From: Sphingomonas alba
GTDB taxonomy: Bacteria; Pseudomonadota; Alphaproteobacteria; Sphingomonadales; Sphingomonadaceae
Assembly (NCBI RefSeq): GCF_023516555.1
Contig: NZ_JAMGBD010000001.1
Coordinates: forward strand, 620,001 to 684,000
DNA length: 64,000 nucleotides
Direction: 5' to 3'
Position numbers and translations under genes: made by a program. Numbering within the stretch: the stretch's first letter is position 1; every line of letters begins with the position of its first letter. Below, piece by piece: positions 1 to 64,000 of the stretch. The notes under the pieces were generated by a model that was not told where the DNA came from, did not search any database, and worked only from the letters and a program-made list of their open reading frames with translations.

Positions 1-2351
1 CCGCTCCGGCGGACCCGGCAGAAAAGCCGGCGGCAGCCGCCGCGCAAGAGAGCGAGGATATCATCGTCACCGCCCAAAAGCGGACCGAGAATCTGCAGGA
101 TGTGCCGATTGCCATCACGGCGATCACCACCAAGACCCTGGATGACCTTCAGGTGGACAGTTTCGAGGATTATGCCCGGCTTGTCCCGTCGCTTTCCTCA
201 AAGGCCGGCGGTGGCGGCGGCAGCGCCGACGGACCAGGCACGAACAACGTTTATTTCCGTGGCGTCGCCAGCGGCGACAATGCCAACCATTCGGCGTCCC
301 TGCCCAGCGTCGGCACCTATCTCGACGAACAGCCAATCACGACGATCAGCGGCGCGCTCGACATTCACATTTTCGATATTGCGCGCGTCGAGGCGCTCGC
401 TGGCCCGCAGGGCACGCTTTACGGCGCGTCCAGCCAGGCCGGCACCGTCCGCATCATCACTAACAAGCCTGACCTCAGCAGCACCTATGGCGCGGCAAAC
501 CTTGAGCTTAACAAGGTCGCTCATGGTGATTGGGGTTATACGGGCGAAGGCTTCATCAACCTGCCGATTTCCAGTAACGTGGCTACGCGTATCGTCGGCT
601 GGTACCGCCACGATGGCGGCTACATCGACAATATCCATGGGTCGCGCACTATGCGTGAAGTGGATTCCTCCGGCACACCGACCGGCGGCAGCTTTACCTT
701 CGACAATGGCGCCCTGGCCGAGGATAATTACAACGACGTCGATACCTATGGCGCTCGTGCGGCCCTCAAGATCGATCTCAATGACAATTGGACGATCACG
801 CCCCAGGTTATCGGCCAGGTTCAGAAAGCCGATGGGTCGTTCGCGGAAGAACGTGGTCTCGGCAAACTCGAAACCATGCAGTTCAACCCTGAATCGCTGA
901 AGGACAAATGGATCCAGGCGGCCCTCACCGTCGAAGGCAAGCTCGGCAATTTCGACGTCACCTACGCCGGTTCCTATATGCGCCGGCAGGTCGATTCAGA
1001 GCTCGACTATTCGGATTATTCTTACTTCTACGATGAGCTCACGACTTACGGCGCCTATTGGTACGACAACGACTATAATCCGCTTCTTCCAAACCAGCTG
1101 ATCCAGGCTGACGACAGCTACAAGAAAATGTCGCACGAGCTGCGCGTCGCCTCACCGAGCGACAAGCGCCTTCGCCTGATTGGCGGCCTCTTCTACCAGC
1201 GCCAGGAACATAATATCGAGCAAAACTACATCGTTCCGGGGCTGGCTGATGTCGCCAAGGTCCCCGGCACGAATGACATCTGGTACACAAAGCAGCTGCG
1301 CGTCGACCGGGACTACGCGGCATTCGGCGAGCTTTCTTTCGATATCACTCCGCAGCTGACGGCAACCGCGGGCGGCCGCTGGTACAAATACGACAACTCC
1401 CTGGTCGGCTTCTTCGGCTTTGCCAGCTACGTCGGCGATTGCTTCGGACCGTCCGAGATTTCGGGAACGCCCTGCACCAACCTCGACAAGCGAGTGAAGG
1501 ACACCGGGTTCGTCCATCGCCTCAACCTGACCTACAAGCCCAATGAAGACATGTTGTTCTATGCGACCTGGTCGCGAGGTTTCCGGCCCGGCGGCGTCAA
1601 TCGTCGCGGCACCTTCCCGCCCTACGATCCGGATTATCTGACCAACTATGAGGCGGGCGCAAAAATCAGCTTCGGTCACGGCTCGCACTTCAACGTCGCC
1701 GGCTACATCGAAGACTGGAAGGACATGCAGGTCTCGCTGCTGGGACAAAACGGCCTCACCGTCGTCCGCAATGTCGGTAAGTCACGGATCACCGGCATCG
1801 AAGCCGACCTCCTCCTGCGGCCGATGCCTGGCCTGACGTGGAGTACCGGCGTCTCATACAACCATGCCGTTTTACGGGAAGATTTTTGCTTTCAAGAAGG
1901 CGTAGTCGACTGCCGCAACGCCGGCCTTCAGGGCGGGTTGGATTTCCTGGCCGAAAAAGGTGACAAGCTGCCGCTCACCGCCCCGTGGAAGGGCAGCTCG
2001 GCTCTTCGCTACGAATGGAACCTCAATGCCGACCTCAAGGCCAACGTCCAAGGCGTGCTCACTTATGAGGGCAAACGCAAACGCGACCTGCGGCCTGGCA
2101 TCAACGACATTTACGGCGATTTGAACTCCTATGCGGAGGTCGACATTTCGGCCGGTTTGGACAAAGGCCCATGGAGCGTCGATTTGTTCGCCAAGAACCT
2201 GTTCGATGTGCGCGGACAATTGTCGAAAGGCATCCAGTGCCGCGAGGAAATCTGCGGCGACCCGTTCGGCGAAACGGCCAGTGGCGGCAAGATCTATACG
2301 GTCGTCAGCCGGCCGCGCACGATCGGCCTTCGCGTCGGCCGCAAATTTTAG
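1..2351 (+). CDS. TonB-dependent outer-membrane receptor, 5' partial
   Basis: The frame is open from the window edge, so the start codon and signal peptide lie upstream. The product is an outer-membrane receptor that would import a bulky substrate with energy from TonB-ExbBD. A TonB-box-like DIIVTAQKR (about bases 57-83) leads into the plug (VPIAITAI, then GPQGTLYGA). The rest is an aromatic-rich beta-barrel ending in a C-terminal Phe (GLRVGRKF), the usual outer-membrane assembly signal. About 782 residues are visible, close to the full family length. The substrate cannot be read from the sequence. A TPR-sulfotransferase follows 61 bases downstream on the same strand, a pairing often seen in sphingomonads. 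Confidence 0.93.
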   Translation, partial: APADPAEKPAAAAAQESEDIIVTAQKRTENLQDVPIAITAITTKTLDDLQVDSFEDYARLVPSLSSKAGGGGGSADGPGTNNVYFRGVASGDNANHSASLPSVGTYLDEQPITTISGALDIHIFDIARVEALAGPQGTLYGASSQAGTVRIITNKPDLSSTYGAANLELNKVAHGDWGYTGEGFINLPISSNVATRIVGWYRHDGGYIDNIHGSRTMREVDSSGTPTGGSFTFDNGALAEDNYNDVDTYGARAALKIDLNDNWTITPQVIGQVQKADGSFAEERGLGKLETMQFNPESLKDKWIQAALTVEGKLGNFDVTYAGSYMRRQVDSELDYSDYSYFYDELTTYGAYWYDNDYNPLLPNQLIQADDSYKKMSHELRVASPSDKRLRLIGGLFYQRQEHNIEQNYIVPGLADVAKVPGTNDIWYTKQLRVDRDYAAFGELSFDITPQLTATAGGRWYKYDNSLVGFFGFASYVGDCFGPSEISGTPCTNLDKRVKDTGFVHRLNLTYKPNEDMLFYATWSRGFRPGGVNRRGTFPPYDPDYLTNYEAGAKISFGHGSHFNVAGYIEDWKDMQVSLLGQNGLTVVRNVGKSRITGIEADLLLRPMPGLTWSTGVSYNHAVLREDFCFQEGVVDCRNAGLQGGLDFLAEKGDKLPLTAPWKGSSALRYEWNLNADLKANVQGVLTYEGKRKRDLRPGINDIYGDLNSYAEVDISAGLDKGPWSVDLFAKNLFDVRGQLSKGIQCREEICGDPFGETASGGKIYTVVSRPRTIGLRVGRKF

Positions 2352-2412
2352 AGGACGCCGCTCGACCGGCCATGCTACCGCCCACTGCGTGAGCATGGCC
2401 GGGTAGAGCTAA

Positions 2413-4212
2413 GTGGGCGTGAAAGCTTCAATTATTGCCGATCCCCATGCTGCGTTGAAACAAGCGCGGCAGTTGCTGGCATCCGACCCAAAGACGGCTG
2501 AAAAGCAGGCCCGGCGCCTGCTGGAATCGCACCCAGACGATCCGGCGGCCTTGCGCCTGCTCGGCGCCGCTCTGCGCAAGCTTGGCAAGGCTGACGAAGC
2601 CACGCTGGCCGAGCGGCAAGCGGTTCAGCTTTCGACCCGCAGTCCCGCCCATCGCGAAGCCGCGCGCGCCATTGCCAACGGCGAAAAGAAGCGCGCCATC
2701 GCGATCCTCGAATCGATCATTGCGCGTGACGAAACCGACGTTGTCGCGCTCGTCATGCTCGGCCTGCAATTCTCCACCGAAAGCGAATACGAGGTTGCCG
2801 AATCCCTGCTTCGCAGGGCGGTCGAAGTCGCGCCCGAGGATGTGTCGGCGCGCATGACGCTCAGTGAGCACCTACATCGCGCTAAGCGTTCGATTGAGGC
2901 ACTGGCCGTATTCGATCAACTCGCGCCCGACGCGCGTGCCACCGCAAACGCAATGTCGTTGCGCGCGAGCATACTTCGCGATCTTGGCCGCCAGGAAGAG
3001 GAGGTCGCCGTCCTCCAGCAGCTGGTCGCGACCGAGCAGCGGAACGAAAATTACCGCATCCGCCTAGGCCACGCCTTCCGTACGCTCGGGCGGGCGGATG
3101 AGGCGGTTGCGACCTATCGGGCCGTACTCGCCGGCGCCCCCTTCGAAGGCACGTCCTGGTGGAGCCTGGCCAACCTCAAAACCGTCAAGTTCCGCGACGC
3201 CGACATCGCGACAATGGAAAAGGGCCTGACGGTGCCCCAGGCGCACGTAATGAACCGGGTTCGCCTGCATTTTGCGCTCGGCAAGGCGTTTGAGGACCGC
3301 AAGGAAATCGAGCGTTCCTTCCACCATTATGACGCGGCCAATCGCCTGCGAAATGCATCGACGACCTACCGGCCGGAGCGCATCAGAGGATGGGTCGACC
3401 AGGCCGCCGATTGCTACAGCGAGGAATTCCTGTCGGGGAGCGCCAAGAATGCGTGCCAATCGGCCGAACCGATCTTCGTAATCGGCATTCAGCGGTCCGG
3501 TTCGACGTTGCTGGAGCAGATCCTCGACTCCCATCCGGACATCGAAGGCACGGCCGAGCTCACGGAGCTGCCGACGATCATCCGTGAGCAGGGCGAGGTC
3601 GCCCAGCGCCGCGGGATTTCCTTCAACGAACTCCTGCGCAGGATGAGTGCCGGCGAGCTTCGCGAGCTCGGCGAGGACTATTTGCGGCGCACCAGCGTTT
3701 ACCGGCTGACCGACAAGCCCCGGTTCACCGACAAGATGCCGAACAACTGGATTTACGCGGGGGTGATCCGCAAGATCCTGCCCAACGCCAAGATCATCGA
3801 TATGCGCCGGCACCCGCTCGACTGCTGCTTTTCCAACTGGAAGCAGCTCTACGGCCGCGGGCTGGAGCACAGCTACTCGATGGAGAACATGGGCCTCTAC
3901 TATGCCGACTATGTCCGGCTGCTCCGGCTCGTCGACAGCCTCCAGCCGGGCAAGATCCATCGCGCCATTTACGAGCGGCTGGTCGAGGATACCGAAGGCG
4001 AAGTCCGCAACCTGCTCGACTATCTCGGCCTGCCGTTCGACGAGGCCGTCCTCAACTTCCATTCGAACGAGCGCTCCGTCCGGACGATCAGCGCGGAGCA
4101 GGTTCGCCAGCCGATCAACCGCAAGGGCCTCAACCAGTACAAGCCCTACGAGCAATGGCTCGGCCCGATGAAGACGGCTCTTGGCAGCGCACTGGACGAT
4201 TGGCAGTCATGA
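2413..4212 (+). CDS. TPR-repeat sulfotransferase
   Basis: A 599-residue protein with two parts. Residues ~1-300 are degenerate tetratricopeptide repeats, seen as helical pairs with A/L/Y spacing. Residues ~350-590 are a PAPS-dependent sulfotransferase. The 5'-phosphosulfate loop is GIQRSGSTLLEQIL (~358) and the 3'-phosphate motif is RRHPLDCCFSNW (~466). It would move sulfate from PAPS to a hydroxyl of a protein or glycan; the TPR part probably holds the acceptor. The start is GTG, with a second in-frame GTG six bases later. It lies 61 bases after the TonB receptor and its stop overlaps the MaoC start (ATGA). The acceptor is unknown; the nearby receptor or surface glycans are only guesses. Confidence 0.9.
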   Translation: MGVKASIIADPHAALKQARQLLASDPKTAEKQARRLLESHPDDPAALRLLGAALRKLGKADEATLAERQAVQLSTRSPAHREAARAIANGEKKRAIAILESIIARDETDVVALVMLGLQFSTESEYEVAESLLRRAVEVAPEDVSARMTLSEHLHRAKRSIEALAVFDQLAPDARATANAMSLRASILRDLGRQEEEVAVLQQLVATEQRNENYRIRLGHAFRTLGRADEAVATYRAVLAGAPFEGTSWWSLANLKTVKFRDADIATMEKGLTVPQAHVMNRVRLHFALGKAFEDRKEIERSFHHYDAANRLRNASTTYRPERIRGWVDQAADCYSEEFLSGSAKNACQSAEPIFVIGIQRSGSTLLEQILDSHPDIEGTAELTELPTIIREQGEVAQRRGISFNELLRRMSAGELRELGEDYLRRTSVYRLTDKPRFTDKMPNNWIYAGVIRKILPNAKIIDMRRHPLDCCFSNWKQLYGRGLEHSYSMENMGLYYADYVRLLRLVDSLQPGKIHRAIYERLVEDTEGEVRNLLDYLGLPFDEAVLNFHSNERSVRTISAEQVRQPINRKGLNQYKPYEQWLGPMKTALGSALDDWQS

Positions 4213-4664
4213 TCTACTGGGACGACGTGGAAGTCGGGGCCGAGCGTGTCTTCGGCACCTATGAGGTGACGCGCGAGGAAGTCCTCGAATTCGCGCGCAA
4301 ATACGACCCCCAGCCCTTCCATCTGTCCGACGAGGAAGCCGCCAAGACCCATTTCGGCCGCCTCGCCGCCAGCGGCTGGCACACCGCCGCCATGACGATG
4401 CGCGTCATCGTCGACGCGATCACGGAAGACCAACAGGCTGGCCTCGGTTCGCCGGGTGTCGATGATTTGCGCTGGCAGAAGCCGGTCTATCCCGGTGACA
4501 CGCTGACCGTGACCGGCACCGTCGTCGAAAAGACGCCCTCGCGCTCCAAGCCCGAAATCGGCAGCGTCCGCACCCAGACCATCGTCACCAACCAGGACCA
4601 CGTCCCGGTCATGACCTACACATCCATCGTGCTGATGCGCCGGAACCCCGACGCGGACGCTTAG
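4209..4664 (+). CDS. MaoC-family hot-dog dehydratase
   Basis: A 151-residue single hot-dog protein of the MaoC/(R)-specific enoyl-CoA hydratase family. The catalytic Asp and His are visible in YDPQPFH (D33, H38), followed by EEAAKTHFG. The likely reaction is reversible hydration of a 2-enoyl thioester in the cytoplasm. The ATG overlaps the sulfotransferase stop as ATGA, so the two are probably translationally coupled. I prefer this start to an in-frame one further upstream because it begins the conserved fold. The last bases (ttag) are shared with the convergent apt stop. The true acyl substrate cannot be told from sequence. Confidence 0.88.
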   Translation: MIYWDDVEVGAERVFGTYEVTREEVLEFARKYDPQPFHLSDEEAAKTHFGRLAASGWHTAAMTMRVIVDAITEDQQAGLGSPGVDDLRWQKPVYPGDTLTVTGTVVEKTPSRSKPEIGSVRTQTIVTNQDHVPVMTYTSIVLMRRNPDADA

Positions 4665-5200
4665 TCGCCCTCGAATTCTATCAGGCTAGCGACGTCGATC
4701 CCCTCGGCGCGCAGGGCCTCCGCGCCGCCGAGGTCCGGCAAATCGATGAGGAAGCGCGCACCGACGACATGGCCGCCTGCGCGCCGGATCAGCCGAGCCG
4801 CGGCGAGCGCTGTCCCGCCGGTTGCAATCAGGTCGTCGGCCAACAGCACCTTCGCTCCCGCCGAACATGCATCGACATGCATCGCCAGCCGGTCGGTGCC
4901 ATATTCCAGGGCATAATCTTCGGCGATGGTCGCGCCGGGCAGCTTGCCGTCCTTGCGGATCAGCAGCAGGCCGCAGCCGAGCTCGCGCGCCAGCGCCGCG
5001 CCGAGGATGAACCCCCGCGCCTCCACGCCGGCAACCAGGTCCGGCGCTTCGCCGACCGTCGCGGCCAACCGCTCGACGGCCAAGCCGAATCCGCGCCCGT
5101 CGAGCAGCAGGGTGGTGACATCACGGAATTGGATACCGGGCTTCGGAAAGTCCGGGATGGTGCGGACCAGCGCCTTCAAATCATCGTTGGCGCTGGTCAC
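4661..5200 (-). CDS. apt: adenine phosphoribosyltransferase
   Basis: Purine-salvage enzyme that makes AMP from adenine and PRPP in the cytoplasm. The 179-residue length is typical. The PRPP-binding signature is VLLADDLIATGGTA (residues 118-131), and the N-terminal IPDFPKPGIQFRDVTTLL block is characteristic of Apt rather than other phosphoribosyltransferases. It lies 11 bases downstream of petC on the same strand and may be co-transcribed with the bc1 genes, an arrangement that occurs in alphaproteobacteria. It overlaps the convergent MaoC gene by four bases. Confidence 0.96.
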   Translation of the reverse strand: MTSANDDLKALVRTIPDFPKPGIQFRDVTTLLLDGRGFGLAVERLAATVGEAPDLVAGVEARGFILGAALARELGCGLLLIRKDGKLPGATIAEDYALEYGTDRLAMHVDACSAGAKVLLADDLIATGGTALAAARLIRRAGGHVVGARFLIDLPDLGGAEALRAEGIDVASLIEFEGD

Positions 5201-5211
5201 GCAAACCTCGC

Positions 5212-6138
5212 TTAGCCCGCGACGCCGGCCTTCTTGGTGGCCCGGGTGCGTTTGGCCTTGTTGACCGGATCCAGCGGCCCGACCGGAGCGACCTTGCGCT
5301 TCGCCTCGGCCCAGATGTTCTGGTAGCTCAGATAGCCCAGGACCGTCCCGACCAGGAGGAACAGGAGCACCGCCCAGCCATAGTGATGGCGGTTCTCAAG
5401 CTTCGGCTCGGCCGTCCACACCAGGAACGCGGACACGTCCTTCGCCATCTGGTCGACCGTCGGCTTCGGATTGCCCTCGGCGTAAGTCACCTGACCATCG
5501 CTCACCAGCGGCTGCGGCATGGCGATGTTCAGATTGGCGAAATAGGGGTTGTAGTGCAGGCCCTGCGGCGTTTTCGCGCCCGGGAACTTCTTCACCAGCT
5601 CGGTTGGCTGGTTCCGGTAGCCCGTCAGGATCGAATAGACATAGGCCGCGCCGCCATGGCGCGCCTTGGTCATCAGCGACAAATCGGGCGGAAGCGCATT
5701 GTTGTTGGCCGCGCGCGCCGCGGTCTCATTGGCATAAGGCGCCGGGAAGTGATCCGCCGGCGTCGCCTTGCGGGTCGCGGGCTCGCCCGTGTCCGGATTG
5801 ACCGAGGGAACTTCGGTCGCCCACTGGTTGGCGATCGCCTTCACTTCGGCTTCCGAATAGCCAAGCTCATGCAGGTCCCGGAACGCCACCAGCTTCATCG
5901 AGTGGCAGGCCGAACAGACCTCCTTGTAGATCTGGAAGCCGCGCTGGACCTGCTGGCGGTCGAAGCTGCCAAACGGACCGTCGGACTGCAAATGCAGCGC
6001 CTTCGGATGGACGTGATATTCCTCCTCCGCCGTCGCTTCCGGCGGGGATTGAATGTTGCCGACCAGGTTCACGAAGAAACTGATCACCGCAACGCCGGCG
6101 AAGACTAGGCCGACAAGAAAGCCAAGAATACGGACCAT
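5212..6138 (-). CDS. petC: cytochrome c1 of the bc1 complex
   Basis: A 308-residue membrane-anchored c-type cytochrome, third gene of petABC. The heme is bound by CSACH (C75, C78, H79), with a probable axial Met in NIAMPQPL (M207). There is an N-terminal membrane segment (~4-27) and the usual C-terminal anchor (~253-273), then a Lys/Arg-rich cytoplasmic tail. It passes electrons from the Rieske protein to a soluble or membrane cytochrome c in the periplasm. It starts 15 bases after petB. The N-terminal segment may be retained or cleaved as a signal peptide. Confidence 0.97.
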   Translation of the reverse strand: MVRILGFLVGLVFAGVAVISFFVNLVGNIQSPPEATAEEEYHVHPKALHLQSDGPFGSFDRQQVQRGFQIYKEVCSACHSMKLVAFRDLHELGYSEAEVKAIANQWATEVPSVNPDTGEPATRKATPADHFPAPYANETAARAANNNALPPDLSLMTKARHGGAAYVYSILTGYRNQPTELVKKFPGAKTPQGLHYNPYFANLNIAMPQPLVSDGQVTYAEGNPKPTVDQMAKDVSAFLVWTAEPKLENRHHYGWAVLLFLLVGTVLGYLSYQNIWAEAKRKVAPVGPLDPVNKAKRTRATKKAGVAG

Positions 6139-6153
6139 GGTCCCCTGTTCCCC

Positions 6154-7446
6154 TTAATTCGCCGGCTTCGTCTGGCCGATGGGCGCGGCTTCCGCCTTCT
6201 CGCCGTGCAGCACGCTTTCCGAAATCGAGCTCGGCAGCGGCAGCGGCGTTTCGAACTTCGAAACGAGCGGCAGGATGATGAGGAAGTGCGCGAAATAATA
6301 AGCGGTCGCCAGCTGGCCGAGCGCGATGTTCAGCGGCGTGATCGGCGCGCCGCCGACATAGCCGAGCACCAGCACGTCGAGGATCAGCAGGCCGAAGAAG
6401 CGCTTGAACACCGGGCGATAGCTGCCCGACCGGACCGGCGACTTGTCGAGCCACGGCAGGAAGAACAGCAGCAGGATCGAGCCGAACATCGCCGTCACGC
6501 CCCACAGCTTGGCCGGGATGATGACGTCGACGGTGAAGCTGCGCAGGATCGCGTAGAATGGCCAGAAATACCATTCGGGCACGATGTGCGCCGGCGTCGC
6601 CAGCGGGTTGGCCGGAATGTAATTGTCCGGATGGCCCAGATAGTTCGGCGCGAAGAAGGTCAGCACGCAATAAGCGAACAACAGCGCACCGGCGAACCAG
6701 CCGTCCTTCGCCGTATAGAACGGGTGGAAGGGCAGCGTGTCCTTCTCGGTCTTCACATCGACGCCGGTCGGGTTGTTCGACCCCGGGATATGCAGCGCCC
6801 AGATGTGCAGGACCGTCACCGCCGCAATCACGAACGGCAGGAGGTAGTGCAGCGAGAAGAAGCGGGTCAGCGCCGCCTGGTCAGGCGCATAGCCGCCCAG
6901 CAACCAGACGCGGATCGGCTCGCCGACGACCGGGAAGGCCGAGAAGAAGCCGGTGATGACCTGCGCGCCCCAATAGCTCATCTGCCCCCAGGGCAGGACG
7001 TAGCCCATGAACGCCGTCGCCATCATCAGCAAATAGATGACGAGGCCGAGCATCCACACCAGCTCGCGCGGCGCCTTGTAGCTTCCGTAGAAGAGGCCGC
7101 GGAAGATGTGGACGTAGACGACGATGAAGAAGAAGCTGGCGCCGTTCATGTGCGCGTAGCGGAGCCACCAGCCCGCATTCACGTCGCGCATGATGTGCTC
7201 GATCGAATTGAAGGCGCCGTCCGCCGACGCATAATAATGCATCGCAAGCACGATGCCGGTGACGATCTGGACGGTCAGGAAGATGCCGGCGGCGACGCCG
7301 AAATTCCACCAGTAGTTCAGGTTGCGCGGCACCGGATAGCCGCCGCCGATCGCGCCGTAGACCAGGCGCGGAAGCGGCAGGCGCTCGTCGAACCAGCGGC
7401 CAAGGCCAGTCTTCGGTTCGTAGGGCTTTGCCCAGGCGAAACTCAT
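6154..7446 (-). CDS. petB: cytochrome b of the bc1 complex
   Basis: Integral membrane quinol-oxidising subunit, 430 residues from the ATG at 7446 ([11 protein letters not shown]). The four heme-ligating histidines are H99/H113 and H200/H214, both pairs spaced by 14 as expected for a bc1 cytochrome b. The Qo-site PEWY is at residues 290-293. About eight hydrophobic helices are visible, so this is the fused mitochondrial-type protein, not the split b6f form. The frame stays open upstream, but that stretch lies inside petA in another frame and is not expected to be translated. Sits between petA and petC with very short gaps. Confidence 0.98.
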
Positions 7447-7460
7447 CCCCGTTTTCCCCT

Positions 7461-8027
7461 TTAACCGATCGTCACGACAGTGTCGGACGTGAAGGCATAT
7501 TCCGGCACCTGCAGGTTCAGCGGCGCCGGTCCCTGGCGGATGCGGGCCGCCGTGTCGTAGGCCGATCCGTGGCACGGGCAGAAATAGCCGCCGAACGGAC
7601 CGCGGTTCTCGCCTTCGCCGGTGCCGAGCGGGATGCAGCCCAGATGGGTGCAGACGCCCATGGTGATCAGCCAGTTCATCTTGCCCGGCTTGGTGCGCTC
7701 GGCCAGCGTCTGCGGGTCGCGCAGGGTGCTGACATCGACGGCATTGGCCGCCGCGATTTCCTGCGGCGTCAGGTTGCGGACGAACACCGGCTGCTTGCGC
7801 CATACGGTCTTGATGGCCTGGCCAGGCGCGATCTTGGAAATGTCGACTTCGGTTGAAGCCAGCGCCAGCACGTCGGCCGACGGGCTCATCTGGCTGACCA
7901 GGGGCAGGACGACCGCGGCGGCGCCGACACCGGCAAAGCTCACTGCGGCGATGTTGATGAAATCACGGCGGCGAAGGCTGTGGTCCTCCCCCACCTGCGA
8001 GACCATATTTCCTTCTTGCGCGGCCAT
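7461..8027 (-). CDS. petA: Rieske iron-sulfur subunit of the bc1 complex
   Basis: A 188-residue 2Fe-2S protein, first gene of petABC. Cluster ligands are in CTHLGC (C126, H128, C131) and CPCH (C150, C152, H153). The N-terminus carries a twin-arginine-like SLRRRDFI followed by one hydrophobic helix (~24-45), as expected for Tat-dependent insertion with an uncleaved anchor. I chose the ATG at 8027 because AAGGGTGAGC stands just before it; a longer in-frame start at 8114 adds only an Arg-rich leader. The operon promoter probably lies within 8028-8153. Confidence 0.96.
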
Positions 8028-8153
8028 GCTCACCCTTAGAACGTCGGTTGCCAATGCCCGGACGGGCTTGAAAGCGTACGTCCGCGAGCGGCGTCGCCGT
8101 CGCGAAAGTTGCACGGCTGATAGCGGGCGGTTTTGGTGCTGCCAAGGGCGGAA

Positions 8154-9050
8154 TTATTGGGCTGCAACCTCTTCCGGCGTCAGCACTACCAACTCGCCTT
8201 TGCGTCCAATCCACGCCGAGCGCGCCATGACTGCGGCGGCGTAAAGAACGACGACGATCACGAGCCAGCGGAGCGTCTCGACAGGCATCTGCTTGACGAT
8301 CAAGGCGGCAACCAGGACGGCCGGAAGACCACCGAGCGTCAGGGCCAGGACAATCCTCAAGTCCATCTTTCCAATCTGGATGTGACGGACGCTGGCCGTC
8401 GCGCCCATAAGGCCGGCGCTCGCCGCCATGATCGGGAAGCAGAGCCGCGGATCCATTCCCATCAGGCTCAGCAGGACCAGCGTCGGCGCATAATTGCCGA
8501 CACCGAAATTCAGCAGGATGCCAAAGCCGAAGCTCGCCGCGATCGCGAGTATGGTGAGGCCCATTGGCAAGCCGGTTTCAGTGCCACCGCCGGGCATCAG
8601 GTGCAGGTTGGTGAGCGTGTACGCCGCGGCGGCTAGCGTCAGGCCGATCGCAACGATCATCTGAACCACCCAGACGCGCGACTTTGTCACCATCGGCGCT
8701 CCGAGCAGCCCTCCGACGACGCATGCAAGGATGCAGCCGACCAGCAGGACTGCGTCGACCCTCACTCCCAGCAGGATCAGGAAGATGAAGCCCTGCAGCA
8801 CCGCCGGTAGTGTCAGGCCGACCAGGATGGTTTGCGGAATGAGCGCATCCGGGACGATCTTGCGGAACTTGAGCCAGGCCGTGGTTGGCGCAAACGAACC
8901 GATCCCCAGCGTATCGAAAAAGCTGACGACCGCGCCGACGAGCAGCGCCTCGGGCCGTGGCGTCGCCTTCTGGCGAACGGCGGCGCGCAGGAGCGCCACC
9001 AGACAAACAATGGCGGCAAGCGTAATCGGAACGAGAAGCGCAATCAGCAT
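8154..9050 (-). CDS. TSUP-family (TauE/SafE-like) membrane permease
   Basis: A 298-residue polytopic protein with about eight hydrophobic segments and the N-terminal GAVVSFFDTLGIGSFAP block seen in the TauE/SafE/YfcA family. These permeases export or import small anions such as sulfite, sulfoacetate or other organosulfonates; this sequence does not settle the substrate. It is monocistronic, with its start 72 bases from the divergent tRNA methyltransferase gene. The C-terminus is short (LTPEEVAAQ). Confidence 0.85.
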   Translation of the reverse strand: MLIALLVPITLAAIVCLVALLRAAVRQKATPRPEALLVGAVVSFFDTLGIGSFAPTTAWLKFRKIVPDALIPQTILVGLTLPAVLQGFIFLILLGVRVDAVLLVGCILACVVGGLLGAPMVTKSRVWVVQMIVAIGLTLAAAAYTLTNLHLMPGGGTETGLPMGLTILAIAASFGFGILLNFGVGNYAPTLVLLSLMGMDPRLCFPIMAASAGLMGATASVRHIQIGKMDLRIVLALTLGGLPAVLVAALIVKQMPVETLRWLVIVVVLYAAAVMARSAWIGRKGELVVLTPEEVAAQ

Positions 9051-9122
9051 GGCCGCCCCCTTCGAGCCACGGATGGTGATGGCATCCTAGATGAATGGCA
9101 CATGCGCGGCTATGGGCCCGCG

Positions 9123-9572
9123 ATGCGCATCGCCTTGTTCGAGCCTGAGATCGCCGGGAACGTCGGCGCCGTCATGCGGCTTGGCGCCTGCATGGGGGTG
9201 CCGGTCGACCTCATCGAACCAATGGGCTTCGAATGGGACGACAAGAGGGTTCGTCGGACTGCCATGGATTATATCGACCATGTCGACGTCTCGCGGCATC
9301 GCTCCTTCGACGCCTTCCGCGAAGTCACCCCGGGCCGCTTGGTACTGTTCACCACGAAGGGCGAAGCGTCGCCTTACGATTTCGAGTTCGAACCGACCGA
9401 CTTGCTGCTGTTCGGCAAGGAGAGCGGCGGCGTTCCCGCCGATGTCGCGGCCGCCAGCGATGCGAGGTTGCGCATCCCGATCCGCGCCGACGTGCGCTCG
9501 TTCAACCTTGCCATGGCCGCCGCCCTCGCCTTGGGTGAGGCATTGCGCCAGACCGGAGAATTGCCCCGATGA
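9123..9572 (+). CDS. trmL: tRNA (cytidine/uridine-34 2'-O) methyltransferase
   Basis: A 149-residue SPOUT methyltransferase that would methylate the wobble 2'-OH of tRNA-Leu. The sequence opens with MRIALFEPEIAGNVGAVMRL and ends with the trefoil-knot motifs (LLLFGKESGGVP, then RSFNLAMAAALAL) where SAM binds. An in-frame ATG at 9102 would add seven residues; I prefer 9123 because it matches the family's N-terminus. Neither start has a strong ribosome site. The stop overlaps the hemF start as ATGA. Confidence 0.92.
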   Translation: MRIALFEPEIAGNVGAVMRLGACMGVPVDLIEPMGFEWDDKRVRRTAMDYIDHVDVSRHRSFDAFREVTPGRLVLFTTKGEASPYDFEFEPTDLLLFGKESGGVPADVAAASDARLRIPIRADVRSFNLAMAAALALGEALRQTGELPR

Positions 9573-10411
9573 AACCGCTCGACGACCAGCAGCAGGCCGC
9601 CCGCGACTGGTTCGAATCGCTCCGCGACCGCATCTGCGCCGCCTTTGAGGCGATCGAGCGGGAAGCCGGTAGCGACGCGAGCTTCGAATACACGCCCTGG
9701 GACCGCACCGACGAAAGCGGTGAGCCCGGGGGTGGCGGCGTCCGCGGCCAGATGACCGGCAAGGTCTTCGAGAAAGTCGGCGTCAACGTCTCGACCGTCG
9801 GCGGCACCTTCTCGGACGAATTTGCCAGCTCGATTCCCGGCGCCGAGGAAGACCCGAGCTTCTTCGCCACCGGCATTAGCCTCGTTGCCCACATGGCCAA
9901 TCCGCATGTCCCGGCCGTGCACATGAACACTCGCTTCCTGACCACGACAAAGCGCTGGTTCGGCGGCGGCGCCGACCTCAACCCAGCCATTCCCTACGAG
10001 GAGGATACGGACGCCTTCCACGCCCGCCTGCGCGCCGCCTGCGCCGCGCACGACCCGACCTTCTATCCGCGCTTCTCCAAGTGGGCGGAGGAGTATTTCT
10101 GGCTTCCGCACCGCCAGGTCGCGCGCGGCGTCGGCGGCATCTTCTACGACCGGCTCGAAGGCCATTTCGACGAGCATTTCGCCTTCACCCGCGATGTCGG
10201 CGAGGCCTTCCTCGACATTTTCCCGCAAATCGTCCGAAAGCGGATGGATACGCCGTTCACCGACGAGGATTTGGAGCGCCTGCTGGAATTCCGGGGCCGA
10301 TACGTCGAGTTCAACCTGCTCTACGACCGCGGCACGCTCTTCGGCCTCAAGACCGGCGGCAATATCGACGCCATCCTCATGAGCCTTCCGCCCGTGGCGA
10401 AGTGGAAATGA
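9569..10411 (+). CDS. hemF: oxygen-dependent coproporphyrinogen III oxidase
   Basis: A 280-residue cytoplasmic heme-biosynthesis enzyme that oxidatively decarboxylates coproporphyrinogen III to protoporphyrinogen IX using O2. Family blocks are clear: GGGGVRGQM near residue 52, HMNTRFL, then WFGGGADLNP near residue 130, and FNLLYDRGTLFGLKTGG near the C-terminus. The length is usual for alphaproteobacteria. It is coupled by ATGA overlaps to trmL upstream and to a GNAT gene downstream, so the three are likely one operon. Presence implies aerobic heme synthesis. Confidence 0.97.
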   Translation: MKPLDDQQQAARDWFESLRDRICAAFEAIEREAGSDASFEYTPWDRTDESGEPGGGGVRGQMTGKVFEKVGVNVSTVGGTFSDEFASSIPGAEEDPSFFATGISLVAHMANPHVPAVHMNTRFLTTTKRWFGGGADLNPAIPYEEDTDAFHARLRAACAAHDPTFYPRFSKWAEEYFWLPHRQVARGVGGIFYDRLEGHFDEHFAFTRDVGEAFLDIFPQIVRKRMDTPFTDEDLERLLEFRGRYVEFNLLYDRGTLFGLKTGGNIDAILMSLPPVAKWK

Positions 10412-11055
10412 GCGGCCGACCCGACATGCCGGGGTGCATGGCGGTAGGGCGGCCGCTCGAAGACCTGCCTGACGGCCAGCTGGCGGCGGTCGTCACCTAC
10501 CTCGAAATGCTCGAGCCGCCTGCAACCGAAGTTCCCGAATCCGCGCTTCGCTTGCGCCGCGTCGCCGAACCGACCGTCAACCAGTATCGCGCGCTCTTCC
10601 GCAAGGTCGGCGCACCATGGCTCTGGTTCTCCCGCCTTAAGCTCAAAGATGCCGACCTCCAGGCGATCATTGGCGACCGCGAAATCCATCTCTACGAAGT
10701 CGCCGCCGTCGAAGCGGTCGTCGGCATGCTGGAACTGGATTTCCGCCAGCCCGGCCAATGCGAACTTGCGTTCGTCGGCCTCGTGCCCGAGCTTTCCGGC
10801 CGGGGCCACGGCCGCTGGCTGCTGGCCCATGCAGTCCGCCTCGCCTGGCGCGAAGGCGTGAAGCGCGTCCACGTTCACACCTGCACGCTCGACCATCCTG
10901 CCGCCGTCGCCGCCTACCGCCGCGCCGGGTTCGTGCCCTACAAGCGCGGGATCGAGCGTTTCACCGATCCACGCCTTACCGGCGACCTGCCGCCGGACTC
11001 AGCGCCTCAATGTCCGCTGCTTGGAACGCTGACCGTCGAAAGCCCGGATCCCTGA
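10408..11055 (+). CDS. GNAT-family N-acetyltransferase
   Basis: A 215-residue acetyltransferase. The acetyl-CoA-binding block is LVPELSGRGHGRWLL (R/Q-x-x-G-x-G/A type, ~130-145), followed by a typical VHTCTLDHPAAVAAYRRAGF strand-helix. The first ~60 residues are an extra helical segment ahead of the core. The start ATG overlaps the hemF stop, and the 3' end overlaps the convergent membrane-protein gene by 49 bases. Substrate (small amine, peptide N-terminus or other) is unknown. Confidence 0.88.
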   Translation: MSGRPDMPGCMAVGRPLEDLPDGQLAAVVTYLEMLEPPATEVPESALRLRRVAEPTVNQYRALFRKVGAPWLWFSRLKLKDADLQAIIGDREIHLYEVAAVEAVVGMLELDFRQPGQCELAFVGLVPELSGRGHGRWLLAHAVRLAWREGVKRVHVHTCTLDHPAAVAAYRRAGFVPYKRGIERFTDPRLTGDLPPDSAPQCPLLGTLTVESPDP

Positions 11056-11804
11056 GCGTAGAGCCGGGCGACCATGACAACAAACACCGTCGTGATCATC
11101 GCCGAGACCAGCTCCGTGAACAGCGCAATGAACAGGGCCGACACGGACATGGCCTCCGGCTCGCCGAACAGCAGCTGGCCGACGATCCCCGCGATCGCGC
11201 CGACCGCACCCAAAAGGACGATGGCAGCAAAGCCCAGCATCAGCACGAACGCGAAGAGCCGCCACCAATTGCCGCTGCTCAGCGCCCAGGCCCGCTTCAG
11301 CATCGCGACCGGCCCGAGATGCTCGGCGCTCGCCACCGCAGACATCAGGATCATCCGCACGGTCATGAACAGCAGTACGCAGACGACGAGGACGGTGATG
11401 AGCGCATCCGTGCCCGACACCGCCTCCGGATCGTCGAACAAATGCCTGCCGAAGACGCCCATCAGGATGATCAGCGGGAGCATCCACAGCATGGTCCCTG
11501 CGAGATAGACAGGCATCCGCCTGAGGCCGTGCGCAATCGCGTCGGCGACGCTCGTCGCCGGTCCAAGCGCCAGCCGAATCATCGCCAATTGCCCAACCAG
11601 GCCGATCAGCGCTGAAATCAGGAAAAGCCAGCTCGTCATCCCGCCGGCGACGATGGTCGCCGGAGTCTGCTTGGGGTCAATGACCCCGGCGATCACGCCC
11701 GGCAGGAAAACGAGCGCCAGCGCCACCGCGCCCAGCAGCTTGCCGTCGCGCGTCAGCACGTCCCGGGTTTCGTCCCACGCCTTCGACAAGGACAACTTTC
11801 CCAC
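11007..11804 (-). CDS. polytopic membrane protein, GPD membrane-domain-like
   Basis: A 265-residue protein with about six hydrophobic segments and the layout of the glycerophosphoryl diester phosphodiesterase membrane domain/YciC-type family: a short charged N-terminus, then helices separated by an [14 protein letters not shown]-type loop. No catalytic domain is present and the function is unknown. I chose the GTG at 11804 because GGGGAGGA stands about six bases before it; an in-frame ATG at 11819 lies on the far side of that ribosome site. The 49-base 3' overlap with the GNAT gene is unusually long but both frames look real. Confidence 0.75.
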
Positions 11805-11903
11805 GCAATTCCTCCCCATTCGCCTTTCAGCCCTTATGCGGAGCCTGGCTGCGCCGCGCAATCGCGCTTGCGTCCGCGTTCGCTGGGCGCCATCTCGCCC
11901 GCC

Positions 11904-12566
11904 ATGAAGCAGGTTGCCGGCGTCGAATGGCAGGTCAGCGAGGGCCTGACGCCTTACGAGGACGCCCTCGCGGCGATGGAGTCGCGCGCCGCGGCCATCC
12001 GCGCCGGCGAAGCGAACGAGCTGATCTGGTTGGTCGAGCACCCGCCGCTCTTCACCGCCGGCACCAGCGCCAACGCCGACGAGCTTATGAACCCCCTGCA
12101 CTTCCCGGTGTTCGAGGCCGGGCGCGGCGGCCGCTACACCTACCATGGCCCCGGCCAGCGCGTCGGCTATTTGATGCTCGACCTCGAAAAACGCGGGAAG
12201 GACATACGCTGCTTCGTCCACGCGCTAGAAGGCTGGATCATTGCCGCCCTCGCCCAGCTGGACGTAAAGGCGCGCCGCGAGCCGGGCCGCATCGGCCTTT
12301 GGGTCGGCGAAGGCGCGAACGAAGCGAAAATCGCCGCCATCGGCGTCCGCGTGAAGCGCTGGGTGACGCTGCACGGCTTCAGCGTGAACATTTCACCGGA
12401 CCTCTCGCACTTCGGTGGGATCGTCCCCTGTGGAATCAGCGATTTCGGGGTCACCAGCCTGCAGGCTTTGGACGTCGATGCTGAAATGGCGGAGCTCGAT
12501 GGCGCGCTGGAGGCCGCATTTCCGGCATTTCTCGCTGAATTGCCCGCCAGTGACAAAGTGCCTTGA
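11904..12566 (+). CDS. lipB: octanoyl-[acyl-carrier protein]:protein octanoyltransferase
   Basis: Transfers octanoate from ACP to the lipoyl domains of E2 and GcvH proteins; LipA then adds sulfur. The 220-residue protein has the family signature [19 protein letters not shown] (residues 74-92), the catalytic Cys in GGIVPCGI (C176) and the Lys in AKIAAIGV (K142). The start is ATG at 11904; a TTG 36 bases upstream is open but does not extend conserved sequence. The gene is divergent from the membrane-protein gene with a 99-base gap that presumably holds both promoters. Confidence 0.97.
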
Positions 12567-12650
12567 GGCTACAGAACCTTGCGACTATTGTGCGCGCGAT
12601 TTGTGACGGGGGACCCTCGATCCAGATCGAAGATAATTAGGGAGTTTTGA

Positions 12651-12908
12651 ATGCGTGCTCTTATCCTGGTCGCCGGTGCGGCCCTGGCGCTTTCGGCTTG
12701 CAGCAAGAACGAAGCCGCCGACAACACGATGAACGTCGATGATACCATGACCACCAACGAGGTCCTGGCCAACGACACCATGAACACCGACATGAACGCG
12801 GTTGACGCCAATTCGGCGATGAACGCTGCTGACACTGCCAACGCTGCTGCTGACACGGCCAATGCCGCTGCCAACACTGCGAACGCTGCTGCCAACAACG
12901 CTCAGTAA
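12651..12908 (+). CDS. small Asn/Ala-repeat lipoprotein
   Basis: An 85-residue predicted lipoprotein. The signal peptide ends in a lipobox LSAC (Cys17), after which the chain is low-complexity: Asp/Asn/Met/Thr-rich, then repeated (D/N)TANAAA units up to a C-terminal NNAQ. Such tails probably stretch into the periplasm. AGGGAG stands upstream of the ATG. A strong terminator follows, so this is a single-gene unit. It shares its lipoprotein start pattern with the next gene (MRAL...). Function unknown. Confidence 0.75.
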   Translation: MRALILVAGAALALSACSKNEAADNTMNVDDTMTTNEVLANDTMNTDMNAVDANSAMNAADTANAAADTANAAANTANAAANNAQ

Positions 12909-12946
12909 TCGCTTGTCCGCCTCCGTCATGGAGGCGTTGGCATTTT

Positions 12947-12985
12947 AAGAGGCTGCCGGTAGATGCCGGCAGCCTCTTTTTATTT
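12947..12985 (+). terminator. rho-independent terminator after the small lipoprotein
   Basis: A perfect 13-bp stem (AAGAGGCTGCCGG pairing with CCGGCAGCCTCTT), a six-base loop, then TTTTTATTT. It ends the transcript of the 85-residue lipoprotein and separates it from the second lipoprotein gene. Confidence 0.93.
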
Positions 12986-13004
12986 CTGCACCGGAGCTTC
13001 CCGA

Positions 13005-13385
13005 ATGCGCGCACTCGTCTTCGTCCTCGCCGCAACCTCGCTGGCGCTTGCCGGCTGCGGGAAGAAGGACGTGACCGGCAATACTAGCGCGCTGGATGAA
13101 ACCGTCAGCGCCCAGGATTTCTCGACCAACGACACGACCGCGATCGATGCGGCCACCGGCGCCGACGCCAATATGGCCGCCGACGTCGACATCAACGCCC
13201 CGCTTCCCGACAGCGACAATGAAGGCGCTGACAATCCCGCGCGCTCATCGACGCGAAGCGGCAGCCCCAGCAAGAGCGCGAATGACAAGGGCAACAGCAG
13301 CAGCAACAACAACACGGCTGCTCCGGCCCCAGCGACGCCGCCGGCCGCCCCGGCAACCCAGCCGACCGAAACCAACGCCAACTAG
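13005..13385 (+). CDS. Asn/Ser-rich lipoprotein
   Basis: A 126-residue predicted lipoprotein with signal peptide MRALVFVLAATSLALAGC and Lys-Lys after the Cys (lipobox LAGC). The mature part is disordered: acidic and Asn-rich, then Ser/Lys/Asn-rich (KGNSSSNNNT), then Pro/Ala-rich. The signal peptide resembles that of the preceding gene, suggesting related ancestry. I chose the ATG at 13005 over an upstream one because it starts the signal peptide. It ends three bases before the convergent queE stop. No enzymatic motif; role unknown. Confidence 0.72.
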   Translation: MRALVFVLAATSLALAGCGKKDVTGNTSALDETVSAQDFSTNDTTAIDAATGADANMAADVDINAPLPDSDNEGADNPARSSTRSGSPSKSANDKGNSSSNNNTAAPAPATPPAAPATQPTETNAN

Positions 13386-13387
13386 GC

Positions 13388-14020
13388 TTAGGGCAGTCCC
13401 ACGACCTTGTGCGCCTGCAGCGACAGGCGCCATTTCGGCCGCTCCATCGCCAGCGCGATCGCCGCGTCCATTGCAGCCTTGCCATCGGCGCAGTCCATCG
13501 GCTGCACCAGGAAGTGCCTGAAATCCCATTCCTCCAGAGCCGCCGGGTCGATTTCCGGCTGCGGCCACACCAGCTTGAGCTCGTCGCCCCGGCGCTGGAC
13601 GACCTCGGTCGACCCCTTGGGGCTGATGCAGAGCCAGTCGATTCCCGGCGTCGCGGGCAACGTGCCGTTGCTCTCCACTGCGACCCTGAAGCCGTGCGCG
13701 TGCAAGACATCGATCAGGGCTTTGTCCAGTTGCAGCATCGGTTCGCCGCCGGTGACGACGACCAGCCGCTTGTCGGCCTTCTCGCCCCATAAAGTCGCGA
13801 CGTGCGCCGCCAGCGCATCCGCATCGGCAAACTTGCCGCCGCCCTCACCGTCCGTACCGACGAAATCCGTGTCGCAGAAATTGCACTGCGCCTCCGCCCG
13901 GTCCTGCTCGCGCCCGCTCCACAGATTGCAGCCGGCGAAGCGCAGGAAGACGGCGCGGCTGCCGCTCTGCACCCCCTCGCCCTGCAGCGTCAGGAAGGCT
14001 TCCTTGACCGCGTAGCTCAT
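13388..14020 (-). CDS. queE: 7-carboxy-7-deazaguanine synthase
   Basis: Radical-SAM enzyme of queuosine/7-deazaguanine synthesis; it converts 6-carboxytetrahydropterin to 7-carboxy-7-deazaguanine. The 210-residue protein uses the variant cluster motif CX14CX2C (C31, C46, C49: CNLWSGRE...CNFCDTDF) known in one QueE subgroup in place of CX3CX2[14 protein letters not shown] is the SAM-contact GGEP block. The ATG at 14020 overlaps the queC stop (ATGA). A longer frame exists upstream but is the queC gene in another frame. Confidence 0.96.
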
Positions 14021-14700
14021 GCCGCCACGTATCGCGTCGGGTCGGGCAGGCCCGCGTCCTCGAAGCCCTTGGCACGCAGGCGGCAGGCGTCGCACTCGCC
14101 GCAAGCCGCGCCGTCCTCTGCCGGATCGTAGCAGCTATGGCTCATGCCCGCGTCCAGCCCCAGCCGGTCCGCCTCGCGGGCGATGTCCGCCTTGGTCATG
14201 TGCAGCAAGGGCGCGTGGATGGTGAAGGGATCGCCTTCGACTCCGGCTTTGGTGGCGCGGTTGGCGAGATCCTGGAAGGCGGCGACAAACTCCGGCCGGC
14301 AGTCCGGGTAGCCCGAATAATCGAGCGCATTGACGCCAACGAACAGGTCGCGAGCGCCTGCCGCTTCCGCCCAGGCCAAAGCCAGGCTCAGGAAGACCGT
14401 GTTGCGCGCCGGGACATAGGTGACCGGAATCCCTTTGCCGACGCCTTCCTTGGGGACGTCGATGTCGTCGGTCAGGGCGGAACCGCCAAAAGCGGACAGG
14501 TCCATCGGCAGGATGATGTGGCGGTCGGCCAATCCAGCCGCGATGCGCCTGGCGGCTTCCAGCTCAACGCGGTGCCGCTGGTTATAGTCCACGGTCAAAG
14601 CCAGCACCTCGAACCCGGCCTCGCGGGCAAGCCCGGCGCAGACCATGGAATCGAGCCCGCCTGACAGCAGCACCACCGCCTTTTTACGTTCCGAATTCAT
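14017..14700 (-). CDS. queC: 7-cyano-7-deazaguanine synthase
   Basis: ATP-dependent enzyme that turns 7-carboxy-7-deazaguanine into preQ0. The 227-residue protein has the PP-loop SGGLDS (residues 13-18) and the C-terminal zinc-binding cysteines ([18 protein letters not shown]). I start it at the ATG at 14700 (MNSERKK); the upstream open frame is not conserved and crosses a terminator. Forms a two-gene operon with queE. QueD and QueF are not in the window. Confidence 0.97.
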
Positions 14701-14728
14701 CGCGCGGGCATCTAGGCGTTCGGGCCGC

Positions 14729-14757
14729 CAAAAAGAAGGGGCCGCAAAAGCGGCCCC
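14729..14757 (-). terminator. rho-independent terminator upstream of queC
   Basis: On the minus strand GGGGCCGC-TTTT-GCGGCCCC is an 8-bp GC-only stem followed by TTCTTTTTG. It would end the transcript of the DUF3617-like gene before queC starts. Confidence 0.85.
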
Positions 14758-14847
14758 AGTGTCGAGCGGACAAGCGCTCGATAGGGAGGAAAGCGTGCCG
14801 AAAAACAGGCACGGGCACATCCTAACCCACGTTGGTTAAACGGGGCC

Positions 14848-15255
14848 TTAATGAGCGATGGCTGTCTTTGCAGCCGGGCAGTCGCCAACGCGGCGCGCGT
14901 GCAGGGTATAACTGAACGGGAAACCGTCGGAGATGCCCTGCGTCTCGATGCGCAAGGTGCGCGGCGTGATCACCCGCATCTTCGACTGACCGAAGCCGCC
15001 GCCGGTGCAGGTGTAATGGATCACTGCCTCGGTGTCGGTGGAGGAAATCACGACTCGGGTGCATTGGCCTTTGCGATGCTCCCACTGGGACAGGGCCACG
15101 GCCTGCGGCACGCAAAGCTTCTCGGCATTCGCGCCCGTCGCCGACTTGCTGACCTCCCACAACCCGCCGGATGCCGACAGGACCGGTGGCAGCGTCGCCG
15201 CAGTCAGCCCGATTGCCGCGCCCACGAGGCTAGCTTTGATTAACTTTCTCTTCAT
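14848..15255 (-). CDS. secreted DUF3617-like protein
   Basis: A 135-residue protein with an N-terminal signal (MKRKLIKASLVGAAIGLTAA). The mature part begins GLWEVSKS, carries Cys residues that could pair (LCVP, GQC, YTC, GDC), and ends with an SYTLHARRVG strand. This is the pattern of the DUF3617 family of small periplasmic proteins, whose role is unknown. It is followed by a terminator and stands alone. The family call is from memory of the GLWE...C layout. Confidence 0.65.
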   Translation of the reverse strand: MKRKLIKASLVGAAIGLTAATLPPVLSASGGLWEVSKSATGANAEKLCVPQAVALSQWEHRKGQCTRVVISSTDTEAVIHYTCTGGGFGQSKMRVITPRTLRIETQGISDGFPFSYTLHARRVGDCPAAKTAIAH

Positions 15256-15307
15256 GCGTCAGCTCAACATGACTATTTAACGAAAGTTAGTTAAGAAAAT
15301 CCAGCCT

Positions 15308-16216
15308 CTATGCCACGTCTTCAAGCGCGATTGGGAAATCCGTTGCGCAGAAGGCACAATCGACACGGATGAAGCCATCCTCACCGACCATCGCCTCCCG
15401 CTCTTCAAGGGGAAAGCGGGCGATGACCGATTTCACATAGTCGGGGTCGCAGCGGCAGCCGCGGCTCAATGACACGGGTTCGAGGGTGCGGACTTCCTCC
15501 TCCTCGTGGAACAGCCGCCAGACCAGGTCTTCCAGCGGCAACGCCGGATCGGTCAGTTCCTCGTCCTTCACCGACCCTGCCAGGATGGCGACATGCGGCC
15601 ATTCGGGATGATCGAGCCGCGTGTGTAGCCGTTCGCGGCCCTCCTCGCCTTCGGGAAGGTGCTGGAACATCAATCCGCCGGCAACCCAGCCCTGTTCGCC
15701 TTTGCGGGCGGACAGCCGGACAATGCTCGGGATTTGCTCCGACTGGCTGAAATAGCTTTGCGCCGCATGGGCCAGGCTCTCGCCTTCCAGGGGGACAATC
15801 CCCTGGTAGCGTTCGTCGGACGCCGGTTGGTCGAACGTGATGGCCAGGTAACCGCGGCCGAACAGCGAGAAGAGGTTCGGGTTCGGCCCCGCCTCGGCCA
15901 GCCGCTCGGCGTCGTGGCGGACGTAGCCGCGCAGTTCGCCGCCCCGGTAATCGCAAACCAGAAGGTCGACGATCCCGTTCTCGGTCTGCGCCTGCAGCGT
16001 CATCTGCCCGCCGGGGTCCTTCAGCAGCGCGCCGAGCAGCGACGTCAGCACCAGCGCCTCGGCCAGCAATTGCTCTATGACGCGTGGGTAGTTGTGGTTG
16101 GCTAGGATTCGGTCGAGCGAAGGCCCCAGCCGCGCCAATCGCCCCCGCGCATGCCGCGAAGGAATGGTAACGCCAAGAGCGGTGTCGAGGTTGGTGGTCT
16201 GCTCGGGCGTCAACAA
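15308..16216 (-). CDS. hslO: redox-regulated chaperone Hsp33
   Basis: Holdase chaperone turned on by oxidative unfolding. The C-terminal zinc centre is complete: C254 and C256 (CRC), then C287 and C290 (CAFC). The 302-residue length fits the family. The frame has no ATG near its start; it begins with TTG TTG right after the stop of the upstream GIY-YIG gene, with AAGGA 4-7 bases before. TTG at 16213 is equally possible. The argD-argF-hslO order is common in alphaproteobacteria; here repeats and a GIY-YIG gene separate hslO from argF. Confidence 0.95.
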   Translation of the reverse strand: MLTPEQTTNLDTALGVTIPSRHARGRLARLGPSLDRILANHNYPRVIEQLLAEALVLTSLLGALLKDPGGQMTLQAQTENGIVDLLVCDYRGGELRGYVRHDAERLAEAGPNPNLFSLFGRGYLAITFDQPASDERYQGIVPLEGESLAHAAQSYFSQSEQIPSIVRLSARKGEQGWVAGGLMFQHLPEGEEGRERLHTRLDHPEWPHVAILAGSVKDEELTDPALPLEDLVWRLFHEEEEVRTLEPVSLSRGCRCDPDYVKSVIARFPLEEREAMVGEDGFIRVDCAFCATDFPIALEDVA

Positions 16217-16554
16217 TCAATCCTTCTTTGCCAGACTCCCATCCTCGCTCGTCCTGAGCGAAGTCGAAGGGCGTTCCACGGGCGGTTTCGCAAGTAAATG
16301 GATACGCCCCGAGTCCCCTGCAACCAGCGCCTCCTTCTTTGCACGCGTCCATCCCTTGATCCGGCGCTCGAAAGCAAAGGCTTCATCACGAGTGGGCGCG
16401 GCTTCGGCCCAAACCAACTCGACCGGACGGCGACGGCGGGTCCAGTCAGGCCCTCACCAGCTTGGTGCTGCGCCAGGCGCACTTCAAGATTGTCGGTGTG
16501 GCCGGCATAAAACGACCCGTCGCTGCACTTGAGGAGATATGCCCAGAATTGCAT
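16217..16554 (-). pseudogene. GIY-YIG nuclease-like protein, frameshifted
   Basis: The N-terminal half (MQFWAYLLKCSDGSFYAGHT..., GIY-YIG-like Y/G pattern) is read in one frame to about base 16450. The rest of the domain (TRRRRPVELVWAEA, then RIKGWTRAKKEALVAGD) continues in the -1/+2 neighbouring frame to the stop at 16217. A single base loss around 16440-16455 explains it. The tail RPSTSLRTSE is encoded by a copy of the 27-bp dispersed repeat. The stop abuts the hslO start, so the intact gene was probably co-translated with hslO. Either a true pseudogene or an assembly error in a C/G-rich stretch. Confidence 0.8.
16247..16273 (+). repeat. 27-bp dispersed repeat, copy 1
   Basis: Copy of GCTCGTCCTGAGCGAAGTCG plus AAGGGCG. 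It lies inside the 3' end of the GIY-YIG frame and encodes its RPSTSLRTSE tail on the minus strand. Confidence 0.9.
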
Positions 16555-16568
16555 TCGCGTCGTGCCTC

Positions 16569-16595
16569 CGCCCTTCGACTTCGCTCAGTACGAGC
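16569..16595 (-). repeat. 27-bp dispersed repeat, copy 2 (inverted)
   Basis: Same unit in the opposite orientation with one mismatch (CAGTACGAGC for CAGGACGAGC). Sits just upstream of the GIY-YIG start, in the argF-GIY-YIG gap. Confidence 0.9.
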
Positions 16596-16643
16596 GGAGG
16601 GGTTTGCTTTGCCAAGAGTAGATAATTCTAGCCACCAGCATTC

Positions 16644-16670
16644 GCTCGTCCTGAGCGAAGTCGAAGGGCG
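16644..16670 (+). repeat. 27-bp dispersed repeat, copy 3
   Basis: Exact match to copy 1, in the 181-base gap between the GIY-YIG gene and argF. No other function is seen in this gap. Confidence 0.9.
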
Positions 16671-16690
16671 TCGTCACCAACAAAACCCCC

Positions 16691-16717
16691 GTTCGTCCTG
16701 AGCGAAGTCGAAGGGCG
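16691..16717 (+). repeat. 27-bp dispersed repeat, copy 4
   Basis: Same unit with one substitution near its left end (GTTCGTCC). It ends 19 bases before the argF stop. Confidence 0.88.
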
Positions 16718-16735
16718 CACCTCCAACAACCAAAC

Positions 16736-17668
16736 TCACAACTTCCCGAAGCACCAGAGCAAAAGGCTCTTCTGCGCGTGGAGGCGGTTTTCTGCCTCGT
16801 CCCACACCACCGAAGCCGGCCCGTCCATCACCTCATCCACCACTTCCTCACCGCGATGCGCAGGCAGGCAGTGCAGGAAGACGGCATTGTCCGCCGCGCA
16901 ACCCATCAGGTCCTCATCGACCCGATACGGCTCCATCAGGGCGACCTTGGCAGTGCTGTCCGCCTGACCCATCGAGATCCAGGTATCGGTGACCACCGCA
17001 TGAGCGTCGGTCGCGGCTTCGCGAGCGTCACGGACGATCGGCACGGTGCAGCCGCGCGCCGCGGCCTCCTGGAGGAAATCCACGTCAGGCTCATGGCCCG
17101 AAGGACAGGCGACCTTCAGCCCGAAGCGCATCAGCGACGCCGCCTCGATCAGCGAGTTGCAGACATTATTGCCGTCGCCGAGCCAGGCCCAACGGCTGCC
17201 TTCCAGCGCGCCATTGCGCTCGATGTAGGCCTGCATGTCGGCAAGCAACTGGCACGGGTGCGACAAATCGGTCAGCGCATTGATCACCGGTACGCTGGCG
17301 TGCCGCGCCATTTCCTCGACCTTCGCATGATCGTCGGTGCGGATCATGATCGCATCGACATAGCGCGACAGGACGCGCGCCGTGTCGGCGATGGTCTCGC
17401 CGCGGCCGAGCTGGCTCGACCCGCCTTCCAGGATCAGTGCGCTGCCACCCAATTGGCGCATCGCCATGTCGAAGCTGACGCGGGTTCGCGTGCTCGACTT
17501 CTCAAAAATCATCGCCAGCACAAATCCGGCCAGCGGCGCGTCGGAATCGGGCTTGCCCTTAGGCCAGCCCGCGCGCGCCGCCTTGCGGGTCGCGGCGTCC
17601 TTCAGAATGGCGGCGACGCCGTCGGCGCCGGCGTCCGACAGGTTCAGGAAATGACGGACTTCGGTCAC
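16736..17668 (-). CDS. argF: ornithine carbamoyltransferase
   Basis: Makes citrulline from ornithine and carbamoyl phosphate in arginine synthesis. Carbamoyl-phosphate motif STRTR is at residues 59-63, HPCQ at 137-140 and the ornithine-side HCLP at 266-269. 310 residues, full length. It starts with GTG, which overlaps the argD stop (GTGA), so it depends on argD translation. The gap after it is filled with dispersed repeats. Confidence 0.97.
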
Positions 17669-18852
17669 GCCGCTTCCGGCACCTCATAGGCCGAGGCCGC
17701 GGCCGACAGGCCGTCGACGAACTCGCGGATATGCTGCTCTTCGATGTTGAGCGGCGGCAGGACACGGACGACATTGTCGCCGGCCGACACCGTCAGGATA
17801 CCGCGCGTACGCAAATAGGCGACGAAGGCCCGGCTGTCGGTCTTCATCTTGATGCCCAGCATCAGGCCAAGGCCGCGGACGCTCTCGAAGATATGGTCGT
17901 GATTGGGGATCATCTGCTCAAGAGCAGAGCGCAGGCGCTCGCCGGTCGAGCGGACCTGCGCCAGGAAATCCTCATTGGCGACGATGTCGAACACCGCCTC
18001 GCCTGCCGCCATCGCCAGCGGGTTGCCGCCATAGGTCGACCCGTGCGTTCCGATGACCATGCCGGCCGCGGCCTTCTCGCTTGCCAGGCAGGCGCCCATC
18101 GGGAAGCCGCCGCCGATGCCCTTGGCCGAGCTCATGATGTCCGGCGTCACGCCATAATACTGGTAGGCATAAAGGTGGCCCGTGCGGGCGACGCCCGTCT
18201 GGACCTCGTCAAACACCAGCATCAGGTCGTGCTCGTCGCAAAGGTCGCGCAGGCCCTGCAGGAACTCCTTGCTGGCCGGGCGGATGCCGCCCTCGCCCTG
18301 TACAGGCTCCAGCAGGAAACCGGCCGTGTTTTCGTCCATCAGCGCCTTGGCGGATTCCAAATTGTCGAATTCGCCGACCTTGAAACCCTCCAGCAGCGGC
18401 GCGAACCCGTCGATCATCTTCGGCTGATCGGTGGCGCTGATCGCCGCCATGGTGCGGCCGTGAAACGCCTGCTTGAAGGTGATGAGCGTGTGCTTGTGGG
18501 GGTTGCCCTTGGCATAATGGTAACGGCGCGCGGTCTTGATCGCGCACTCGATCGCCTCGACGCCCGAATTGGTGAAGAAGACCGTGTCGGCGAAGGTCAG
18601 ATCGGTCAGCCGCTTGGCGAAGGACTCGCCCTGCGGCGAGCCATAGAGGTTGGAGACGTGCATCAGCGTCGCCGCCTGCTCCTGGATCGCCTTGGTCAAA
18701 TGCGGGTGGCCGTGGCCGAGGATGTTGACCGCGATGCCGGCGGCGAAATCGAGATATTTCTCGCCATTCTCCCCGTAGAGATATGCCCCATCGCCCCTCA
18801 CTGGCCGGACTTCCGAACGCGGATACACAGGCATGAGCGGCGTAATAGCCAT
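17665..18852 (-). CDS. argD: acetylornithine/succinyldiaminopimelate aminotransferase
   Basis: PLP-dependent class-III aminotransferase acting on N-acetylornithine in arginine synthesis, and perhaps on succinyl-diaminopimelate in lysine synthesis. 395 residues; the PLP lysine is K244 in SSAKGIGGG, and LVFDEVQTG carries the PLP-contact Asp. I start at the ATG at 18852 ([14 protein letters not shown]), which matches the family and has AAGGGGAATTC upstream; an in-frame ATG at 18885 is less likely. Operon with argF. Confidence 0.96.
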
Positions 18853-18930
18853 AACGGCGAATTCCCCTTCCCGGCTGAAATGCAAAAGGCGACCTCGTGG
18901 GCCGCCTCGGCGGCTATAGCGAGAGGGCCC

Positions 18931-18969
18931 AAAAAGAGAAAGGGGCGCCCCGTTTTCGGAACGCCCCTT
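18931..18969 (-). terminator. rho-independent terminator before argD
   Basis: Minus-strand stem AAGGGGCG/CGCCCCTT with further inner pairing around GAAAAC, followed by TCTCTTTTTG. It ends the transcript of the small secreted protein gene at 19004-19450. Confidence 0.85.
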
Positions 18970-19003
18970 CCTTACGCTTCACTCAGGCCAACAGGCCTAA
19001 CGC

Positions 19004-19450
19004 TTAGTCGTGGTCCCAGCCGTGATCGTCTTCGTAACGATCATTGCGGCCATCGCGATCGCGGTCGCGGTAGTTGTTCGATCCCCAGCGATTGCCATCG
19101 CGGGCATCGTGTTGGAGCCGCTGCTCGAGGCGAGCCAGGCGGACTTCGACAGCCTGGCGCTCCTGGAAGTTCAAGCCATTGCGGCCTGACCGATACAGGC
19201 GACGCTCAAGATCGCGGCTGTCGTCCATCAAGCGGGCGGCCTCGCGGTTGCTGAGGATGTTCCGCCGGTCGAGCTGACGAACCTCGTTCTGGAACCGGTC
19301 GATACGGACCTGCAGGTTGCGGGCCTGGCCGTAGCCGTTGTTGTAGCCGTAGCCATTGCCATAGAGCGGCTGGGCGTACTGCGCGGCGGCGGGAACGGCT
19401 GCCGTCAGTGCGGTCATCGCGACGGCGGCGGAAATCAGGAACTTACGCAT
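19004..19450 (-). CDS. small secreted Arg/Asp-rich protein
   Basis: A 148-residue protein with a clear Sec signal peptide (MRKFLISAAVAMTALTAAVPAAAQ). The mature part has a Gly/Tyr/Asn-rich linker (YGNGYGYNNGYG), a predicted coiled or helical core rich in Arg, Gln and Leu (~55-115), and an Asp/Arg/Asn tail ending DDHGWDHD. Proteins of this build are common in sphingomonads; the function is unknown. I chose the ATG at 19450 as the start of the signal peptide. It ends with its own terminator. Confidence 0.75.
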   Translation of the reverse strand: MRKFLISAAVAMTALTAAVPAAAQYAQPLYGNGYGYNNGYGQARNLQVRIDRFQNEVRQLDRRNILSNREAARLMDDSRDLERRLYRSGRNGLNFQERQAVEVRLARLEQRLQHDARDGNRWGSNNYRDRDRDGRNDRYEDDHGWDHD

Positions 19451-19648
19451 TCTCACTCTCCTACTTTGGAGCGGGTTGATGCGTATCTCTTGGGCCTGCC
19501 GACTTGTTTGAATGCTGAATGCAGTCGTTATCTCACGTTCACCGAAGTAAAACCGCAAGTATCTGTATTTATTCGTTATTTACTATTCAGTTAGCTGGCG
19601 TTCAGCGACCTTTGAAACCATTGCTGAATCCAAAGTCCGCGAATCGAC

Positions 19649-20491
19649 TCAGTTCTTGATCTTCCACCCGCTCCGCAGCAGCGAGTAGCAGGTCGCCCAG
19701 AGCGCCATATTGAGCGCAAGCAGCCCAAAAGCGCCGACCATCAGCGGCGAGTCGGTCACCTCCAGGAAGCCGTAGCGGAAGCCGGAGATGACGTAGAAGA
19801 ACGGATTCAAATGACTGATGGCGCGAAACGTCGGCGCCAGCTGCTCGACCGAATAGAAGGTACCGCTGAGCAACGACAAAGGCGCCACCACGAAATTGGT
19901 GATCATCGCCGCATGGTCGAACTTCTCCGCCCAGATCGAGGTCAGCACCCCGAGGAAGGACAGCAGGAGCGACCCCATCAAACCGAACCACAGGGCCGCC
20001 AGCGGATGACGGACCTCGACCGACACGCCCGGCCAAAGCGCCATCGCCAGCCACACCGCCCCGCCGACCAGGAAGGCCCGCGTCACCGCCGCGCCGACCA
20101 GCCCGGCGATCAGCTCGCCAGTCGACAGTGGCGGCATCAGATAGTCGACGATCGTTCCCTGGATCTTGCCGACCAGCAGCGAGAAGGATGAGTTGGCGAA
20201 GCTGTTCTGAAGCATCGCCATGACGATCAACCCCGGCGCCAGAAAGTCGGCAAAGGGATGGCCAAGGACCATTCGCCCGGTCCGCCCCATCGCGACCGTA
20301 AAGATGATGAGATAGAGCATCGTCGTGACCGCCGGGCCCCAGACGGTTTGCAGCTGCACCTTGAAGAACCGGCGCACCTCCTTGATATAGAGGGTCTTGA
20401 GCCCTCCCCAGTTGACACCGTTCAGCGTGGCTTCGCCCGGCTTGGTGCGGACCCATGAAGGTTGTTGCAAGTTGGAGGTCTGGTCGTTCAC
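19649..20491 (-). CDS. ABC-2 type transporter permease
   Basis: A 280-residue membrane protein with the ABC-2 layout: a cytoplasmic amphipathic start (LKTLYIKEVRRFFKVQ), six hydrophobic helices, and the signature region PLSLLSGTFYSVEQL/NPFFYVISGFRYGF near the C-terminus. It would form a homodimer exporting a lipid, glycan or drug. No ATPase gene is adjacent, so its partner is encoded elsewhere. I start at GTG 20491 (NDQTSNLQQPS); the frame stays open far upstream but that region is antisense to gcrA. Confidence 0.85.
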   Translation of the reverse strand: MNDQTSNLQQPSWVRTKPGEATLNGVNWGGLKTLYIKEVRRFFKVQLQTVWGPAVTTMLYLIIFTVAMGRTGRMVLGHPFADFLAPGLIVMAMLQNSFANSSFSLLVGKIQGTIVDYLMPPLSTGELIAGLVGAAVTRAFLVGGAVWLAMALWPGVSVEVRHPLAALWFGLMGSLLLSFLGVLTSIWAEKFDHAAMITNFVVAPLSLLSGTFYSVEQLAPTFRAISHLNPFFYVISGFRYGFLEVTDSPLMVGAFGLLALNMALWATCYSLLRSGWKIKN

Positions 20492-20549
20492 GCGAGCATC
20501 GCCTATCGGCTGAATTCGCGCGCGGCAATGATTTGGAGTGTTTTGTTGA

Positions 20550-21248
20550 ATGTCCTGGACTGAAGAACGGATCGAGCGGCTAAAGTCGATGTGGTCGGAA
20601 GGCTCGACCGCTAGCCAGATTGCCGACGAGCTCGGCGGCGTCAGCCGCAATGCCGTCATCGGCAAAGCGCACCGCCTCGGCCTCGAAGCCCGCCCCTCGC
20701 CGGTGAAACCGGGCGAGGAGAAGGAAACGCCGAAGAAGGCAGCCAAGGCCGCCGCGCCGAAGGCCGCGAAAGCGCCCAAAGCGGAGCCGCCTGCCGCCGC
20801 CGCTAACGCCGCCGACGTCGCCCCGGGCGATGCGCCGGATGGCCCCGGCCCCGATCTTCCGTCGCAGGCGCCGCAGGCCCAGCGCCCGCAAGCGGCAACG
20901 CCCGACGCCACGCTCCAATATCGTTCGGTCGGCCCCGGCGGCTTTATCCGCCAGGGTCCCGGCGACACCCAGGCTCCAATTCCGCCGGCGCCCCCGCGTC
21001 GCCTGGTTCCGGCCAAGCCGAGCGCCGAGGTCGCCGACAAGACCAGCCTGCTGGACTTGAACGACCGCATTTGCCGCTGGCCGATCGGCCACCCGGGCGA
21101 GCCAGATTTCCATTTCTGCGGACAGTCGGCCAACCCAGGCTTTCCGTATTGCGTCCAGCATTGCGGCGTCGCCTATCAGGCGCAGCTTCCCCGCCGCGAC
21201 CGGCGCCCGCCACCGCCATTACCGTTCGGCGGGCCGCGCGTCCGCTAG
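20550..21248 (+). CDS. gcrA: GcrA-family cell-cycle regulator
   Basis: Alphaproteobacterial transcription factor that works with sigma-70 and CcrM-methylated GANTC sites to time the cell cycle. The N-terminus MSWTEERIERLKSMWSEG followed by TASQIADELGG and VSRNAVIGKAHRLGL is the diagnostic helix-turn-helix. A long Ala/Pro/Lys-rich linker (~55-165) leads to the C-terminal polymerase-binding part (DLNDRICRWPIGHPGEPDFHFCG...YCVQHC). 232 residues, longer than the Caulobacter protein because of the linker. Divergent from the ABC-2 permease gene with a 58-base gap. Confidence 0.95.
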   Translation: MSWTEERIERLKSMWSEGSTASQIADELGGVSRNAVIGKAHRLGLEARPSPVKPGEEKETPKKAAKAAAPKAAKAPKAEPPAAAANAADVAPGDAPDGPGPDLPSQAPQAQRPQAATPDATLQYRSVGPGGFIRQGPGDTQAPIPPAPPRRLVPAKPSAEVADKTSLLDLNDRICRWPIGHPGEPDFHFCGQSANPGFPYCVQHCGVAYQAQLPRRDRRPPPPLPFGGPRVR

Positions 21249-23065
21249 GCGCTAAGGAAAGCCCGGATCTCCCGCTCGAGCCCCGGCCAGGCTGACTCGT
21301 CGCCGAGCGGGACGTGGTTGCCGCTTTCGAACTCGAAATAGCGCGCGCCCTTGATGGCTTTGGCTACCTGGCGACCGGCATCGGCAGGCGCATTCCCATC
21401 CTTGTCTGCGTGACAGACAAGCGTCTCGGCTCTGATGTTCTTCAGCTCACAGCGCACGTCGATCCGCGAGGCAAGATCGATCATCGGCTCCATGTTCTTG
21501 ACTGGCCCGAGCGTCGCGAAATTCTCGTTGTGCCAGTCGATCAGCGCCGGGCTGGCTGACGGGAAATAGAGCGTGATGAACATCTCGCCCAATAGGCTGC
21601 GGCGGAATGCGGGCCGTTGCCGGTTCATCTCCAAGAGCGATTCGCGATAGGCGATTTCTTCGGGATCGGCACGTACACGCCAGCCCGCGGCGAAACTGTT
21701 GACCAGCACCAGCTTGCGCACCCGCTCCGGATTGCGGGCGGCAAACGCCATGGCGATCGCCGCCCCATGCGATATTCCCAGCAAGTCGCACTGTTCGATT
21801 CCCGCCGCATCCGCGACCGTTTCCAGGTCGCCGACCAGGTGCTCGAATGAGAATCCCGGCAGGTCCCAGTCCGACATGCCAAAGCCGCGCATGTCTTGCC
21901 GCACCAAGCGGTTCGCCCGTGAGCAGGCCTCGATCCAGTGGCCGTAAACAGGACTGTCCCAGTCGTGCTGGAGGTGCGTCATCCAGTTCGGCGCCTTGAG
22001 GATCGGGAAGCCCGTGCCGCATTCGGCGAAAGCAATCCGCGCCCCGTCGCCGGCCTTGCAGTACCTGATGGCATCCTTGGCAGGCGTCGGCGTGGGTGCG
22101 GGCGCAGCCGTCCCGGCCGCCGCATCCTCCGCCTCCATTCGCCGCCGCCAGGTCGCCGGCGGCTCGCCGAATTCGCGCTTGAAGGCGCGGTTGAACGCCG
22201 CCTCACTGTTGAATCCGACGGCGTACGCGATGTTGGCGGTGTTATGCCTGCCGTCACGGAGCATGTTTGCGGCCGACCGCATCCGCCAGCGTGCGCAGTA
22301 ACGCATCGGCGGCTCGCCCAGCAGCTCGACAAAGCGCTCGCCCAACACCGTCCGCGATACGCCGGCCTCGCGCGCGAGTCCTGCGATCGTCAGGTCCTCG
22401 GCATAGCGCGCGTGGATGATCGCCAGCGCCTTGGACACGGCAGGGTCGGCCAACCCCTTGATCCAGCCCTTGGCCCCAGCCGGCAGCTGCTCGATATATT
22501 CGCGCACGGCCTGCGTGAGGAATAGCTCGGCAAGGCGCGCCACAACCTCCTGCGAAGGTTTTTCTTCGGCGAGGAAACGCATCGAACTGTCGACCCACTC
22601 CTCCTGCCCGCTGGCGATATCGAGGGTCAGCATCGGCGGGAGCGCTTCAAGCAAGGGGTGGGACGTCTCGGCGTCCGTGCCCAGGAACCCGCACCAGATC
22701 TCCGTCGCCGGGCCTTCGCTCCCGACATTGACGCGGTGCGTGCCCTCCGCTGTCATCCAGCCGATGTCGTCAACTTCGGCGGGCTTCAGCCCCTTCCGGC
22801 TTTCCAGAAAATGGGGGTCGTTGCGCGGCAGCAGGACGATTTCGCCGGCGCGGACGGTCACCGCCGGCATCCCCTCCACTTCGACCATCAACTCGCCCGA
22901 GCGGACATAATGGTAGCTGATGAGCTTCCCGGGTTCAGGATAGAATGGCGCGAAATGCCGGGGCGTGAATTCGGCGTGGATGCAGAAGTCGCCGGTCATC
23001 TGGCCGTCTACGACCACGCCGCCGGTCAGGCGCAGCGAGCTTAGGATGTCAGTGAGAACGTCCAT
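21245..23065 (-). CDS. AraC-type regulator fused to alpha/beta hydrolase
   Basis: A 606-residue fusion. Residues ~1-130 are a cupin-like AraC sensor domain (HYVRSGELMVEVEG, VRAGEIVLLPRNDPH). Residues ~210-310 are an AraC helix-turn-helix pair ([21 protein letters not shown], then NIAYAVGFNSEAAFNRAFKREFG). A Pro/Ala linker (~312-330) joins a complete alpha/beta hydrolase (~333-606) with nucleophile elbow GISHG (S432), acid D554 or D556 and H584. Likely a sensor-regulator whose hydrolase part binds or cleaves the inducer. It faces the diiron-OsmC-MddA operon across 182 bases and is its most likely regulator. Its last bases overlap the gcrA stop. Confidence 0.9.
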   Translation of the reverse strand: MDVLTDILSSLRLTGGVVVDGQMTGDFCIHAEFTPRHFAPFYPEPGKLISYHYVRSGELMVEVEGMPAVTVRAGEIVLLPRNDPHFLESRKGLKPAEVDDIGWMTAEGTHRVNVGSEGPATEIWCGFLGTDAETSHPLLEALPPMLTLDIASGQEEWVDSSMRFLAEEKPSQEVVARLAELFLTQAVREYIEQLPAGAKGWIKGLADPAVSKALAIIHARYAEDLTIAGLAREAGVSRTVLGERFVELLGEPPMRYCARWRMRSAANMLRDGRHNTANIAYAVGFNSEAAFNRAFKREFGEPPATWRRRMEAEDAAAGTAAPAPTPTPAKDAIRYCKAGDGARIAFAECGTGFPILKAPNWMTHLQHDWDSPVYGHWIEACSRANRLVRQDMRGFGMSDWDLPGFSFEHLVGDLETVADAAGIEQCDLLGISHGAAIAMAFAARNPERVRKLVLVNSFAAGWRVRADPEEIAYRESLLEMNRQRPAFRRSLLGEMFITLYFPSASPALIDWHNENFATLGPVKNMEPMIDLASRIDVRCELKNIRAETLVCHADKDGNAPADAGRQVAKAIKGARYFEFESGNHVPLGDESAWPGLEREIRAFLSA

Positions 23066-23172
23066 TGGAGCCGTGCGAATCCACGATCCGGCGTTTCGGT
23101 CAATTTATCCGGCAGCGCAATCATTTTGGCAAACCGCGCCTTCACCTAGATAGCAGTGGTCACATTCGCAGG

Positions 23173-23206
23173 ACGAATTTTCGTTTCGGCAAGCAATGCT
23201 TCCGAA
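23173..23206. promoter_or_regulatory. adjacent palindromes in the divergent control region
   Basis: Two dyads stand side by side in the gap between the AraC fusion gene and the small-peptide gene: ACGAA-TT-TTCGT (23173-23184) and TTCGGcAAGC-AAT-GCTTCCGAA (23185-23206, one bulged base). They are 40-70 bases before the operon's first start codon, where an operator or activator site would be expected. AraC proteins more often use direct repeats, so the binding protein is not certain. Confidence 0.4.
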
Positions 23207-23247
23207 GATGAAGAGACGCGCCTCGGATAATTAAAAGGGGAATTTGA

Positions 23248-23361
23248 ATGGAAAACCATGATCTCAAGTCGTCGCAGGGTGCGATGATGCTTCTGTTTGC
23301 GTGCTTGTCTGCATTTTCGGCGGCCGCGACGACGATCGTGCCGTTGATCATCCACGCCTAA
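23248..23361 (+). CDS. 37-residue single-span membrane peptide
   Basis: A short frame reading MENHDLKSSQ, then a hydrophobic stretch from GAMMLLFACLSAF through IVPLIIHA to the stop. AAGGGG stands eight bases before the ATG, and the diiron gene follows after 21 bases with its own GGAG. The hydrophilic ten-residue head and ~25-residue apolar tail suggest a single membrane helix. Position as first gene of the operon argues that it is translated. No family recognised; it may be a membrane anchor or partner for the diiron protein, or a leader peptide. Confidence 0.6.
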   Translation: MENHDLKSSQGAMMLLFACLSAFSAAATTIVPLIIHA

Positions 23362-23382
23362 AAGAAATTCGGAGATAGATTA

Positions 23383-24288
23383 ATGTATCACGACTTCAAT
23401 TACGAAGCGACGCTGGCATCGTCCTTGCGCGCCGCCTGGAAGCTCGACGACGTTCTCGCCGAGGACCAGGAGCTGGATTTCACGCGCGACTTCATGCCCG
23501 ACAATCTGGTTCGCACCAATGAGCTCGACCAGCTCGGCCCGGCCGAGCAGCGCGTACTGAACCAGATTACGGGCAACACGTATCTGCACATCTTCGGCGT
23601 CGTCGAAGAGTTCATCCTGCCGTTCCTTATGGACCATGCGCGTGAAGTGCTTCGCGAGGACGATTACCGCGTCCGCGCCCTGCTGAACTTCGCGGCGGAA
23701 GAAGCCAAGCACATCCACCTGTTCAAGCGCTTCGCGGCGGCCTTCAATCGCGGCTTCCCGGTGGAATGCCAGGTGATCGGTCCGTCCGAAGCGATCGGCG
23801 CGGAAGTGCTGAAGCACGAGCCGCTGGCTGTCGCACTCGTGATCCTGATGATCGAGTGGATGACCCAGCAGCATTATCTCGGCAGCATCCGCGACGACAG
23901 CGACATCGACCCGCTCTTCAAGAGCCTGATGAAGCATCACTGGATGGAAGAAGCTCAGCACGCGAAGATCGATACGTTGATCGTCGAGGCGCTGGTCGAA
24001 GGAAAAACCGAAGCCGAGATCCAGGCTGCGATGGACGATTTCTTCGCCATCGGCGCCTTCCTCGACGGCGGGCTGGCCACGCAGACTGGCTTCAACCTGG
24101 ATGCGCTGGAAAAGATGATCGGCCGCAAGCTGGAAAACCGACAGCTGGTCGAACAGCAGCAGCACCAGGCGGCACGCTGGACTTTCGTCGGCTCCGGCAT
24201 GGTCCACCAGCGCTTCCGTGAAATCCTCGGCTCGATCTCGCCGGCGGCACTTGCCCGCATCGACGAGGCTGCGCCGACCTTTGCCTGA
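23383..24288 (+). CDS. ferritin-like diiron protein, probable oxygenase
   Basis: A 301-residue helical protein with the ligand pattern of a carboxylate-bridged diiron four-helix bundle: E75/E76 in VVEEF, E106-E107-x-x-H110 (EEAKH), E158 (MIEW), and E189-E190-x-x-H193 (EEAQH). This E/EExxH/E/EExxH layout is that of ferritin-like oxygenases and oxidases such as AurF or fatty-acid desaturase relatives. No membrane helix and no reductase domain. ATG preceded by GGAGAT. Reaction and substrate are unknown; the operon (OsmC, methyltransferases) hints at oxidation of a small thiol or aromatic compound. Not a known housekeeping ferritin. Confidence 0.7.
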   Translation: MYHDFNYEATLASSLRAAWKLDDVLAEDQELDFTRDFMPDNLVRTNELDQLGPAEQRVLNQITGNTYLHIFGVVEEFILPFLMDHAREVLREDDYRVRALLNFAAEEAKHIHLFKRFAAAFNRGFPVECQVIGPSEAIGAEVLKHEPLAVALVILMIEWMTQQHYLGSIRDDSDIDPLFKSLMKHHWMEEAQHAKIDTLIVEALVEGKTEAEIQAAMDDFFAIGAFLDGGLATQTGFNLDALEKMIGRKLENRQLVEQQQHQAARWTFVGSGMVHQRFREILGSISPAALARIDEAAPTFA

Positions 24289-24320
24289 ACACCAATCACT
24301 CAAAGAAGGGAAATTTTGAC

Positions 24321-24884
24321 ATGTTGAACTTCGTTTCCAATCCGCACACCAACGGTCTCGACCTCGCCGCCCTCGGTGAGATGGTCGAAGCCATCGAAAA
24401 GGATGCGAGCCTGGCGCAGGCCGGCTTCGCGGTCACCACACGCTGGTCGGGCCAGACCCGCAGCGAGACGGTGGTCGAAAGCTACAGCCTTGGCGGCAAG
24501 CGCATCGAGCGCCAGCACCGCATCGTTGCCGACGAGCCGTGCGAACTGCTCGGCACCGACAGTGCGCCGAACCCGCAGGAACTGCTCATGGCGGCGATCA
24601 ATGCCTGCATGACCGTCGGCTATGTCGCCAACGCGTCGCTTCGCGGCATCCGCCTCGATTCTGTCGAGATCCGGATGAACGGCACGCTCGACCTGCGCGG
24701 CTTCCTCGGCCTCAGCGACGATGTGCCGCCGGGTTACGAGAACGTCGACTATGACGTGATCATCAAGGGCGACGGTACGCCGGAGGATTTCGAGGAAATC
24801 CACCGCGCCGTGATGAAGACCTCGCCAAACTACTTCAACCTCAGCCGGCCCGTTCGCATGAACGGCACCCTCCACGTCGGTTGA
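24321..24884 (+). CDS. OsmC/Ohr-family protein with atypical cysteines
   Basis: A 187-residue OsmC-fold protein. The central helix NPQELLMAAINACMTVGYV has the family Glu (E87) and the peroxidatic-type Cys (C96). The second catalytic Cys normally found in a C-terminal SP-x-C motif is replaced (SPNYFNL). A different Cys, C74 in DEPCELLGTD, lies upstream and could substitute. OsmC/Ohr proteins reduce organic hydroperoxides with lipoyl or other thiols. AAGAAGGGA precedes the ATG. Third gene of the operon, 32 bases after the diiron gene. It may act on a thioester or persulfide and not a peroxide. Confidence 0.82.
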   Translation: MLNFVSNPHTNGLDLAALGEMVEAIEKDASLAQAGFAVTTRWSGQTRSETVVESYSLGGKRIERQHRIVADEPCELLGTDSAPNPQELLMAAINACMTVGYVANASLRGIRLDSVEIRMNGTLDLRGFLGLSDDVPPGYENVDYDVIIKGDGTPEDFEEIHRAVMKTSPNYFNLSRPVRMNGTLHVG

Positions 24885-24901
24885 CCCGGAGACCGCCGAG
24901 A

Positions 24902-25016
24902 GCAGTCGGGGGCTTGCCTGAGCAAGTCCCCGGCTGGTCGAGAGACGGTTCCGGGCGGCCGGCCAACACGCCCCGGGCGTGATTGGACCGACGTCACGCG
25001 ATTCACTCGCGTGACG
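24902..25016 (+). repeat. multi-hairpin repeat element, copy A
   Basis: In the 152-base gap between the OsmC and methyltransferase genes. It has hairpin 1 (GGGGG-CTTGC/GCAAG-TCCCC, 24908-24931), a GTCGAGAGAC strand, GGCCGGCC, hairpin 2 (CACGCC/GGCGTG, 24967-24981), GGACCGACGTC, and hairpin 3 (CGTCACGCGA-ttcac-TCGCGTGACG, 24992-25016). Copies B and C (near 40.0 and 40.9 kb) have the same order with different stem bases. Confidence 0.7.
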
Positions 25017-25036
25017 CCTCCGTTGAAGGAATTCAA

Positions 25037-25864
25037 ATGACCGATACTGCTGTTATCAATCCCAACAAGGCGCTCTGGGAAAAGGGCGACTTCACCCGCA
25101 TTGCCGAAACCATGCGCCAATCCGGGCAGGAGCTGGTCGATACGCTCGGCATCCGCCCAGGCATGAAAGTGCTCGATCTCGGTTCCGGCGACGGCACCAC
25201 GGCCATCCCTGCCGCAGAATATGGCGCCGTCGTGCTCGGCGTTGATATTGCCGAAAATCTCGTCGCCGCCGGCAACGTCCGCGCGGAACAGGCAGGCCTC
25301 GACAATCTGCGCTTCGAGCAGGGCGATGCCTCGAACCTCGCCGAGTTGGAGGACGAGAGCTTCGGCCTCGTCGTCAGCATCTTCGGCGCCATGTTCGCGC
25401 CGCGTCCTGACGATGTCGCCAGAGAGATGGTGCGAGTCACCCGTCCCGGCGGCCGCATTGTCATGGGCAACTGGATCCCTGGCGATCCGACGCTCGTCGC
25501 GCAAATCCTGAAGATCAGCGCCGCCTACACGCCGCCCCCGCCCGAAGGTTTTGTCAGCCCCATGACCTGGGGTGATGAGACCATTGTCCGCCAGCGCTTC
25601 ACCGCGGCGGGGATCGCCGACAAGGACATCCAGTTCGAGAAGAACAGCTGGTTCTTCCGTGAGGATGGCCCGCCGGAGCACCTCTTCGAGATTTTCCGCG
25701 ACTATTACGGGCCGACCATGAACGCCTTCGCCGCCGCCGCAAAGGACGGTCGCGAATGCCAGCTCGACCAGGAACTGCGCGCCTTGTTCGTTGCCCAGAA
25801 CAAGGGCGGCGAACGCACCGAAATCCCGGCGACCTTCCTGAAAGTGACGGTCGGCAAGAGATGA
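25037..25864 (+). CDS. class I SAM-dependent methyltransferase
   Basis: A 275-residue Rossmann methyltransferase. Motif I is VLDLGSGDGTTA (residues 45-56), the acidic end of strand 2 is GVDIAENLV, and VRVTRPGGRIVMGNWIPG is the post-III block of the UbiE/Methyltransf_11 group. Start ATG at 25037 with GAAGGA upstream. The 3' end overlaps the small downstream gene by ATGA. In this operon the substrate is probably a small molecule (thiol, phenol or quinone); sequence alone does not decide. Confidence 0.85.
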   Translation: MTDTAVINPNKALWEKGDFTRIAETMRQSGQELVDTLGIRPGMKVLDLGSGDGTTAIPAAEYGAVVLGVDIAENLVAAGNVRAEQAGLDNLRFEQGDASNLAELEDESFGLVVSIFGAMFAPRPDDVAREMVRVTRPGGRIVMGNWIPGDPTLVAQILKISAAYTPPPPEGFVSPMTWGDETIVRQRFTAAGIADKDIQFEKNSWFFREDGPPEHLFEIFRDYYGPTMNAFAAAAKDGRECQLDQELRALFVAQNKGGERTEIPATFLKVTVGKR

Positions 25865-26025
25865 GGCACACATTGATGAGTCACGCCTACCCTGACATCG
25901 TCAGGCAGTGGGCCGCCGATCGTGAACCGCAGAAAGCCAGCAAGATTGGCTTTGCGACCCGCGTCGCAGCACTGTTCGCCAGGCTTCAACCTGATAAACT
26001 GCTCGACGTGATCCGAGTCTTTTGA
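25861..26025 (+). CDS. 54-residue protein coupled to the methyltransferase
   Basis: A short frame beginning MRHTLMSHAYPDIVRQWAAD, whose ATG overlaps the methyltransferase stop codon (ATGA). A second ATG lies 15 bases later. The chain is basic and amphipathic (RVAALFARLQPDKLLDVIRVF at the end), with no signal or membrane segment. It is followed by a GGAGG site for the mddA-like gene. The overlap and the open frame between two operon genes support translation; the family is unrecognised. Confidence 0.55.
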   Translation: MRHTLMSHAYPDIVRQWAADREPQKASKIGFATRVAALFARLQPDKLLDVIRVF

Positions 26026-26056
26026 CCGCGCTCGTTGAGCCTTTGGAGGCACAACC

Positions 26057-26839
26057 ATGACCAATCCAGATTTGTCTAAGTCCGGAACCGGTGTGTTCGC
26101 GTTCGGAATCTTGAGCTACGCCGTCTTCTTCGCCGTGTTCCTGTACGCGATCGGCTTCATCGGCGGCTTTTTCACGCCCACCACCCTCGACGGGACACCG
26201 ACCGGCCCGGTCGAAAAGGCGCTGGCGATTGATATCGGCCTGCTCGGCCTTTTCGCGGTCCAGCACAGCGTCATGGCCCGTCCCGCATTCAAGCGCTGGT
26301 GGACGACCATCGTGCCGGAAGCAGCGGAGCGCAGCATGTACGTGCTGCTGAGTTCACTGGCGCTCGTCGCGCTCTTCACCTTCTGGCAGCCGATAGGCGG
26401 TATCATCTGGGACGCACCGGATGGCTGGGCGCGCAACACGGTCATCGGCATCTACCTGCTTGGCTGGGTGCTATTGCTCTACACGACCTTCCTGATCGAC
26501 CATTTCGACCTGTTCGGCCTGCGTCAGTCGTGGAATCGGTTGAAGGGCAATAAATATACTCCTCCGCAATTCTACACGCCGAGCCTGTATCGCATTGTCC
26601 GCCATCCGCTTTACGTCGGTTGGCTGACGATTTTCTGGGCGGCGCCGACGATGACCGTGTCCCACCTGGTCTTCGCGCTTGCGACCACGGCTTACATCCT
26701 GATCGCCATTCAGCTTGAAGAACGCGACCTCGTTGATGCGTTTGGCGAGCGCTACGTCGAATATCGCAAGCGGACGCCGATGCTGCTGCCGCGCCTATGG
26801 CGGCGTCGAGAAGAACCAACGACGGCCGCCAAGGCTTGA
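26057..26839 (+). CDS. mddA: MddA-like methanethiol S-methyltransferase (NnrU/ICMT fold)
   Basis: A 260-residue integral membrane methyltransferase of the isoprenylcysteine-methyltransferase/NnrU fold. Five or six hydrophobic helices surround the SAM-binding pattern YRIVRHPLYVGW (R182-H183-P184) and the later EERDL (E221-E222) and RYVEYRKR motifs. FAVQHSVMARPAFKRWW and HFDLFGLRQ match, from memory, the MddA branch that methylates methanethiol to dimethyl sulfide. GGAGG precedes the ATG. Last gene of the operon, followed by a terminator. Substrate is inferred, not proven; other thiols are possible. Confidence 0.8.
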   Translation: MTNPDLSKSGTGVFAFGILSYAVFFAVFLYAIGFIGGFFTPTTLDGTPTGPVEKALAIDIGLLGLFAVQHSVMARPAFKRWWTTIVPEAAERSMYVLLSSLALVALFTFWQPIGGIIWDAPDGWARNTVIGIYLLGWVLLLYTTFLIDHFDLFGLRQSWNRLKGNKYTPPQFYTPSLYRIVRHPLYVGWLTIFWAAPTMTVSHLVFALATTAYILIAIQLEERDLVDAFGERYVEYRKRTPMLLPRLWRRREEPTTAAKA

Positions 26840-26859
26840 TCGTCGAACCAATATTCAAT

Positions 26860-26889
26860 GGGCTCCGGATTTCCGGGGCCCTTTTTCTT
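26860..26889 (+). terminator. rho-independent terminator closing the mddA operon
   Basis: GGGCTCCGG-attt-CCGGGGCCC, a 9-bp stem with one G-T pair, followed directly by TTTTTCTT. It separates the operon from the M16 peptidase gene. Confidence 0.92.
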
Positions 26890-26984
26890 GTCGAACTCTT
26901 CGGCGGCTTGTCGAAAGCGCCTCTTTCCTCCAAATAACAATAGCTTAGGCGGATGCCGCCGAATCTCCTGGGGGATTGATTTCT

Positions 26985-29855
26985 ATGCCGAATTTCTCGT
27001 CGCGTTGCCTGGCGCTGTTGCTTGCCGGCTCGATTTTCGCCGGCAGTGCGCCAGCCATTGCGCAGCAGGCCAATGGCTGGGGCATACCCCTCACCGACGT
27101 CACCCCCGATACGTCGATCCGTTACGGCACGCTACCCAACGGCATGAAATATGCGATCATGCGCAACGCCATCCCCAAGGGCGCCGGCGCCGTCCGCCTG
27201 CGCTTCGAATTCGGCTCGATTGGCGAGCGCGACGACGAGCGCGGCCTCGCCCACTTCATCGAACATATGGCGTTCAACGGCTCCACCCACGTGCCCGAGG
27301 GCGAGATGGTGAAGATCCTGGAGCGCAAGGGCCTGAAGTTCGGACCTGATACCAACGCCATCACCGGCTTCGACACCACGACCTACATGCTCGACCTGCC
27401 CAAGACCGATGACGATACGGTCGACACGGCGTTGATGCTGTTCCGCGAGGTCGCCAGCGAGGTGAAGTTCGATCCTGCCGCCGTCGACCGCGAACGCGGT
27501 GTCGTGCTTGGCGAGAAGCGCGTCCGCGATACCTACCAGCTTCACCAGCTGGAGGACCAGATCGGCTTCCAGCTGCCGTCGACCCCCTATCCCAACCGCA
27601 TCCCGATCGGGCTCGAGAATGTCTTGAAGACCGCGCCCGCTGATCGACTCAAGGACCTCTATCATCGCTATTACCAGCCGCAGAATGCGACCCTGGTGTT
27701 CGTCGGCGATGCCGATCCGGCGCTCATCGAGAAGAAGATTCTCGCCCGCTTTTCCGACTGGAAGGGCGCCGGCGCGGCGGGTCCGGCCCTGCCTCGCGGC
27801 AAAGTCGACCTGAAGCGTGGCGCCGAATTCCACAGCTTCTCCGATCCTGCGGTCGCGACGACGGTCAGCCTCACCTCCTTCCGCCCGTGGGAGGAACCGG
27901 CCGACACGCTCGCCGAACGCCGCAGAAATGCCGTGCGCGCGCTCGCCGCCGCGACCTTCAACCGCCGCATCCAGCGACTGGTCGCCGCGCCCGACTCCGT
28001 CATTCTCGGTGGCGGCGTCAGCACCAATGATTCCGACGATGCCGCTCTCGGCGTCTCCTTGGGCATCGTCGCCAAGGACGGCTCGTGGAAGCAGGCTTTG
28101 GGCATCGCCGAACAGGAACTTCGCCGGGCGCTGACATACGGCTTCAACGCCACGGAGTTGAAGACACAGAAGATGGACATGCTCGGCCTGTTCAAGAAGG
28201 GCGTCGAGCAGACGGAGTCGCGCACCCACCAGTCGCTGGCCAACACGATCCTTGGCACCGTCGACAAGCCGGACTTCGTCACCACACCGGCCTTCCGCCT
28301 CGCCAATTTCGAGAAGATTTATCCCAGCATCACGCCGACGGAAGTCACCGCCGCCTTCCGCGAAATGTGGTCGGGCAGCGCCCCGCTCGTTCACGTCAGC
28401 GCCAAGGAGGCGATCACGACGCCGGTGCTCGCGACGGCTTACGCCGACAGCGCCAGGATCGCCGTCGCCGCGCCTGTCGAGGAAGCCGCAGTCGCCTTCG
28501 GCTATGCAAAGTTCGGAGAGCCCGGGAAAATCGTCGAGGATCGCCGCGTGGCCGACCTCGGCATTCGCACCATCCGTTTCGCGAACAACGTCCGCCTCAA
28601 CATCAAGCAAACCGATTTCGAGAAGGGCAAGATCGCCTATTCCGCCCGCCTTGCCGGTGGCACGGTCGCCCTCCCGCAAAACCAGCCGGGCATTGCGACC
28701 ATGTTGTCCGCTTCCGCGGCCATGTCCGCGACCCGCAAGCATTCGCTCGACGACATCCGCACCATCCTTGCCGGCCACGACGTCTCGCCAGGTTGGTCGG
28801 TGCAGACCGACGCGTTCGTGGCCGCCGGCAACACGAGCGCCAAGGACATCGCCCTGCAGATGAAACTGAGCGCCGCCTATCTCACCGACCCCGGCTACCG
28901 CGCCGAGGCGGAGACGCAGTGGAAGAATATCGTCCCGATCGTCGACAAGCAGCTGACGGCGACGCCGGCGAACCTGCTCGGTTCGAGGCTCCCGGCCATT
29001 CTTGCCTCCAACGACTTGCGCTTCGGCATTCCGCCGACGAGCGAGCTCGAAAAGCGCAACCTCAGCCAGGCCAGTGCGGCCATGGCGCCGTTCGTCACCC
29101 AGGCGCCGATCGAGATCGGCATCGTCGGCGACGTCGACGAAAATGCCGCGATCAAGGCGGTCGCCGAAAGCTTCGGCGCCCTGCCGGCCCGCCTGGCGTC
29201 GGAGCCGGTCAATCCGGGCACAAAGACCGCGCACTTCCGCACCGACACCTCGCTGATCCAGCTCTCGCACAGCGGCGGCGCCGACCAGGCGCTTGTCGGC
29301 GCGGCCTGGCCGACCGACGACGACCATGATTTCCGCAAGGAAGTCGGGCTCGCCATGCTCGGCGAGGTCATGGACCTGATGCTGACCGAAAGCGTCCGCG
29401 AGGAGCTGGGGGATTCCTACGGCGTCTCCGTCGGCTCGGACATGTCCGATGTCTACAAGGGCTTCGGGTTCCTGCTGGTCAGCTCGGTCGTCGCACCTGA
29501 CAAGGTCGATGAGGTCGAAGGCGCCATCGCCAAGGTCGCCAGGAGCCTACGCGACAAGCCGGTCAGTGACGACATCCTGCTCCGCGCCCGGACGCCGATG
29601 CTCGAAAGCGCCGCCAAGGAGACCCGGCAGAACTCTTACTGGCTGCGTTATGTCGACGAGGCCCAGACCGAAGCCGACCGCCTCGATCGCATCCGCACCC
29701 GCGACAAGCTGATCCGTTCGATAACCGCCGCCGACCTGCAGGCGCTGGCAAAACAGTATCTGGTCGACGGCAAGGAACAGCGCGTCCGCATCCTCAGCGA
29801 CAAGCTGCAGACTGCGTCGGCGGCCACGAAGGACGCAACGGCGAAAGCCAACTAA
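26985..29855 (+). CDS. M16 zinc metallopeptidase, exported
   Basis: A 956-residue pitrilysin-family peptidase with a signal peptide (residues ~1-27, ending APAIAQ). The inverted zinc motif is HFIEH (H90, E93, H94), with a later Glu in the DRERGVVLGEKR region. Two M16 halves are visible; the second (from ~510) lacks the zinc motif, as usual. It would degrade peptides in the periplasm. Start ATG 26985 has GGGGGA upstream; a TTG nine bases earlier is open but unlikely. Ends before a stem-loop that faces the convergent Hsp20 gene. Confidence 0.95.
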   Translation: MPNFSSRCLALLLAGSIFAGSAPAIAQQANGWGIPLTDVTPDTSIRYGTLPNGMKYAIMRNAIPKGAGAVRLRFEFGSIGERDDERGLAHFIEHMAFNGSTHVPEGEMVKILERKGLKFGPDTNAITGFDTTTYMLDLPKTDDDTVDTALMLFREVASEVKFDPAAVDRERGVVLGEKRVRDTYQLHQLEDQIGFQLPSTPYPNRIPIGLENVLKTAPADRLKDLYHRYYQPQNATLVFVGDADPALIEKKILARFSDWKGAGAAGPALPRGKVDLKRGAEFHSFSDPAVATTVSLTSFRPWEEPADTLAERRRNAVRALAAATFNRRIQRLVAAPDSVILGGGVSTNDSDDAALGVSLGIVAKDGSWKQALGIAEQELRRALTYGFNATELKTQKMDMLGLFKKGVEQTESRTHQSLANTILGTVDKPDFVTTPAFRLANFEKIYPSITPTEVTAAFREMWSGSAPLVHVSAKEAITTPVLATAYADSARIAVAAPVEEAAVAFGYAKFGEPGKIVEDRRVADLGIRTIRFANNVRLNIKQTDFEKGKIAYSARLAGGTVALPQNQPGIATMLSASAAMSATRKHSLDDIRTILAGHDVSPGWSVQTDAFVAAGNTSAKDIALQMKLSAAYLTDPGYRAEAETQWKNIVPIVDKQLTATPANLLGSRLPAILASNDLRFGIPPTSELEKRNLSQASAAMAPFVTQAPIEIGIVGDVDENAAIKAVAESFGALPARLASEPVNPGTKTAHFRTDTSLIQLSHSGGADQALVGAAWPTDDDHDFRKEVGLAMLGEVMDLMLTESVREELGDSYGVSVGSDMSDVYKGFGFLLVSSVVAPDKVDEVEGAIAKVARSLRDKPVSDDILLRARTPMLESAAKETRQNSYWLRYVDEAQTEADRLDRIRTRDKLIRSITAADLQALAKQYLVDGKEQRVRILSDKLQTASAATKDATAKAN

Positions 29856-29858
29856 GGA

Positions 29859-29890
29859 ATGGGCTCCGGAGGCCTAACCCCCGGAGCCCA
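29859..29890. terminator. stem-loop between convergent M16 and Hsp20 genes
   Basis: TGGGCTCCGG and CCGGAGCCCA form a perfect 10-bp stem with a 12-base loop in a 41-base convergent gap. There is no T-tract on either strand, so it may be a weak or two-way terminator or an mRNA 3'-end protector. Confidence 0.55.
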
Positions 29891-29896
29891 CGCTAC

Positions 29897-30367
29897 TCAG
29901 GCGTCTTCCGCCTGCTTGTTCGCCTTGGCCTCGATCTGGTCATGCTTGGGCGAACTACCGCCGATTTCGATCTTCCTCGGCTTCATGGCTTCCGGGATCT
30001 CCCGGACAAGCTCGATCGCAAGCATGCCGTCCTTAAGGTCGGCGCCGCGCACCTGGATGTGATCGGCGAGTGCGAAGCGGCGCTCGAACGATCGATTGGC
30101 AATGCCCCGATGAACATAGTTGGAGCCATCGTCATCGGGCTTCTGCCCGCGCACGAGCAGCTGGTTCTGCTGTGATGTGAGCTCGATATCGTCCTTGCCG
30201 AAGCCGGCAACCGCCACTTCGATACGATACCGGTTGTCGTCGACCTTGATGAGGTCGAACGGCGGGTAGTTTTCTCCGCCGAAATTGCTGTTCTCCAGCA
30301 TTTCGAAGAGCCGGTCGAAACCGACGCTGGAACGGCGAAAATTTCCAAAATCCAATGCACTACGCAT
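29897..30367 (-). CDS. small heat-shock protein (Hsp20/IbpA)
   Basis: A 156-residue alpha-crystallin chaperone that holds unfolded proteins. The core runs from YPPFDLIKVDDNRYRIEVAVAG to the I-x-I region, with RGIANRSFERRFALADH and DGMLAIELVREIPE typical of the alphaproteobacterial IbpA class. GGAGG stands eight bases before the ATG. Upstream are a sigma-32-like promoter and a ROSE-like leader, so it is probably under both transcriptional and RNA-thermometer control. Confidence 0.96.
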   Translation of the reverse strand: MRSALDFGNFRRSSVGFDRLFEMLENSNFGGENYPPFDLIKVDDNRYRIEVAVAGFGKDDIELTSQQNQLLVRGQKPDDDGSNYVHRGIANRSFERRFALADHIQVRGADLKDGMLAIELVREIPEAMKPRKIEIGGSSPKHDQIEAKANKQAEDA

Positions 30368-30456
30368 GTCTTGTCCTCCATAAGAAGCGACTGGCAGGGC
30401 GAGGGCGCGCGTGCGGGCGTCTTCGCCCCGTCACCGGGCCCAAGTGGCGCCCGGCG
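30368..30456 (-). ncRNA. ROSE-like RNA thermometer in the Hsp20 leader
   Basis: The ~88-base leader holds GC-rich hairpins (CCGGGC/GCCCGG at 30434-30454, GGGCG-aaga-CGCCC near 30413-30426). Its 3' part is UCGCUUCUUAUGGAGGA: a UYGCU motif that can pair imperfectly with the ribosome site (CUUC with GGAG, loop UUAU). This matches the ROSE layout known for alphaproteobacterial small heat-shock genes: several hairpins, the last melting near 37-42 C to free the Shine-Dalgarno. The call rests on the motif and position, not on folding calculations. Confidence 0.6.
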
Positions 30457-30462
30457 GCCAAG

Positions 30463-30490
30463 AAATGGTTTTCGCAAAATCGATTTCAAG
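30463..30490 (-). promoter_or_regulatory. sigma-32-type heat-shock promoter for hsp20
   Basis: On the minus strand CTTGAAA (30484-30490), 14 bases, then ACCATTT (30463-30469). This closely fits the RpoH consensus (CTTGAAA, then CCCATNT). The predicted start of transcription near 30456 gives a leader of about 88 bases. Confidence 0.72.
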
Positions 30491-30579
30491 AGGCCTGATG
30501 TCCCTTTAAAATCACAGCATTGCGAAACTCGGCAGCGGCGCTTGGCAGCCTGTGTTTCGCGGCCCTATAGCCGGTGCAA

Positions 30580-32559
30580 ATGTCCGACTTATTCTCGTCC
30601 AACTCCAATTCGACGCCCGATAGCTACGACGCTTCCTCGATCGAGGTCCTCGAGGGCCTGGAACCCGTCCGCCGCCGTCCCGGCATGTATATTGGCGGGA
30701 CCGATGCGCGGGCGCTCCACCACCTCGCCGCCGAGGTCATCGACAATTCGATGGACGAAGCTGTCGCCGGCCATGCAAGCCGGATCGAGGTGACGCTGGA
30801 GTCGGGCAACCGCCTGATCGTCACTGACAACGGCCGCGGCATGCCCGTCGACCCCCACCCCAAATATCCGGGCAAGTCGGCGCTCGAAGTCATCCTCACC
30901 ATGCTGCACTCGGGCGGCAAGTTCGAGGGCAAGGCCTATTCGACCTCCGGCGGCCTCCACGGCGTCGGCGTCTCGGTCGTCAACGCCTTGTCGACCGAAA
31001 CAATCGTCGAGGTCGCCCGCGACAAGAAGCTCTACCGCCAGACCTTCTCAAAGGGCCTCGCCACCTCTCCGCTCGAAGAGATCGGCGCCGCTCCCAATCG
31101 CCGCGGGACGACCGTCAGCTTCGTCCCGGACGCCGAGATTTTTGGCGCGGACGCAAGGTTCGACCCCGCCCGCCTCTACAAACTGGCTCGCTCGAAGGCT
31201 TACCTCTTCGCGGGTGTCGAAATCCGCTGGCGCTGCGACCCGTCGCTCGCCTCCGCCGAGGTCCCCGAACAAGCCGTTTTCCAGTTCCCCGGCGGCCTCG
31301 CCGATCACCTCGCCGAGCAGATCGGCACGCGAGAGTGCGTCACCGCCCAGCCCTTCGCGGGCCGGCAGGACTTCCCGGACTCGCAGGGCTCCGCCGAATG
31401 GGCCGTCGCCTGGCCTTTGTGGTCCGAGGGCAGCGAAAGCTATTATTGCAACACTATCCCGACGCCCGACGGCGGCACCCACGAAGCCGGCCTCCGCGCC
31501 GCCCTCACCAAGGGCATCCGCGCCTTCGGCGACCTCATTGGCAACAAGAAGGCGAAGGACATCACCGCCGACGACGTCTTCAACGGCGTCGAACTGATGC
31601 TGAGCGTCTTCATCCGCAACCCGCATTTCCAGAGCCAGACCAAGGACCGCCTCACCAGCCTCGAGGCCGCGCGGTTCGTCGAAGCCGCCGTCCGTGACCA
31701 TTTCGACCATTTCCTGGCCGACAATATGGATCGCGGCCGCGCTTTGCTCGGCTCGATCATCGAGCGGATGGAGGAGCGCCTCAAGCGCCGCGCGGAGCGC
31801 GAGGTGAAGCGCAAGACCGCCACCTCCGCGCGCAAGCTCCGCCTCCCCGGCAAACTCACCGACTGCGCCAATGACGAGCCGGCGGGAACCGAGCTCTTCA
31901 TCGTCGAAGGCGACAGCGCCGGCGGCTCGGCCAAGCAGGCCCGCGACCGCAAGACGCAGGCGATCCTCCCCATCCGCGGCAAGATCCTCAACGTGGCCTC
32001 GGCGACCGCCGACAAGATCCGCGCCAATACGGAAATCGCCGACCTTATCCAGGCTTTGGGCTGCGGCACGCGCGACAAGTGGGAAGAAGATTCGCTGCGT
32101 TACGAGCGAATCATCATCATGACCGACGCCGACGTCGACGGCGCCCATATCGCCACCTTGCTGATGACTTTCTTTTTTCAGGAAATGCCGGAGCTGGTGC
32201 GGCGCGGCCACCTCTACCTTGCGCAGCCGCCGCTCTACCGCCTGACCTCGGGGTCGAAATCCCTCTACGCCCGCGACGACGCCCACCGTGCCGAGATCGA
32301 AGCAAAGGAGTTCAAGGGCAAGAAGGTCGAAGTCGGCCGCTTCAAGGGTCTCGGCGAGATGAACCCGAACCAGCTCAAGGAAACGACGATGGACCCGGGC
32401 TCACGCTCGCTCCTCCGCGTCACGCTCCCCTCGCAATATGAGGACCGGCAGCCGGTAAAGGACCTGGTCGAGCGGCTGATGGGCAAGAACCCCGAACACC
32501 GCTTCCAGTTTATCCAGAGCCGAGCCTCGGCGATCGAAGACGATGCCATCGACGCCTAG
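30580..32559 (+). CDS. parE: DNA topoisomerase IV subunit B
   Basis: ATPase subunit of the type II topoisomerase that decatenates chromosomes. The GHKL ATP site is intact (EVIDNSMDEAVAG, TDNGRGMPVD, GGLHGVGVSVVNALS), and the Toprim block has EGDSAGGSAKQARDRKTQA and TDADVDGAHI. The 659-residue length, and QARDRKTQAILPIRGKILNV, favour ParE over GyrB. I take the ATG at 30580; a GTG two codons upstream is also open. Divergent from hsp20, with a 212-base gap shared with its heat-shock control region. ParC is not in the window. Confidence 0.95.
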   Translation: MSDLFSSNSNSTPDSYDASSIEVLEGLEPVRRRPGMYIGGTDARALHHLAAEVIDNSMDEAVAGHASRIEVTLESGNRLIVTDNGRGMPVDPHPKYPGKSALEVILTMLHSGGKFEGKAYSTSGGLHGVGVSVVNALSTETIVEVARDKKLYRQTFSKGLATSPLEEIGAAPNRRGTTVSFVPDAEIFGADARFDPARLYKLARSKAYLFAGVEIRWRCDPSLASAEVPEQAVFQFPGGLADHLAEQIGTRECVTAQPFAGRQDFPDSQGSAEWAVAWPLWSEGSESYYCNTIPTPDGGTHEAGLRAALTKGIRAFGDLIGNKKAKDITADDVFNGVELMLSVFIRNPHFQSQTKDRLTSLEAARFVEAAVRDHFDHFLADNMDRGRALLGSIIERMEERLKRRAEREVKRKTATSARKLRLPGKLTDCANDEPAGTELFIVEGDSAGGSAKQARDRKTQAILPIRGKILNVASATADKIRANTEIADLIQALGCGTRDKWEEDSLRYERIIIMTDADVDGAHIATLLMTFFFQEMPELVRRGHLYLAQPPLYRLTSGSKSLYARDDAHRAEIEAKEFKGKKVEVGRFKGLGEMNPNQLKETTMDPGSRSLLRVTLPSQYEDRQPVKDLVERLMGKNPEHRFQFIQSRASAIEDDAIDA

Positions 32560-32574
32560 TCCGGGGGACTAGGC
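32554..32574 (+). terminator. stem-loop at the parE stop
   Basis: GCCTAGTCC-ggg-GGACTAGGC, a perfect 9-bp stem that includes the parE stop codon. No T-tract follows, so it may act as an mRNA 3'-end structure and not a classical terminator. Confidence 0.45.
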
Positions 32575-32615
32575 CAAAGATGGCATGATCGACGCTTAGA
32601 AGCTCGACGCGGAGT

Positions 32616-32948
32616 CTAGCAGCCCCAGCCTGTCACCTGGGCCCAATGGGCCTCGCGCTTCATGCGGTCGATGTCCGCTTCGTCGAGCGGCTGGTCTAGG
32701 CTGACGCCGCAATGCTCCGGCGTCCGCCAGACGACCGTGCCCATGCGGTCCTGCGAACCGACGACCATCAGCATGTCGTTGCCAGGCGCCGGCAAGTCGC
32801 GGCCGCCCATCCGGGCGCCTTCGGCGGAGACGTCGGTGATCATCACGGAACGCGAGCGAGTGACGGATACCGCGGAGCCCGCCAACATTACTTCCTCGCG
32901 CGGATAGCGGCGGCGGCAATCGTGAAAGGGGTTTGCAACTGCGTCCAT
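32616..32948 (-). CDS. PilZ-domain protein
   Basis: A 110-residue single PilZ domain, the cyclic-di-GMP receptor fold. The first binding motif is in CRRRYPREEV (R-x-x-x-R, ~11-20) and the second is DVSAEGARMGG (D/N-x-S-x-x-G, ~39-49). It could link c-di-GMP to motility or envelope output. It stands alone in opposite orientation to parE. A second PilZ protein lies at 50483. Confidence 0.82.
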   Translation of the reverse strand: MDAVANPFHDCRRRYPREEVMLAGSAVSVTRSRSVMITDVSAEGARMGGRDLPAPGNDMLMVVGSQDRMGTVVWRTPEHCGVSLDQPLDEADIDRMKREAHWAQVTGWGC

Positions 32949-33103
32949 TCCCGCGTCCTTTTCGCGTTGAAGTCACGCGTGTCGCACCGCGCGACCTCCT
33001 CTGAAATGGCACAATCCCGATTGTTCCAGCTTGGGACGAAATCCGTTGCGTCAGCCTGGGCCAGTGACCACCTTGATCTGTGGCGCACTGGAGAGCGGGA
33101 GCC

Positions 33104-34390
33104 CTAACGCGCACCCCACCCAGTCAAGATCGTTTTCACCGTCCGGAACAGGATCAGGATGTCCAGCCAGGGCGAGAAATATTTGATGTAGAAGAAATCG
33201 AACTGCAGCTTCTGGTGGACTTCATTGACCTCGGCGACATGGCCCTGGTTGACCTGCGCCCAGCCCGAGATTCCCGGCCGGACAACATGGCGGTAGCGGT
33301 AAAAGGGAATTTCCGCCGTGTACCAGGTCGACAAGACATGCGCCTCTGGGCGCGGACCAATGAAGCTCATCTCTCCGCGCAAAATGTTGCCGAGCTGCGG
33401 CAGCTCGTCGAGGCGTGCGCGACGGAGGAACGCACCGAGCCCGGTAACTCGAACGTCGCCGTCGCCGGTCATCGCAGCCTGCCGGTCGTCGGCGTCGAGG
33501 TCCGATACCAACCTCATGGTCCGGAATTTGTAGACGGTGAACTCCTGACCGCCGCGCCCGATGCGCTTCTGCCGGAACAGGACGGGCGCACCATCGGCAA
33601 GGCGGATGGCGATCGCGCATAGCGCCATCAGGGGCAGTGCAACCGGAAGTATCGCCACCGCCCACAGGAAATCGGCGAGATGCTTCACCGCCATATAGGC
33701 GTTGGTGGGCGCCAGGCTGCCGAAGCTGTTCTCCGACAGATGCTGGATCTGGACCCTGCCGGTCAGCGACTCCTTGAGCTGCTCGACCTGGTAGACAATG
33801 CGGCCATCGACCGCAGCATCGGCCAGGAAAGCCTCCCATTCGTCGGGCACCGCCGCAAAATCGGCAACGATGGCGCTGCACTGGTCCGCGTCCCTCAAGT
33901 CCGGCCGATGCAGGTGATGCCAATGGACCCGATCGATTTGCGGCAGGCCGTCCACCGCACCGAACGGAACTATGGCGATGCGCGGCAGGACGTGCCGCTG
34001 GACGAAGAAATACATGGCGTAGGCCCAGACCAGGTGCAGGCCGAAGCCGACCGCCAGCATTGGGCGGTGATAGGGCAGCCGGGACAGAAGCAGCAGCGTC
34101 ACGATCGTCGCGTGGGATGCGACGATCGCCGGCAGGATCAGCTGTCCGCCGCGAATGCCGGGATAGGTACTGACCGAAATCCGGATCCAGAGCGCAAGGC
34201 AGATCGCCGCGACATTGGCGAACATGCTGTTGTGATAGGCAAATGGATCGAATGTCGCGTCGGTGATCCACCAGCGGAGGAATGCCCAGGGGATGAGCGC
34301 CGCGACGACAATGGCTCCCAGGAATTCGAAGCGGCGGCGCAGGACGAACCTTTGCTTGGCGCGCGGTTTCGGGGGTGCGACCTGCAGCAT
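33104..34390 (-). CDS. exopolysaccharide initiating sugar-phosphate transferase
   Basis: A 428-residue membrane enzyme of the bacterial sugar transferase (polyprenyl-phosphate hexose-1-P transferase) family that loads the first sugar onto undecaprenyl phosphate. Four N-terminal helices (~20-140) precede a further helix near 262-285 and the catalytic C-terminus (RIGRGGQEFTVYKFRTM, RRARLDELPQLGNIL, FIGPRPE, RPGISGWAQVN). Starts one base after the dehydrogenase stop. Sugar specificity (Glc, Gal or GlcNAc) is unknown. Confidence 0.92.
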   Translation of the reverse strand: MLQVAPPKPRAKQRFVLRRRFEFLGAIVVAALIPWAFLRWWITDATFDPFAYHNSMFANVAAICLALWIRISVSTYPGIRGGQLILPAIVASHATIVTLLLLSRLPYHRPMLAVGFGLHLVWAYAMYFFVQRHVLPRIAIVPFGAVDGLPQIDRVHWHHLHRPDLRDADQCSAIVADFAAVPDEWEAFLADAAVDGRIVYQVEQLKESLTGRVQIQHLSENSFGSLAPTNAYMAVKHLADFLWAVAILPVALPLMALCAIAIRLADGAPVLFRQKRIGRGGQEFTVYKFRTMRLVSDLDADDRQAAMTGDGDVRVTGLGAFLRRARLDELPQLGNILRGEMSFIGPRPEAHVLSTWYTAEIPFYRYRHVVRPGISGWAQVNQGHVAEVNEVHQKLQFDFFYIKYFSPWLDILILFRTVKTILTGWGAR

Positions 34391-34391
34391 C

Positions 34392-35684
34392 TCAGAGCGA
34401 CCAATAGTCGATGCCGGCGGGCATGTCCTTGCCCCGCCACATCGCCTTGATGTCGGCCAGCGTCCCATCCGGAGCGACCAAAGCCGCCAGCTGGTCCCGA
34501 TCGAAGTCGCGATACTGGTCATGCTTTACCGCGCCGATGACCAGGTCGAAGGCCCGTCCATCCACTTTTTCGGGCTCGCGGCCGAATTCGGCCCTGACTT
34601 CACGGGGGTCCGCGTGCGGATCGGCAACCGAAACCCGATGGCCCAATTGCTCCAATCGCTCGATCAGGTCGGCGGAGCGGCTGTTGCGGAGGTCGGGCAC
34701 GTTTTCCTTGAACGTCAGGCCCAACACCAGTGCCGTGCCGGCCTTGCCCGCGCGATGCGCATGCAGCCGGTCGGCGATCCAGCGCCCCATGCCGTCATTG
34801 GTGTCGCGCCCGGCAAGGATGACCTGCGGATGGTGGCCAAGGCTCTGCGCCAGGTGACTGAGGTAATAAGGGTCGACGCCGATGCAGTGGCCGCCGACGA
34901 GGCCGGGTTCGAATCCGAGGAAATTCCATTTCGTCTTCGCTGCAGCCAGCACATCCCACGTGCTGACGCCCATGCCGCCGAGGATCTGCGCGACCTCGTT
35001 CATAAAGGCGACATTGATGTCCCGCTGGGCGTTCTCGATGACCTTGGCGGCTTCGGCGGCCTTGATCGAAGCGGCCCGGAACACGCCGGCGCTGGTTATG
35101 GCGCCGTAGACTTGGGCAAGCTGCTCCACGACCTCGTCGTCCTCGCCGGCGATCACCTTGACGATCTTGTCGATACTGTGGATCCGGTCGCCGGGGTTGA
35201 TGCGCTCCGGGCTGTAGCCCAGCCGGAAGTCGCGCCCGCGCTTCAGGCCGGCTGCCTCCAGTGCCCCGCCGCAGGTTTCCTCGGTCACGCCGGGATAGAC
35301 GGTACTTTCATAAACAATTGTCGGCCGCCTGGCGGGATCGGCCACCCGGGCAATCATCGCAGTCGCCGACAACACGGCGCCAAGGTCCGGCCTGTTCGCC
35401 ATATCCACCGGCGTCGGGACGGTGACGATGTAGACATCGGCGGCGCCGCAATCGGCTTCATCGCTCGTCAGGTTGAGGGACGATGCCGCAAGCCTTGCAG
35501 CCTCGATTTCGCCCGTACGGTCGTGGCCCTCGCGAAGCTCGCCGATGCGACCTTTGTCGATATCGAAACCGACCACCGCAAAATGCTCTGCGAGCGCCAC
35601 GGCCAATGGCAGGCCAACATAGCCGAGGCCCGCCACCACAATCCTGGTCTTACCGCTTTGCGCCATATCCGCTTCAGAACTCAT
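34392..35684 (-). CDS. UDP-N-acetylhexosamine-type dehydrogenase (TviB/WbpA-like)
   Basis: A 430-residue NAD-dependent 4-electron dehydrogenase oxidising C6 of a UDP-sugar to a uronate. Rossmann motif GLGYVGLPLAVALAEHF (~18-34) and catalytic GGHCIGVDPYYL (Cys). Features such as STVYPGVTEETCG and GYSPERINPGD place it with the UDP-GlcNAc/GalNAc dehydrogenase branch and not UDP-glucose. Operon with the sugar transferase downstream and the UDP-glucose dehydrogenase upstream. Confidence 0.9.
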   Translation of the reverse strand: MSSEADMAQSGKTRIVVAGLGYVGLPLAVALAEHFAVVGFDIDKGRIGELREGHDRTGEIEAARLAASSLNLTSDEADCGAADVYIVTVPTPVDMANRPDLGAVLSATAMIARVADPARRPTIVYESTVYPGVTEETCGGALEAAGLKRGRDFRLGYSPERINPGDRIHSIDKIVKVIAGEDDEVVEQLAQVYGAITSAGVFRAASIKAAEAAKVIENAQRDINVAFMNEVAQILGGMGVSTWDVLAAAKTKWNFLGFEPGLVGGHCIGVDPYYLSHLAQSLGHHPQVILAGRDTNDGMGRWIADRLHAHRAGKAGTALVLGLTFKENVPDLRNSRSADLIERLEQLGHRVSVADPHADPREVRAEFGREPEKVDGRAFDLVIGAVKHDQYRDFDRDQLAALVAPDGTLADIKAMWRGKDMPAGIDYWSL

Positions 35685-35716
35685 TTGAGTCCACTACGGG
35701 CGCAATTCAGTCCATT

Positions 35717-37042
35717 CTAGACCGAGTTTGCTCCATATTGGCCACGACCAACTCCAAAATGGACCAATCCGAAGCGCTCCACTTCGGCCCGGTCATAGAC
35801 ATTTCGAAGATCGACCAAGGCTTTGCCCTTCATCTTCTGCGCGATCACTTCGAGGTCGAGCGCCCGGAATTCGTCCCATTCAGTAACGATAACGACTGCG
35901 TCCGCGCCCGCTGCCGTCTCATATTCATCCTCTGCAAAAGTGATGCCGGGCAGCAAAGGCTCGGCCTGTTCGCGGCCGACGGGATCGAAGGCCGCGACTT
36001 CGGCGCCGCCTTCCAGCAGTCGCTGGATCAACGGGATGGACGGTGCGTCACGCATGTCATCGGTGTTCGGCTTGAAGGTGAGGCCGAGGACCCCGATGCG
36101 CTTGCCCTTGAGGCTGCCACCGACCGCCTTTGCTACGCGATCTGCCATCGCCGCCTTGCGGTCGTCGTTGACGCTGACGACGGTCGAGATGATCCTCTGT
36201 TCCACTCCCGCCTCTTCGGCGGTCCTCAGCAACGCCAGCGTATCCTTGGGGAAGCAGCTGCCGCCATAACCGGGGCCGGCATGCAGGAACTTGGCGCCGA
36301 TGCGGTTGTCGAGGCCGATGCCGCGCGCCACTTCCTGGACGTCCGCGCCGACCGCTTCGCACAGGTCCGCCACTTCGTTGATGAAGCTGATCTTCATCGC
36401 CAGGAAGGCGTTGGCGGCATATTTGGTCAGCTCCGCGGTCCGTCGTCCGGTGAGCACGATCGGCGCCTGGTTAAGGAACAGGGGCCGGTAGATCTCTTTC
36501 AGGACTTCACGGGCGTGGTCGTCCTCGGCGCCGACCACAATCCGGTCGGGAATCTTGAAATCGCGGATCGCGGCGCCCTCACGCAGGAATTCGGGGTTTG
36601 ACGCGACGCTGCAACCTTCGGGCGCGCCCTCTTCCTTCAGGATTTCGGCGATACGATCGCCTGTGCCGACCGGCACGGTCGATTTGGTGACGACGACGAT
36701 CGGCTTGGTTGCCGCCTTGGCTAGCTCCCGCACCGCTTCGTAGACATAGGTCAGGTCGGCATGCCCATCGCCGCGGCGGGCCGGCGTGCCGACGGCGATG
36801 AACACCGCGTCCGCGCGCTCGATTCCCGCCTTGAGATCCGTCGTGAACGACAGGCGGCCGTGCTGGATGTTGGACTTTACCAGCCCTTCCAGCCCCGGCT
36901 CCCAGATCGGCATGACCCCGGCCTTGATCTTGTCGATCTTGGCGGTGTCCTTGTCGATGCAGGTCACGTGGTGGCCGAAGTCGGCAAAGCAGGCGCCGGA
37001 AACGAGGCCGACATAGCCCGTGCCGATCATGGCGAGATGCAT
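35717..37042 (-). CDS. ugd: UDP-glucose 6-dehydrogenase
   Basis: Makes UDP-glucuronate from UDP-glucose for surface polysaccharide. 441 residues; MIGTGYVGLVSGACFADFG is the NAD fold, SNPEFLREG and the catalytic Cys in GPGYGGSCFPKD identify the Ugd branch. It starts the polysaccharide operon; the next gene starts 32 bases after its stop. With the second dehydrogenase the cell could supply two acidic sugar nucleotides. Confidence 0.96.
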   Translation of the reverse strand: MHLAMIGTGYVGLVSGACFADFGHHVTCIDKDTAKIDKIKAGVMPIWEPGLEGLVKSNIQHGRLSFTTDLKAGIERADAVFIAVGTPARRGDGHADLTYVYEAVRELAKAATKPIVVVTKSTVPVGTGDRIAEILKEEGAPEGCSVASNPEFLREGAAIRDFKIPDRIVVGAEDDHAREVLKEIYRPLFLNQAPIVLTGRRTAELTKYAANAFLAMKISFINEVADLCEAVGADVQEVARGIGLDNRIGAKFLHAGPGYGGSCFPKDTLALLRTAEEAGVEQRIISTVVSVNDDRKAAMADRVAKAVGGSLKGKRIGVLGLTFKPNTDDMRDAPSIPLIQRLLEGGAEVAAFDPVGREQAEPLLPGITFAEDEYETAAGADAVVIVTEWDEFRALDLEVIAQKMKGKALVDLRNVYDRAEVERFGLVHFGVGRGQYGANSV

Positions 37043-37112
37043 GGAATACCCTTTGGAAGACTGATCGACCGCGCCTTTAGCCGCGCCGCCCCTGCCGTGC
37101 TAGGCCCAGCGA

Positions 37113-37445
37113 ATGACCGACATCACGATCAGGCTCGAAAAGCAGGACGAACGCCACGGCCGTTACGTCGCACAGGTCGAAGGCCGGGACGGCGAAGCTG
37201 AGCTGACCTTCACCTGGCGCGGCGAGCACCTGCTTTCCGCCGACCACACCGAGACGCCCGATGATCTGCGCGGCATGGGTATTGCGCTGGCCCTGGTGGA
37301 ACGCCTCGTCGCGGATGCCCGCGCCCAGGGGTTCAAAATCATCCCTCTCTGCCCCTACATCCACGACAAATATGAAAGCCACCCCGAGTGGGCGGACGTG
37401 ATGACGAGCGCCCCGGGAGAGCTCCCGCACATCGTCATCCGCTAG
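37113..37445 (+). CDS. YjdJ/NATD1-type small GNAT protein
   Basis: A 110-residue minimal acetyltransferase-fold protein with [25 protein letters not shown] (acetyl-CoA loop) and [21 protein letters not shown] near the end, the usual pattern of YjdJ/NATD1 proteins. Substrate unknown. It lies 47 bases ahead of rimO on the same strand and may be co-transcribed with it. Confidence 0.85.
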
Positions 37446-37492
37446 CGCCTTCTTTTCGCCCGAAAAGTCGCTATATCGCGGCCGCTTCCGTT

Positions 37493-38845
37493 ATGGCCAA
37501 AGTTCTTCCCACCCCGCCGCGCGTCGGCATGGTATCGCTCGGCTGCCCCAAGGCGCTGGTCGATTCCGAGCGAATCCTCACCAAGCTCCGCGCCGAAGGT
37601 TATGAGATGTCGCCCGATTATGCCGGCGCCGACGTCGTGCTCGTCAACACCTGCGGTTTCCTCGATTCCGCCAAGGAAGAGAGCCTCGAAGCGATTGGGG
37701 AAGCGATCGCGGAGAACGGCCGCGTCGTTGTCACCGGCTGCATGGGCAAGGAAGCCGAAATCATCCGCAACCGCTTCCCGGACGTGCTCGCGATTACCGG
37801 CCCGCAACAGTATGAGGAAGTCGTCGCCGCCGTCCACGAGGCCGCGCCGCCGATCCCCTCACCATTCGTCGACCTGGTACCCGAAGCCGGCCTGAAGCTG
37901 ACGCCGCGCCACTATAGCTATGTGAAGATCTCCGAGGGCTGCAATCACCGCTGCGCCTTCTGCATCATCCCATCGATCCGCGGCGACCTCGCCAGCCGCC
38001 GTCCTGACGCCATCCTCCGCGAAGCGGAAAAGCTCGTGGCGGCAGGCACCAAAGAATTGTTGGTCATCAGCCAGGACACCAGCGCCTATGGCCTCGACCT
38101 CAAGCATGCGGCCTATCCGCTCAAGGGCGGCGGTGAAGTCCGCGCTCACATGACCGACCTCGCCGCGGCGATGGGCGAATTGCGCACTCCGGAGGGTGAG
38201 ACTCCCTGGGTCCGCCTCCACTACGTCTACCCCTATCCGCACGTCGACCGCATCATCCCGATGATGGCGGCGGGCAAGGTGCTGCCCTACCTCGACATCC
38301 CGTTCCAGCACGCCTCGCCGAAGGTGCTCCGCGCCATGAAGCGCCCGGCGAACGAAGCGAAGGTGCTCGAGCGGCTGCAGGCGTGGCGCGCAATCGTCCC
38401 CGACATCGCCGTCCGCTCCAGCTTCGTCGTTGGCTTCCCGGGCGAGACCGAGGAGGACTTCCAGTATCTCCTCGACTGGCTGGGTGAGGCCCAGCTCGAC
38501 CGCGTCGGGGCCTTCAAGTTCGAACCCGTCGAGGGCGCCTCCGCCAACGACCTCCCCGACCCCGTTTCGGACGAGGAGAAGCAGGACCGCTACGACCGCA
38601 TCATGGCCCTCTCGGCCCGCATCAGCGCCGACAAGCTCGCCGCCAAGGTCGGCTCGACCCTCGACGTCCTGATCGACGCGGTCGATGAAAAAACAGGCGG
38701 CGCGACCGGCCGCTCCAAGGCCGACGCCCCGGAAATCGACGGCGAAGTCCATTTACGCGACGCCAGCGGCCTCAAGCCGGGCGATATCGTCCGCGCCAAT
38801 ATCGAAGAGTCAGACGAGCACGATCTCTACGGCGTCCCCGCCTAA
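37493..38845 (+). CDS. rimO: ribosomal protein S12 methylthiotransferase
   Basis: Radical-SAM enzyme that adds a methylthio group to an Asp of ribosomal protein S12. 450 residues in three parts: an N-terminal UPF0004 domain binding an auxiliary cluster ([24 protein letters not shown]), radical-SAM core with CNHRCAFC (CX3CX2C), and a C-terminal TRAM domain. The start at 37493 gives the family N-terminus. Stop overlaps the convergent small gene. Confidence 0.97.
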
Positions 38846-39072
38846 AGCGCCCGCCGCCGCTCGCCGCTCAGCCGGTCCCCGACCTCGCTTTGCGCCAGGA
38901 AGTCGCGCATCATCTCGCGGACGTCTTCGTAGGTGCCCAGCCGCACCGAGCCGCTGGTCCCCGGCCAGCTGGCAAAGACGAAACCGTCCTCAAGGCTAAA
39001 GAGGAGTGCGTCGCTGGCATGAGCGTTAGCGGGCGAGAGGTGCATTCCCCACATGGCGTTGGCCCTATCCAT
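38842..39072 (-). CDS. 76-residue conserved-looking protein
   Basis: Reads [20 protein letters not shown], then [21 protein letters not shown] and [16 protein letters not shown] before a basic end. No signal or membrane part. The codon use looks coding (mostly G/C third bases) and a plausible stress-type promoter lies 55-80 bases upstream. Its stop overlaps that of rimO on the other strand. Function unknown. Confidence 0.6.
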
Positions 39073-39126
39073 TCCCCTGTTATCCTGACATTTTGACCGG
39101 CAGCCCGAGCGCCGCCCATCGCATTA

Positions 39127-39153
39127 ATTACGGATTAACAACGGAAATGTTCC
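39127..39153 (-). promoter_or_regulatory. candidate general-stress (EcfG-type) promoter
   Basis: Minus strand GGAAC (39149-39153), 16 bases, then CGTAAT. The alphaproteobacterial EcfG consensus is GGAAC, 16-17 bases, CGTT, so the -10 has one mismatch. It would drive the 76-residue gene. Confidence 0.3.
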
Positions 39154-39194
39154 CCCATGGGAAAAGGCCTTAGGGCGAGGTTGCGGGTCTTTCC

Positions 39195-39359
39195 CTAGCC
39201 GTTTTTGCCGTCGAGCCCCTGCGACCGTTCCTCGGCCGCTCGCTCATAGGAATCGGCAAGCTGCGCGAAGACCTTGCGGCCTTCCTCCGTCAGCGCCGTC
39301 TGCGCGAGCTGGCGATAGGACGCCGCGCGCGCGCGCAACTGCTTCACAACCTCAGGCAT
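39195..39359 (-). CDS. 54-residue helical protein
   Basis: Encodes MPEVVKQLRARAASYRQLAQ, TALTEEGRKVFAQLADSYER and a short polar tail ending GKNG. Almost all helix, Ala/Gln/Arg-rich. GGAG stands about six bases before the ATG. It resembles the 68-residue protein at 40184 (R-x-L-A-Q, later Q-L/M-A-D, then A-E), so the two are probably paralogues. Small proteins of this type are common near sphingomonad housekeeping genes; role unknown. Confidence 0.6.
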   Translation of the reverse strand: MPEVVKQLRARAASYRQLAQTALTEEGRKVFAQLADSYERAAEERSQGLDGKNG

Positions 39360-39491
39360 TTCCCGCTCCAGCCCGAGTGACCCCGGCCCGAAACTATAGC
39401 GAATCGCAGACCCGTTGTTTAATTTTTATTAATCTCGCGAAAATGGCGCCCCGGGGACCTTCCTCGCGGCGCCATTCTCGAACTCCCGGTC

Positions 39492-39926
39492 TTACGGCCA
39501 CCAGACCCATTCGTCGGAGTCGATGCGGCCATTGCCGTTGCGATCGATCCTTCCCCAGGCATTGGCCGACCAATATTCGTCGGCGCTGAGGTAACCGTCA
39601 CCATTGGCGTCGAACGAGGTCCAATAGTTCGGCCAATAGTCCGGATGGTAATAGGCCTCGCGGTAGAAGCCGCCGGCGCGATAGCAATGTTCGAACTCGC
39701 TCCGGCTGATGCGGCCGTCGTGGTTCATGTCCCAATAGCCGTAGCTGCTGGTTCGATAGGTGTTCCATTCGTCGCCACTGATGAAGCCGTCATTGTTGAC
39801 GTCGACATATCCATAGGTGCCGCAAACACCGCCAGCTGAAGCAACGCCTACCGGCGCCGTATTAAACGCGCAGCCGGCAAGGCCTGCCGTGCCTGCGAGT
39901 AGGATCGGTAAAATGAACTTACGCAT
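39492..39926 (-). CDS. EF-hand calcium-binding lipoprotein
   Basis: A 144-residue predicted lipoprotein (lipobox LAGC, Cys19) with four EF-hand loops: DVNNDGFISGDEW, DMNHDGRISRSEF, DANGDGYLSADEY and DRNGNGRIDSDEW. Each has the Asp-x-Asp/Asn-x-Asp/Asn-Gly spacing and a final acidic residue, so all four look able to bind calcium. A Tyr/Trp-rich segment joins loops 2 and 3. It would sit in the periplasm facing Ca2+. Start 39926 follows GGAGAG. Confidence 0.85.
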   Translation of the reverse strand: MRKFILPILLAGTAGLAGCAFNTAPVGVASAGGVCGTYGYVDVNNDGFISGDEWNTYRTSSYGYWDMNHDGRISRSEFEHCYRAGGFYREAYYHPDYWPNYWTSFDANGDGYLSADEYWSANAWGRIDRNGNGRIDSDEWVWWP

Positions 39927-40020
39927 TGGGCTCTCCTCATCGAGCCCCCCACTGGCCGCACTGACGCGGCATGACCCAAAAACCCCCGAAATCGGTCGCT
40001 GTTCCGCGTCAGGGGCCCCC

Positions 40021-40136
40021 GAGCGCAAGGAGAGAATTGCAAAGCAATTGTCGACTAGCGCGCAGAGAGGGCGCGGCCCGGCCGGCCTGCGCGCATTGGC
40101 GCGACAGGACCGACGTCACGAATTTACTTCGTGACG
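40021..40136 (+). repeat. multi-hairpin repeat element, copy B
   Basis: Within the 257-base gap upstream of the 68-residue gene. Same order as copy A: GAGCGCAAG, hairpin 1 (AATTGC-aaa-GCAATT, 40035-40049), GTCGACTAGCGCGCAGAGAGG, GGCCGGCC, hairpin 2 (GCGC/GCGC region), GGACCGACGTC, hairpin 3 (CGTCACGAA-tttac-TTCGTGACG, 40114-40136). Stems differ from copy A but stay paired. Confidence 0.7.
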
Positions 40137-40183
40137 GCGCAGGCGGCATTGCTTCATTCCTCCATCGAGCCCATTTGGCAGCG

Positions 40184-40390
40184 ATGAATCGCGAGCAACT
40201 GATCGCCAAGATGCGTGGCCGTATCGAGATGTGCCGCCGCCTCGCCCAATCGACGACGGACCAGCGCACGGCTGACACACTGCGTCAGATGGCCGACGAA
40301 GGCGATCGAGACTTGGCCGAGTTGATGGCCCAGCCAGTAAGCGAGCCGGCCGAGATCGAGATCAAGCCGGAGGCTCCCCCGGCCGCATAG
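40184..40390 (+). CDS. 68-residue helical protein
   Basis: Reads MNREQLIAKMRGRIEMCRRL, then an Asp/Arg/Ala-rich helix (TLRQMADEGDRDLAELMAQP) and an acidic/Pro tail. No signal peptide. Its R-x-L-A-Q...Q-M-A-D...A-E pattern resembles the 54-residue protein on the other strand at 39195. Copy B of the hairpin repeat ends 47 bases before it. Function unknown. Confidence 0.6.
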   Translation: MNREQLIAKMRGRIEMCRRLAQSTTDQRTADTLRQMADEGDRDLAELMAQPVSEPAEIEIKPEAPPAA

Positions 40391-40475
40391 GCCGATGAAT
40401 GCTTCGCAGTGGGCGCTTGGAACCTCAGGCCAGGAAGAGTAAGCCGAACGCTTCTTGGGCTGGAGGGACCGTCCA

Positions 40476-40922
40476 ATGACCGTCAAGCAAATGTTCGCTC
40501 TATCGTTCGCCGCGTCGGCGTCACTGATTGCCACCGCCGTTTCCGCCGGGGGCGGTTTGGAAGGCAATACGCGGCGGTTTAGCGCCAATATGACAGGTGC
40601 GGCCGAGGTGCCGGGTCCCGGCGATACGGACGGAACCGGCAAGGCCATTCTCGAGCTCGATCCGGCTCACGATCGCCTCTGTTACAAGCTGAAGGTTGAA
40701 GGAATCGACCCCGCAACCATGTCGCATATCCATCTTGGCGCCGAAGGCGTTGCGGGCGCTGTCGCCGTAAAACTGGACCCGCCCACCAAGGGCGTCAGCG
40801 GCAACTGCACCCAGATTCCGCCCGAATTGACCCAAGGGCTGATGAAGAAGGCATCCGACTATTACGTCAACGTCCACAATGACGCCTTCCCCAACGGCGC
40901 CATCAGGGGCCAGGTCAAATAG
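40476..40922 (+). CDS. CHRD-domain exported protein
   Basis: A 148-residue protein with signal peptide (MTVKQMFALSFAASASLIATAVSAG) and one CHRD domain (chordin-like): FSANMTGAAEVPGPGDTDGTGKA, MSHIHLGAEGVAGAVAVKLDPP, YYVNVHNDAFPNGAIRGQVK. The VHN...GAIRGQ end is diagnostic. Bacterial CHRD proteins are extracytoplasmic and their role is unclear. GGAGGG precedes the ATG. Copy C of the hairpin repeat follows directly. Confidence 0.88.
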   Translation: MTVKQMFALSFAASASLIATAVSAGGGLEGNTRRFSANMTGAAEVPGPGDTDGTGKAILELDPAHDRLCYKLKVEGIDPATMSHIHLGAEGVAGAVAVKLDPPTKGVSGNCTQIPPELTQGLMKKASDYYVNVHNDAFPNGAIRGQVK

Positions 40923-40927
40923 CTGCC

Positions 40928-41039
40928 GAGCGCAGTTAAGAGACGCGCAGCGTCACCTGAACTGCGCGAAAGATAGCGAATTGCGGCCAGCCCGCGGCGC
41001 AGCGGACGGGACTGACGTCCTGCGATTCACTCGCATGAC
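40928..41039 (+). repeat. multi-hairpin repeat element, copy C
   Basis: GAGCGCAG start; hairpin 1 (GCGCAGTT/AACTGCGC, 40930-40967, with an inner GACGC-gca-GCGTC), GGCCAGCC, a GC-rich hairpin 2, GGGACTGACGTC, and hairpin 3 (GTCcTGCGA-ttcac-TCGCAtGAC, 41017-41039). Same loop (ttcac) as copy A. Confidence 0.68.
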
Positions 41040-41113
41040 TGCCCCACCGAATCCCCAGAACAAACCACTCTCGGAGCGACCCCGCAAATGGTCGAACGCG
41101 GAGACTCGCCCGT

Positions 41114-41172
41114 CCACGTCATCCCCGCGAACGCGGGCATTCGCCTCTCCACGTCATCCCCGCGAACGCGGG
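41114..41172 (+). repeat. tandem pair of 24-base palindromic repeats
   Basis: Two copies (41114-41137 and 41149-41172) of CCACGTCATCCCCGCGAACG followed by CGGG. Each contains a CCCGCG/CGCGGG palindrome. Likely members of an abundant dispersed repeat; part of the gene-free stretch. Confidence 0.8.
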
Positions 41173-41352
41173 GATCCCGCTTCCCTCAGACATTGATCGT
41201 CTCGAACAAGTCGTCTGCACGCCGAAAAATTGCTGCAGTGCAAGAGTCCCCTTTGGGTGGAAAGCTGCCACCACCTTTGCGTCTGCCATATCCGGGAACG
41301 CGAAGGTCGCCGAGCAGTGATCGCTTGGCGGCGTAAAGCTCGGCCGAACGTT

Positions 41353-42375
41353 CTAAGGGTGCTCGACCGAGACTTTCGTCCCCGGTTCGTTTTCGCTGGT
41401 CGTCACGGTTGCGCCGAGTTGTTTGGCAAGTGCATCCACGATTCCGGTGCCAAGGCCCGGCGTTCCTGCGCCATCGCCATTGCCGATGCCAACTCCGTCA
41501 TCCTTGACGGTAAGCGACCAACCTTCTCCCTTAGCGGCATAGTCAACCGTGACTGAGCCGCTCTGCTCGGGTTCTGGGAAGGCATGCTTCAGCGCGTTGA
41601 TGACCAATTCGGTCACGATGAGCCCGAGACTGACCGACACGTTGGCAGTCGCCTTGGTGTCGTCGGCAGTCGAGGACAGCGAGATTCGCTCGGCATCGTC
41701 GATCATCGAAGCCCCGATGCTGTCGCACAGCTGCTTGAGGTAGGGGCGAAGCTCGACCTCGTCGTTCGAGGTTATGGCCAGCTGCTTTTGCAGCGTGGCA
41801 ATCGACATGACCCGGTTGTGCGCGCTGTAGAGGTGTGTGCGGGTTTCTTCGGACTGAACTCGGCGGGCGCTCTGCATGAGCACGCTGGCGATGATCTGAA
41901 GGCTGTTGGCGACGCGATGCTGGAGTTCCCTAAGCAGGATCTGCTTCTCCTGAACCAGCTCATCCTTCAACTTCGCCGCCAGCCGAGCCGACGTGATATC
42001 CGTGACCGTCATCGCAATCATGGGCTGTTGGCCGCCACCGAGGTCAAGGCGCTGCGCATTTATTGAGACGCAGGCCGTCGCGTGTCCGTCACGGACCAGG
42101 TTCATTTCATAGGATTCGACTGCCGCATTGTTGGCCAGCGTCGCCCGAAGCAGCGCATTGAGCTGGGGAACGTCCCATTCACCGTTACCGATTTTTGCCA
42201 GCGCAATGCCTTCAATGGCCCTCGGAACAATCCCGAAGGCGCTGCAGAACGACGCACTCGCGCTAATGACCACGAACCGGTCGTCAAGCACCAGCAGTGG
42301 CGCTTGGGATGATTCTATCAAGGCCAACGCAAGGCTGGCGGCGGCGTCGGGACGTAAGGGCGTAATAAATTCCAT
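41353..42375 (-). CDS. PAS sensor histidine kinase, HisKA_2 type
   Basis: A 340-residue soluble kinase. An N-terminal PAS-like domain (~20-130) precedes the HisKA_2 dimerisation block with phospho-acceptor His in LRELQHRVANSLQIIASVL (~150). The ATP-binding domain has N-box ELVINALKHAFPE and DDGVGIGNGDG. This type is common in alphaproteobacteria and often feeds the PhyR/EcfG general stress response. No receiver gene is adjacent, so it is an orphan. Start ATG 42375; a TTG two codons earlier is open. Confidence 0.88.
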   Translation of the reverse strand: MEFITPLRPDAAASLALALIESSQAPLLVLDDRFVVISASASFCSAFGIVPRAIEGIALAKIGNGEWDVPQLNALLRATLANNAAVESYEMNLVRDGHATACVSINAQRLDLGGGQQPMIAMTVTDITSARLAAKLKDELVQEKQILLRELQHRVANSLQIIASVLMQSARRVQSEETRTHLYSAHNRVMSIATLQKQLAITSNDEVELRPYLKQLCDSIGASMIDDAERISLSSTADDTKATANVSVSLGLIVTELVINALKHAFPEPEQSGSVTVDYAAKGEGWSLTVKDDGVGIGNGDGAGTPGLGTGIVDALAKQLGATVTTSENEPGTKVSVEHP

Positions 42376-42667
42376 GGCCAAGGCCTTCGGAGACCGAGAT
42401 CGTCGCGGGACTGCGATTGGCTCGGCAGAAATGCCGGACGTTAGACCGACCCGAAATGGCTGATCAAAAACGCGGAGAGGCCACTATACGCTTTGTTTCC
42501 AAAAACCTTGCATCAATTCGGGAGACCTAAAGACGGGCCTTCATGGCGTTGGGGCCGAGGTCGTCTAATGAGCTCACGCTAATGGCAGGAATGGGTCGAA
42601 AGCAGACTCTACCGCATTGCAAAAAAATTCTTTCCTACAGCCCCCAATCCATGATCCAATATGGTTC

Positions 42668-43615
42668 ATGGATGAAATCGACCACGAACCAGAAAGCAAC
42701 CTTGCCCTCGCCACGACGCTCGAGGACAGCTTCTTCGAAACCCGTCGCTTCCGCAACGATGGCTGGGACGGTCCGACCAAGGCGCTCTTCTGCCGGACGC
42801 TGGCCGAGACCGGCATCGTCCGCGATGCCTGCCGAGCGTGCAATATGTCGGCCAAGTCGGCCTATGCCTTGCGCCACCGCGATCCATTGTTCGCCCGCGC
42901 CTGGGAAGCCGCTTTGTCCATGGCCCGCGAGCGTCTCGCCGACGAATTGCTTGCCCGGTCGCTGAAGGGCAGCGCCGAGCAGATCGTCCGCGACGGCTGC
43001 ATCTGGGGCGAACGCCACCATTTCGACAACAAGCTCGCCTTCTCCATCCTCCGCCGCCTCGACCGCCGCGCCGAGCTTGGTTCGACCTTCAAGACCCCGG
43101 CCGCCTGGGAGATGCCGGCGACGCCGCCTGCCCTGACCGGCGAGTGGCAACTCGTGCTCGACGCCATGAGCGAAGACCGCATCGCCGACGCCGAGCGGCT
43201 GCTCACCCCGAAGCCCAAAGGTAACGGGGGTAACGACCCCCCGTTTTCGTTGGATTCCGAAGAGGAAAACGAGGGTGACAGCGAGCCCGAAGCCCCGCAG
43301 CGCGTGTGGCGTGATTGGGAGGACGAGTGGCGCACCGACTTCCCTGCCCCCGCCGGTTTCGACGGCGACGAATGGGGATCCTGGGATGACGAGGAAGGCT
43401 ATTCCCGCACCCTCACCCAAGACGAACGCGCCGCCCTAGCCGCCGCCGGCATGATCCGCATCGAAGAAACGATCGAGATCAGCATCGAAGAAGACGAAGC
43501 CGCAAGAGACGCCTTCTTCGCCGCCCTCCGCACCGTCACCCCGGCCAACGAGCCGGGGTCCGCCTGCCTTCAACCGCAACAAGGAAAGGCAGATGCCGGA
43601 TCGAGTCCGGCATGA
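42668..43615 (+). CDS. unknown acidic protein with HTH-like N-terminus
   Basis: A 315-residue protein. The N-terminal ~140 residues look like a helix-turn-helix/terminase-small-subunit-like region (ETGIVRDACRACNMSAKSAYA, HRDPLFARAWEAAL, ELLARSLKGSAEQI). The rest is acidic and low-complexity (SEEENEGDSEPEAPQR, SIEEDEA). The last ~28 residues, including the stop, lie in a palindromic repeat (43531-43620), so the natural end has been replaced. No phage genes are nearby. Function unknown; DNA binding is only suggested. Confidence 0.7.
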   Translation: MDEIDHEPESNLALATTLEDSFFETRRFRNDGWDGPTKALFCRTLAETGIVRDACRACNMSAKSAYALRHRDPLFARAWEAALSMARERLADELLARSLKGSAEQIVRDGCIWGERHHFDNKLAFSILRRLDRRAELGSTFKTPAAWEMPATPPALTGEWQLVLDAMSEDRIADAERLLTPKPKGNGGNDPPFSLDSEEENEGDSEPEAPQRVWRDWEDEWRTDFPAPAGFDGDEWGSWDDEEGYSRTLTQDERAALAAAGMIRIEETIEISIEEDEAARDAFFAALRTVTPANEPGSACLQPQQGKADAGSSPA

Positions 43616-43620
43616 CGGTG
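43531..43620 (+). repeat. 90-base palindromic element ending the unknown gene
   Basis: Bounded by CACCGTCA (43531) and its exact inverse TGACGGTG (43613-43620). Inside are two perfect hairpins: ACCCCGGC/GCCGGGGT (43538-43559) and ATGCCGGA-tcgag-TCCGGCAT (43593-43613). It supplies the stop codon of the preceding gene. It is MITE- or RUP-like; no transposase is near. Confidence 0.75.
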
Positions 43621-43653
43621 CAAAAGAGCATTTGAGCCGCTAAAGCGCCCGGC

Positions 43654-45069
43654 ATGACCGACTTCTCCGCCCTCATCGCACCCGACCGTGGCGGTCCGGC
43701 GCATGGCATTCACCTTGTCGACAAGGACAGCTTCGCCGGCTGGCTCAAGGGTCAGCCCGCCGCCCGCCGTGCCCTGCTCGCCGCCCAAAGGTTTGAGGGC
43801 AAGACCGCCTACCAGTTCGCCATCCTGCCTGGCGACAGCGCCGATCGCTTCGATGTCGTCAGCACGGTCAAGAATGCGGCGTCCCTCTCGCCCTGGTGCC
43901 TGGCAAAGCTCGCAGAAGCGCTCCCCGAAGGCACGTACCGGCTGGCGGAAGGCGATCCGGGCATCGCCGCATTCGGCTGGCTGGTCGGCCAGCACCGCTT
44001 CACCCGCTACAAGAAGCCCAAGGACCCCACGGGACCTCGCCTGCTGCTCACGAAGGACCCCGCGGGCGTCGATGAAACGGTTCGACTCGCTGAAGCTACC
44101 GCCCTCGTCCGCGATCTCGTCGACACCGGCCCCGCCGACATGGGCCCGGCCGAACTCGAAGCCACCGCCCGCGACCTCGCCAAGGAGTTTGGCGCCAACA
44201 TCGACGTGACCTCCGGCGACAAGCTCACCAAGGGCTATCCAATGATCGCCGCGGTCGGCGGCGGCGCCAGCGAGGCTCGCGCGCCCCGCCTGATCGAGCT
44301 GCGCTGGGGCAATCCCAAGCATCCGAAGCTCGCCGTCATTGGCAAGGGCGTCTGCTTTGACAGCGGCGGGCTCGACATCAAGTCGGCCGGCGGCATGCGG
44401 CTGATGAAGAAGGACATGGGCGGTGCCGCCCATGCGCTGGCGCTCGGCCGCCTGATCATGGGCGCGAAATTGCCGGTGCGGCTACACCTCCTCGTCGCGG
44501 CGGTAGAGAATGCGGTCTCCGCCGGCTCCTACCGGCCCGGCGATGTCCTCGTGTCGCGCAACGGCCTGACCGTCGAGGTCGACAATACCGACGCCGAAGG
44601 CCGCCTCGTGCTTGGCGACGCCATCACCAGGGCCGCCGAGGAGGAGCCTGAACTCATTCTCGACTTCGCGACACTGACCGGCGCCGCCCGCGTCGCGCTC
44701 GGTCCCGACCTGCCCGCCATGTTCGCCAATGACGAGGCGCTGGCCGCCGATTATCTCGCCGCCTCCGCCGAAGTTACTGATCCGGTCTGGCGCATGCCCC
44801 TCTGGGATCAATACGACGACATGCTGAAAAGCGACGTCGCCGAACTCGCCAATGCTTCGGACTCGCCGATGGCCGGCGCGGTCACGGCCGCGCTCTTCCT
44901 GCGTCGCTTCATTCCCGAGGGCACGCCCTGGGCGCATCTCGATACATTTGCCTGGATGCCGGCGGCCAAACCGGGTCGTCCCAAGGGTGGTGAGGCGCTT
45001 GGCCTGCGGGCCGCCTTTGCGCTCCTCGAGTCCCGTTATGGGAGCCGGAATGTGCAGAATGCGGGCTAA
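43654..45069 (+). CDS. M17 leucyl aminopeptidase-family protein
   Basis: A 471-residue cytosolic zinc/manganese aminopeptidase. Metal and catalytic motifs are complete: GKGVCFDSGGLDIKSAGGM (~229), the following MKKDMGGAA, and NTDAEGRLVLGDA (~310). It removes N-terminal residues in peptide turnover. The N-terminal domain (~1-160) is shorter and more divergent than in classical PepA, placing it in the PepB-like subgroup. Next to the MarR gene, which is 95 bases downstream. Confidence 0.94.
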   Translation: MTDFSALIAPDRGGPAHGIHLVDKDSFAGWLKGQPAARRALLAAQRFEGKTAYQFAILPGDSADRFDVVSTVKNAASLSPWCLAKLAEALPEGTYRLAEGDPGIAAFGWLVGQHRFTRYKKPKDPTGPRLLLTKDPAGVDETVRLAEATALVRDLVDTGPADMGPAELEATARDLAKEFGANIDVTSGDKLTKGYPMIAAVGGGASEARAPRLIELRWGNPKHPKLAVIGKGVCFDSGGLDIKSAGGMRLMKKDMGGAAHALALGRLIMGAKLPVRLHLLVAAVENAVSAGSYRPGDVLVSRNGLTVEVDNTDAEGRLVLGDAITRAAEEEPELILDFATLTGAARVALGPDLPAMFANDEALAADYLAASAEVTDPVWRMPLWDQYDDMLKSDVAELANASDSPMAGAVTAALFLRRFIPEGTPWAHLDTFAWMPAAKPGRPKGGEALGLRAAFALLESRYGSRNVQNAG

Positions 45070-45164
45070 TCTCGCTGAATCCGGCCATTTTTTCGGTTTG
45101 ACGACGCAACAAAAGGGTCCCTCTCCCGTTACCCCTCCAAGCACGATCCGTGGAGGAAGACCCA

Positions 45165-45566
45165 ATGGACGACAGCTCGCTTTCCATGTGGATGCGCGCG
45201 CTGATCGGTTATGTGCGGTCGGGGGAACCCGATCTTACCAACCGTCAGATGGCGTTGTTGATGCTGGTGTATCTGACCCCCGGCCCGCATACGGTCCGCG
45301 GCATTGCCAAAGTGCTTGGCGTGTCGAAGCCCGTAGTCACGCGTGCCTTGAACACTCTCGGTGGCCTCGGCTATCTCAGGCGCGAACGAGACCAGGACGA
45401 CCGGCGCAATATCTTCGTCGTTCGGACGCACGAGGGGGCCGAGTTTCTTGAAGGGTTCAAGCGCAATCTCCGCGCAGGCGAAGAAGGCGGCAGCGGGCAG
45501 CGCTCGGCCTTCGGCCAAGGCGGGCAGCAAGAGCGGCCACGCGAGCCGGCGTACGCCGTCCGCTGA
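45165..45566 (+). CDS. MarR-family transcriptional regulator
   Basis: A 133-residue winged-helix protein; the DNA-binding core is QMALLMLVYLTPGPHTVRGIAKVLGVSKPVVTRAL followed by the wing YLRRERDQDDRRNIFV (read in parts). I start at the ATG 45165 because GGAGGA lies seven bases before it; an upstream in-frame GTG would read through that site. The last ~30 residues are Gly/Gln-rich and unlike a MarR C-terminus; the overlapping +1 frame gives a more natural continuation into the SH3 protein. Frame shift or overlapping genes are both possible. Confidence 0.85.
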   Translation: MDDSSLSMWMRALIGYVRSGEPDLTNRQMALLMLVYLTPGPHTVRGIAKVLGVSKPVVTRALNTLGGLGYLRRERDQDDRRNIFVVRTHEGAEFLEGFKRNLRAGEEGGSGQRSAFGQGGQQERPREPAYAVR

Positions 45567-45873
45567 GGGCGGCTACCCGCTGGCCGGTGTCTCGAATCCG
45601 CCGGACCCTGATTACTACGCCTACCGGCAGGACCTGGCCGACGTCGCGCTCGCCGGTCAGGTGATTGCCTCGCATTATGCCGAGCCGCTGCTGCGCCACC
45701 TCGTCGCCGCCGCGCCATTGCGCCGTGCCGCCAGTGACGAGTCGGAAGAAATCGCCACCCTTGGGGCCGGCGATGAGATGCTGTTCCTGGATGATACCCG
45801 GGGGTGGGCCTGGGGCTACGCCGGAACCGAACGCCGCGTCGGCTATGTCAAGGCGGAGGCCTTGGGGCTTTAG
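45448..45873 (+). CDS. SH3-domain protein overlapping the MarR gene
   Basis: The conserved part is PDYYAYRQDLADVALAG, HYAEPLLRHLVAAAPLR, then EMLFLDDTRGWAWGYAGTERRVGYVKAEALGL, the bacterial SH3 domain found at the start of NlpC/P60 (C40) peptidases. No peptidase domain follows; the frame stops just before mltG. There is no ATG: the earliest sensible start in-frame is TTG at 45448, inside the MarR gene and without a clear ribosome site. The first ~45 residues are Ala/Lys/Ser-rich. It may be a separate peptide or the C-terminal half of a MarR-SH3 fusion. Confidence 0.55.
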   Translation: MKGSSAISAQAKKAAAGSARPSAKAGSKSGHASRRTPSAEGGYPLAGVSNPPDPDYYAYRQDLADVALAGQVIASHYAEPLLRHLVAAAPLRRAASDESEEIATLGAGDEMLFLDDTRGWAWGYAGTERRVGYVKAEALGL

Positions 45874-46839
45874 CTAGATGCCGCGAGCCGCGCGGATGGC
45901 GCGCCACTTCGCGACATTGGCATTATGCTCGGCCAGCGTCTCGGCGAACACATGGCCGCCGGTGCCGTCGGCGACGAAATAGATCGCCTTGGTGGGCGCT
46001 GGATCGAGCACGGCGGCGATGCTTTCCTTGCCCGGATTGGCGATCGGCCCTTCCGGCAAGCCGGCGCGCTTGTAGGTGTTGTACCCGGTGTCGGCGTTGA
46101 GCTCGGAGCGAAGGATCTTGCGACCGAGCGGCTTCCCCTTGGTGATGGGGTAAATCACCGTCGGGTCGGCATCCAGCTTCATGCCGATGCGAAGGCGATT
46201 GCAATAGACGCCGGCGACCATCCGCCGCTCGGAGGCCTTGCCGGTTTCCTTCTCGACGATGGAGGCAAGCGTAATGGCTTCCTCCTTGGTTGAGATCGGG
46301 CAGCTTCCCGCCTTCCGCCGGGACCAGGCGGCGTCGAGCTCTTTGGTCATCGCCGCCTGCATGCGGTCGATCACCTGATCACGGCTTTCACCCTGCTGCC
46401 AGGCATAGCTGCTCGGCAGGACGGAGCCTTCTGCCGGCAACGGAGCGGCGCCGGTCAGTTGAGGAATGGCCTCGACCTTTTCCATGACGAGGATGGACGG
46501 CAACCCTTCGGGGATGGTCACCATCCGGGCCACCGGCTTGCCGTGTTGCAAGATGTCCAAAACCTTGTCCGGGCTGGCATGGGCCGGAATTTCGAACTCC
46601 CCGGCCTGGATAGGGTCACCCTCTCCGAGCAGGCGAGCGAGATAGTAGAATTTCCACCGCGGTCCGCTAATCGCGCCGGCGTACCACAGGTAGTCGGTAG
46701 CGCTCGCTAGCCGGGCGCCTTCAGGAATGACGACGTTCGTATTCTGCTTCAGTGGCCCCGGCCCCCACCAGGACCAGCCCACCAGCGCCATCAGCGCGAA
46801 CGCCAGGACGGCGCCTATGCGCTGCAGCTTTTTCTTCAC
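45874..46839 (-). CDS. mltG: endolytic peptidoglycan transglycosylase
   Basis: YceG-family enzyme that cuts nascent glycan strands at the inner membrane. One N-terminal helix (~5-25), then the catalytic domain with Glu in LASIVEKETGKASE and the nearby MVAGVYCNRL and DADPTVIYPI blocks. 321 residues, full length. Starts with GTG overlapping the fabF stop (GTGA). The acpP-fabF-mltG order is usual in proteobacteria. Confidence 0.95.
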   Translation of the reverse strand: MKKKLQRIGAVLAFALMALVGWSWWGPGPLKQNTNVVIPEGARLASATDYLWYAGAISGPRWKFYYLARLLGEGDPIQAGEFEIPAHASPDKVLDILQHGKPVARMVTIPEGLPSILVMEKVEAIPQLTGAAPLPAEGSVLPSSYAWQQGESRDQVIDRMQAAMTKELDAAWSRRKAGSCPISTKEEAITLASIVEKETGKASERRMVAGVYCNRLRIGMKLDADPTVIYPITKGKPLGRKILRSELNADTGYNTYKRAGLPEGPIANPGKESIAAVLDPAPTKAIYFVADGTGGHVFAETLAEHNANVAKWRAIRAARGI

Positions 46840-48092
46840 ACGGCCTTCACGATCAGCGAGGCGTTGGTACCTCCAAAGCCGAACGAGTTGTTAAGCGCCG
46901 CCCGTACCGGCCGCTTCTTGGCCTTGTGCGGAACCAGGTCCACGCCCTCGGTGCCCTCGTCAGGATCGTCGAGATTGAGGGTAGGTGGCACGATCTGGTC
47001 GCGGATCGCCAGGATGCAGAAGATCGTCTCTACCGCGCCGGCACCGCCGAGCAGATGTCCAATCGCGGACTTTGTGCTGCTCATAGATGCCCCGCCCAGG
47101 TCGCTGCCAAGCACCCTTTTGACGGCGGCAAGCTCGATGGTGTCAGCCATCGTCGAGGTACCATGGGCATTCACATAGTCGATGTCTTCAGGCTTCATGC
47201 CCGCCTTGCGCAGCGCCATGCGCATCGCCAACTCCGCGCCCTTACCCTCGGGATGCGGCGCGGTGACGTGATAGGCATCGCCTGACAGCCCGTAGCCGAC
47301 AACCTCGGCGTAGATCTTCGCTCCGCGCGCCTTGGCGTGCTCATATTCCTCAAGGACCACCACGCCGGCGCCCTCGCCCATGACGAAACCATCGCGATTC
47401 TTGTCATAGGGACGGCTGGCCTGCTCGGGCCGATCGTTGAAGCTCATGTTAAGCGCCTTGGCCTGAGCGAATCCCGCGACACCGAGCGGATTGATCGTGG
47501 ATTCCGCGCCGCCGGCGAGCATCACGTCGGCATCGCCGTCCTTGATCATCCGCGCCGCGTCGCCGATCGAGTGCGCGCCGGTCGAACAGGCGGTGACGAC
47601 CGAGTGGTTCGGGCCCATCAGCCCGTATTTGATCGAGACCTGGCCGCTGGTCAGGTTGATCAGCCGGCCGTGCACGAAATGTGGGCTGACCCGGCCGGGA
47701 CCTTTTTCCGAAAGCACCAAGGACTCGCTCTCGATCCCTGGAAGCCCGCCGATCCCCGAACCGATCGAAACCCCGGTCCGCTGCTTTAGGTCATCGTCCA
47801 TTTCCACAAGGCCGGCGTCTTCGAGCGCCTGTCCCGCGGCATCGATGGCATAGACGATGAAGGGATCGACCTGGCGCTGGACCTTGAAATCGACGCGCTT
47901 GTCCGGATCGAAGCCCCATGGATGATCCTTGGGCTTCACTTCGCCAGCGATCTTGGCCTTCTGGTCAGTCACGTCGAACCGGGTCAGGGCCGCAATGCCG
48001 CTCTTGCCCTCGATCAGGTTCTGCCAGGTCGTCTCGACGTCGCCGCCCAACGGCGTGACGAGACCCAGTCCGGTGACCACAACACGGCGCAT
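46836..48092 (-). CDS. fabF: 3-oxoacyl-ACP synthase II
   Basis: Elongating condensing enzyme of type II fatty-acid synthesis. 418 residues with the Cys-His-His triad: C169 in VVTACSTGAHSIG, H310 in NAHGTSTMADT and H346 in AIGHLLGGAGAVE. Downstream of acpP on the same strand, with a hairpin terminator/attenuator between them, and overlapping mltG. Confidence 0.98.
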   Translation of the reverse strand: MRRVVVTGLGLVTPLGGDVETTWQNLIEGKSGIAALTRFDVTDQKAKIAGEVKPKDHPWGFDPDKRVDFKVQRQVDPFIVYAIDAAGQALEDAGLVEMDDDLKQRTGVSIGSGIGGLPGIESESLVLSEKGPGRVSPHFVHGRLINLTSGQVSIKYGLMGPNHSVVTACSTGAHSIGDAARMIKDGDADVMLAGGAESTINPLGVAGFAQAKALNMSFNDRPEQASRPYDKNRDGFVMGEGAGVVVLEEYEHAKARGAKIYAEVVGYGLSGDAYHVTAPHPEGKGAELAMRMALRKAGMKPEDIDYVNAHGTSTMADTIELAAVKRVLGSDLGGASMSSTKSAIGHLLGGAGAVETIFCILAIRDQIVPPTLNLDDPDEGTEGVDLVPHKAKKRPVRAALNNSFGFGGTNASLIVKAV

Positions 48093-48110
48093 CGCTTACT
48101 CCATCCCGTT

Positions 48111-48147
48111 CAAAAGCAAACGGCCTCCCGCGATACGGGAAGCCGTT
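48111..48147 (-). terminator. attenuator-like hairpin between acpP and fabF
   Basis: Minus-strand AACGGCTTCCCG-tatcg-CGGGAGGCCGTT is a 12-bp stem with one G-T pair, followed by TGCTTTTG. It would end most acpP transcripts and let some continue into fabF. Confidence 0.65.
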
Positions 48148-48194
48148 CGTGCCGCCTCAACTGGCGTCATGCAAGGCGGCCAAATCGGCTCCGA

Positions 48195-48431
48195 TCAGCC
48201 CTTGTTCTGGTCGATATAGTCGATCGCATCCTTGACGGTCGTGATCTTCTCGGCCGCGTCATCGGGGATCTCGACACCGAATTCCTCTTCGAACGCCATC
48301 ACCAGCTCGACGATGTCGAGGCTGTCGGCACCCAGATCGTCGATGAAGCTCGCTCCTTCGGTGACCTTGTCGGCATCAACACCGAGATGTTCGACGACGA
48401 TCTTCTTCACACGATCGGCGGTCTCGCTCAT
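48195..48431 (-). CDS. acpP: acyl carrier protein
   Basis: 78-residue acidic carrier of growing acyl chains. The phosphopantetheine serine is S37 in [10 protein letters not shown]. First gene before fabF. The gap to the next plus-strand gene is 81 bases. Confidence 0.98.
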
Positions 48432-48512
48432 GAGGACTTTCCTTCCTGTTGTTCTTTGAAATTTGCCCTAGCGAGCGCCGATGCCGCCCGCAAGCATGTT
48501 AAGGCAGTTCCG

Positions 48513-48962
48513 ATGAAGCAGTCGCGCCCGCTCACCGAAGGAGAAATCGACCTTGCCCGCTCGGTATTCGGAGAGAGCATCGACTATTCCAGAGTGCGGA
48601 TCATCCGGGGCAAATGGTGGCCATTCCAGCCGCGCGGGATCGTCATGGCGCCTACGGGCAACGTGCATTTTCATCCCGATGATCAGCGCTGGTCAGAGGA
48701 TTTTTCGAAAACACCGCTCGAACTCCAGGGGTTGCTGATCCACGAGCTTACCCACGTTTGGCAGAGCCAGACCAAGGGGCGCTTTTACCTGCCGATGATG
48801 AGGCATCCTTTCTGTCGCTATTCCTACGACCTCATTCCTGGCCGAACCTTCGACCGCTACGGCCTTGAGCAACAAGCGGAAATCGTTCGACATGCCTTTC
48901 TCGACAAGCATGGCATCCGCCTCGCCGCCGTCCCCGATCAGGGGCTCCTGCCATTCGCTTGA
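48513..48962 (+). CDS. 'vgr-related' HExxH protein
   Basis: A 149-residue protein with a zinc-peptidase-like HELTHVWQ (H77, E78, H81). After it come PMMRHPFCRYSYDLIPG and a YGLEQQAEIVRHAF helix. Sphingomonad genomes often label this family 'vgr related', but it has no VgrG spike features and no secretion genes are near. A third zinc ligand could be in EQQAEIV. It resembles the DUF4157/eCIS-core group. AAGG precedes the ATG. Function unknown. Confidence 0.7.
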   Translation: MKQSRPLTEGEIDLARSVFGESIDYSRVRIIRGKWWPFQPRGIVMAPTGNVHFHPDDQRWSEDFSKTPLELQGLLIHELTHVWQSQTKGRFYLPMMRHPFCRYSYDLIPGRTFDRYGLEQQAEIVRHAFLDKHGIRLAAVPDQGLLPFA

Positions 48963-49229
48963 GCGCCTACATTCAACGAATCGACGAATGGCCAAGGGCT
49001 TTGCGACCAAGTTTGTGCTAACAATGCCGTAACGAATCGCCGGGGCTGTGCTTGGGCGACGAGTTGGCGGCATCCGCTGCCCTCTCGCGAGCGCCATGGC
49101 CCCGCAGAATCGGCCTCACCCTCCGTAAGGCGTTCGGACGGTGAGATCGACGGGGGGCGGTGCGCAGTCCAAGCCGCTCCCCGATAGTTTCAGCGCCGCT
49201 TGCTCCACCGGAGCGGGCGGCGCTGCTAC

Positions 49230-50411
49230 ATGGGCACGATGAAGCCCGTGATTGCTCCCCAATCGAAAGCCCGTGTCGCCGTCGTCGGCGCCGGCGTGTT
49301 CGGCGCCTGGACCGCTGAATATCTCCGTCGTGCCGGCCATCAGGTAACATTGTTAGATGCCAGTGGGCCTGCCCATCCTAAGGCCTCTTCGGGCGGCGAA
49401 TCGCGCATGACGCGCGCCGCGTATGGCAAGGACGCGATCTACTCGCGAATGGCTCGGGACAGTCTCGCCGAGTGGAAATCGCTCGGTGAGCGCTTGAGCC
49501 TGACAATATTCCAGCCGCTCGGAGTCCTCTTCTTCACGACCACGCCCGACGATTTCTTCGCCCAGAGCCTGAGCGCAAGCCGCGACCTCGGGCTGCCAAT
49601 CGTGGAAATGGACCCCAAGCAGCTACAGGCGCGCTTCCCGATGATCGACTTCCGCGGCGTCGAACTCGGGCTGTACGAGCCGCATTTCGGGGCGCTGATG
49701 GCGAGGCGCGCCGTCCAGGCGCTAGTCGCCGAATTCGTGGCTCAGGGCGGCGAATATCAGCAGCTGGAGGTTCGGGTCCCGAGCTCTCAGGGTGCATTAG
49801 CCTCAATTCGCCTCTCGGACGGGTCGCAGCTGGAAGCGGATGCCTTCGTCATCGCCGCCGGCCCGTGGTTAGGAAAAATGTTTCCAGAATTGCTGGGGGG
49901 CCGCATCGTCCCGACCCGGCAGGAAATCTTCTATTTCGCACCTCCTGCGGGCGAAACCTGCTTCGCGTCGCCACACCTGCCTGGCTGGGCCGAGTTCAGT
50001 GACGGCGATTTCCATTATGGCTTTCCGGCGCTCGAAAACGGCGGCGTCAAATTCGCCCATCATTGCGACGGCGCGATCGTCGATCCGGACACTCAGCGCC
50101 GGGAACATACGAAGGCAGCACTCGATGAAATCATCGCCTACCGCGACCGACGCTTCCCGTTACTTCGTGACGCGCCGCTGATCGCCGCCGAGGTCTGCCA
50201 ATATGAGAACAGCTCCAACGGCGATTTCCTGATCGACTTCCACCCCAATATGCCAAACGTCCTGATTGTCGGCGGTGGCTCGGGGCACGGATTCAAGCAT
50301 GGTCCGGAAGTCGGTCGCTATGCTGCCGAGCTGCTTTCCGGACAGGCACAAGTCGAGCCTCGCTTCAGCCTAGCCAGCAAGAGCGCCGCGCAACATCGGG
50401 AAGTTCATTAA
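49230..50411 (+). CDS. FAD-dependent amine oxidase, sarcosine-oxidase-like
   Basis: A ~393-residue DAO-family flavoprotein. The dinucleotide motif is VAVVGAGVFGAWTAEYL, followed by GGESRMTR and a C-terminal GGGSGHGFKHGPEVGRYAAELL. The Cys in AEVCQYENSSNGDFLIDFHP (~residue 322) matches the covalent-FAD Cys of monomeric sarcosine oxidase and N-methyltryptophan oxidase. It would oxidise a secondary amine. A second ATG lies nine bases after the one chosen. No pathway neighbour shows the substrate. The 267-base gap before it holds no gene I can see. Confidence 0.87.
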   Translation: MGTMKPVIAPQSKARVAVVGAGVFGAWTAEYLRRAGHQVTLLDASGPAHPKASSGGESRMTRAAYGKDAIYSRMARDSLAEWKSLGERLSLTIFQPLGVLFFTTTPDDFFAQSLSASRDLGLPIVEMDPKQLQARFPMIDFRGVELGLYEPHFGALMARRAVQALVAEFVAQGGEYQQLEVRVPSSQGALASIRLSDGSQLEADAFVIAAGPWLGKMFPELLGGRIVPTRQEIFYFAPPAGETCFASPHLPGWAEFSDGDFHYGFPALENGGVKFAHHCDGAIVDPDTQRREHTKAALDEIIAYRDRRFPLLRDAPLIAAEVCQYENSSNGDFLIDFHPNMPNVLIVGGGSGHGFKHGPEVGRYAAELLSGQAQVEPRFSLASKSAAQHREVH

Positions 50412-50482
50412 CCTAAGTCAGAAAGCAGCCCTGGTCTTAGCGGAATATTTACCGGAATCGGCGCAAACCTGTCCTTCCGCGG

Positions 50483-50941
50483 ATGTTTGGCGGTGGCATG
50501 GGGCCTCGAGGAAACGTGAACGCATCAATGGACGAGAGCACCAACACTCAGAACCGGCGCTCACGGCGCTCGAACGTGTTGATGGCGGCGGCCATCGAGA
50601 CGGAGAACGGGCTCGCCAACGTCATGTTGCGTAACCTGTCTGCGGACGGCGCGCTCATCGAGGGCGACGGAATCCCCTACCAAGGCGCACCCGTGGTCTT
50701 CCGTAAGAAGGACCTCGTCATTTCCGGTCACATCGCTTGGGTAAACGAGCGTCGTGCCGGCATTGCCTTTGATGCCAAGTTGGAGCCGGAGACGGTCATG
50801 CGCCACATCCCGGCGCCGCGTCACCGCATCGAGCAACAATTCAAGCGCCCGGGCCTGACATCCCAGCACCTGACTGCCGAAGAGCGCCGCTGGTGCGAAA
50901 CGTTCATCTGGGACGGCCCGTTGCCGTCATACCAGAGCTAA
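50483..50941 (+). CDS. PilZ-domain protein with C-terminal extension
   Basis: A 152-residue (or shorter) protein: a PilZ-type beta-barrel starting RRSRRSNVLMAAAI with RNLSADGALIEG as the second motif, then a helical end (HLTAEERRWCETF). The start is unclear: ATG 50483 (taken here), GTG 50516 or ATG 50528, none with an ideal ribosome site. The second PilZ gene in the window. May respond to c-di-GMP, but the first R-motif is weaker than in canonical binders. Confidence 0.72.
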   Translation: MFGGGMGPRGNVNASMDESTNTQNRRSRRSNVLMAAAIETENGLANVMLRNLSADGALIEGDGIPYQGAPVVFRKKDLVISGHIAWVNERRAGIAFDAKLEPETVMRHIPAPRHRIEQQFKRPGLTSQHLTAEERRWCETFIWDGPLPSYQS

Positions 50942-50944
50942 AGC

Positions 50945-51496
50945 TCAGGGTTTCCGCGCGACCCCGACGAGGGCGGGCCTCAGCAGCCGGTCCTTCATCA
51001 CATAGCCGGCCTGCATTTCTTCGACGATCGTTCCCGGTTCGACCTCATCGCTGGGGATTTCGATCATCGCCTGATGCTTGTGGGGATCGAGTGGCTGGCC
51101 CTTGGCTTCGACGCGGCTGATGCCGTTCCGGCTGAACACTTGGTCGAGCTCGCGAGCGGTCGATTCAATGCCCGCCAGGAAATTGGCCGCCGTCTTGTCG
51201 GCGCGCAGGTCGTCACCGACCGCCGCTAGCGCCCGGTCGAGATGGTCCTTGATCGCCAGCATGTCGCGGGCGAAGCCGGCCGAGGCATAGGCCTTGGCGT
51301 CGCTGACTTCCTTTTCCATTCGCCGGCGTGCGTTCTGCAGTTCGGCCGCTGCATAGAGCGCCTTCGAATTGGCCTCCTCCAACTGCTTCTGCAGCGCCGC
51401 CAACTGGTCGTGCTCCTGGAGCTCGGGCGAGTCCGCCGCCGTCCCGGAACGGATTTCCTCGGCTTCGTCGTGCAGCTTGTCGTTTTCGTCGTTCAT
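50945..51496 (-). CDS. grpE: nucleotide exchange factor GrpE
   Basis: Co-chaperone that releases ADP from DnaK. 183 residues: a long N-terminal helix (QEHDQLAALQKQLEEANS...) and the C-terminal beta domain (GISRVEAKGQPLDPHKHQAM, VEEMQAGYVMKDRLLRPALVGV). I choose ATG 51496, which overlaps the hrcA stop (ATGA); an ATG nine bases upstream is also open. DnaK/DnaJ are not in the window. Confidence 0.95.
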   Translation of the reverse strand: MNDENDKLHDEAEEIRSGTAADSPELQEHDQLAALQKQLEEANSKALYAAAELQNARRRMEKEVSDAKAYASAGFARDMLAIKDHLDRALAAVGDDLRADKTAANFLAGIESTARELDQVFSRNGISRVEAKGQPLDPHKHQAMIEIPSDEVEPGTIVEEMQAGYVMKDRLLRPALVGVARKP

Positions 51497-52536
51497 GCCA
51501 TCCATCTCGTCAGCGCCTGCGCGGTGAAATCCACCATGGGGACCACGCGGGCATAGTTCAACCTCGTGGGGCCAATGACACCGACAACGCCCACCACGGC
51601 GCCATCGCTCCCGCGATAGGGCGCGGCGATCACGCTGGATCCGGACAAAGCGAACATGCGGTTCTCACTGCCGATGAAGATCCGGCAACCCTCCGCCTCG
51701 CGCGCCTGCTCCAGCAATTGGGCGATTTCCTGCCGGTCTTCCAGCTCTTCGAGCAGCTTGCGGACGCGCTCAAGGTCGGCGGCCGCGGCCTCATCGATCA
51801 AATTTGCCTGGCCACGAACGATCAGCACCGGACGCTGCGCCGCGTCCCTGCTCCAGCTGGCAAGGCCAGACGCGACCAACTCGGCGGCGGCGGCGTCGAT
51901 TGCTTCACGGCGCTCGGTGATCTCGGCCCTCAGGCGCGTCTCGGCTTGTGCCAGTGTCAGCCCAGCCAGGCGGCTGCTGACGTAATTGCCGACCTCGGCC
52001 AGAGCGACGGTGCTGGTTCCGGCGGGCAAGTCGACGACGCGATTCTCGACCGAGCCGTCGGCGCCGACGAGCACTGCCAGCGCCCGGCCCGGCGACAGGG
52101 GCACGAAGCTCAACTGGCGAAGGCGCAACTCCTGCTTTGGCGTCAGCACGACTCCTGCACAGGCGGACAGGCCGGAAAGGGTCGCGGTCGCCGCCTCCAG
52201 CGCCTCTTCGATCGGCCGGTCGCGGATTTGCCGTTCAATGGTTGCCTGGTCGGCAGGATTGGGAAGCGCGGATTGCATGATGCCGTCGACGAAGAGCCTT
52301 AGCCCGGTCTCCGTCGGCATCCGCCCGGCAGAGGTGTGCGGATGGGAGAGCAGCCCCAATTCCTCGAGGTCCTGCATGACACCGCGGATCGAGGCCGGCG
52401 ACAGGCTGACGCTGCCAGTCAGCATCTTGGAACCGATCGGTGCGCCCCGGTCGATATAGGCCTCAACCACCAGTCCGAAGATCTGGCGCATGCGGTCGGT
52501 CAGTTCTGGGATCGGCGCGCTCATCGTGCGGGACAT
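51493..52536 (-). CDS. hrcA: heat-inducible repressor HrcA
   Basis: Represses groESL-type operons through CIRCE palindromes. 347 residues: N-terminal winged helix ([26 protein letters not shown], read in parts), a GAF-like middle and the C-terminal [16 protein letters not shown]. Operon with grpE; this gene order is standard. No CIRCE element was found upstream, so it is not visibly autoregulated here. Confidence 0.96.
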
Positions 52537-52595
52537 CTAGGATTGCGCCGCCGCCCGGTCTAGGGAGCGGCCCGCACCAGTATCAGGAGACCTGC

Positions 52596-53300
52596 ATGCG
52601 CCCCTCCGGCCGCGCCCCCGACCAAATGCGTGAATTGAAGTTCGAACCCGGTTTCACCAAGCATGCCGAAGGCTCCTGCCTCGTCAGCTTCGGCGAAACC
52701 CGTGTACTCGTCACCGCCAGCGTCGAGGATCGCGTACCGCCATTCCTGCGCGGCAAGGGCCAGGGCTGGGTCACCGCCGAATATGGAATGCTTCCGCGTG
52801 CCACTCACACGCGTGGCAACCGCGAAGCCGCCAAGGGCAAGCAGTCGGGCCGTACGCAGGAAATCCAGCGGCTGATCGGCCGCTCACTGCGCGCAGTCGT
52901 CGACCTGACGAAGCTTGGCGAACGCCAGATTACCGTCGATTGCGACGTCATCCAGGCAGACGGCGGCACCCGCACCGCCTCCATCTCCGGCGCTTGGGTA
53001 GCGCTCCGCCTTGCAGTGGACGGGCTGAAGTTGGACGTCGATCCGATCGAAAAGCAGGTCGCTGCGGTGAGCTGCGGCATTCACAATGGCCAGGCCGTGC
53101 TGGACCTAGATTACATCGAAGACAGCGCCGCCGGATGCGACGGCAATTTCGTCCTCACCTCCGACGGCAATATCGTCGAGGCGCAGGTGACGGCCGAGGG
53201 GGAATGCTATGACGAGGAAGGCCTACTCCGCCTTCTCCGGCTGGCCCGCATCGGCTGCAACGAGATTTTCCAGGCGCAACTGAAGGCGGCGGGCCGGTGA
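52596..53300 (+). CDS. rph: ribonuclease PH
   Basis: 3'-5' phosphorolytic exoribonuclease for tRNA 3'-end trimming. 234 residues; [20 protein letters not shown] start, [21 protein letters not shown] and [20 protein letters not shown] are diagnostic. AGGAG precedes the ATG. Its stop overlaps the rdgB start (GTGA). Divergent from hrcA. Confidence 0.97.
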
Positions 53301-53902
53301 AGAGCATCGAAAAGCTGGTCATCGCGACCCATAACCCAGGCAAGCTCAAGGAAATCCAGGACCTGTTGGCCCCGCTTGGAATCGAATGTGTGTCGGCGGC
53401 CGAGCTCGGGCTCCCGGAGCCGGAGGAGATCGGCAACACTTTTATCGACAACGCCGATTTGAAGGCCCGAGAGGCGGCAGACCTGTCCGGGCTTCCTGCC
53501 CTCGCCGACGACAGCGGCCTGGCGGTGGACGCGCTGCACGGATTGCCCGGCATCTTCTCTGCGCGCTGGGCAGAAGACGAAGATGGCGTTCGCGATTTCG
53601 GCCGGGCGATGGAGCGCGTTTGGCGCGAAGTCGAGGCAGCGGGCGAGGATGCCGGTCACGACGCCCATTTTGCCTGCGCTTTGTCGCTGGCTTGGCCCGA
53701 TGACGGGCAGGTGCAGAGCTTCGAAGGGCGCGTCGATGGAACGCTCGTCTGGCCGCCGCGTGGCGACAAGGGTTTCGGTTACGACCCCATGTTCGTGCCC
53801 AATGGCTACGACCAAACTTTCGGCGAGTTCGACCCGGAAGCGAAGCACCGCATCAGCCACCGGGCCGATGCCTTCAGGAAACTAGTCGCCACTCTGGGCT
53901 AG
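53297..53902 (+). CDS. rdgB: dITP/XTP pyrophosphatase
   Basis: House-cleaning hydrolase of inosine and xanthosine triphosphates. 201 residues with [16 protein letters not shown] at the N-terminus and [18 protein letters not shown] and [10 protein letters not shown] further on. GTG start coupled to rph. The 3' end overlaps the convergent CAP-domain gene by 21 bases. Confidence 0.96.
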
Positions 53903-54481
53903 CTGCGTGGAAGCCGGAATCGGTGCGAGCGGATCATGGCCGCTGGCGAGGAAGAAGCCATCCTTGTTGCCGGTCGGGGCGTAGCGGCAAACGAAATAGT
54001 CGGTGGTCACCGAGCTCGCCAGCGCGCAGCCGACTTCGGTCGTCGTCGGCCAGACGATCTGCGTATAGTGCGCAACCGAATGCCAATCGCCGTTGACGGC
54101 ATTGTCCGGGAAAGCGCCGGGGCGGAAATATCGAGCCTCATCGACCATCACGCCGACCATGATGTCGTAGGAGAAGACGCCGCGCGTGCCGCGCCACAAA
54201 TTCTCGCCGGACTTCTTGCGGCGGCCAGGCGTCTGGTCGTGTCCGTAGATGCCGGTCGCGGCCATATATTGGGCATGCGCCATGGCTCCAGCGGCGAGTT
54301 CGTCGCTCCAGGTAACAGGTGCGACGCCGAACTTGCTGCGGGCTGAATTGTGGGCCTTGAGGACGACGGACTTCAGCAGGTCGGGCCCACGATCGGCCGG
54401 TGCCGGCCAGTGCGGGTTGGGCACGCTCGCCGCCGAGCATGGCGTTGCCGCCAATAGGGCAATAAGGACCCAGCGCATCAT
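53882..54481 (-). CDS. secreted CAP/SCP-superfamily protein
   Basis: A 199-residue protein with a signal peptide ([19 protein letters not shown]). The CAP domain has [43 protein letters not shown] and the final VCRYAPTGN block, with the conserved His/Glu pair around the central cleft. Close to plant PR-1-type bacterial homologues. Its ATG overlaps that of hemW on the other strand (catg). Function in bacteria unclear. Confidence 0.88.
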
Positions 54482-55667
54482 GACGGCGAGTCTTGCAATT
54501 CAGACGGTTAAGGATGTGTCGACAGGCGTCCCGCAGCGGGACGGCCTGGCACTTTATGTGCACTGGCCCTTCTGCGTCTCGAAGTGCCCCTATTGCGATT
54601 TCAACAGCCATGTCCGCGACAGAATCGACCAGAGGGCATGGCGCGAGGCGCTGCTAGCTGACCTCGCCTACGAAGCTCAGCTTCTGCCCGACAAGCGCCT
54701 GACGTCCATCTTTTTCGGCGGTGGCACGCCTTCGCTGATGGAACCGGCGACCGCAGCGGCGATCATCGGGGCGGCCCGAACGCACTGGCGCGCCGATGAC
54801 GACATCGAAATCACGCTGGAGGCCAATCCTTCGTCGGTCGAGGCCGCACGCTTCGCCGACCTCGCAGCCGCCGGCGTCAATCGTGTCAGCCTTGGGCTTC
54901 AAAGCCTTGATGACCGGGCGCTCGCCTTCCTTGGCCGCGCTCATTGCGTCGACGAAGGGCTCGCCGCACTTGAGACCGCGCAACGGTACTTCGGGCGCGT
55001 CAGCTTCGACCTGATCTATGCTTTGCCCGGACAGTCGATGGTCGAATGGGATGCCATGCTGAAGCGGGCGCTCGGCTTCGGCACTGGCCACCTGTCGCTG
55101 TACCAGCTGACGATCGAGCCGGGCACGCGGTTCGCGACGATGGTCGCCAAGCATGATTTCGAGCCGCTCGACGCCGACCATTCCGCCGAATTGTTCGAGT
55201 TGACACAGGAGCGTACGGCGGCCGCCGGCCTCCCGCTCTATGAAATCTCAAACCACGCCCGCCCCGGCGAAGAGAGCCGCCACAACCTCAGTTATTGGCG
55301 CTACCGCGACTATGCCGGTGTCGGCCCGGGTGCACATGGGCGCAGGCTCGGCCAGCGCACGGTCCGGCACAAGAAACCAGAAAATTTTCTCGCCGCAGTC
55401 GCCCGCAATGGCCATGGCATGGTCGAGGAAGAGACGCTTAGGCACCGCGAGGCGGCCCATGAGGCGCTGGTCATGGGCCTGCGTCTCGCTGAAGGTATCG
55501 ATACGGACGAGCTGGCCCTTCGCCTCGGCGTCGACTCCATGGTCGACCAATCGGCGGTGGAGCGGCTTGAAAGGCTGGGCTTGATAGGCCGGCAAGGCAC
55601 GCGGCTCACCGTCACGCCGGCGGGACGTTTGCTCCTCGACTCGATTCTCGGCGAAATCGCCGCCTGA
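54480..55667 (+). CDS. hemW: heme chaperone/radical-SAM protein HemW
   Basis: A 395-residue radical-SAM protein (formerly called HemN-like) that inserts heme into respiratory enzymes. CVSKCPYC (C32, C36, C39) with HWPF upstream and FGGGTPSLM are family marks. HemW lacks the fourth cysteine-rich HemN features, so a heme-chaperone role is favoured over coproporphyrinogen dehydrogenase. Its start codon overlaps that of the CAP gene on the opposite strand. Confidence 0.93.
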   Translation: MTASLAIQTVKDVSTGVPQRDGLALYVHWPFCVSKCPYCDFNSHVRDRIDQRAWREALLADLAYEAQLLPDKRLTSIFFGGGTPSLMEPATAAAIIGAARTHWRADDDIEITLEANPSSVEAARFADLAAAGVNRVSLGLQSLDDRALAFLGRAHCVDEGLAALETAQRYFGRVSFDLIYALPGQSMVEWDAMLKRALGFGTGHLSLYQLTIEPGTRFATMVAKHDFEPLDADHSAELFELTQERTAAAGLPLYEISNHARPGEESRHNLSYWRYRDYAGVGPGAHGRRLGQRTVRHKKPENFLAAVARNGHGMVEEETLRHREAAHEALVMGLRLAEGIDTDELALRLGVDSMVDQSAVERLERLGLIGRQGTRLTVTPAGRLLLDSILGEIAA

Positions 55668-56060
55668 TCAGTCCTTCTTGGGCGCCGGGGCTGCGGCCGC
55701 GACGACCGGCGCGGGCGCCGGTGCTGGCGCTGCGCGCGGCGCGTCGAACTTCACCTTCGCCGCATATTTCTCCTGTGAACTCGCAACATAATCATCGAGC
55801 TGCATGTCGGCGTCGGAAGATGCCCTGTCGCGCTTGACACCATTCTTTGTGTCGAAGGCGACGAGCGCTGCCTTGAAGGTCGCGCCCTGCGAGGAACATT
55901 GCTGCTTGGCGAAGGCGCTATACTGGTCTGGGGCCACCTTCTGGGCTTCTGCCTGCGATTGAATTTTGTGCAGACAATTGGCGTAATCGTCCCTTGGACC
56001 CGCGATCGAGGCCTGAAGAACCATCAAACCAGCCACCACCCCAATTGCGAACGGAGTCAT
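55668..56060 (-). CDS. small secreted protein, unknown
   Basis: A 130-residue protein with N-terminal hydrophobic helix (MTPFAIGVVAGLMVLQASIA, possibly a signal peptide), a helical core with two Cys (YANCLHKIQS, AKQQCSS) and a Pro/Ala tail ending PAPKKD. Its stop is adjacent to that of hemW on the other strand. No family recognised. Confidence 0.65.
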   Translation of the reverse strand: MTPFAIGVVAGLMVLQASIAGPRDDYANCLHKIQSQAEAQKVAPDQYSAFAKQQCSSQGATFKAALVAFDTKNGVKRDRASSDADMQLDDYVASSQEKYAAKVKFDAPRAAPAPAPAPVVAAAAPAPKKD

Positions 56061-56126
56061 ATCGACACTCCCGCACTTGGCTTCCGCGCGGGAGAATGAC
56101 TCTTTTTTGACGGTGATGGAAGCGAT

Positions 56127-57263
56127 TTAGGGGAAGGCGGTCGCCGCGGGTGAAACGACGGTCGTTCCCGCCGCAGTCACTTCTCGCACTTCGAGCGCCC
56201 GCTCCGCAACTCCATCGCGGCCGAAGCGGAAGATCCCATCGACTCCGGCGAAACCGTCGCTCTCCGTAAGGACTCGCTGCGGGAAGGGTTTTCCGGCTCC
56301 CCAGTTGCGCGACGCGCGCACCGTCAACAGGACGGCGTCATAGCCCAGGCTGCCAAGGCGGTAAGGCACCTTGCCGTAGCGCGCACGATATCGGGTCACG
56401 AGCTGGTTGAACCGTGCATCTGGCGCCGCCGCATACCAGGCGCCGCGCATGCGCGGCGTCGCGCCAATGGCATGGTCGTTCGCCCAAAGCTCCGTGCCAA
56501 GCAAACGCGGCCCGGGTTTCACGGCCGCGCCGGCCTGCGTCGCGACACGGCTGCTATCGCCGATGAGCACTGCGTCGAAATGGCCCTTGCCATTTAGCGC
56601 ATTGGCGGCGGTCCGGACGTTTGCGGCGGTGCGGTTGTATGTCTCGACCGCGCCGACCGCGCCGCTTGCTTGCTGAACCGACACCGTGAAGGCCTGCGCG
56701 GCCCGCTCGCCGTAAACGCCGGACGGCACCAGCGCCCCATAACGTTTGGCACCGCGGCTGCCCGCGAAGGCAACGACCCGGCCGATCGACTGCCTTGGCG
56801 TGAAGCCAAGAATATAGACGCCGTTGCCGGCAACTCCTTCATCATTGGAGAAGGCGATAACCGGCACATGCGCGCGCTGCGCCACTGGCGCGACGGCTCT
56901 TACATCCTCAGCCAACAGCGGACCGAGGATCAGGCCATTGCCCTCTCCTATCGCCTTGGCCGCCGCTGCGGCCGCGCCGCCCTGCGTGCTGTCGTATGTA
57001 GTGAGGTCGATGGTCTGGTTGGCCATATCGAGCAGGGCCAGCCGCGCGGCATTGCTGATGGACGTACCAATGCCGCCGTCCTCTCCGGTCAGTGGCACGA
57101 TCAGTGCCACGCGCTGCTTGGCGCCGGTTTGGGTTTGTTCGATTTCCCCGGGCCTGGGGCCACTCGGGGGCCTGGTCTGGCACGCCGACAGCGCGAAAAC
57201 GCTGCAGATGATTCCTGCTGTGAAAACTCGCCGCGCTTGCCGCCAGTCGAAGGAAGGTGTCAT
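56127..57263 (-). CDS. penicillin-binding-protein activator (LpoA-like lipoprotein)
   Basis: A 378-residue lipoprotein (lipobox LSAC, Cys28) with the fold of leucine-binding periplasmic proteins: VALIVPLTGEDGGIGTSISNAA and GVYILGFTPRQSIGRVVAFA. In proteobacteria this protein lies beside rsmI-yraN, as here, and is likened to LpoA, the activator of PBP1A. It lacks the LpoA N-terminal TPR domain. Divergent with rsmI, with start codons nearly touching. Confidence 0.82.
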   Translation of the reverse strand: MTPSFDWRQARRVFTAGIICSVFALSACQTRPPSGPRPGEIEQTQTGAKQRVALIVPLTGEDGGIGTSISNAARLALLDMANQTIDLTTYDSTQGGAAAAAAKAIGEGNGLILGPLLAEDVRAVAPVAQRAHVPVIAFSNDEGVAGNGVYILGFTPRQSIGRVVAFAGSRGAKRYGALVPSGVYGERAAQAFTVSVQQASGAVGAVETYNRTAANVRTAANALNGKGHFDAVLIGDSSRVATQAGAAVKPGPRLLGTELWANDHAIGATPRMRGAWYAAAPDARFNQLVTRYRARYGKVPYRLGSLGYDAVLLTVRASRNWGAGKPFPQRVLTESDGFAGVDGIFRFGRDGVAERALEVREVTAAGTTVVSPAATAFP

Positions 57264-58108
57264 TGGTCGCTCAACCTATGGATCAGTCTCTCCCCCCAGG
57301 CCTGTATATCGTCGCAACGCCGATCGGCAATCTGTCCGATCTCAGCCCGCGCGCGGCCGAAACGCTGCGGCGGGCTGAGCTGATCCTCGCCGAAGACAAA
57401 AGGGTCAGCGCCAAGCTCTTAGCGCATGCCGGCGCGCGCGCGCCGATGGTGACCTATCACGATCACAGCAGCGACGAGGATCGCCGGAAGGCGCTGGATG
57501 CGATTGCCGCCAAAGCAGTCGCATTGGTCAGCGATGCTGGAACGCCGCTGATTTCCGACCCTGGCTATAAGCTGGTGCGCGCGGCGCGGATGGCGGGCCT
57601 TCCGATCTTCACAATCCCCGGTCCTTGCGCAGCGATCGCCGCACTGACCGTCGCCGGTCTCCCGACAGACCGCTTCCTCTTCGCCGGATTCCTGCCGGCG
57701 AAATCGAAGGCGCGGCGCGATGCCATAGGCGAAATCGCCGACATCAAGGCCAGCCTCGTCTTCTACGAAAGTGGGCCACGGCTGGGCGACAGCCTGGCCG
57801 ACCTTGCCGCAGTCCTCGGCGATCGCGACGCGGCGGTGGTTCGCGAAATTTCCAAGCTCCACGAGGAATGCGTGGCGGGCGGGCTGGCCGACCTTGCGAC
57901 GCAATACGGTGACGCTCCGCCAAAGGGCGAAATCGTCATTGTGGTTGGACCGCCGAACGAGCGGGAAACAACCCAGGAGGACCTGGATACGGCCTTGCGC
58001 GCTGCCCTTGCCGAAATGTCGCCGTCGCGCGCCGCCGCCGACGTCGCTGCCCGTCTCAAAATCCCCAAGAAGCGTGCCTATTCCCGCGCGCTGGAGCTTG
58101 GGCGCTGA
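57263..58108 (+). CDS. rsmI: 16S rRNA (cytidine-1402 2'-O) methyltransferase
   Basis: Tetrapyrrole-methylase-fold enzyme that methylates C1402 of 16S rRNA. 281 residues; GLYIVATPIGNLSDLSPRAAE, AEDKRVSAKLL and SDAGTPLISDPG are diagnostic. The start is unclear: TTG 57263 has AAGGAAG six bases upstream and is taken here; GTG 57257 and ATG 57278 are also open. It overlaps yraN by CTGA. Confidence 0.94.
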   Translation: MVAQPMDQSLPPGLYIVATPIGNLSDLSPRAAETLRRAELILAEDKRVSAKLLAHAGARAPMVTYHDHSSDEDRRKALDAIAAKAVALVSDAGTPLISDPGYKLVRAARMAGLPIFTIPGPCAAIAALTVAGLPTDRFLFAGFLPAKSKARRDAIGEIADIKASLVFYESGPRLGDSLADLAAVLGDRDAAVVREISKLHEECVAGGLADLATQYGDAPPKGEIVIVVGPPNERETTQEDLDTALRAALAEMSPSRAAADVAARLKIPKKRAYSRALELGR

Positions 58109-58458
58109 ACCGGCGAGTCGTCGCCGAACAGCGCGGTCGCAAGGCGGAAACCGTCGCCGCCTGGTGGTTGCGTCTGCATGGCTGGCGAATCCTGGCGAGC
58201 CGCGCACGGGTGCCAGGTGGCGAAGTCGATCTCGTCGCGCGACGCGGACGGATCGTCGCGTTTGTCGAGGTCAAGGCGCGAGCCACGGAGGAATCTGCGG
58301 CCTTGTCCCTGGACGAATACCGCTTGCGCCGCGTCGTCGTCGCCGCCGAGCGGCTGGCGCCCCGCTTTGCCCGCGAAGGCGATGACATCCGCATCGATGC
58401 CGTCTTCCTGGTGCCGGGCCGCCTGCCCCGCCATCTCGCCAATATCTGGCATGGGTGA
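58105..58458 (+). CDS. yraN: YraN-family (UPF0102) protein with probable CTG start
   Basis: A 117-residue nuclease-like protein: GRKAETVAAWWLRLHGWRIL, VPGGEVDLVARRG and AFVEVKAR carry the conserved E, D and E-x-K pattern of the PD-(D/E)XK fold. The conserved N-terminus begins at NRRVVAEQRG, directly after a CTG (58105) overlapping the rsmI stop. No ATG, GTG or TTG stands at or before that point in-frame; the next (TTG 58168) would delete conserved sequence. Function unknown; always near rsmI. Confidence 0.85.
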   Translation: MNRRVVAEQRGRKAETVAAWWLRLHGWRILASRARVPGGEVDLVARRGRIVAFVEVKARATEESAALSLDEYRLRRVVVAAERLAPRFAREGDDIRIDAVFLVPGRLPRHLANIWHG

Positions 58459-58490
58459 CAGAGTCCTTCACCCACTCTAGAGGCGGGCCC

Positions 58491-59453
58491 ATGTCGCTGA
58501 CCGTCGCCGTGCAAATGGACCCTCTGGAGAAGATCAACATCTCCGGCGATTCGACCTTTGCATTGATGCTTTCTGCACAGGCGCGCGGGCACAAGCTCTA
58601 TCACTATCTGGCCGACGCGCTGACCTGGCAGGACGGTCGTCTCTATGCCGGTGCGCACGCGGTGACGGTCCAGGCCGTTTCCGGCGAGCATTTCCGGATG
58701 GGTGAATTCGAGATCCTAGACTTGGGCAAGGACGTCGATGTCGTGCTGATGCGACAGGATCCGCCCTTCGACCTTGGCTACATCACGGCGACGCACCTGC
58801 TCGAACGCATCCGGGACGAGACACTGGTGGTCAACGACCCAGCATCGGTGCGCAATGCGCCCGAAAAAATCTGGGTACTCGATTTTGCTCGCTTCATGCC
58901 GCCGACGATGGTCACCCGCTCGCTGGGTGCAGCGCGCGAATTCCTGAAGGCGCACGACGACATTGTTCTCAAGCCTCTGCACGGGTTCGCTGGCGGCTCG
59001 GTCTTCCGGATCACGCGCGACGGCGCGAACCTTTCGGCGCTGATGGACTTGTTCAACGCGACCTATCGCGAACCCCATGTCCTGCAGGCATTCCTTCCTG
59101 CCGTTGCGGACGGCGACAAGCGGATTGTGCTGATCGACGGCGAAGTCGCCGGGGCCATCAACCGGCGGCCGGGCGCTGGCGAATTTCGGTCCAACCTCGC
59201 CGTGGGCGGGACCGCCGAGGCCACCGAACTAACGGATGGTGAGCGCGCAATCTGCGAAGCGCTCAGTCCCGAGCTGAAACGCCGCGGCCTTCTGTTCGTC
59301 GGCATCGACGTCATCGGCGGCAAATGGCTCACCGAAATCAACGTCACCTCGCCCACCGGAATCGTAGCCATCGACAAATTTAACGGGACGGACACCGCCG
59401 GTCGCCTATGGGATGCCATCGAAGCGAAGATTGAGAATCGGCGGGCAGCATAA
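58491..59453 (+). CDS. gshB: glutathione synthetase
   Basis: ATP-grasp ligase joining glycine to gamma-glutamylcysteine. 320 residues; MSLTVAVQMDPLEKINISGD, RQDPPFDLGYITATHLLE, VLKPLHGFAGGSVFRI and the C-terminal EINVTSPTG are family marks. The MSLTV start is preceded by GAGG; an in-frame ATG further upstream is less likely. Order lpoA-like/rsmI/yraN/gshB is standard. Confidence 0.97.
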   Translation: MSLTVAVQMDPLEKINISGDSTFALMLSAQARGHKLYHYLADALTWQDGRLYAGAHAVTVQAVSGEHFRMGEFEILDLGKDVDVVLMRQDPPFDLGYITATHLLERIRDETLVVNDPASVRNAPEKIWVLDFARFMPPTMVTRSLGAAREFLKAHDDIVLKPLHGFAGGSVFRITRDGANLSALMDLFNATYREPHVLQAFLPAVADGDKRIVLIDGEVAGAINRRPGAGEFRSNLAVGGTAEATELTDGERAICEALSPELKRRGLLFVGIDVIGGKWLTEINVTSPTGIVAIDKFNGTDTAGRLWDAIEAKIENRRAA

Positions 59454-59456
59454 AAT

Positions 59457-60068
59457 ATGAGTGACTGGGTTGTCCGCCTGATCGAGCAATCGGGCTATCT
59501 CGGCATCGGCTTCCTGATGTTCCTGGAGACCATTTTCCCTCCCATTCCTTCGGAAGTGATCATGCCGGTCGCGGGTGTCGCCGCTGGTCAGGGCAAGCTC
59601 AGCTATGCCTTAGTGGTGCTCAGCGGGACGAGCGGCGCCATGCTCGGCAATATCGTCTGGTACCTCGCCGCCCGCGCTTTGGGCCTCGACCGACTGCATC
59701 CGTTCATCGACAAATGGGGCCGTTGGCTGACCATTACCTGGCCGGAAGTTCAACGCGCTGATCGCTGGTTTCGGAGCCACGGACTGCCATTCGTGTTACT
59801 GGGACGCCTTGTTCCGACCGTACGTTCGCTGGTCTCCGTTCCTGCCGGCCTACTCCACATGCAGTTCCGTCGTTTCCTTGTTGCATCCATCTTGGGGACT
59901 GGTGCCTGGACGGCGTTGCTCGCGTTAGCCGGCTTCAAGATGGGCGAGAATTATGCGCGGATCGACGATGTTCTTGGGCCGATCTCGACTGGGATCATGG
60001 CCGTGCTTGTGATCGGCTATTTCTGGCGAGTCTGGACGCACCGCAATTACGAACCGCCCAAGGCCTGA
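59457..60068 (+). CDS. DedA-family membrane protein
   Basis: A 203-residue polytopic protein (about five helices) of the DedA/VTT family, linked to undecaprenyl-phosphate or phospholipid flipping. Signature: FLETIFPPIPSEVIMPVAG and the later LPFVLLGRLVPTVRSLVSVPAG with conserved Arg. It starts four bases after gshB. Specific lipid not known. Confidence 0.92.
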   Translation: MSDWVVRLIEQSGYLGIGFLMFLETIFPPIPSEVIMPVAGVAAGQGKLSYALVVLSGTSGAMLGNIVWYLAARALGLDRLHPFIDKWGRWLTITWPEVQRADRWFRSHGLPFVLLGRLVPTVRSLVSVPAGLLHMQFRRFLVASILGTGAWTALLALAGFKMGENYARIDDVLGPISTGIMAVLVIGYFWRVWTHRNYEPPKA

Positions 60069-60071
60069 GAC

Positions 60072-61004
60072 CTAGGCTCGCGGATGGGCGTGGCGATAGA
60101 TATCGAGCAACTGGGCGGCGTCTACCTGGGTGTAGATCTGGGTCGATGACAGGCTGGCATGGCCAAGCAGCTCCTGCAACGAGCGCAAATCGGCGCCTCC
60201 CGCCAACAAATGAGTCGCGAAACTGTGTCGAAGTGCATGCGGGGTCAGGCTGTCGGGTAGCCCGAGCCGGCGGCGTGCGGAGCGGACCGAACGCCTGACC
60301 AGGTCCGCATTGAGCGGCCCGCCTCGCGCGCCGAGGAATAATGGCGTGCTGCCGGTCAACGGATATGGACAGGCTTGTGTGTAAGCCGTGATCGCCTCGC
60401 GAACGGCGTCGACGACCGGTACGACCCGCGTCTTGTTGCGCTTCCCTGTGACGCGAAGAGTGCGGCCGATAGGCAGCACCGAAGCCGGAAGGCCCATGGC
60501 TTCGGCGATTCGCAGGCCGGAACCGTAGAGAAGCAGCAGAATCGCCATGTCGCGCGCAGCGGTCCAATCCTCGCTGGCGGAGCCGGCCTCTTCAGCCAAA
60601 GCGAGGGCGTCGTCGGGGCTCGCTGGGCGCGGCAAAGTGCGCGGGCGCTTGGGCGCACGCGTTCGCGGCAATTGCGGGATCTCGCCGAGATCTTCTGCGG
60701 CGAACGAAAGGAATGCACGAACCGCCGACATCTCGCGCGCCGCTGAGCTGGCGCCCAGTCCGCTGGCACGCCGATCGGCCAGGAAAGCGCGCAGATCCGA
60801 TGCCGGTAGCGTCAGCAATCCGTAGCGGCCAATCTCTTCGCCGCGATGGCGGCCGAGGAATTCGAGAAAGCGGTGTGCTGTCGCGACATAGGCGCGCACG
60901 GTGTGCGGCGAGCGGCGACGGTCGTGAGCGAGGAAGCTGGCCCAGCGGACGGCGAGCGCCTGGGCAGGATGAGACAGGCCTATGTCGTCGGGTTGGTCAG
61001 CCAC
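60072..61004 (-). CDS. xerC: tyrosine recombinase XerC/D
   Basis: Chromosome-dimer resolvase. 310 residues with all active residues: R165 (SGLRIAEAM), K188, H256-x-x-R259 (HALRH), H282 (LLGHASLSSTQIY) and nucleophile Y291. Neighbouring DUF484 upstream, with a 25-base overlap, marks the classical XerC locus and argues against a phage or integron integrase. dif is not in the window. Confidence 0.93.
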   Translation of the reverse strand: MADQPDDIGLSHPAQALAVRWASFLAHDRRRSPHTVRAYVATAHRFLEFLGRHRGEEIGRYGLLTLPASDLRAFLADRRASGLGASSAAREMSAVRAFLSFAAEDLGEIPQLPRTRAPKRPRTLPRPASPDDALALAEEAGSASEDWTAARDMAILLLLYGSGLRIAEAMGLPASVLPIGRTLRVTGKRNKTRVVPVVDAVREAITAYTQACPYPLTGSTPLFLGARGGPLNADLVRRSVRSARRRLGLPDSLTPHALRHSFATHLLAGGADLRSLQELLGHASLSSTQIYTQVDAAQLLDIYRHAHPRA

Positions 61005-61549
61005 CGGCGGATCATAGCGGCGAGGCCGTTGCCAAGGAACAGCAGCAATTCCGAGCCGTGCCGGCCGTCGAGCTTCTGCTCGGAACGCTGGCCCAGCACG
61101 AGCAGACCGTAAGGCAGCGGGCTGTCGGCATCGATTCGGACTAGCGCTTCGGAGCGGATCAGGCTGCAGGCCGGGCCGAAAAGTGGATGGCCGCGCCCGA
61201 CATTGCGCATTTCGACACCATCGACGCCCTTCACCGCCCTATCGACGATCTGCGGCGCGACGAATTGGACGCCATCAGCGTCGGCCCGGAATCCCTGGTC
61301 GCCAATGACCAGCGCCAGCGCGACAGAGTCGAGCCCGAGGATGAGCGGCCATTCCTGTGTAACGACGTGGAAGAGGCTCTCGAGACTATCGGTATCGAGC
61401 GCCGCCAGCATCGCTTCGTGGATCGATGCGACCGCGCCAGAATGGCCGCGGGCGAAGGCCAGAAGGTCCTGATTGGCCTCTTCGACCGCGCCGAGCCGTT
61501 CGCGCAGCCGCGCTACCGCGCGATCCTCGAAGGAAATCACCTTGCCCAT
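60980..61549 (-). CDS. DUF484-family protein
   Basis: A 189-residue GAF-like protein: coiled N-terminus (VARLRERLGAVEEANQDLLAFA), core LESLFHVVTQEWPLILGLDSVAL and GPACSLIRSEALVRI. Always upstream of xerC in proteobacteria; role unknown. It overlaps xerC by 25 bases, so their expression is tied. Confidence 0.9.
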   Translation of the reverse strand: MGKVISFEDRAVARLRERLGAVEEANQDLLAFARGHSGAVASIHEAMLAALDTDSLESLFHVVTQEWPLILGLDSVALALVIGDQGFRADADGVQFVAPQIVDRAVKGVDGVEMRNVGRGHPLFGPACSLIRSEALVRIDADSPLPYGLLVLGQRSEQKLDGRHGSELLLFLGNGLAAMIRRWLTNPTT

Positions 61550-61601
61550 GGCCGAAACGATACGCCCGAACCGGTTAATTTCCTACTTGCGTGCGCCGCC
61601 C

Positions 61602-62255
61602 CTACCCAATCTTTTGACCGGTCTTGTCCCAATCGGCGAGGAAGCTTTTGATGCCGGCGTCGGTCAGCGGATGCTTGAATAGCTGCTGGATGATTTTCGG
61701 TGGTGCAGTCATGACGTCGGCGCCGAGCTTCGCCGCTTCGACGACGTGCATTGGATGGCGGACACTGGCGACGAGGATCTGGGTCTCAAAGTCATACTGG
61801 TCGTAGATCTGGCGAACGTCGGCGATCAGTTCCATCCCGTTCTGCCCGATGTCGTCCAGGCGACCGACGAAGGGCGAGATGAAGGTCGCACCCGCCTTCG
61901 CGGCGAGCAGCGCTTGAGCTGCCGAAAAGCAGAGAGTCACGTTCACCATCGTCCCGTCGCTCGTCAGCTTCTGGCAGGTCTTGAGGCCGTCGGGGGTCAG
62001 CGGCACCTTGACCGCAATATTGTCGGCGATCTTCCGCAGCACTTCGGCTTCGCGCATCATTCCTGCGTGATCGAGCGCGACGACCTCGGCGGAAACGGGG
62101 CCCTTCACGATGCCGGCAATTTCCTTGACCACCTCGATGAAGTCTCGGCCGGATTTCTGCACCAGGCTCGGGTTAGTGGTGACTCCGTCCAGCAGGCCTT
62201 GGTCGGCGAGCTCACGGATTTCGGAGATTTCGGCGGTGTCGGCGAAGAACTTCAT
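61602..62255 (-). CDS. transaldolase-family protein (fructose-6-phosphate aldolase type)
   Basis: A 217-residue small transaldolase (type 3B/FSA size). [28 protein letters not shown] and the Schiff-base lysine K83 in [11 protein letters not shown] are clear. Catalysis is either sedoheptulose/fructose-6-P transaldolase or FSA; sequence alone does not decide. Single gene. Confidence 0.94.
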
Positions 62256-62338
62256 TGCGGTCCTCAGGATCAGGCTGGCTTGAAGCTGCGATAGCGACTG
62301 CTATCCCTCCCGTCATCCTATTCGCGAAGGACCCGTTG

Positions 62339-63106
62339 ATGAGCGAGCATATCCAGGTCGAACGGCGAGGCGGTCGCCTCAGCATCCGCATGAACCGGCC
62401 GGAGCGGCGCAACGCCATCACCGTCGCCATGTATGCGGCGCTGGCCGACGCCATCGAGAACGCGGCCGACGACGACAGCATTCGCCTCATCACGCTGGAG
62501 GGCGTTGGCGAGGATTTCACCGCGGGCAACGACCTTGCAGACTTCATCGCCGAGATGCCGCCGCCTGGCACAACCGATATCCCGGTCTGGCGCCTGCTGA
62601 GGGCGCTGGCGAAGAACCAGGTTCCAATCCTCGCTGCAGTGCATGGCAATGCGGTGGGGATCGGGACCACCATGCTGTTCCATTGCGACATCGTGCTGGC
62701 CGAAGAAGGCAGCCGATTTGTCATGCCGTTCGTCGATCTCGGCCTGGTGCCGGAAGCGGCGAGTTCGCTGATCCTGCCGCGGCTGGCAGGGCGGCGCCGC
62801 GCGGCGCGCTATTTACTACTCGGCGAGAGCTTCGGCGCCGAGGAAGCGATGGAATTCGGGCTGGTGAGCCATGTCGTGCCGAGGGGAGAACTGGACTCAG
62901 CAGTGGTTTCCAAAGTCGATGCTTTGCTCGCAAAGCCTACAGAGGCCTTGCGCTTGACCCAGCGATTGCTGCGGCGGGAGGACACGGACGAAATCCTACA
63001 GCGAATGGAGCTGGAAAACGGCCACTTCGGCGAGCGGCTCACGTCCGACGAGGTGAAGCAGGCCATCGCCGCCTTCTTCGCGGCGCGGACCAAGAAGGCG
63101 TCCTAG
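62339..63106 (+). CDS. enoyl-CoA hydratase/isomerase family protein
   Basis: A 255-residue crotonase-fold protein. Oxyanion-hole segments are EDFTAGNDLADF (with the usual GxDL) and HGNAVGIGTTMLFHCD. The common catalytic Glu of enoyl-CoA hydratase near GLVPEAASS is present at E-A-A-S. Substrate chain length not known. Its 3' end overlaps the convergent TadE-like gene by four bases. Start MSEHIQVE at 62339. Confidence 0.92.
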   Translation: MSEHIQVERRGGRLSIRMNRPERRNAITVAMYAALADAIENAADDDSIRLITLEGVGEDFTAGNDLADFIAEMPPPGTTDIPVWRLLRALAKNQVPILAAVHGNAVGIGTTMLFHCDIVLAEEGSRFVMPFVDLGLVPEAASSLILPRLAGRRRAARYLLLGESFGAEEAMEFGLVSHVVPRGELDSAVVSKVDALLAKPTEALRLTQRLLRREDTDEILQRMELENGHFGERLTSDEVKQAIAAFFAARTKKAS

Positions 63107-63504
63107 CTCGCGACCCAGACGCGCTTCGAGCGCGTGACGGAAATATCCGGCCCCGGGAAAAGGAGCATGTCGGTCGACTGTGTGTAGGTCACGGTCAGGT
63201 CGAGATAGTTGGCGCCGTCAGCGGCGCCGGGGACCGGATCCTGGATCGTGAAATTCCCGGGCCCAATGCCGTAGACCGCGGCTTCGATCTTGTCGTGGAT
63301 CTCTTGGTTGGTGGGTTGCGGATAGAGGGTCGCAAGACGTGCACCTTCGCCCAGGCCGTGCTGGATGCCCGACATGGCGCGGAAGACGAGGCCCATCTGC
63401 ACCAACATCCAGAGCATGATGATGAGGGTTGGCAGAGCGAAGGCCATTTCGATGACCGCCGCGCCGCGCTCGTTGCGCCGAAGCTTGCGAAGCAGGCGCA
63501 TCAT
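63103..63504 (-). CDS. TadE-like pilus-assembly protein
   Basis: A 133-residue pseudopilin-like protein: KLRRNERGAAVIEMAFALPTLIIMLWML is the TadE motif (a G-A-x-x-E-x-A cleavage and hydrophobic helix). The rest is a small extracytoplasmic domain. Overlaps the next TadE/G-like gene by four bases; the pair is the edge of a Tad/Flp pilus gene set. Confidence 0.86.
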   Translation of the reverse strand: MMRLLRKLRRNERGAAVIEMAFALPTLIIMLWMLVQMGLVFRAMSGIQHGLGEGARLATLYPQPTNQEIHDKIEAAVYGIGPGNFTIQDPVPGAADGANYLDLTVTYTQSTDMLLFPGPDISVTRSKRVWVAS

Positions 63505-63998
63505 TCCGTCCTCATGCCGGCGATTGTCGTGATGTGATACTTGCCGTTGTCGATCGCGGAGAAGTGATACGAGAAGAGCGGGTCGTAGTCGTAATCAACC
63601 TGGACCTGGATCCACCGGGACTCTTTCTGGCCCACCGGGCAATCATCGTCAGTGGCGGTCGTCTCCTTAAGAACGCCGTCGCACTCAAGCCGGTGCGTAA
63701 CCGTGACGTCGGAGGTTGTCAGCGGCGCCGACTTGCAGGTGCCGTCCTCGTTGGTGCCATTGTACTGGCAGACGGCCTCGTTCGCGATCGTGTCCTCGAC
63801 GGTCAATTCACCCGTCGTCTGCATGACCTTCTCGATCGAACGCTGAGCAGCCTGCTCCAGCCGCAGCTTGGAGCCAAATGCGTTCGCCATGTCGACGGTA
63901 CCGATCGTCAGCAAAGCGAGCACGGGCGCGACGAGCGCCAGCTCGATGATGGCGGCGCCATCCTCGTCCGAACGAAGAGAGCGAACCAGGCGGATCAC
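63501..63998 (-). CDS. TadE/TadG-like pilus-assembly protein
   Basis: A 165-residue protein with RSDEDGAAIIELALVAPVLALLTIGTVDMANAFG as N-terminal helix (read in parts) and a Cys-containing periplasmic domain (NEAVCQYNG, TCKSAPL, LECDG, DDDCPVG). Six or so residues are cysteines that could form disulfides. GTG start (63998) two bases from the window edge; an upstream start outside the window is possible. Confidence 0.8.
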   Translation of the reverse strand: MIRLVRSLRSDEDGAAIIELALVAPVLALLTIGTVDMANAFGSKLRLEQAAQRSIEKVMQTTGELTVEDTIANEAVCQYNGTNEDGTCKSAPLTTSDVTVTHRLECDGVLKETTATDDDCPVGQKESRWIQVQVDYDYDPLFSYHFSAIDNGKYHITTIAGMRTE

Positions 63999-64000
63999 GC

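What the first reader, a model, noticed from the sequence alone, without database searches (positions are those of the whole stretch)
21245..26839. Possible new inducible unit: AraC-hydrolase regulator facing a diiron/OsmC/methyltransferase/MddA operon
Seen: an AraC-alpha/beta hydrolase fusion is divergent from six tightly spaced genes encoding a 37-aa membrane peptide, a diiron EExxH protein, an OsmC protein, a SAM methyltransferase, a 54-aa protein and an MddA-type membrane methyltransferase, closed by a terminator. Known: MddA proteins methylate methanethiol to dimethyl sulfide; OsmC proteins use thiol chemistry; diiron proteins activate O2. Inference: one pathway that oxidises and then methylates a small (perhaps thiol or sulfur) compound, with the hydrolase domain sensing or clearing the inducer. 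I know of no named system with this set.
Basis: partly seen in the sequence, partly recalled or inferred. Interest (0 to 1): 0.75.

Follow-up and report, generated by a model that had tools for sequence, protein, structure and literature searches.

The report
Hydrolase-sensor-controlled diiron/OsmC stress operon
A soil-type bacterium carries a conserved gene set in which a regulator with a built-in enzyme-like sensor probably switches on an oxygen-using iron enzyme, a one-cysteine protein related to those of garlic-toxin tolerance clusters, and (here) a gene family that turns smelly thiols into dimethyl sulfide.

Summary
The core, a regulator with a fused alpha/beta-hydrolase (H) domain divergent from a small membrane peptide, an AurF-type diiron protein and OsmC, is a conserved unit. 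Of 42 AurF loci, 34 have OsmC and 28 an H domain beside AurF; 6 more distant loci have neither. In 298 family genomes AurF occurs in 14, all also carrying OsmC and H. The same H domain is fused to AraC, BTAD/SARP, OmpR-type or TIR domains. A one-helix peptide precedes AurF in 28 of 33 sphingomonad loci. MddA is beside AurF only here (1 of 42), yet three congeners have an AraC-H regulator divergent from MddA with a matching element: MddA and AurF-OsmC look like alternative outputs of one sensor type. The OsmC has one conserved cysteine and belongs to a subfamily found in plasmid clusters resembling published allicin/thiosulfinate-tolerance islands. Best reading: an inducible unit against reactive organosulfur or thiol compounds. 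Unit: about 0.9; chemistry: about 0.4. No substrate, inducer, binding or transcript is shown.

The parts
21245..23065 (-). AraC-type regulator fused to an alpha/beta hydrolase (606 aa): Cupin_6 aa 2-192, HTH_18 aa 230-309, hydrolase (H) domain about aa 336-606 with Ser432/Asp556/His584
23090..23124 (+). operator-like element between the divergent genes (binding by the AraC part is inferred)
   Evidence: near-invariant block in 7 aligned loci; found at most AraC-type loci; pattern search 31 sites in 23 of 71 genomes, reversed control 0 of 71
23248..23361 (+). 37-aa single-helix membrane peptide (p37)
   Evidence: positional equivalent directly upstream of AurF in 28 of 33 sphingomonad loci, shuffles 0.9%, antisense 2 of 33, 0 of 9 other loci (an earlier, different setting gave 24 of 42)
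23383..24288 (+). AurF-family diiron protein (301 aa); E75/E76, E107, H110, E158, H186, E190, H193 invariant
24321..24884 (+). OsmC-family protein with one conserved Cys (Cys96)
   Evidence: PF02566; Cys96 34/34, no second conserved Cys; 52-55% identical to OsmC of four plasmid redox clusters
24908..25016 (.). inverted repeats in the 152-bp OsmC-methyltransferase gap
   Evidence: perfect 10-bp arms 24992-25001/25007-25016; a second hairpin 24908-24931 read by eye from the sequence
25037..25864 (+). class I SAM methyltransferase (275 aa), unknown substrate
   Evidence: Methyltransf_11 E 1.4e-19; homologue in 10 of 42 AurF loci
25861..26025 (+). 54-aa ORF overlapping the methyltransferase stop
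   Evidence: N-terminus recurs in L031, L032, L034, L047; no Pfam or NCBIfam match
26057..26839 (+). MddA-type membrane thiol S-methyltransferase
   Evidence: NF045656 327 bits against cut-off 270; 76% identical gene in G332 between the same flanking genes
26860..26889 (+). intrinsic-terminator-like hairpin with T-run
   Evidence: 9 pairs, 8 G-C

Best explanation
An inducible unit that deals with a small reactive compound, most likely a thiol or thiosulfinate-type organosulfur. Shown by comparison: a conserved set of hydrolase-domain (H) regulator, small membrane peptide, AurF-type diiron protein and one-Cys OsmC, with optional methyltransferase and MddA. Inferred steps: the H domain binds (and may slowly hydrolyse) the inducer, as the alpha/beta-hydrolase receptors RsbQ and D14 do (recalled); the AraC part then activates the promoter through the 23090-23124 element; the diiron protein oxygenates the compound; the single Cys of OsmC captures or reduces thiol-reactive or peroxidic species; the methyltransferases cap released thiols (MddA: methanethiol-type thiols to sulfides). 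MddA and AurF-OsmC are alternative or additive disposal routes of one kind of regulon, joined in one operon only in this genome among those examined.
For: Co-occurrence: 14/14 AurF genomes carry OsmC and H among 298; 34 of 42 AurF loci have OsmC, 28 of 42 an H domain. Constant H, changing DNA-binding part: AraC, BTAD and OmpR-type. In the genus 21 of 24 H-domain loci lie next to AurF (17), MddA (3) or OsmC without AurF (1). Element at AraC-type AurF, OsmC and MddA loci; none in AurF-bearing G238, G304, G313, whose AurF loci lack this AraC; reversed control 0 of 71. Within sphingomonad AraC-type loci, 18 of 18 with AurF have an added sensor (16 H, 2 LysR-substrate; in L030 and L035 the regulator frame is interrupted), while 4 of 4 without intact AurF have none. 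The OsmC subfamily sits in TetR/OsmC/alkene-reductase/AhpD-type/SDR plasmid clusters that share most genes with published allicin-resistance islands (PMC7119367, passages) and with the alt cluster's altJ/osmC (PMC9933511, passages). MddA passes its equivalog cut-off. L039 has a homocysteine S-methyltransferase and an SBP56 (methanethiol oxidase family) gene near the unit.
Against: MddA is beside AurF in 1 of 42 loci and not associated with AurF at genome level. Six further, more distant AurF loci (47% and 31-33% identity) have neither OsmC nor H; L069 and L070 among them have the AraC without H. In the wider family 14 of 18 H-domain loci not beside AurF were opened: OsmC beside 1, MddA beside none, so H is not specific to this unit. 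Known AurF-family enzymes named in PMC9478400 (AurF, CmlI, AzoC, DnfA; passages) act on nitrogen, none on sulfur. OsmC function in allicin islands was not itself demonstrated (no Tn insertions found in osmC, overexpression lines not recovered). Related OsmC also sits beside a molybdenum hydroxylase (L122) and a TonB receptor/Rieske/MFS-like set (L076). SBP56 is at 1 locus and homocysteine S-methyltransferase at 2, one a broken remnant: post hoc. The sensor/AurF link (18 of 18 against 4 of 4) is also post hoc. No transcript, ligand or activity data.
Confidence: 0.4

Rival explanations
1. N-oxygenation unit: the AurF-type enzyme oxidises an amine or hydroxylamine (own or foreign), the H domain senses an ester, lactone or amide precursor, OsmC removes peroxides made by uncoupled diiron turnover, and the methyltransferases are incidental.
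For: Ligand pattern as in AurF, CmlI and DnfA (ligand list in PMC9478400) and AurF/CmlI as clearly best structural matches; every characterised family member named in that paper works on nitrogen; BTAD/SARP regulators are typical of secondary metabolism (recalled).
Against: No recognisable biosynthetic genes in the unit; MddA shares regulator type and element in 3 further genomes; OsmC persists without AurF (L075, L077, L109, L114, L116, L117).
Confidence: 0.3
2. General electrophile/peroxide response: the regulator senses lipid or xenobiotic breakdown products (esters, lactones, quinones), OsmC is a one-Cys organic peroxidase and AurF an O2/peroxide scavenger; MddA and MT are passengers.
For: OsmC clusters on plasmids also contain alkene reductase and AhpD-type genes, which can act on many electrophiles (recalled); RclR (reactive-chlorine sensor) is among the best NCBIfam matches of the AraC part, far below its cut-off (85 against 400 bits).
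Against: No second Cys; the MddA link through regulator and element is specific.
Confidence: 0.2
3. The gene set is a chance or purely local assemblage: neighbours kept by vertical inheritance with no shared function.
For: In the genus the locus sits between GcrA and Hsp20 in many species, so adjacency there is partly inherited; MT, p54 and MddA are patchy; six distant AurF loci lack OsmC and H.
Against: AurF-OsmC recurs in MAGs of other phyla and on a Nostoc plasmid, and in sphingomonads under several regulator types.
Confidence: 0.07
4. The 23090-23124 element is not an operator but the start of a short conserved leader peptide (M-T/I-x-L-P-D-x-L-T-E-T-P) read towards the regulator.
For: The minus strand reads as such a peptide in most loci (by eye).
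Against: The third codon varies freely, the frame to the regulator start differs between loci, and the element also stands before or near unrelated genes (cupredoxin in L113; RTX-type proteins in L115 and L120).
Confidence: 0.15

Closest known systems
AurF / CmlI / AzoC / DnfA diiron N-oxygenases (Pfam PF11583)
   Different: 14% identity in the structural alignment; substrate unknown; paired with OsmC and an H-domain regulator; no FNR-type reductase gene in the unit, unlike dnfB
Allicin/thiosulfinate-tolerance clusters (PfAR-1 islands; Pantoea alt cluster)
   Same: OsmC of the same one-Cys subfamily as in plasmid clusters that resemble them (52-55% identity)
   Different: None of the seven window products is TetR, DsbA, alkene reductase, AhpD, Trx or SDR; it has AurF, an H-domain regulator and MddA
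MddA methanethiol S-methyltransferase
   Same: Passes the NCBIfam equivalog cut-off
   Different: In an operon with AurF-OsmC-MT; most of the 16 other congeneric MddA neighbourhoods opened look like Suf or housekeeping loci by my reading of neighbour sequences
RsbQ and plant D14/KAI2 hydrolase receptors
Ohr/OsmC thiol peroxidases
   Same: OsmC domain, nucleophilic Cys and preceding Glu kept (roles recalled)
   Different: No second (resolving) Cys

Membership tests
AurF family (PF11583) | Pfam gathering score | tested here: met
   39.4 against 29.6 bits
AurF family (PF11583) | 4 carboxylate + 3 His diiron ligands with the E..ExxH..E..HxxxExxH pattern | tested here: met
   E75/E76, E107, H110, E158, H186, E190, H193 invariant in 15 rows; pattern as given for DnfA, AurF, CmlI in PMC9478400 (passages); which of E75/E76 is the ligand was not resolved
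AurF family (PF11583) | N-oxygenase activity | not testable with these tools
   -
MddA (NF045656) | curated equivalog cut-off | tested here: met
   327.3 against 270 bits
MddA (NF045656) | methanethiol methylation to DMS | not testable with these tools
   -
Ohr/OsmC two-Cys thiol peroxidase | OsmC domain with nucleophilic Cys | tested here: met
   Cys96 34/34
Ohr/OsmC two-Cys thiol peroxidase | second (resolving) Cys | tested here: not met
   no other column with Cys in more than 7 of 34 rows
Allicin/thiosulfinate-tolerance cluster | OsmC of the cluster subfamily | tested here: met
   52-55% identity to cluster OsmC of B. cepacia, E. coli, Acinetobacter, Sphingobium plasmids; that these plasmid clusters are such clusters rests on gene content
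Allicin/thiosulfinate-tolerance cluster | DsbA, alkene reductase, AhpD, TetR, Trx, SDR genes | tested here: not met
   none among the seven gene products; the rest of the window was not scanned for them
AraC/XylS regulators | HTH_18 DNA-binding domain | tested here: met
   PF12833 76.3 bits
Dirammox dnf cluster | dnfA with adjacent dnfB (FNR) and dnfC (amidotransferase) | tested here: not met
   no such product among the seven genes
Alpha/beta-hydrolase receptors (RsbQ/D14 type) | hydrolase fold with intact Ser-Asp-His triad | tested here: met
Alpha/beta-hydrolase receptors (RsbQ/D14 type) | ligand binding drives signalling | not testable with these tools

The most novel reading that the evidence does not exclude
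The hydrolase domain is a portable small-molecule receptor that bacteria move between AraC, SARP, OmpR-type and TIR chassis, and in sphingomonads it defines an organosulfur-sensing regulon in which methylation (MddA) and diiron/one-Cys-OsmC oxidation are interchangeable disposal routes: the AurF branch would be a diiron enzyme acting on sulfur rather than nitrogen, with a dedicated one-helix membrane microprotein.
Probability: 0.22. Interest if true: 0.8.

Novelty: new variant of a known kind. Interest (0 to 1): 0.6.

Why it matters
It gives a compact, testable regulon with a computed regulator-element pair, links an AurF-type oxygenase with a one-Cys OsmC whose subfamily also occurs in clusters resembling plant-thiosulfinate tolerance islands, and suggests that an alpha/beta-hydrolase domain acts as a swappable sensor in bacteria, the logic used by plant strigolactone receptors (recalled). 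If the sulfur reading holds, it adds a regulated soil route for volatile thiols and dimethyl sulfide.

Tried and rejected
Whole seven-gene set as one conserved operon: rejected (MddA 1 of 42 AurF loci, MT 10 of 42). AurF-MddA genome-level association: none (Fisher p = 0.58; of the 27 genomes with an MddA hit at E<=1e-5 I dropped G313 and G346, whose only hits are 29-31 bits, and kept G326, whose hit is in two pieces). First operator search used a wrong spacer (7 instead of 6 N), gave 0 of 71 and is discarded; the corrected one is. Of its 31 sites, 6 have 3 mismatches; apart from G351's, these were not looked at. Peptide scan: the first setting (ATG/GTG starts, 24-70 aa, hydropathy >=1.8) gave 24 of 42 loci; I then widened starts, tightened position and lowered the cut to 1.7 (28 of 33 sphingomonad, 0 of 9 other). 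Sigma-70 promoter scan: 0 found, 1.4 expected. Phage or defence links: none useful (PADLOC's mads_2 match of the methyltransferase covers its generic domain only). PDB sequence search for AurF: nothing meaningful; only fold comparison shows AurF/CmlI. My greedy gene caller missed or mis-called some genes (for example the regulator of L108); one search settled that case by tblastn. Literature: AurF+OsmC gave 0 papers; searches around hydrolase-fused regulators listed no paper whose title or opening abstract describes such a regulator, and none of those was opened; I do not claim that the combination is unpublished beyond these searches of the held library. DMS/MddA papers: listings only; the 2015 MddA paper is not held. 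'UrcA-like' (L031, L034) and 'CadC-type' are my labels; Pfam gave no match for the former and only Trans_reg_C for the latter. The alignment A1 left out L035 of the 15 loci because its frame is split.


Full report
What is there. The window (a sphingomonad by its relatives: S. daechungensis and S. hankyongi hold 75% and 74% identical AurF proteins) carries the seven genes as described. The regulator has Cupin_6, HTH_18 and an alpha/beta hydrolase (H) domain. The diiron protein is an AurF-family member (PF11583). The next genes encode an OsmC protein and a Methyltransf_11 protein; the last passes the MddA equivalog cut-off. A hairpin with T-run closes the set.

Is it a unit? AurF homologues occur in 14 of 298 family genomes at E<=1e-5, OsmC at E<=1e-40 in 16 and H domains at E<=1e-50 in 28. 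All 14 AurF genomes have both; Fisher p = 3e-22 and 1e-16, not corrected for relatedness; in G113 the H domain is elsewhere in the genome. I compiled 42 distinct AurF loci (33 sphingomonad including the window, 9 from MAGs labelled otherwise; three duplicates dropped): OsmC is present in 34, an H domain in 28, the methyltransferase in 10, MddA in 1. The nine include MAGs labelled Chloracidobacterium, Blastocatellia, Planctomycetota, Rokubacteriota and Methylomirabilota; OsmC is beside AurF in five of the nine (in the Planctomycetota one on the other strand). A Nostoc plasmid has OsmC followed by AurF. Not in that count: six more distant loci (L068-L073), none with OsmC or H. In a sample of the phylum AurF is rare: 7 of 398 genomes at E<=1e-10, the window's own included.

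An element for the regulator. A near-invariant block lies upstream of the AraC gene in seven aligned loci and in most other AraC-type loci. A pattern from it, up to 3 mismatches, hits 31 sites in 23 of 71 congeneric genomes; the reversed pattern hits none. Of the 25 sites with at most 2 mismatches, 14 are at AraC-regulated AurF loci, 4 at AraC-OsmC loci without intact AurF, 2 between an AraC-H regulator and MddA (G325, G335), and 5 elsewhere: a cupredoxin gene in the window's own genome (L113), two near RTX-type genes and two others. G351 has the AraC-H/MddA arrangement with a 3-mismatch site. AurF-bearing G238, G304 and G313, whose AurF loci lack this AraC, have no site. That the AraC protein binds the element is inference.

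MddA. Across 71 congeners AurF is in 19, full-length-type MddA in 25, both in 8 (p = 0.58). Of 24 H-domain loci in the genus, 17 are beside AurF, 3 beside MddA, 1 beside OsmC without AurF, 3 beside neither. Most of the 16 MddA neighbourhoods that I opened look like Suf or housekeeping loci by my reading. Three have a divergent AraC-H regulator, here without the cupin. In G332 a 76% identical MddA lies between GcrA and Hsp20, the genes that flank AurF operons in relatives, facing an OmpR-domain regulator whose only other copy in the genus at E<=1e-100 (67-68% identity) faces AurF-OsmC-MT in G197. Shared regulator types with no genome-level association suggest alternative outputs rather than consecutive steps.

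The membrane peptide. A one-helix ORF of 28-51 aa ends just before AurF in 28 of 33 sphingomonad loci, under AraC, BTAD and OmpR-type regulators; shuffles give 0.9%, antisense 2 of 33, other bacteria 0 of 9 (settings were changed after a first run). I regard p37 as a genuine component.

Verdict. The unit is real (about 0.9) and was not found described in the searches made. Its most likely role is an inducible response to thiol or thiosulfinate-type organosulfur compounds (about 0.4), with nitrogen oxygenation as the main rival (0.3).

Noticed in passing
L111:5259-6518 (-) and L078:5330-6577 (+): TIR domain fused to the same type of alpha/beta-hydrolase domain; PADLOC gives weak TIR matches to defence proteins. 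Could be a defence or signalling protein.
   Followed up: partly
L113:5111-5145 and 5219-5599 (window genome, contig 2): A one-mismatch copy of the operator-like element stands before a small cupredoxin gene, a possible second target of the regulator in this genome.
   Followed up: partly
L115:3771-5045 and L120:4160-5092: The element also stands near RTX-type calcium-binding protein genes in two genomes that also carry the AraC-H unit.
   Followed up: no
L077:6252-6449 and L116:5843-6019: Short ORFs of 65 and 58 aa that look like AurF remnants sit between regulator and OsmC in G197 and G342, both of which hold a complete AurF unit elsewhere.
   Followed up: partly
L033, 898-aa ORF on the - strand over about 6005-8695: One regulator gene encodes AraC plus two tandem hydrolase domains; the second has Cys in place of the nucleophilic Ser.
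   Followed up: partly
L031, L034: AraC fused to a LysR substrate-binding domain in place of the hydrolase; a small UrcA-like ORF (my label) stands where OsmC is elsewhere.
   Followed up: partly
L042:3651-3998 and L068:8501-8797: SCO4226-like small protein next to AurF homologues in two Proteobacteria.
   Followed up: no
L075:7483-8226 and L046:13305-14027: A glutaredoxin-MauE fusion (81% identical between the two) lies within a few kb of the OsmC/H locus of G057 and of the AurF locus of G318.
   Followed up: no
L069, L070: A distant AurF subfamily (about 31-33% identity) is divergent from an AraC-type regulator related to the window's AraC part but without hydrolase domain.
   Followed up: no
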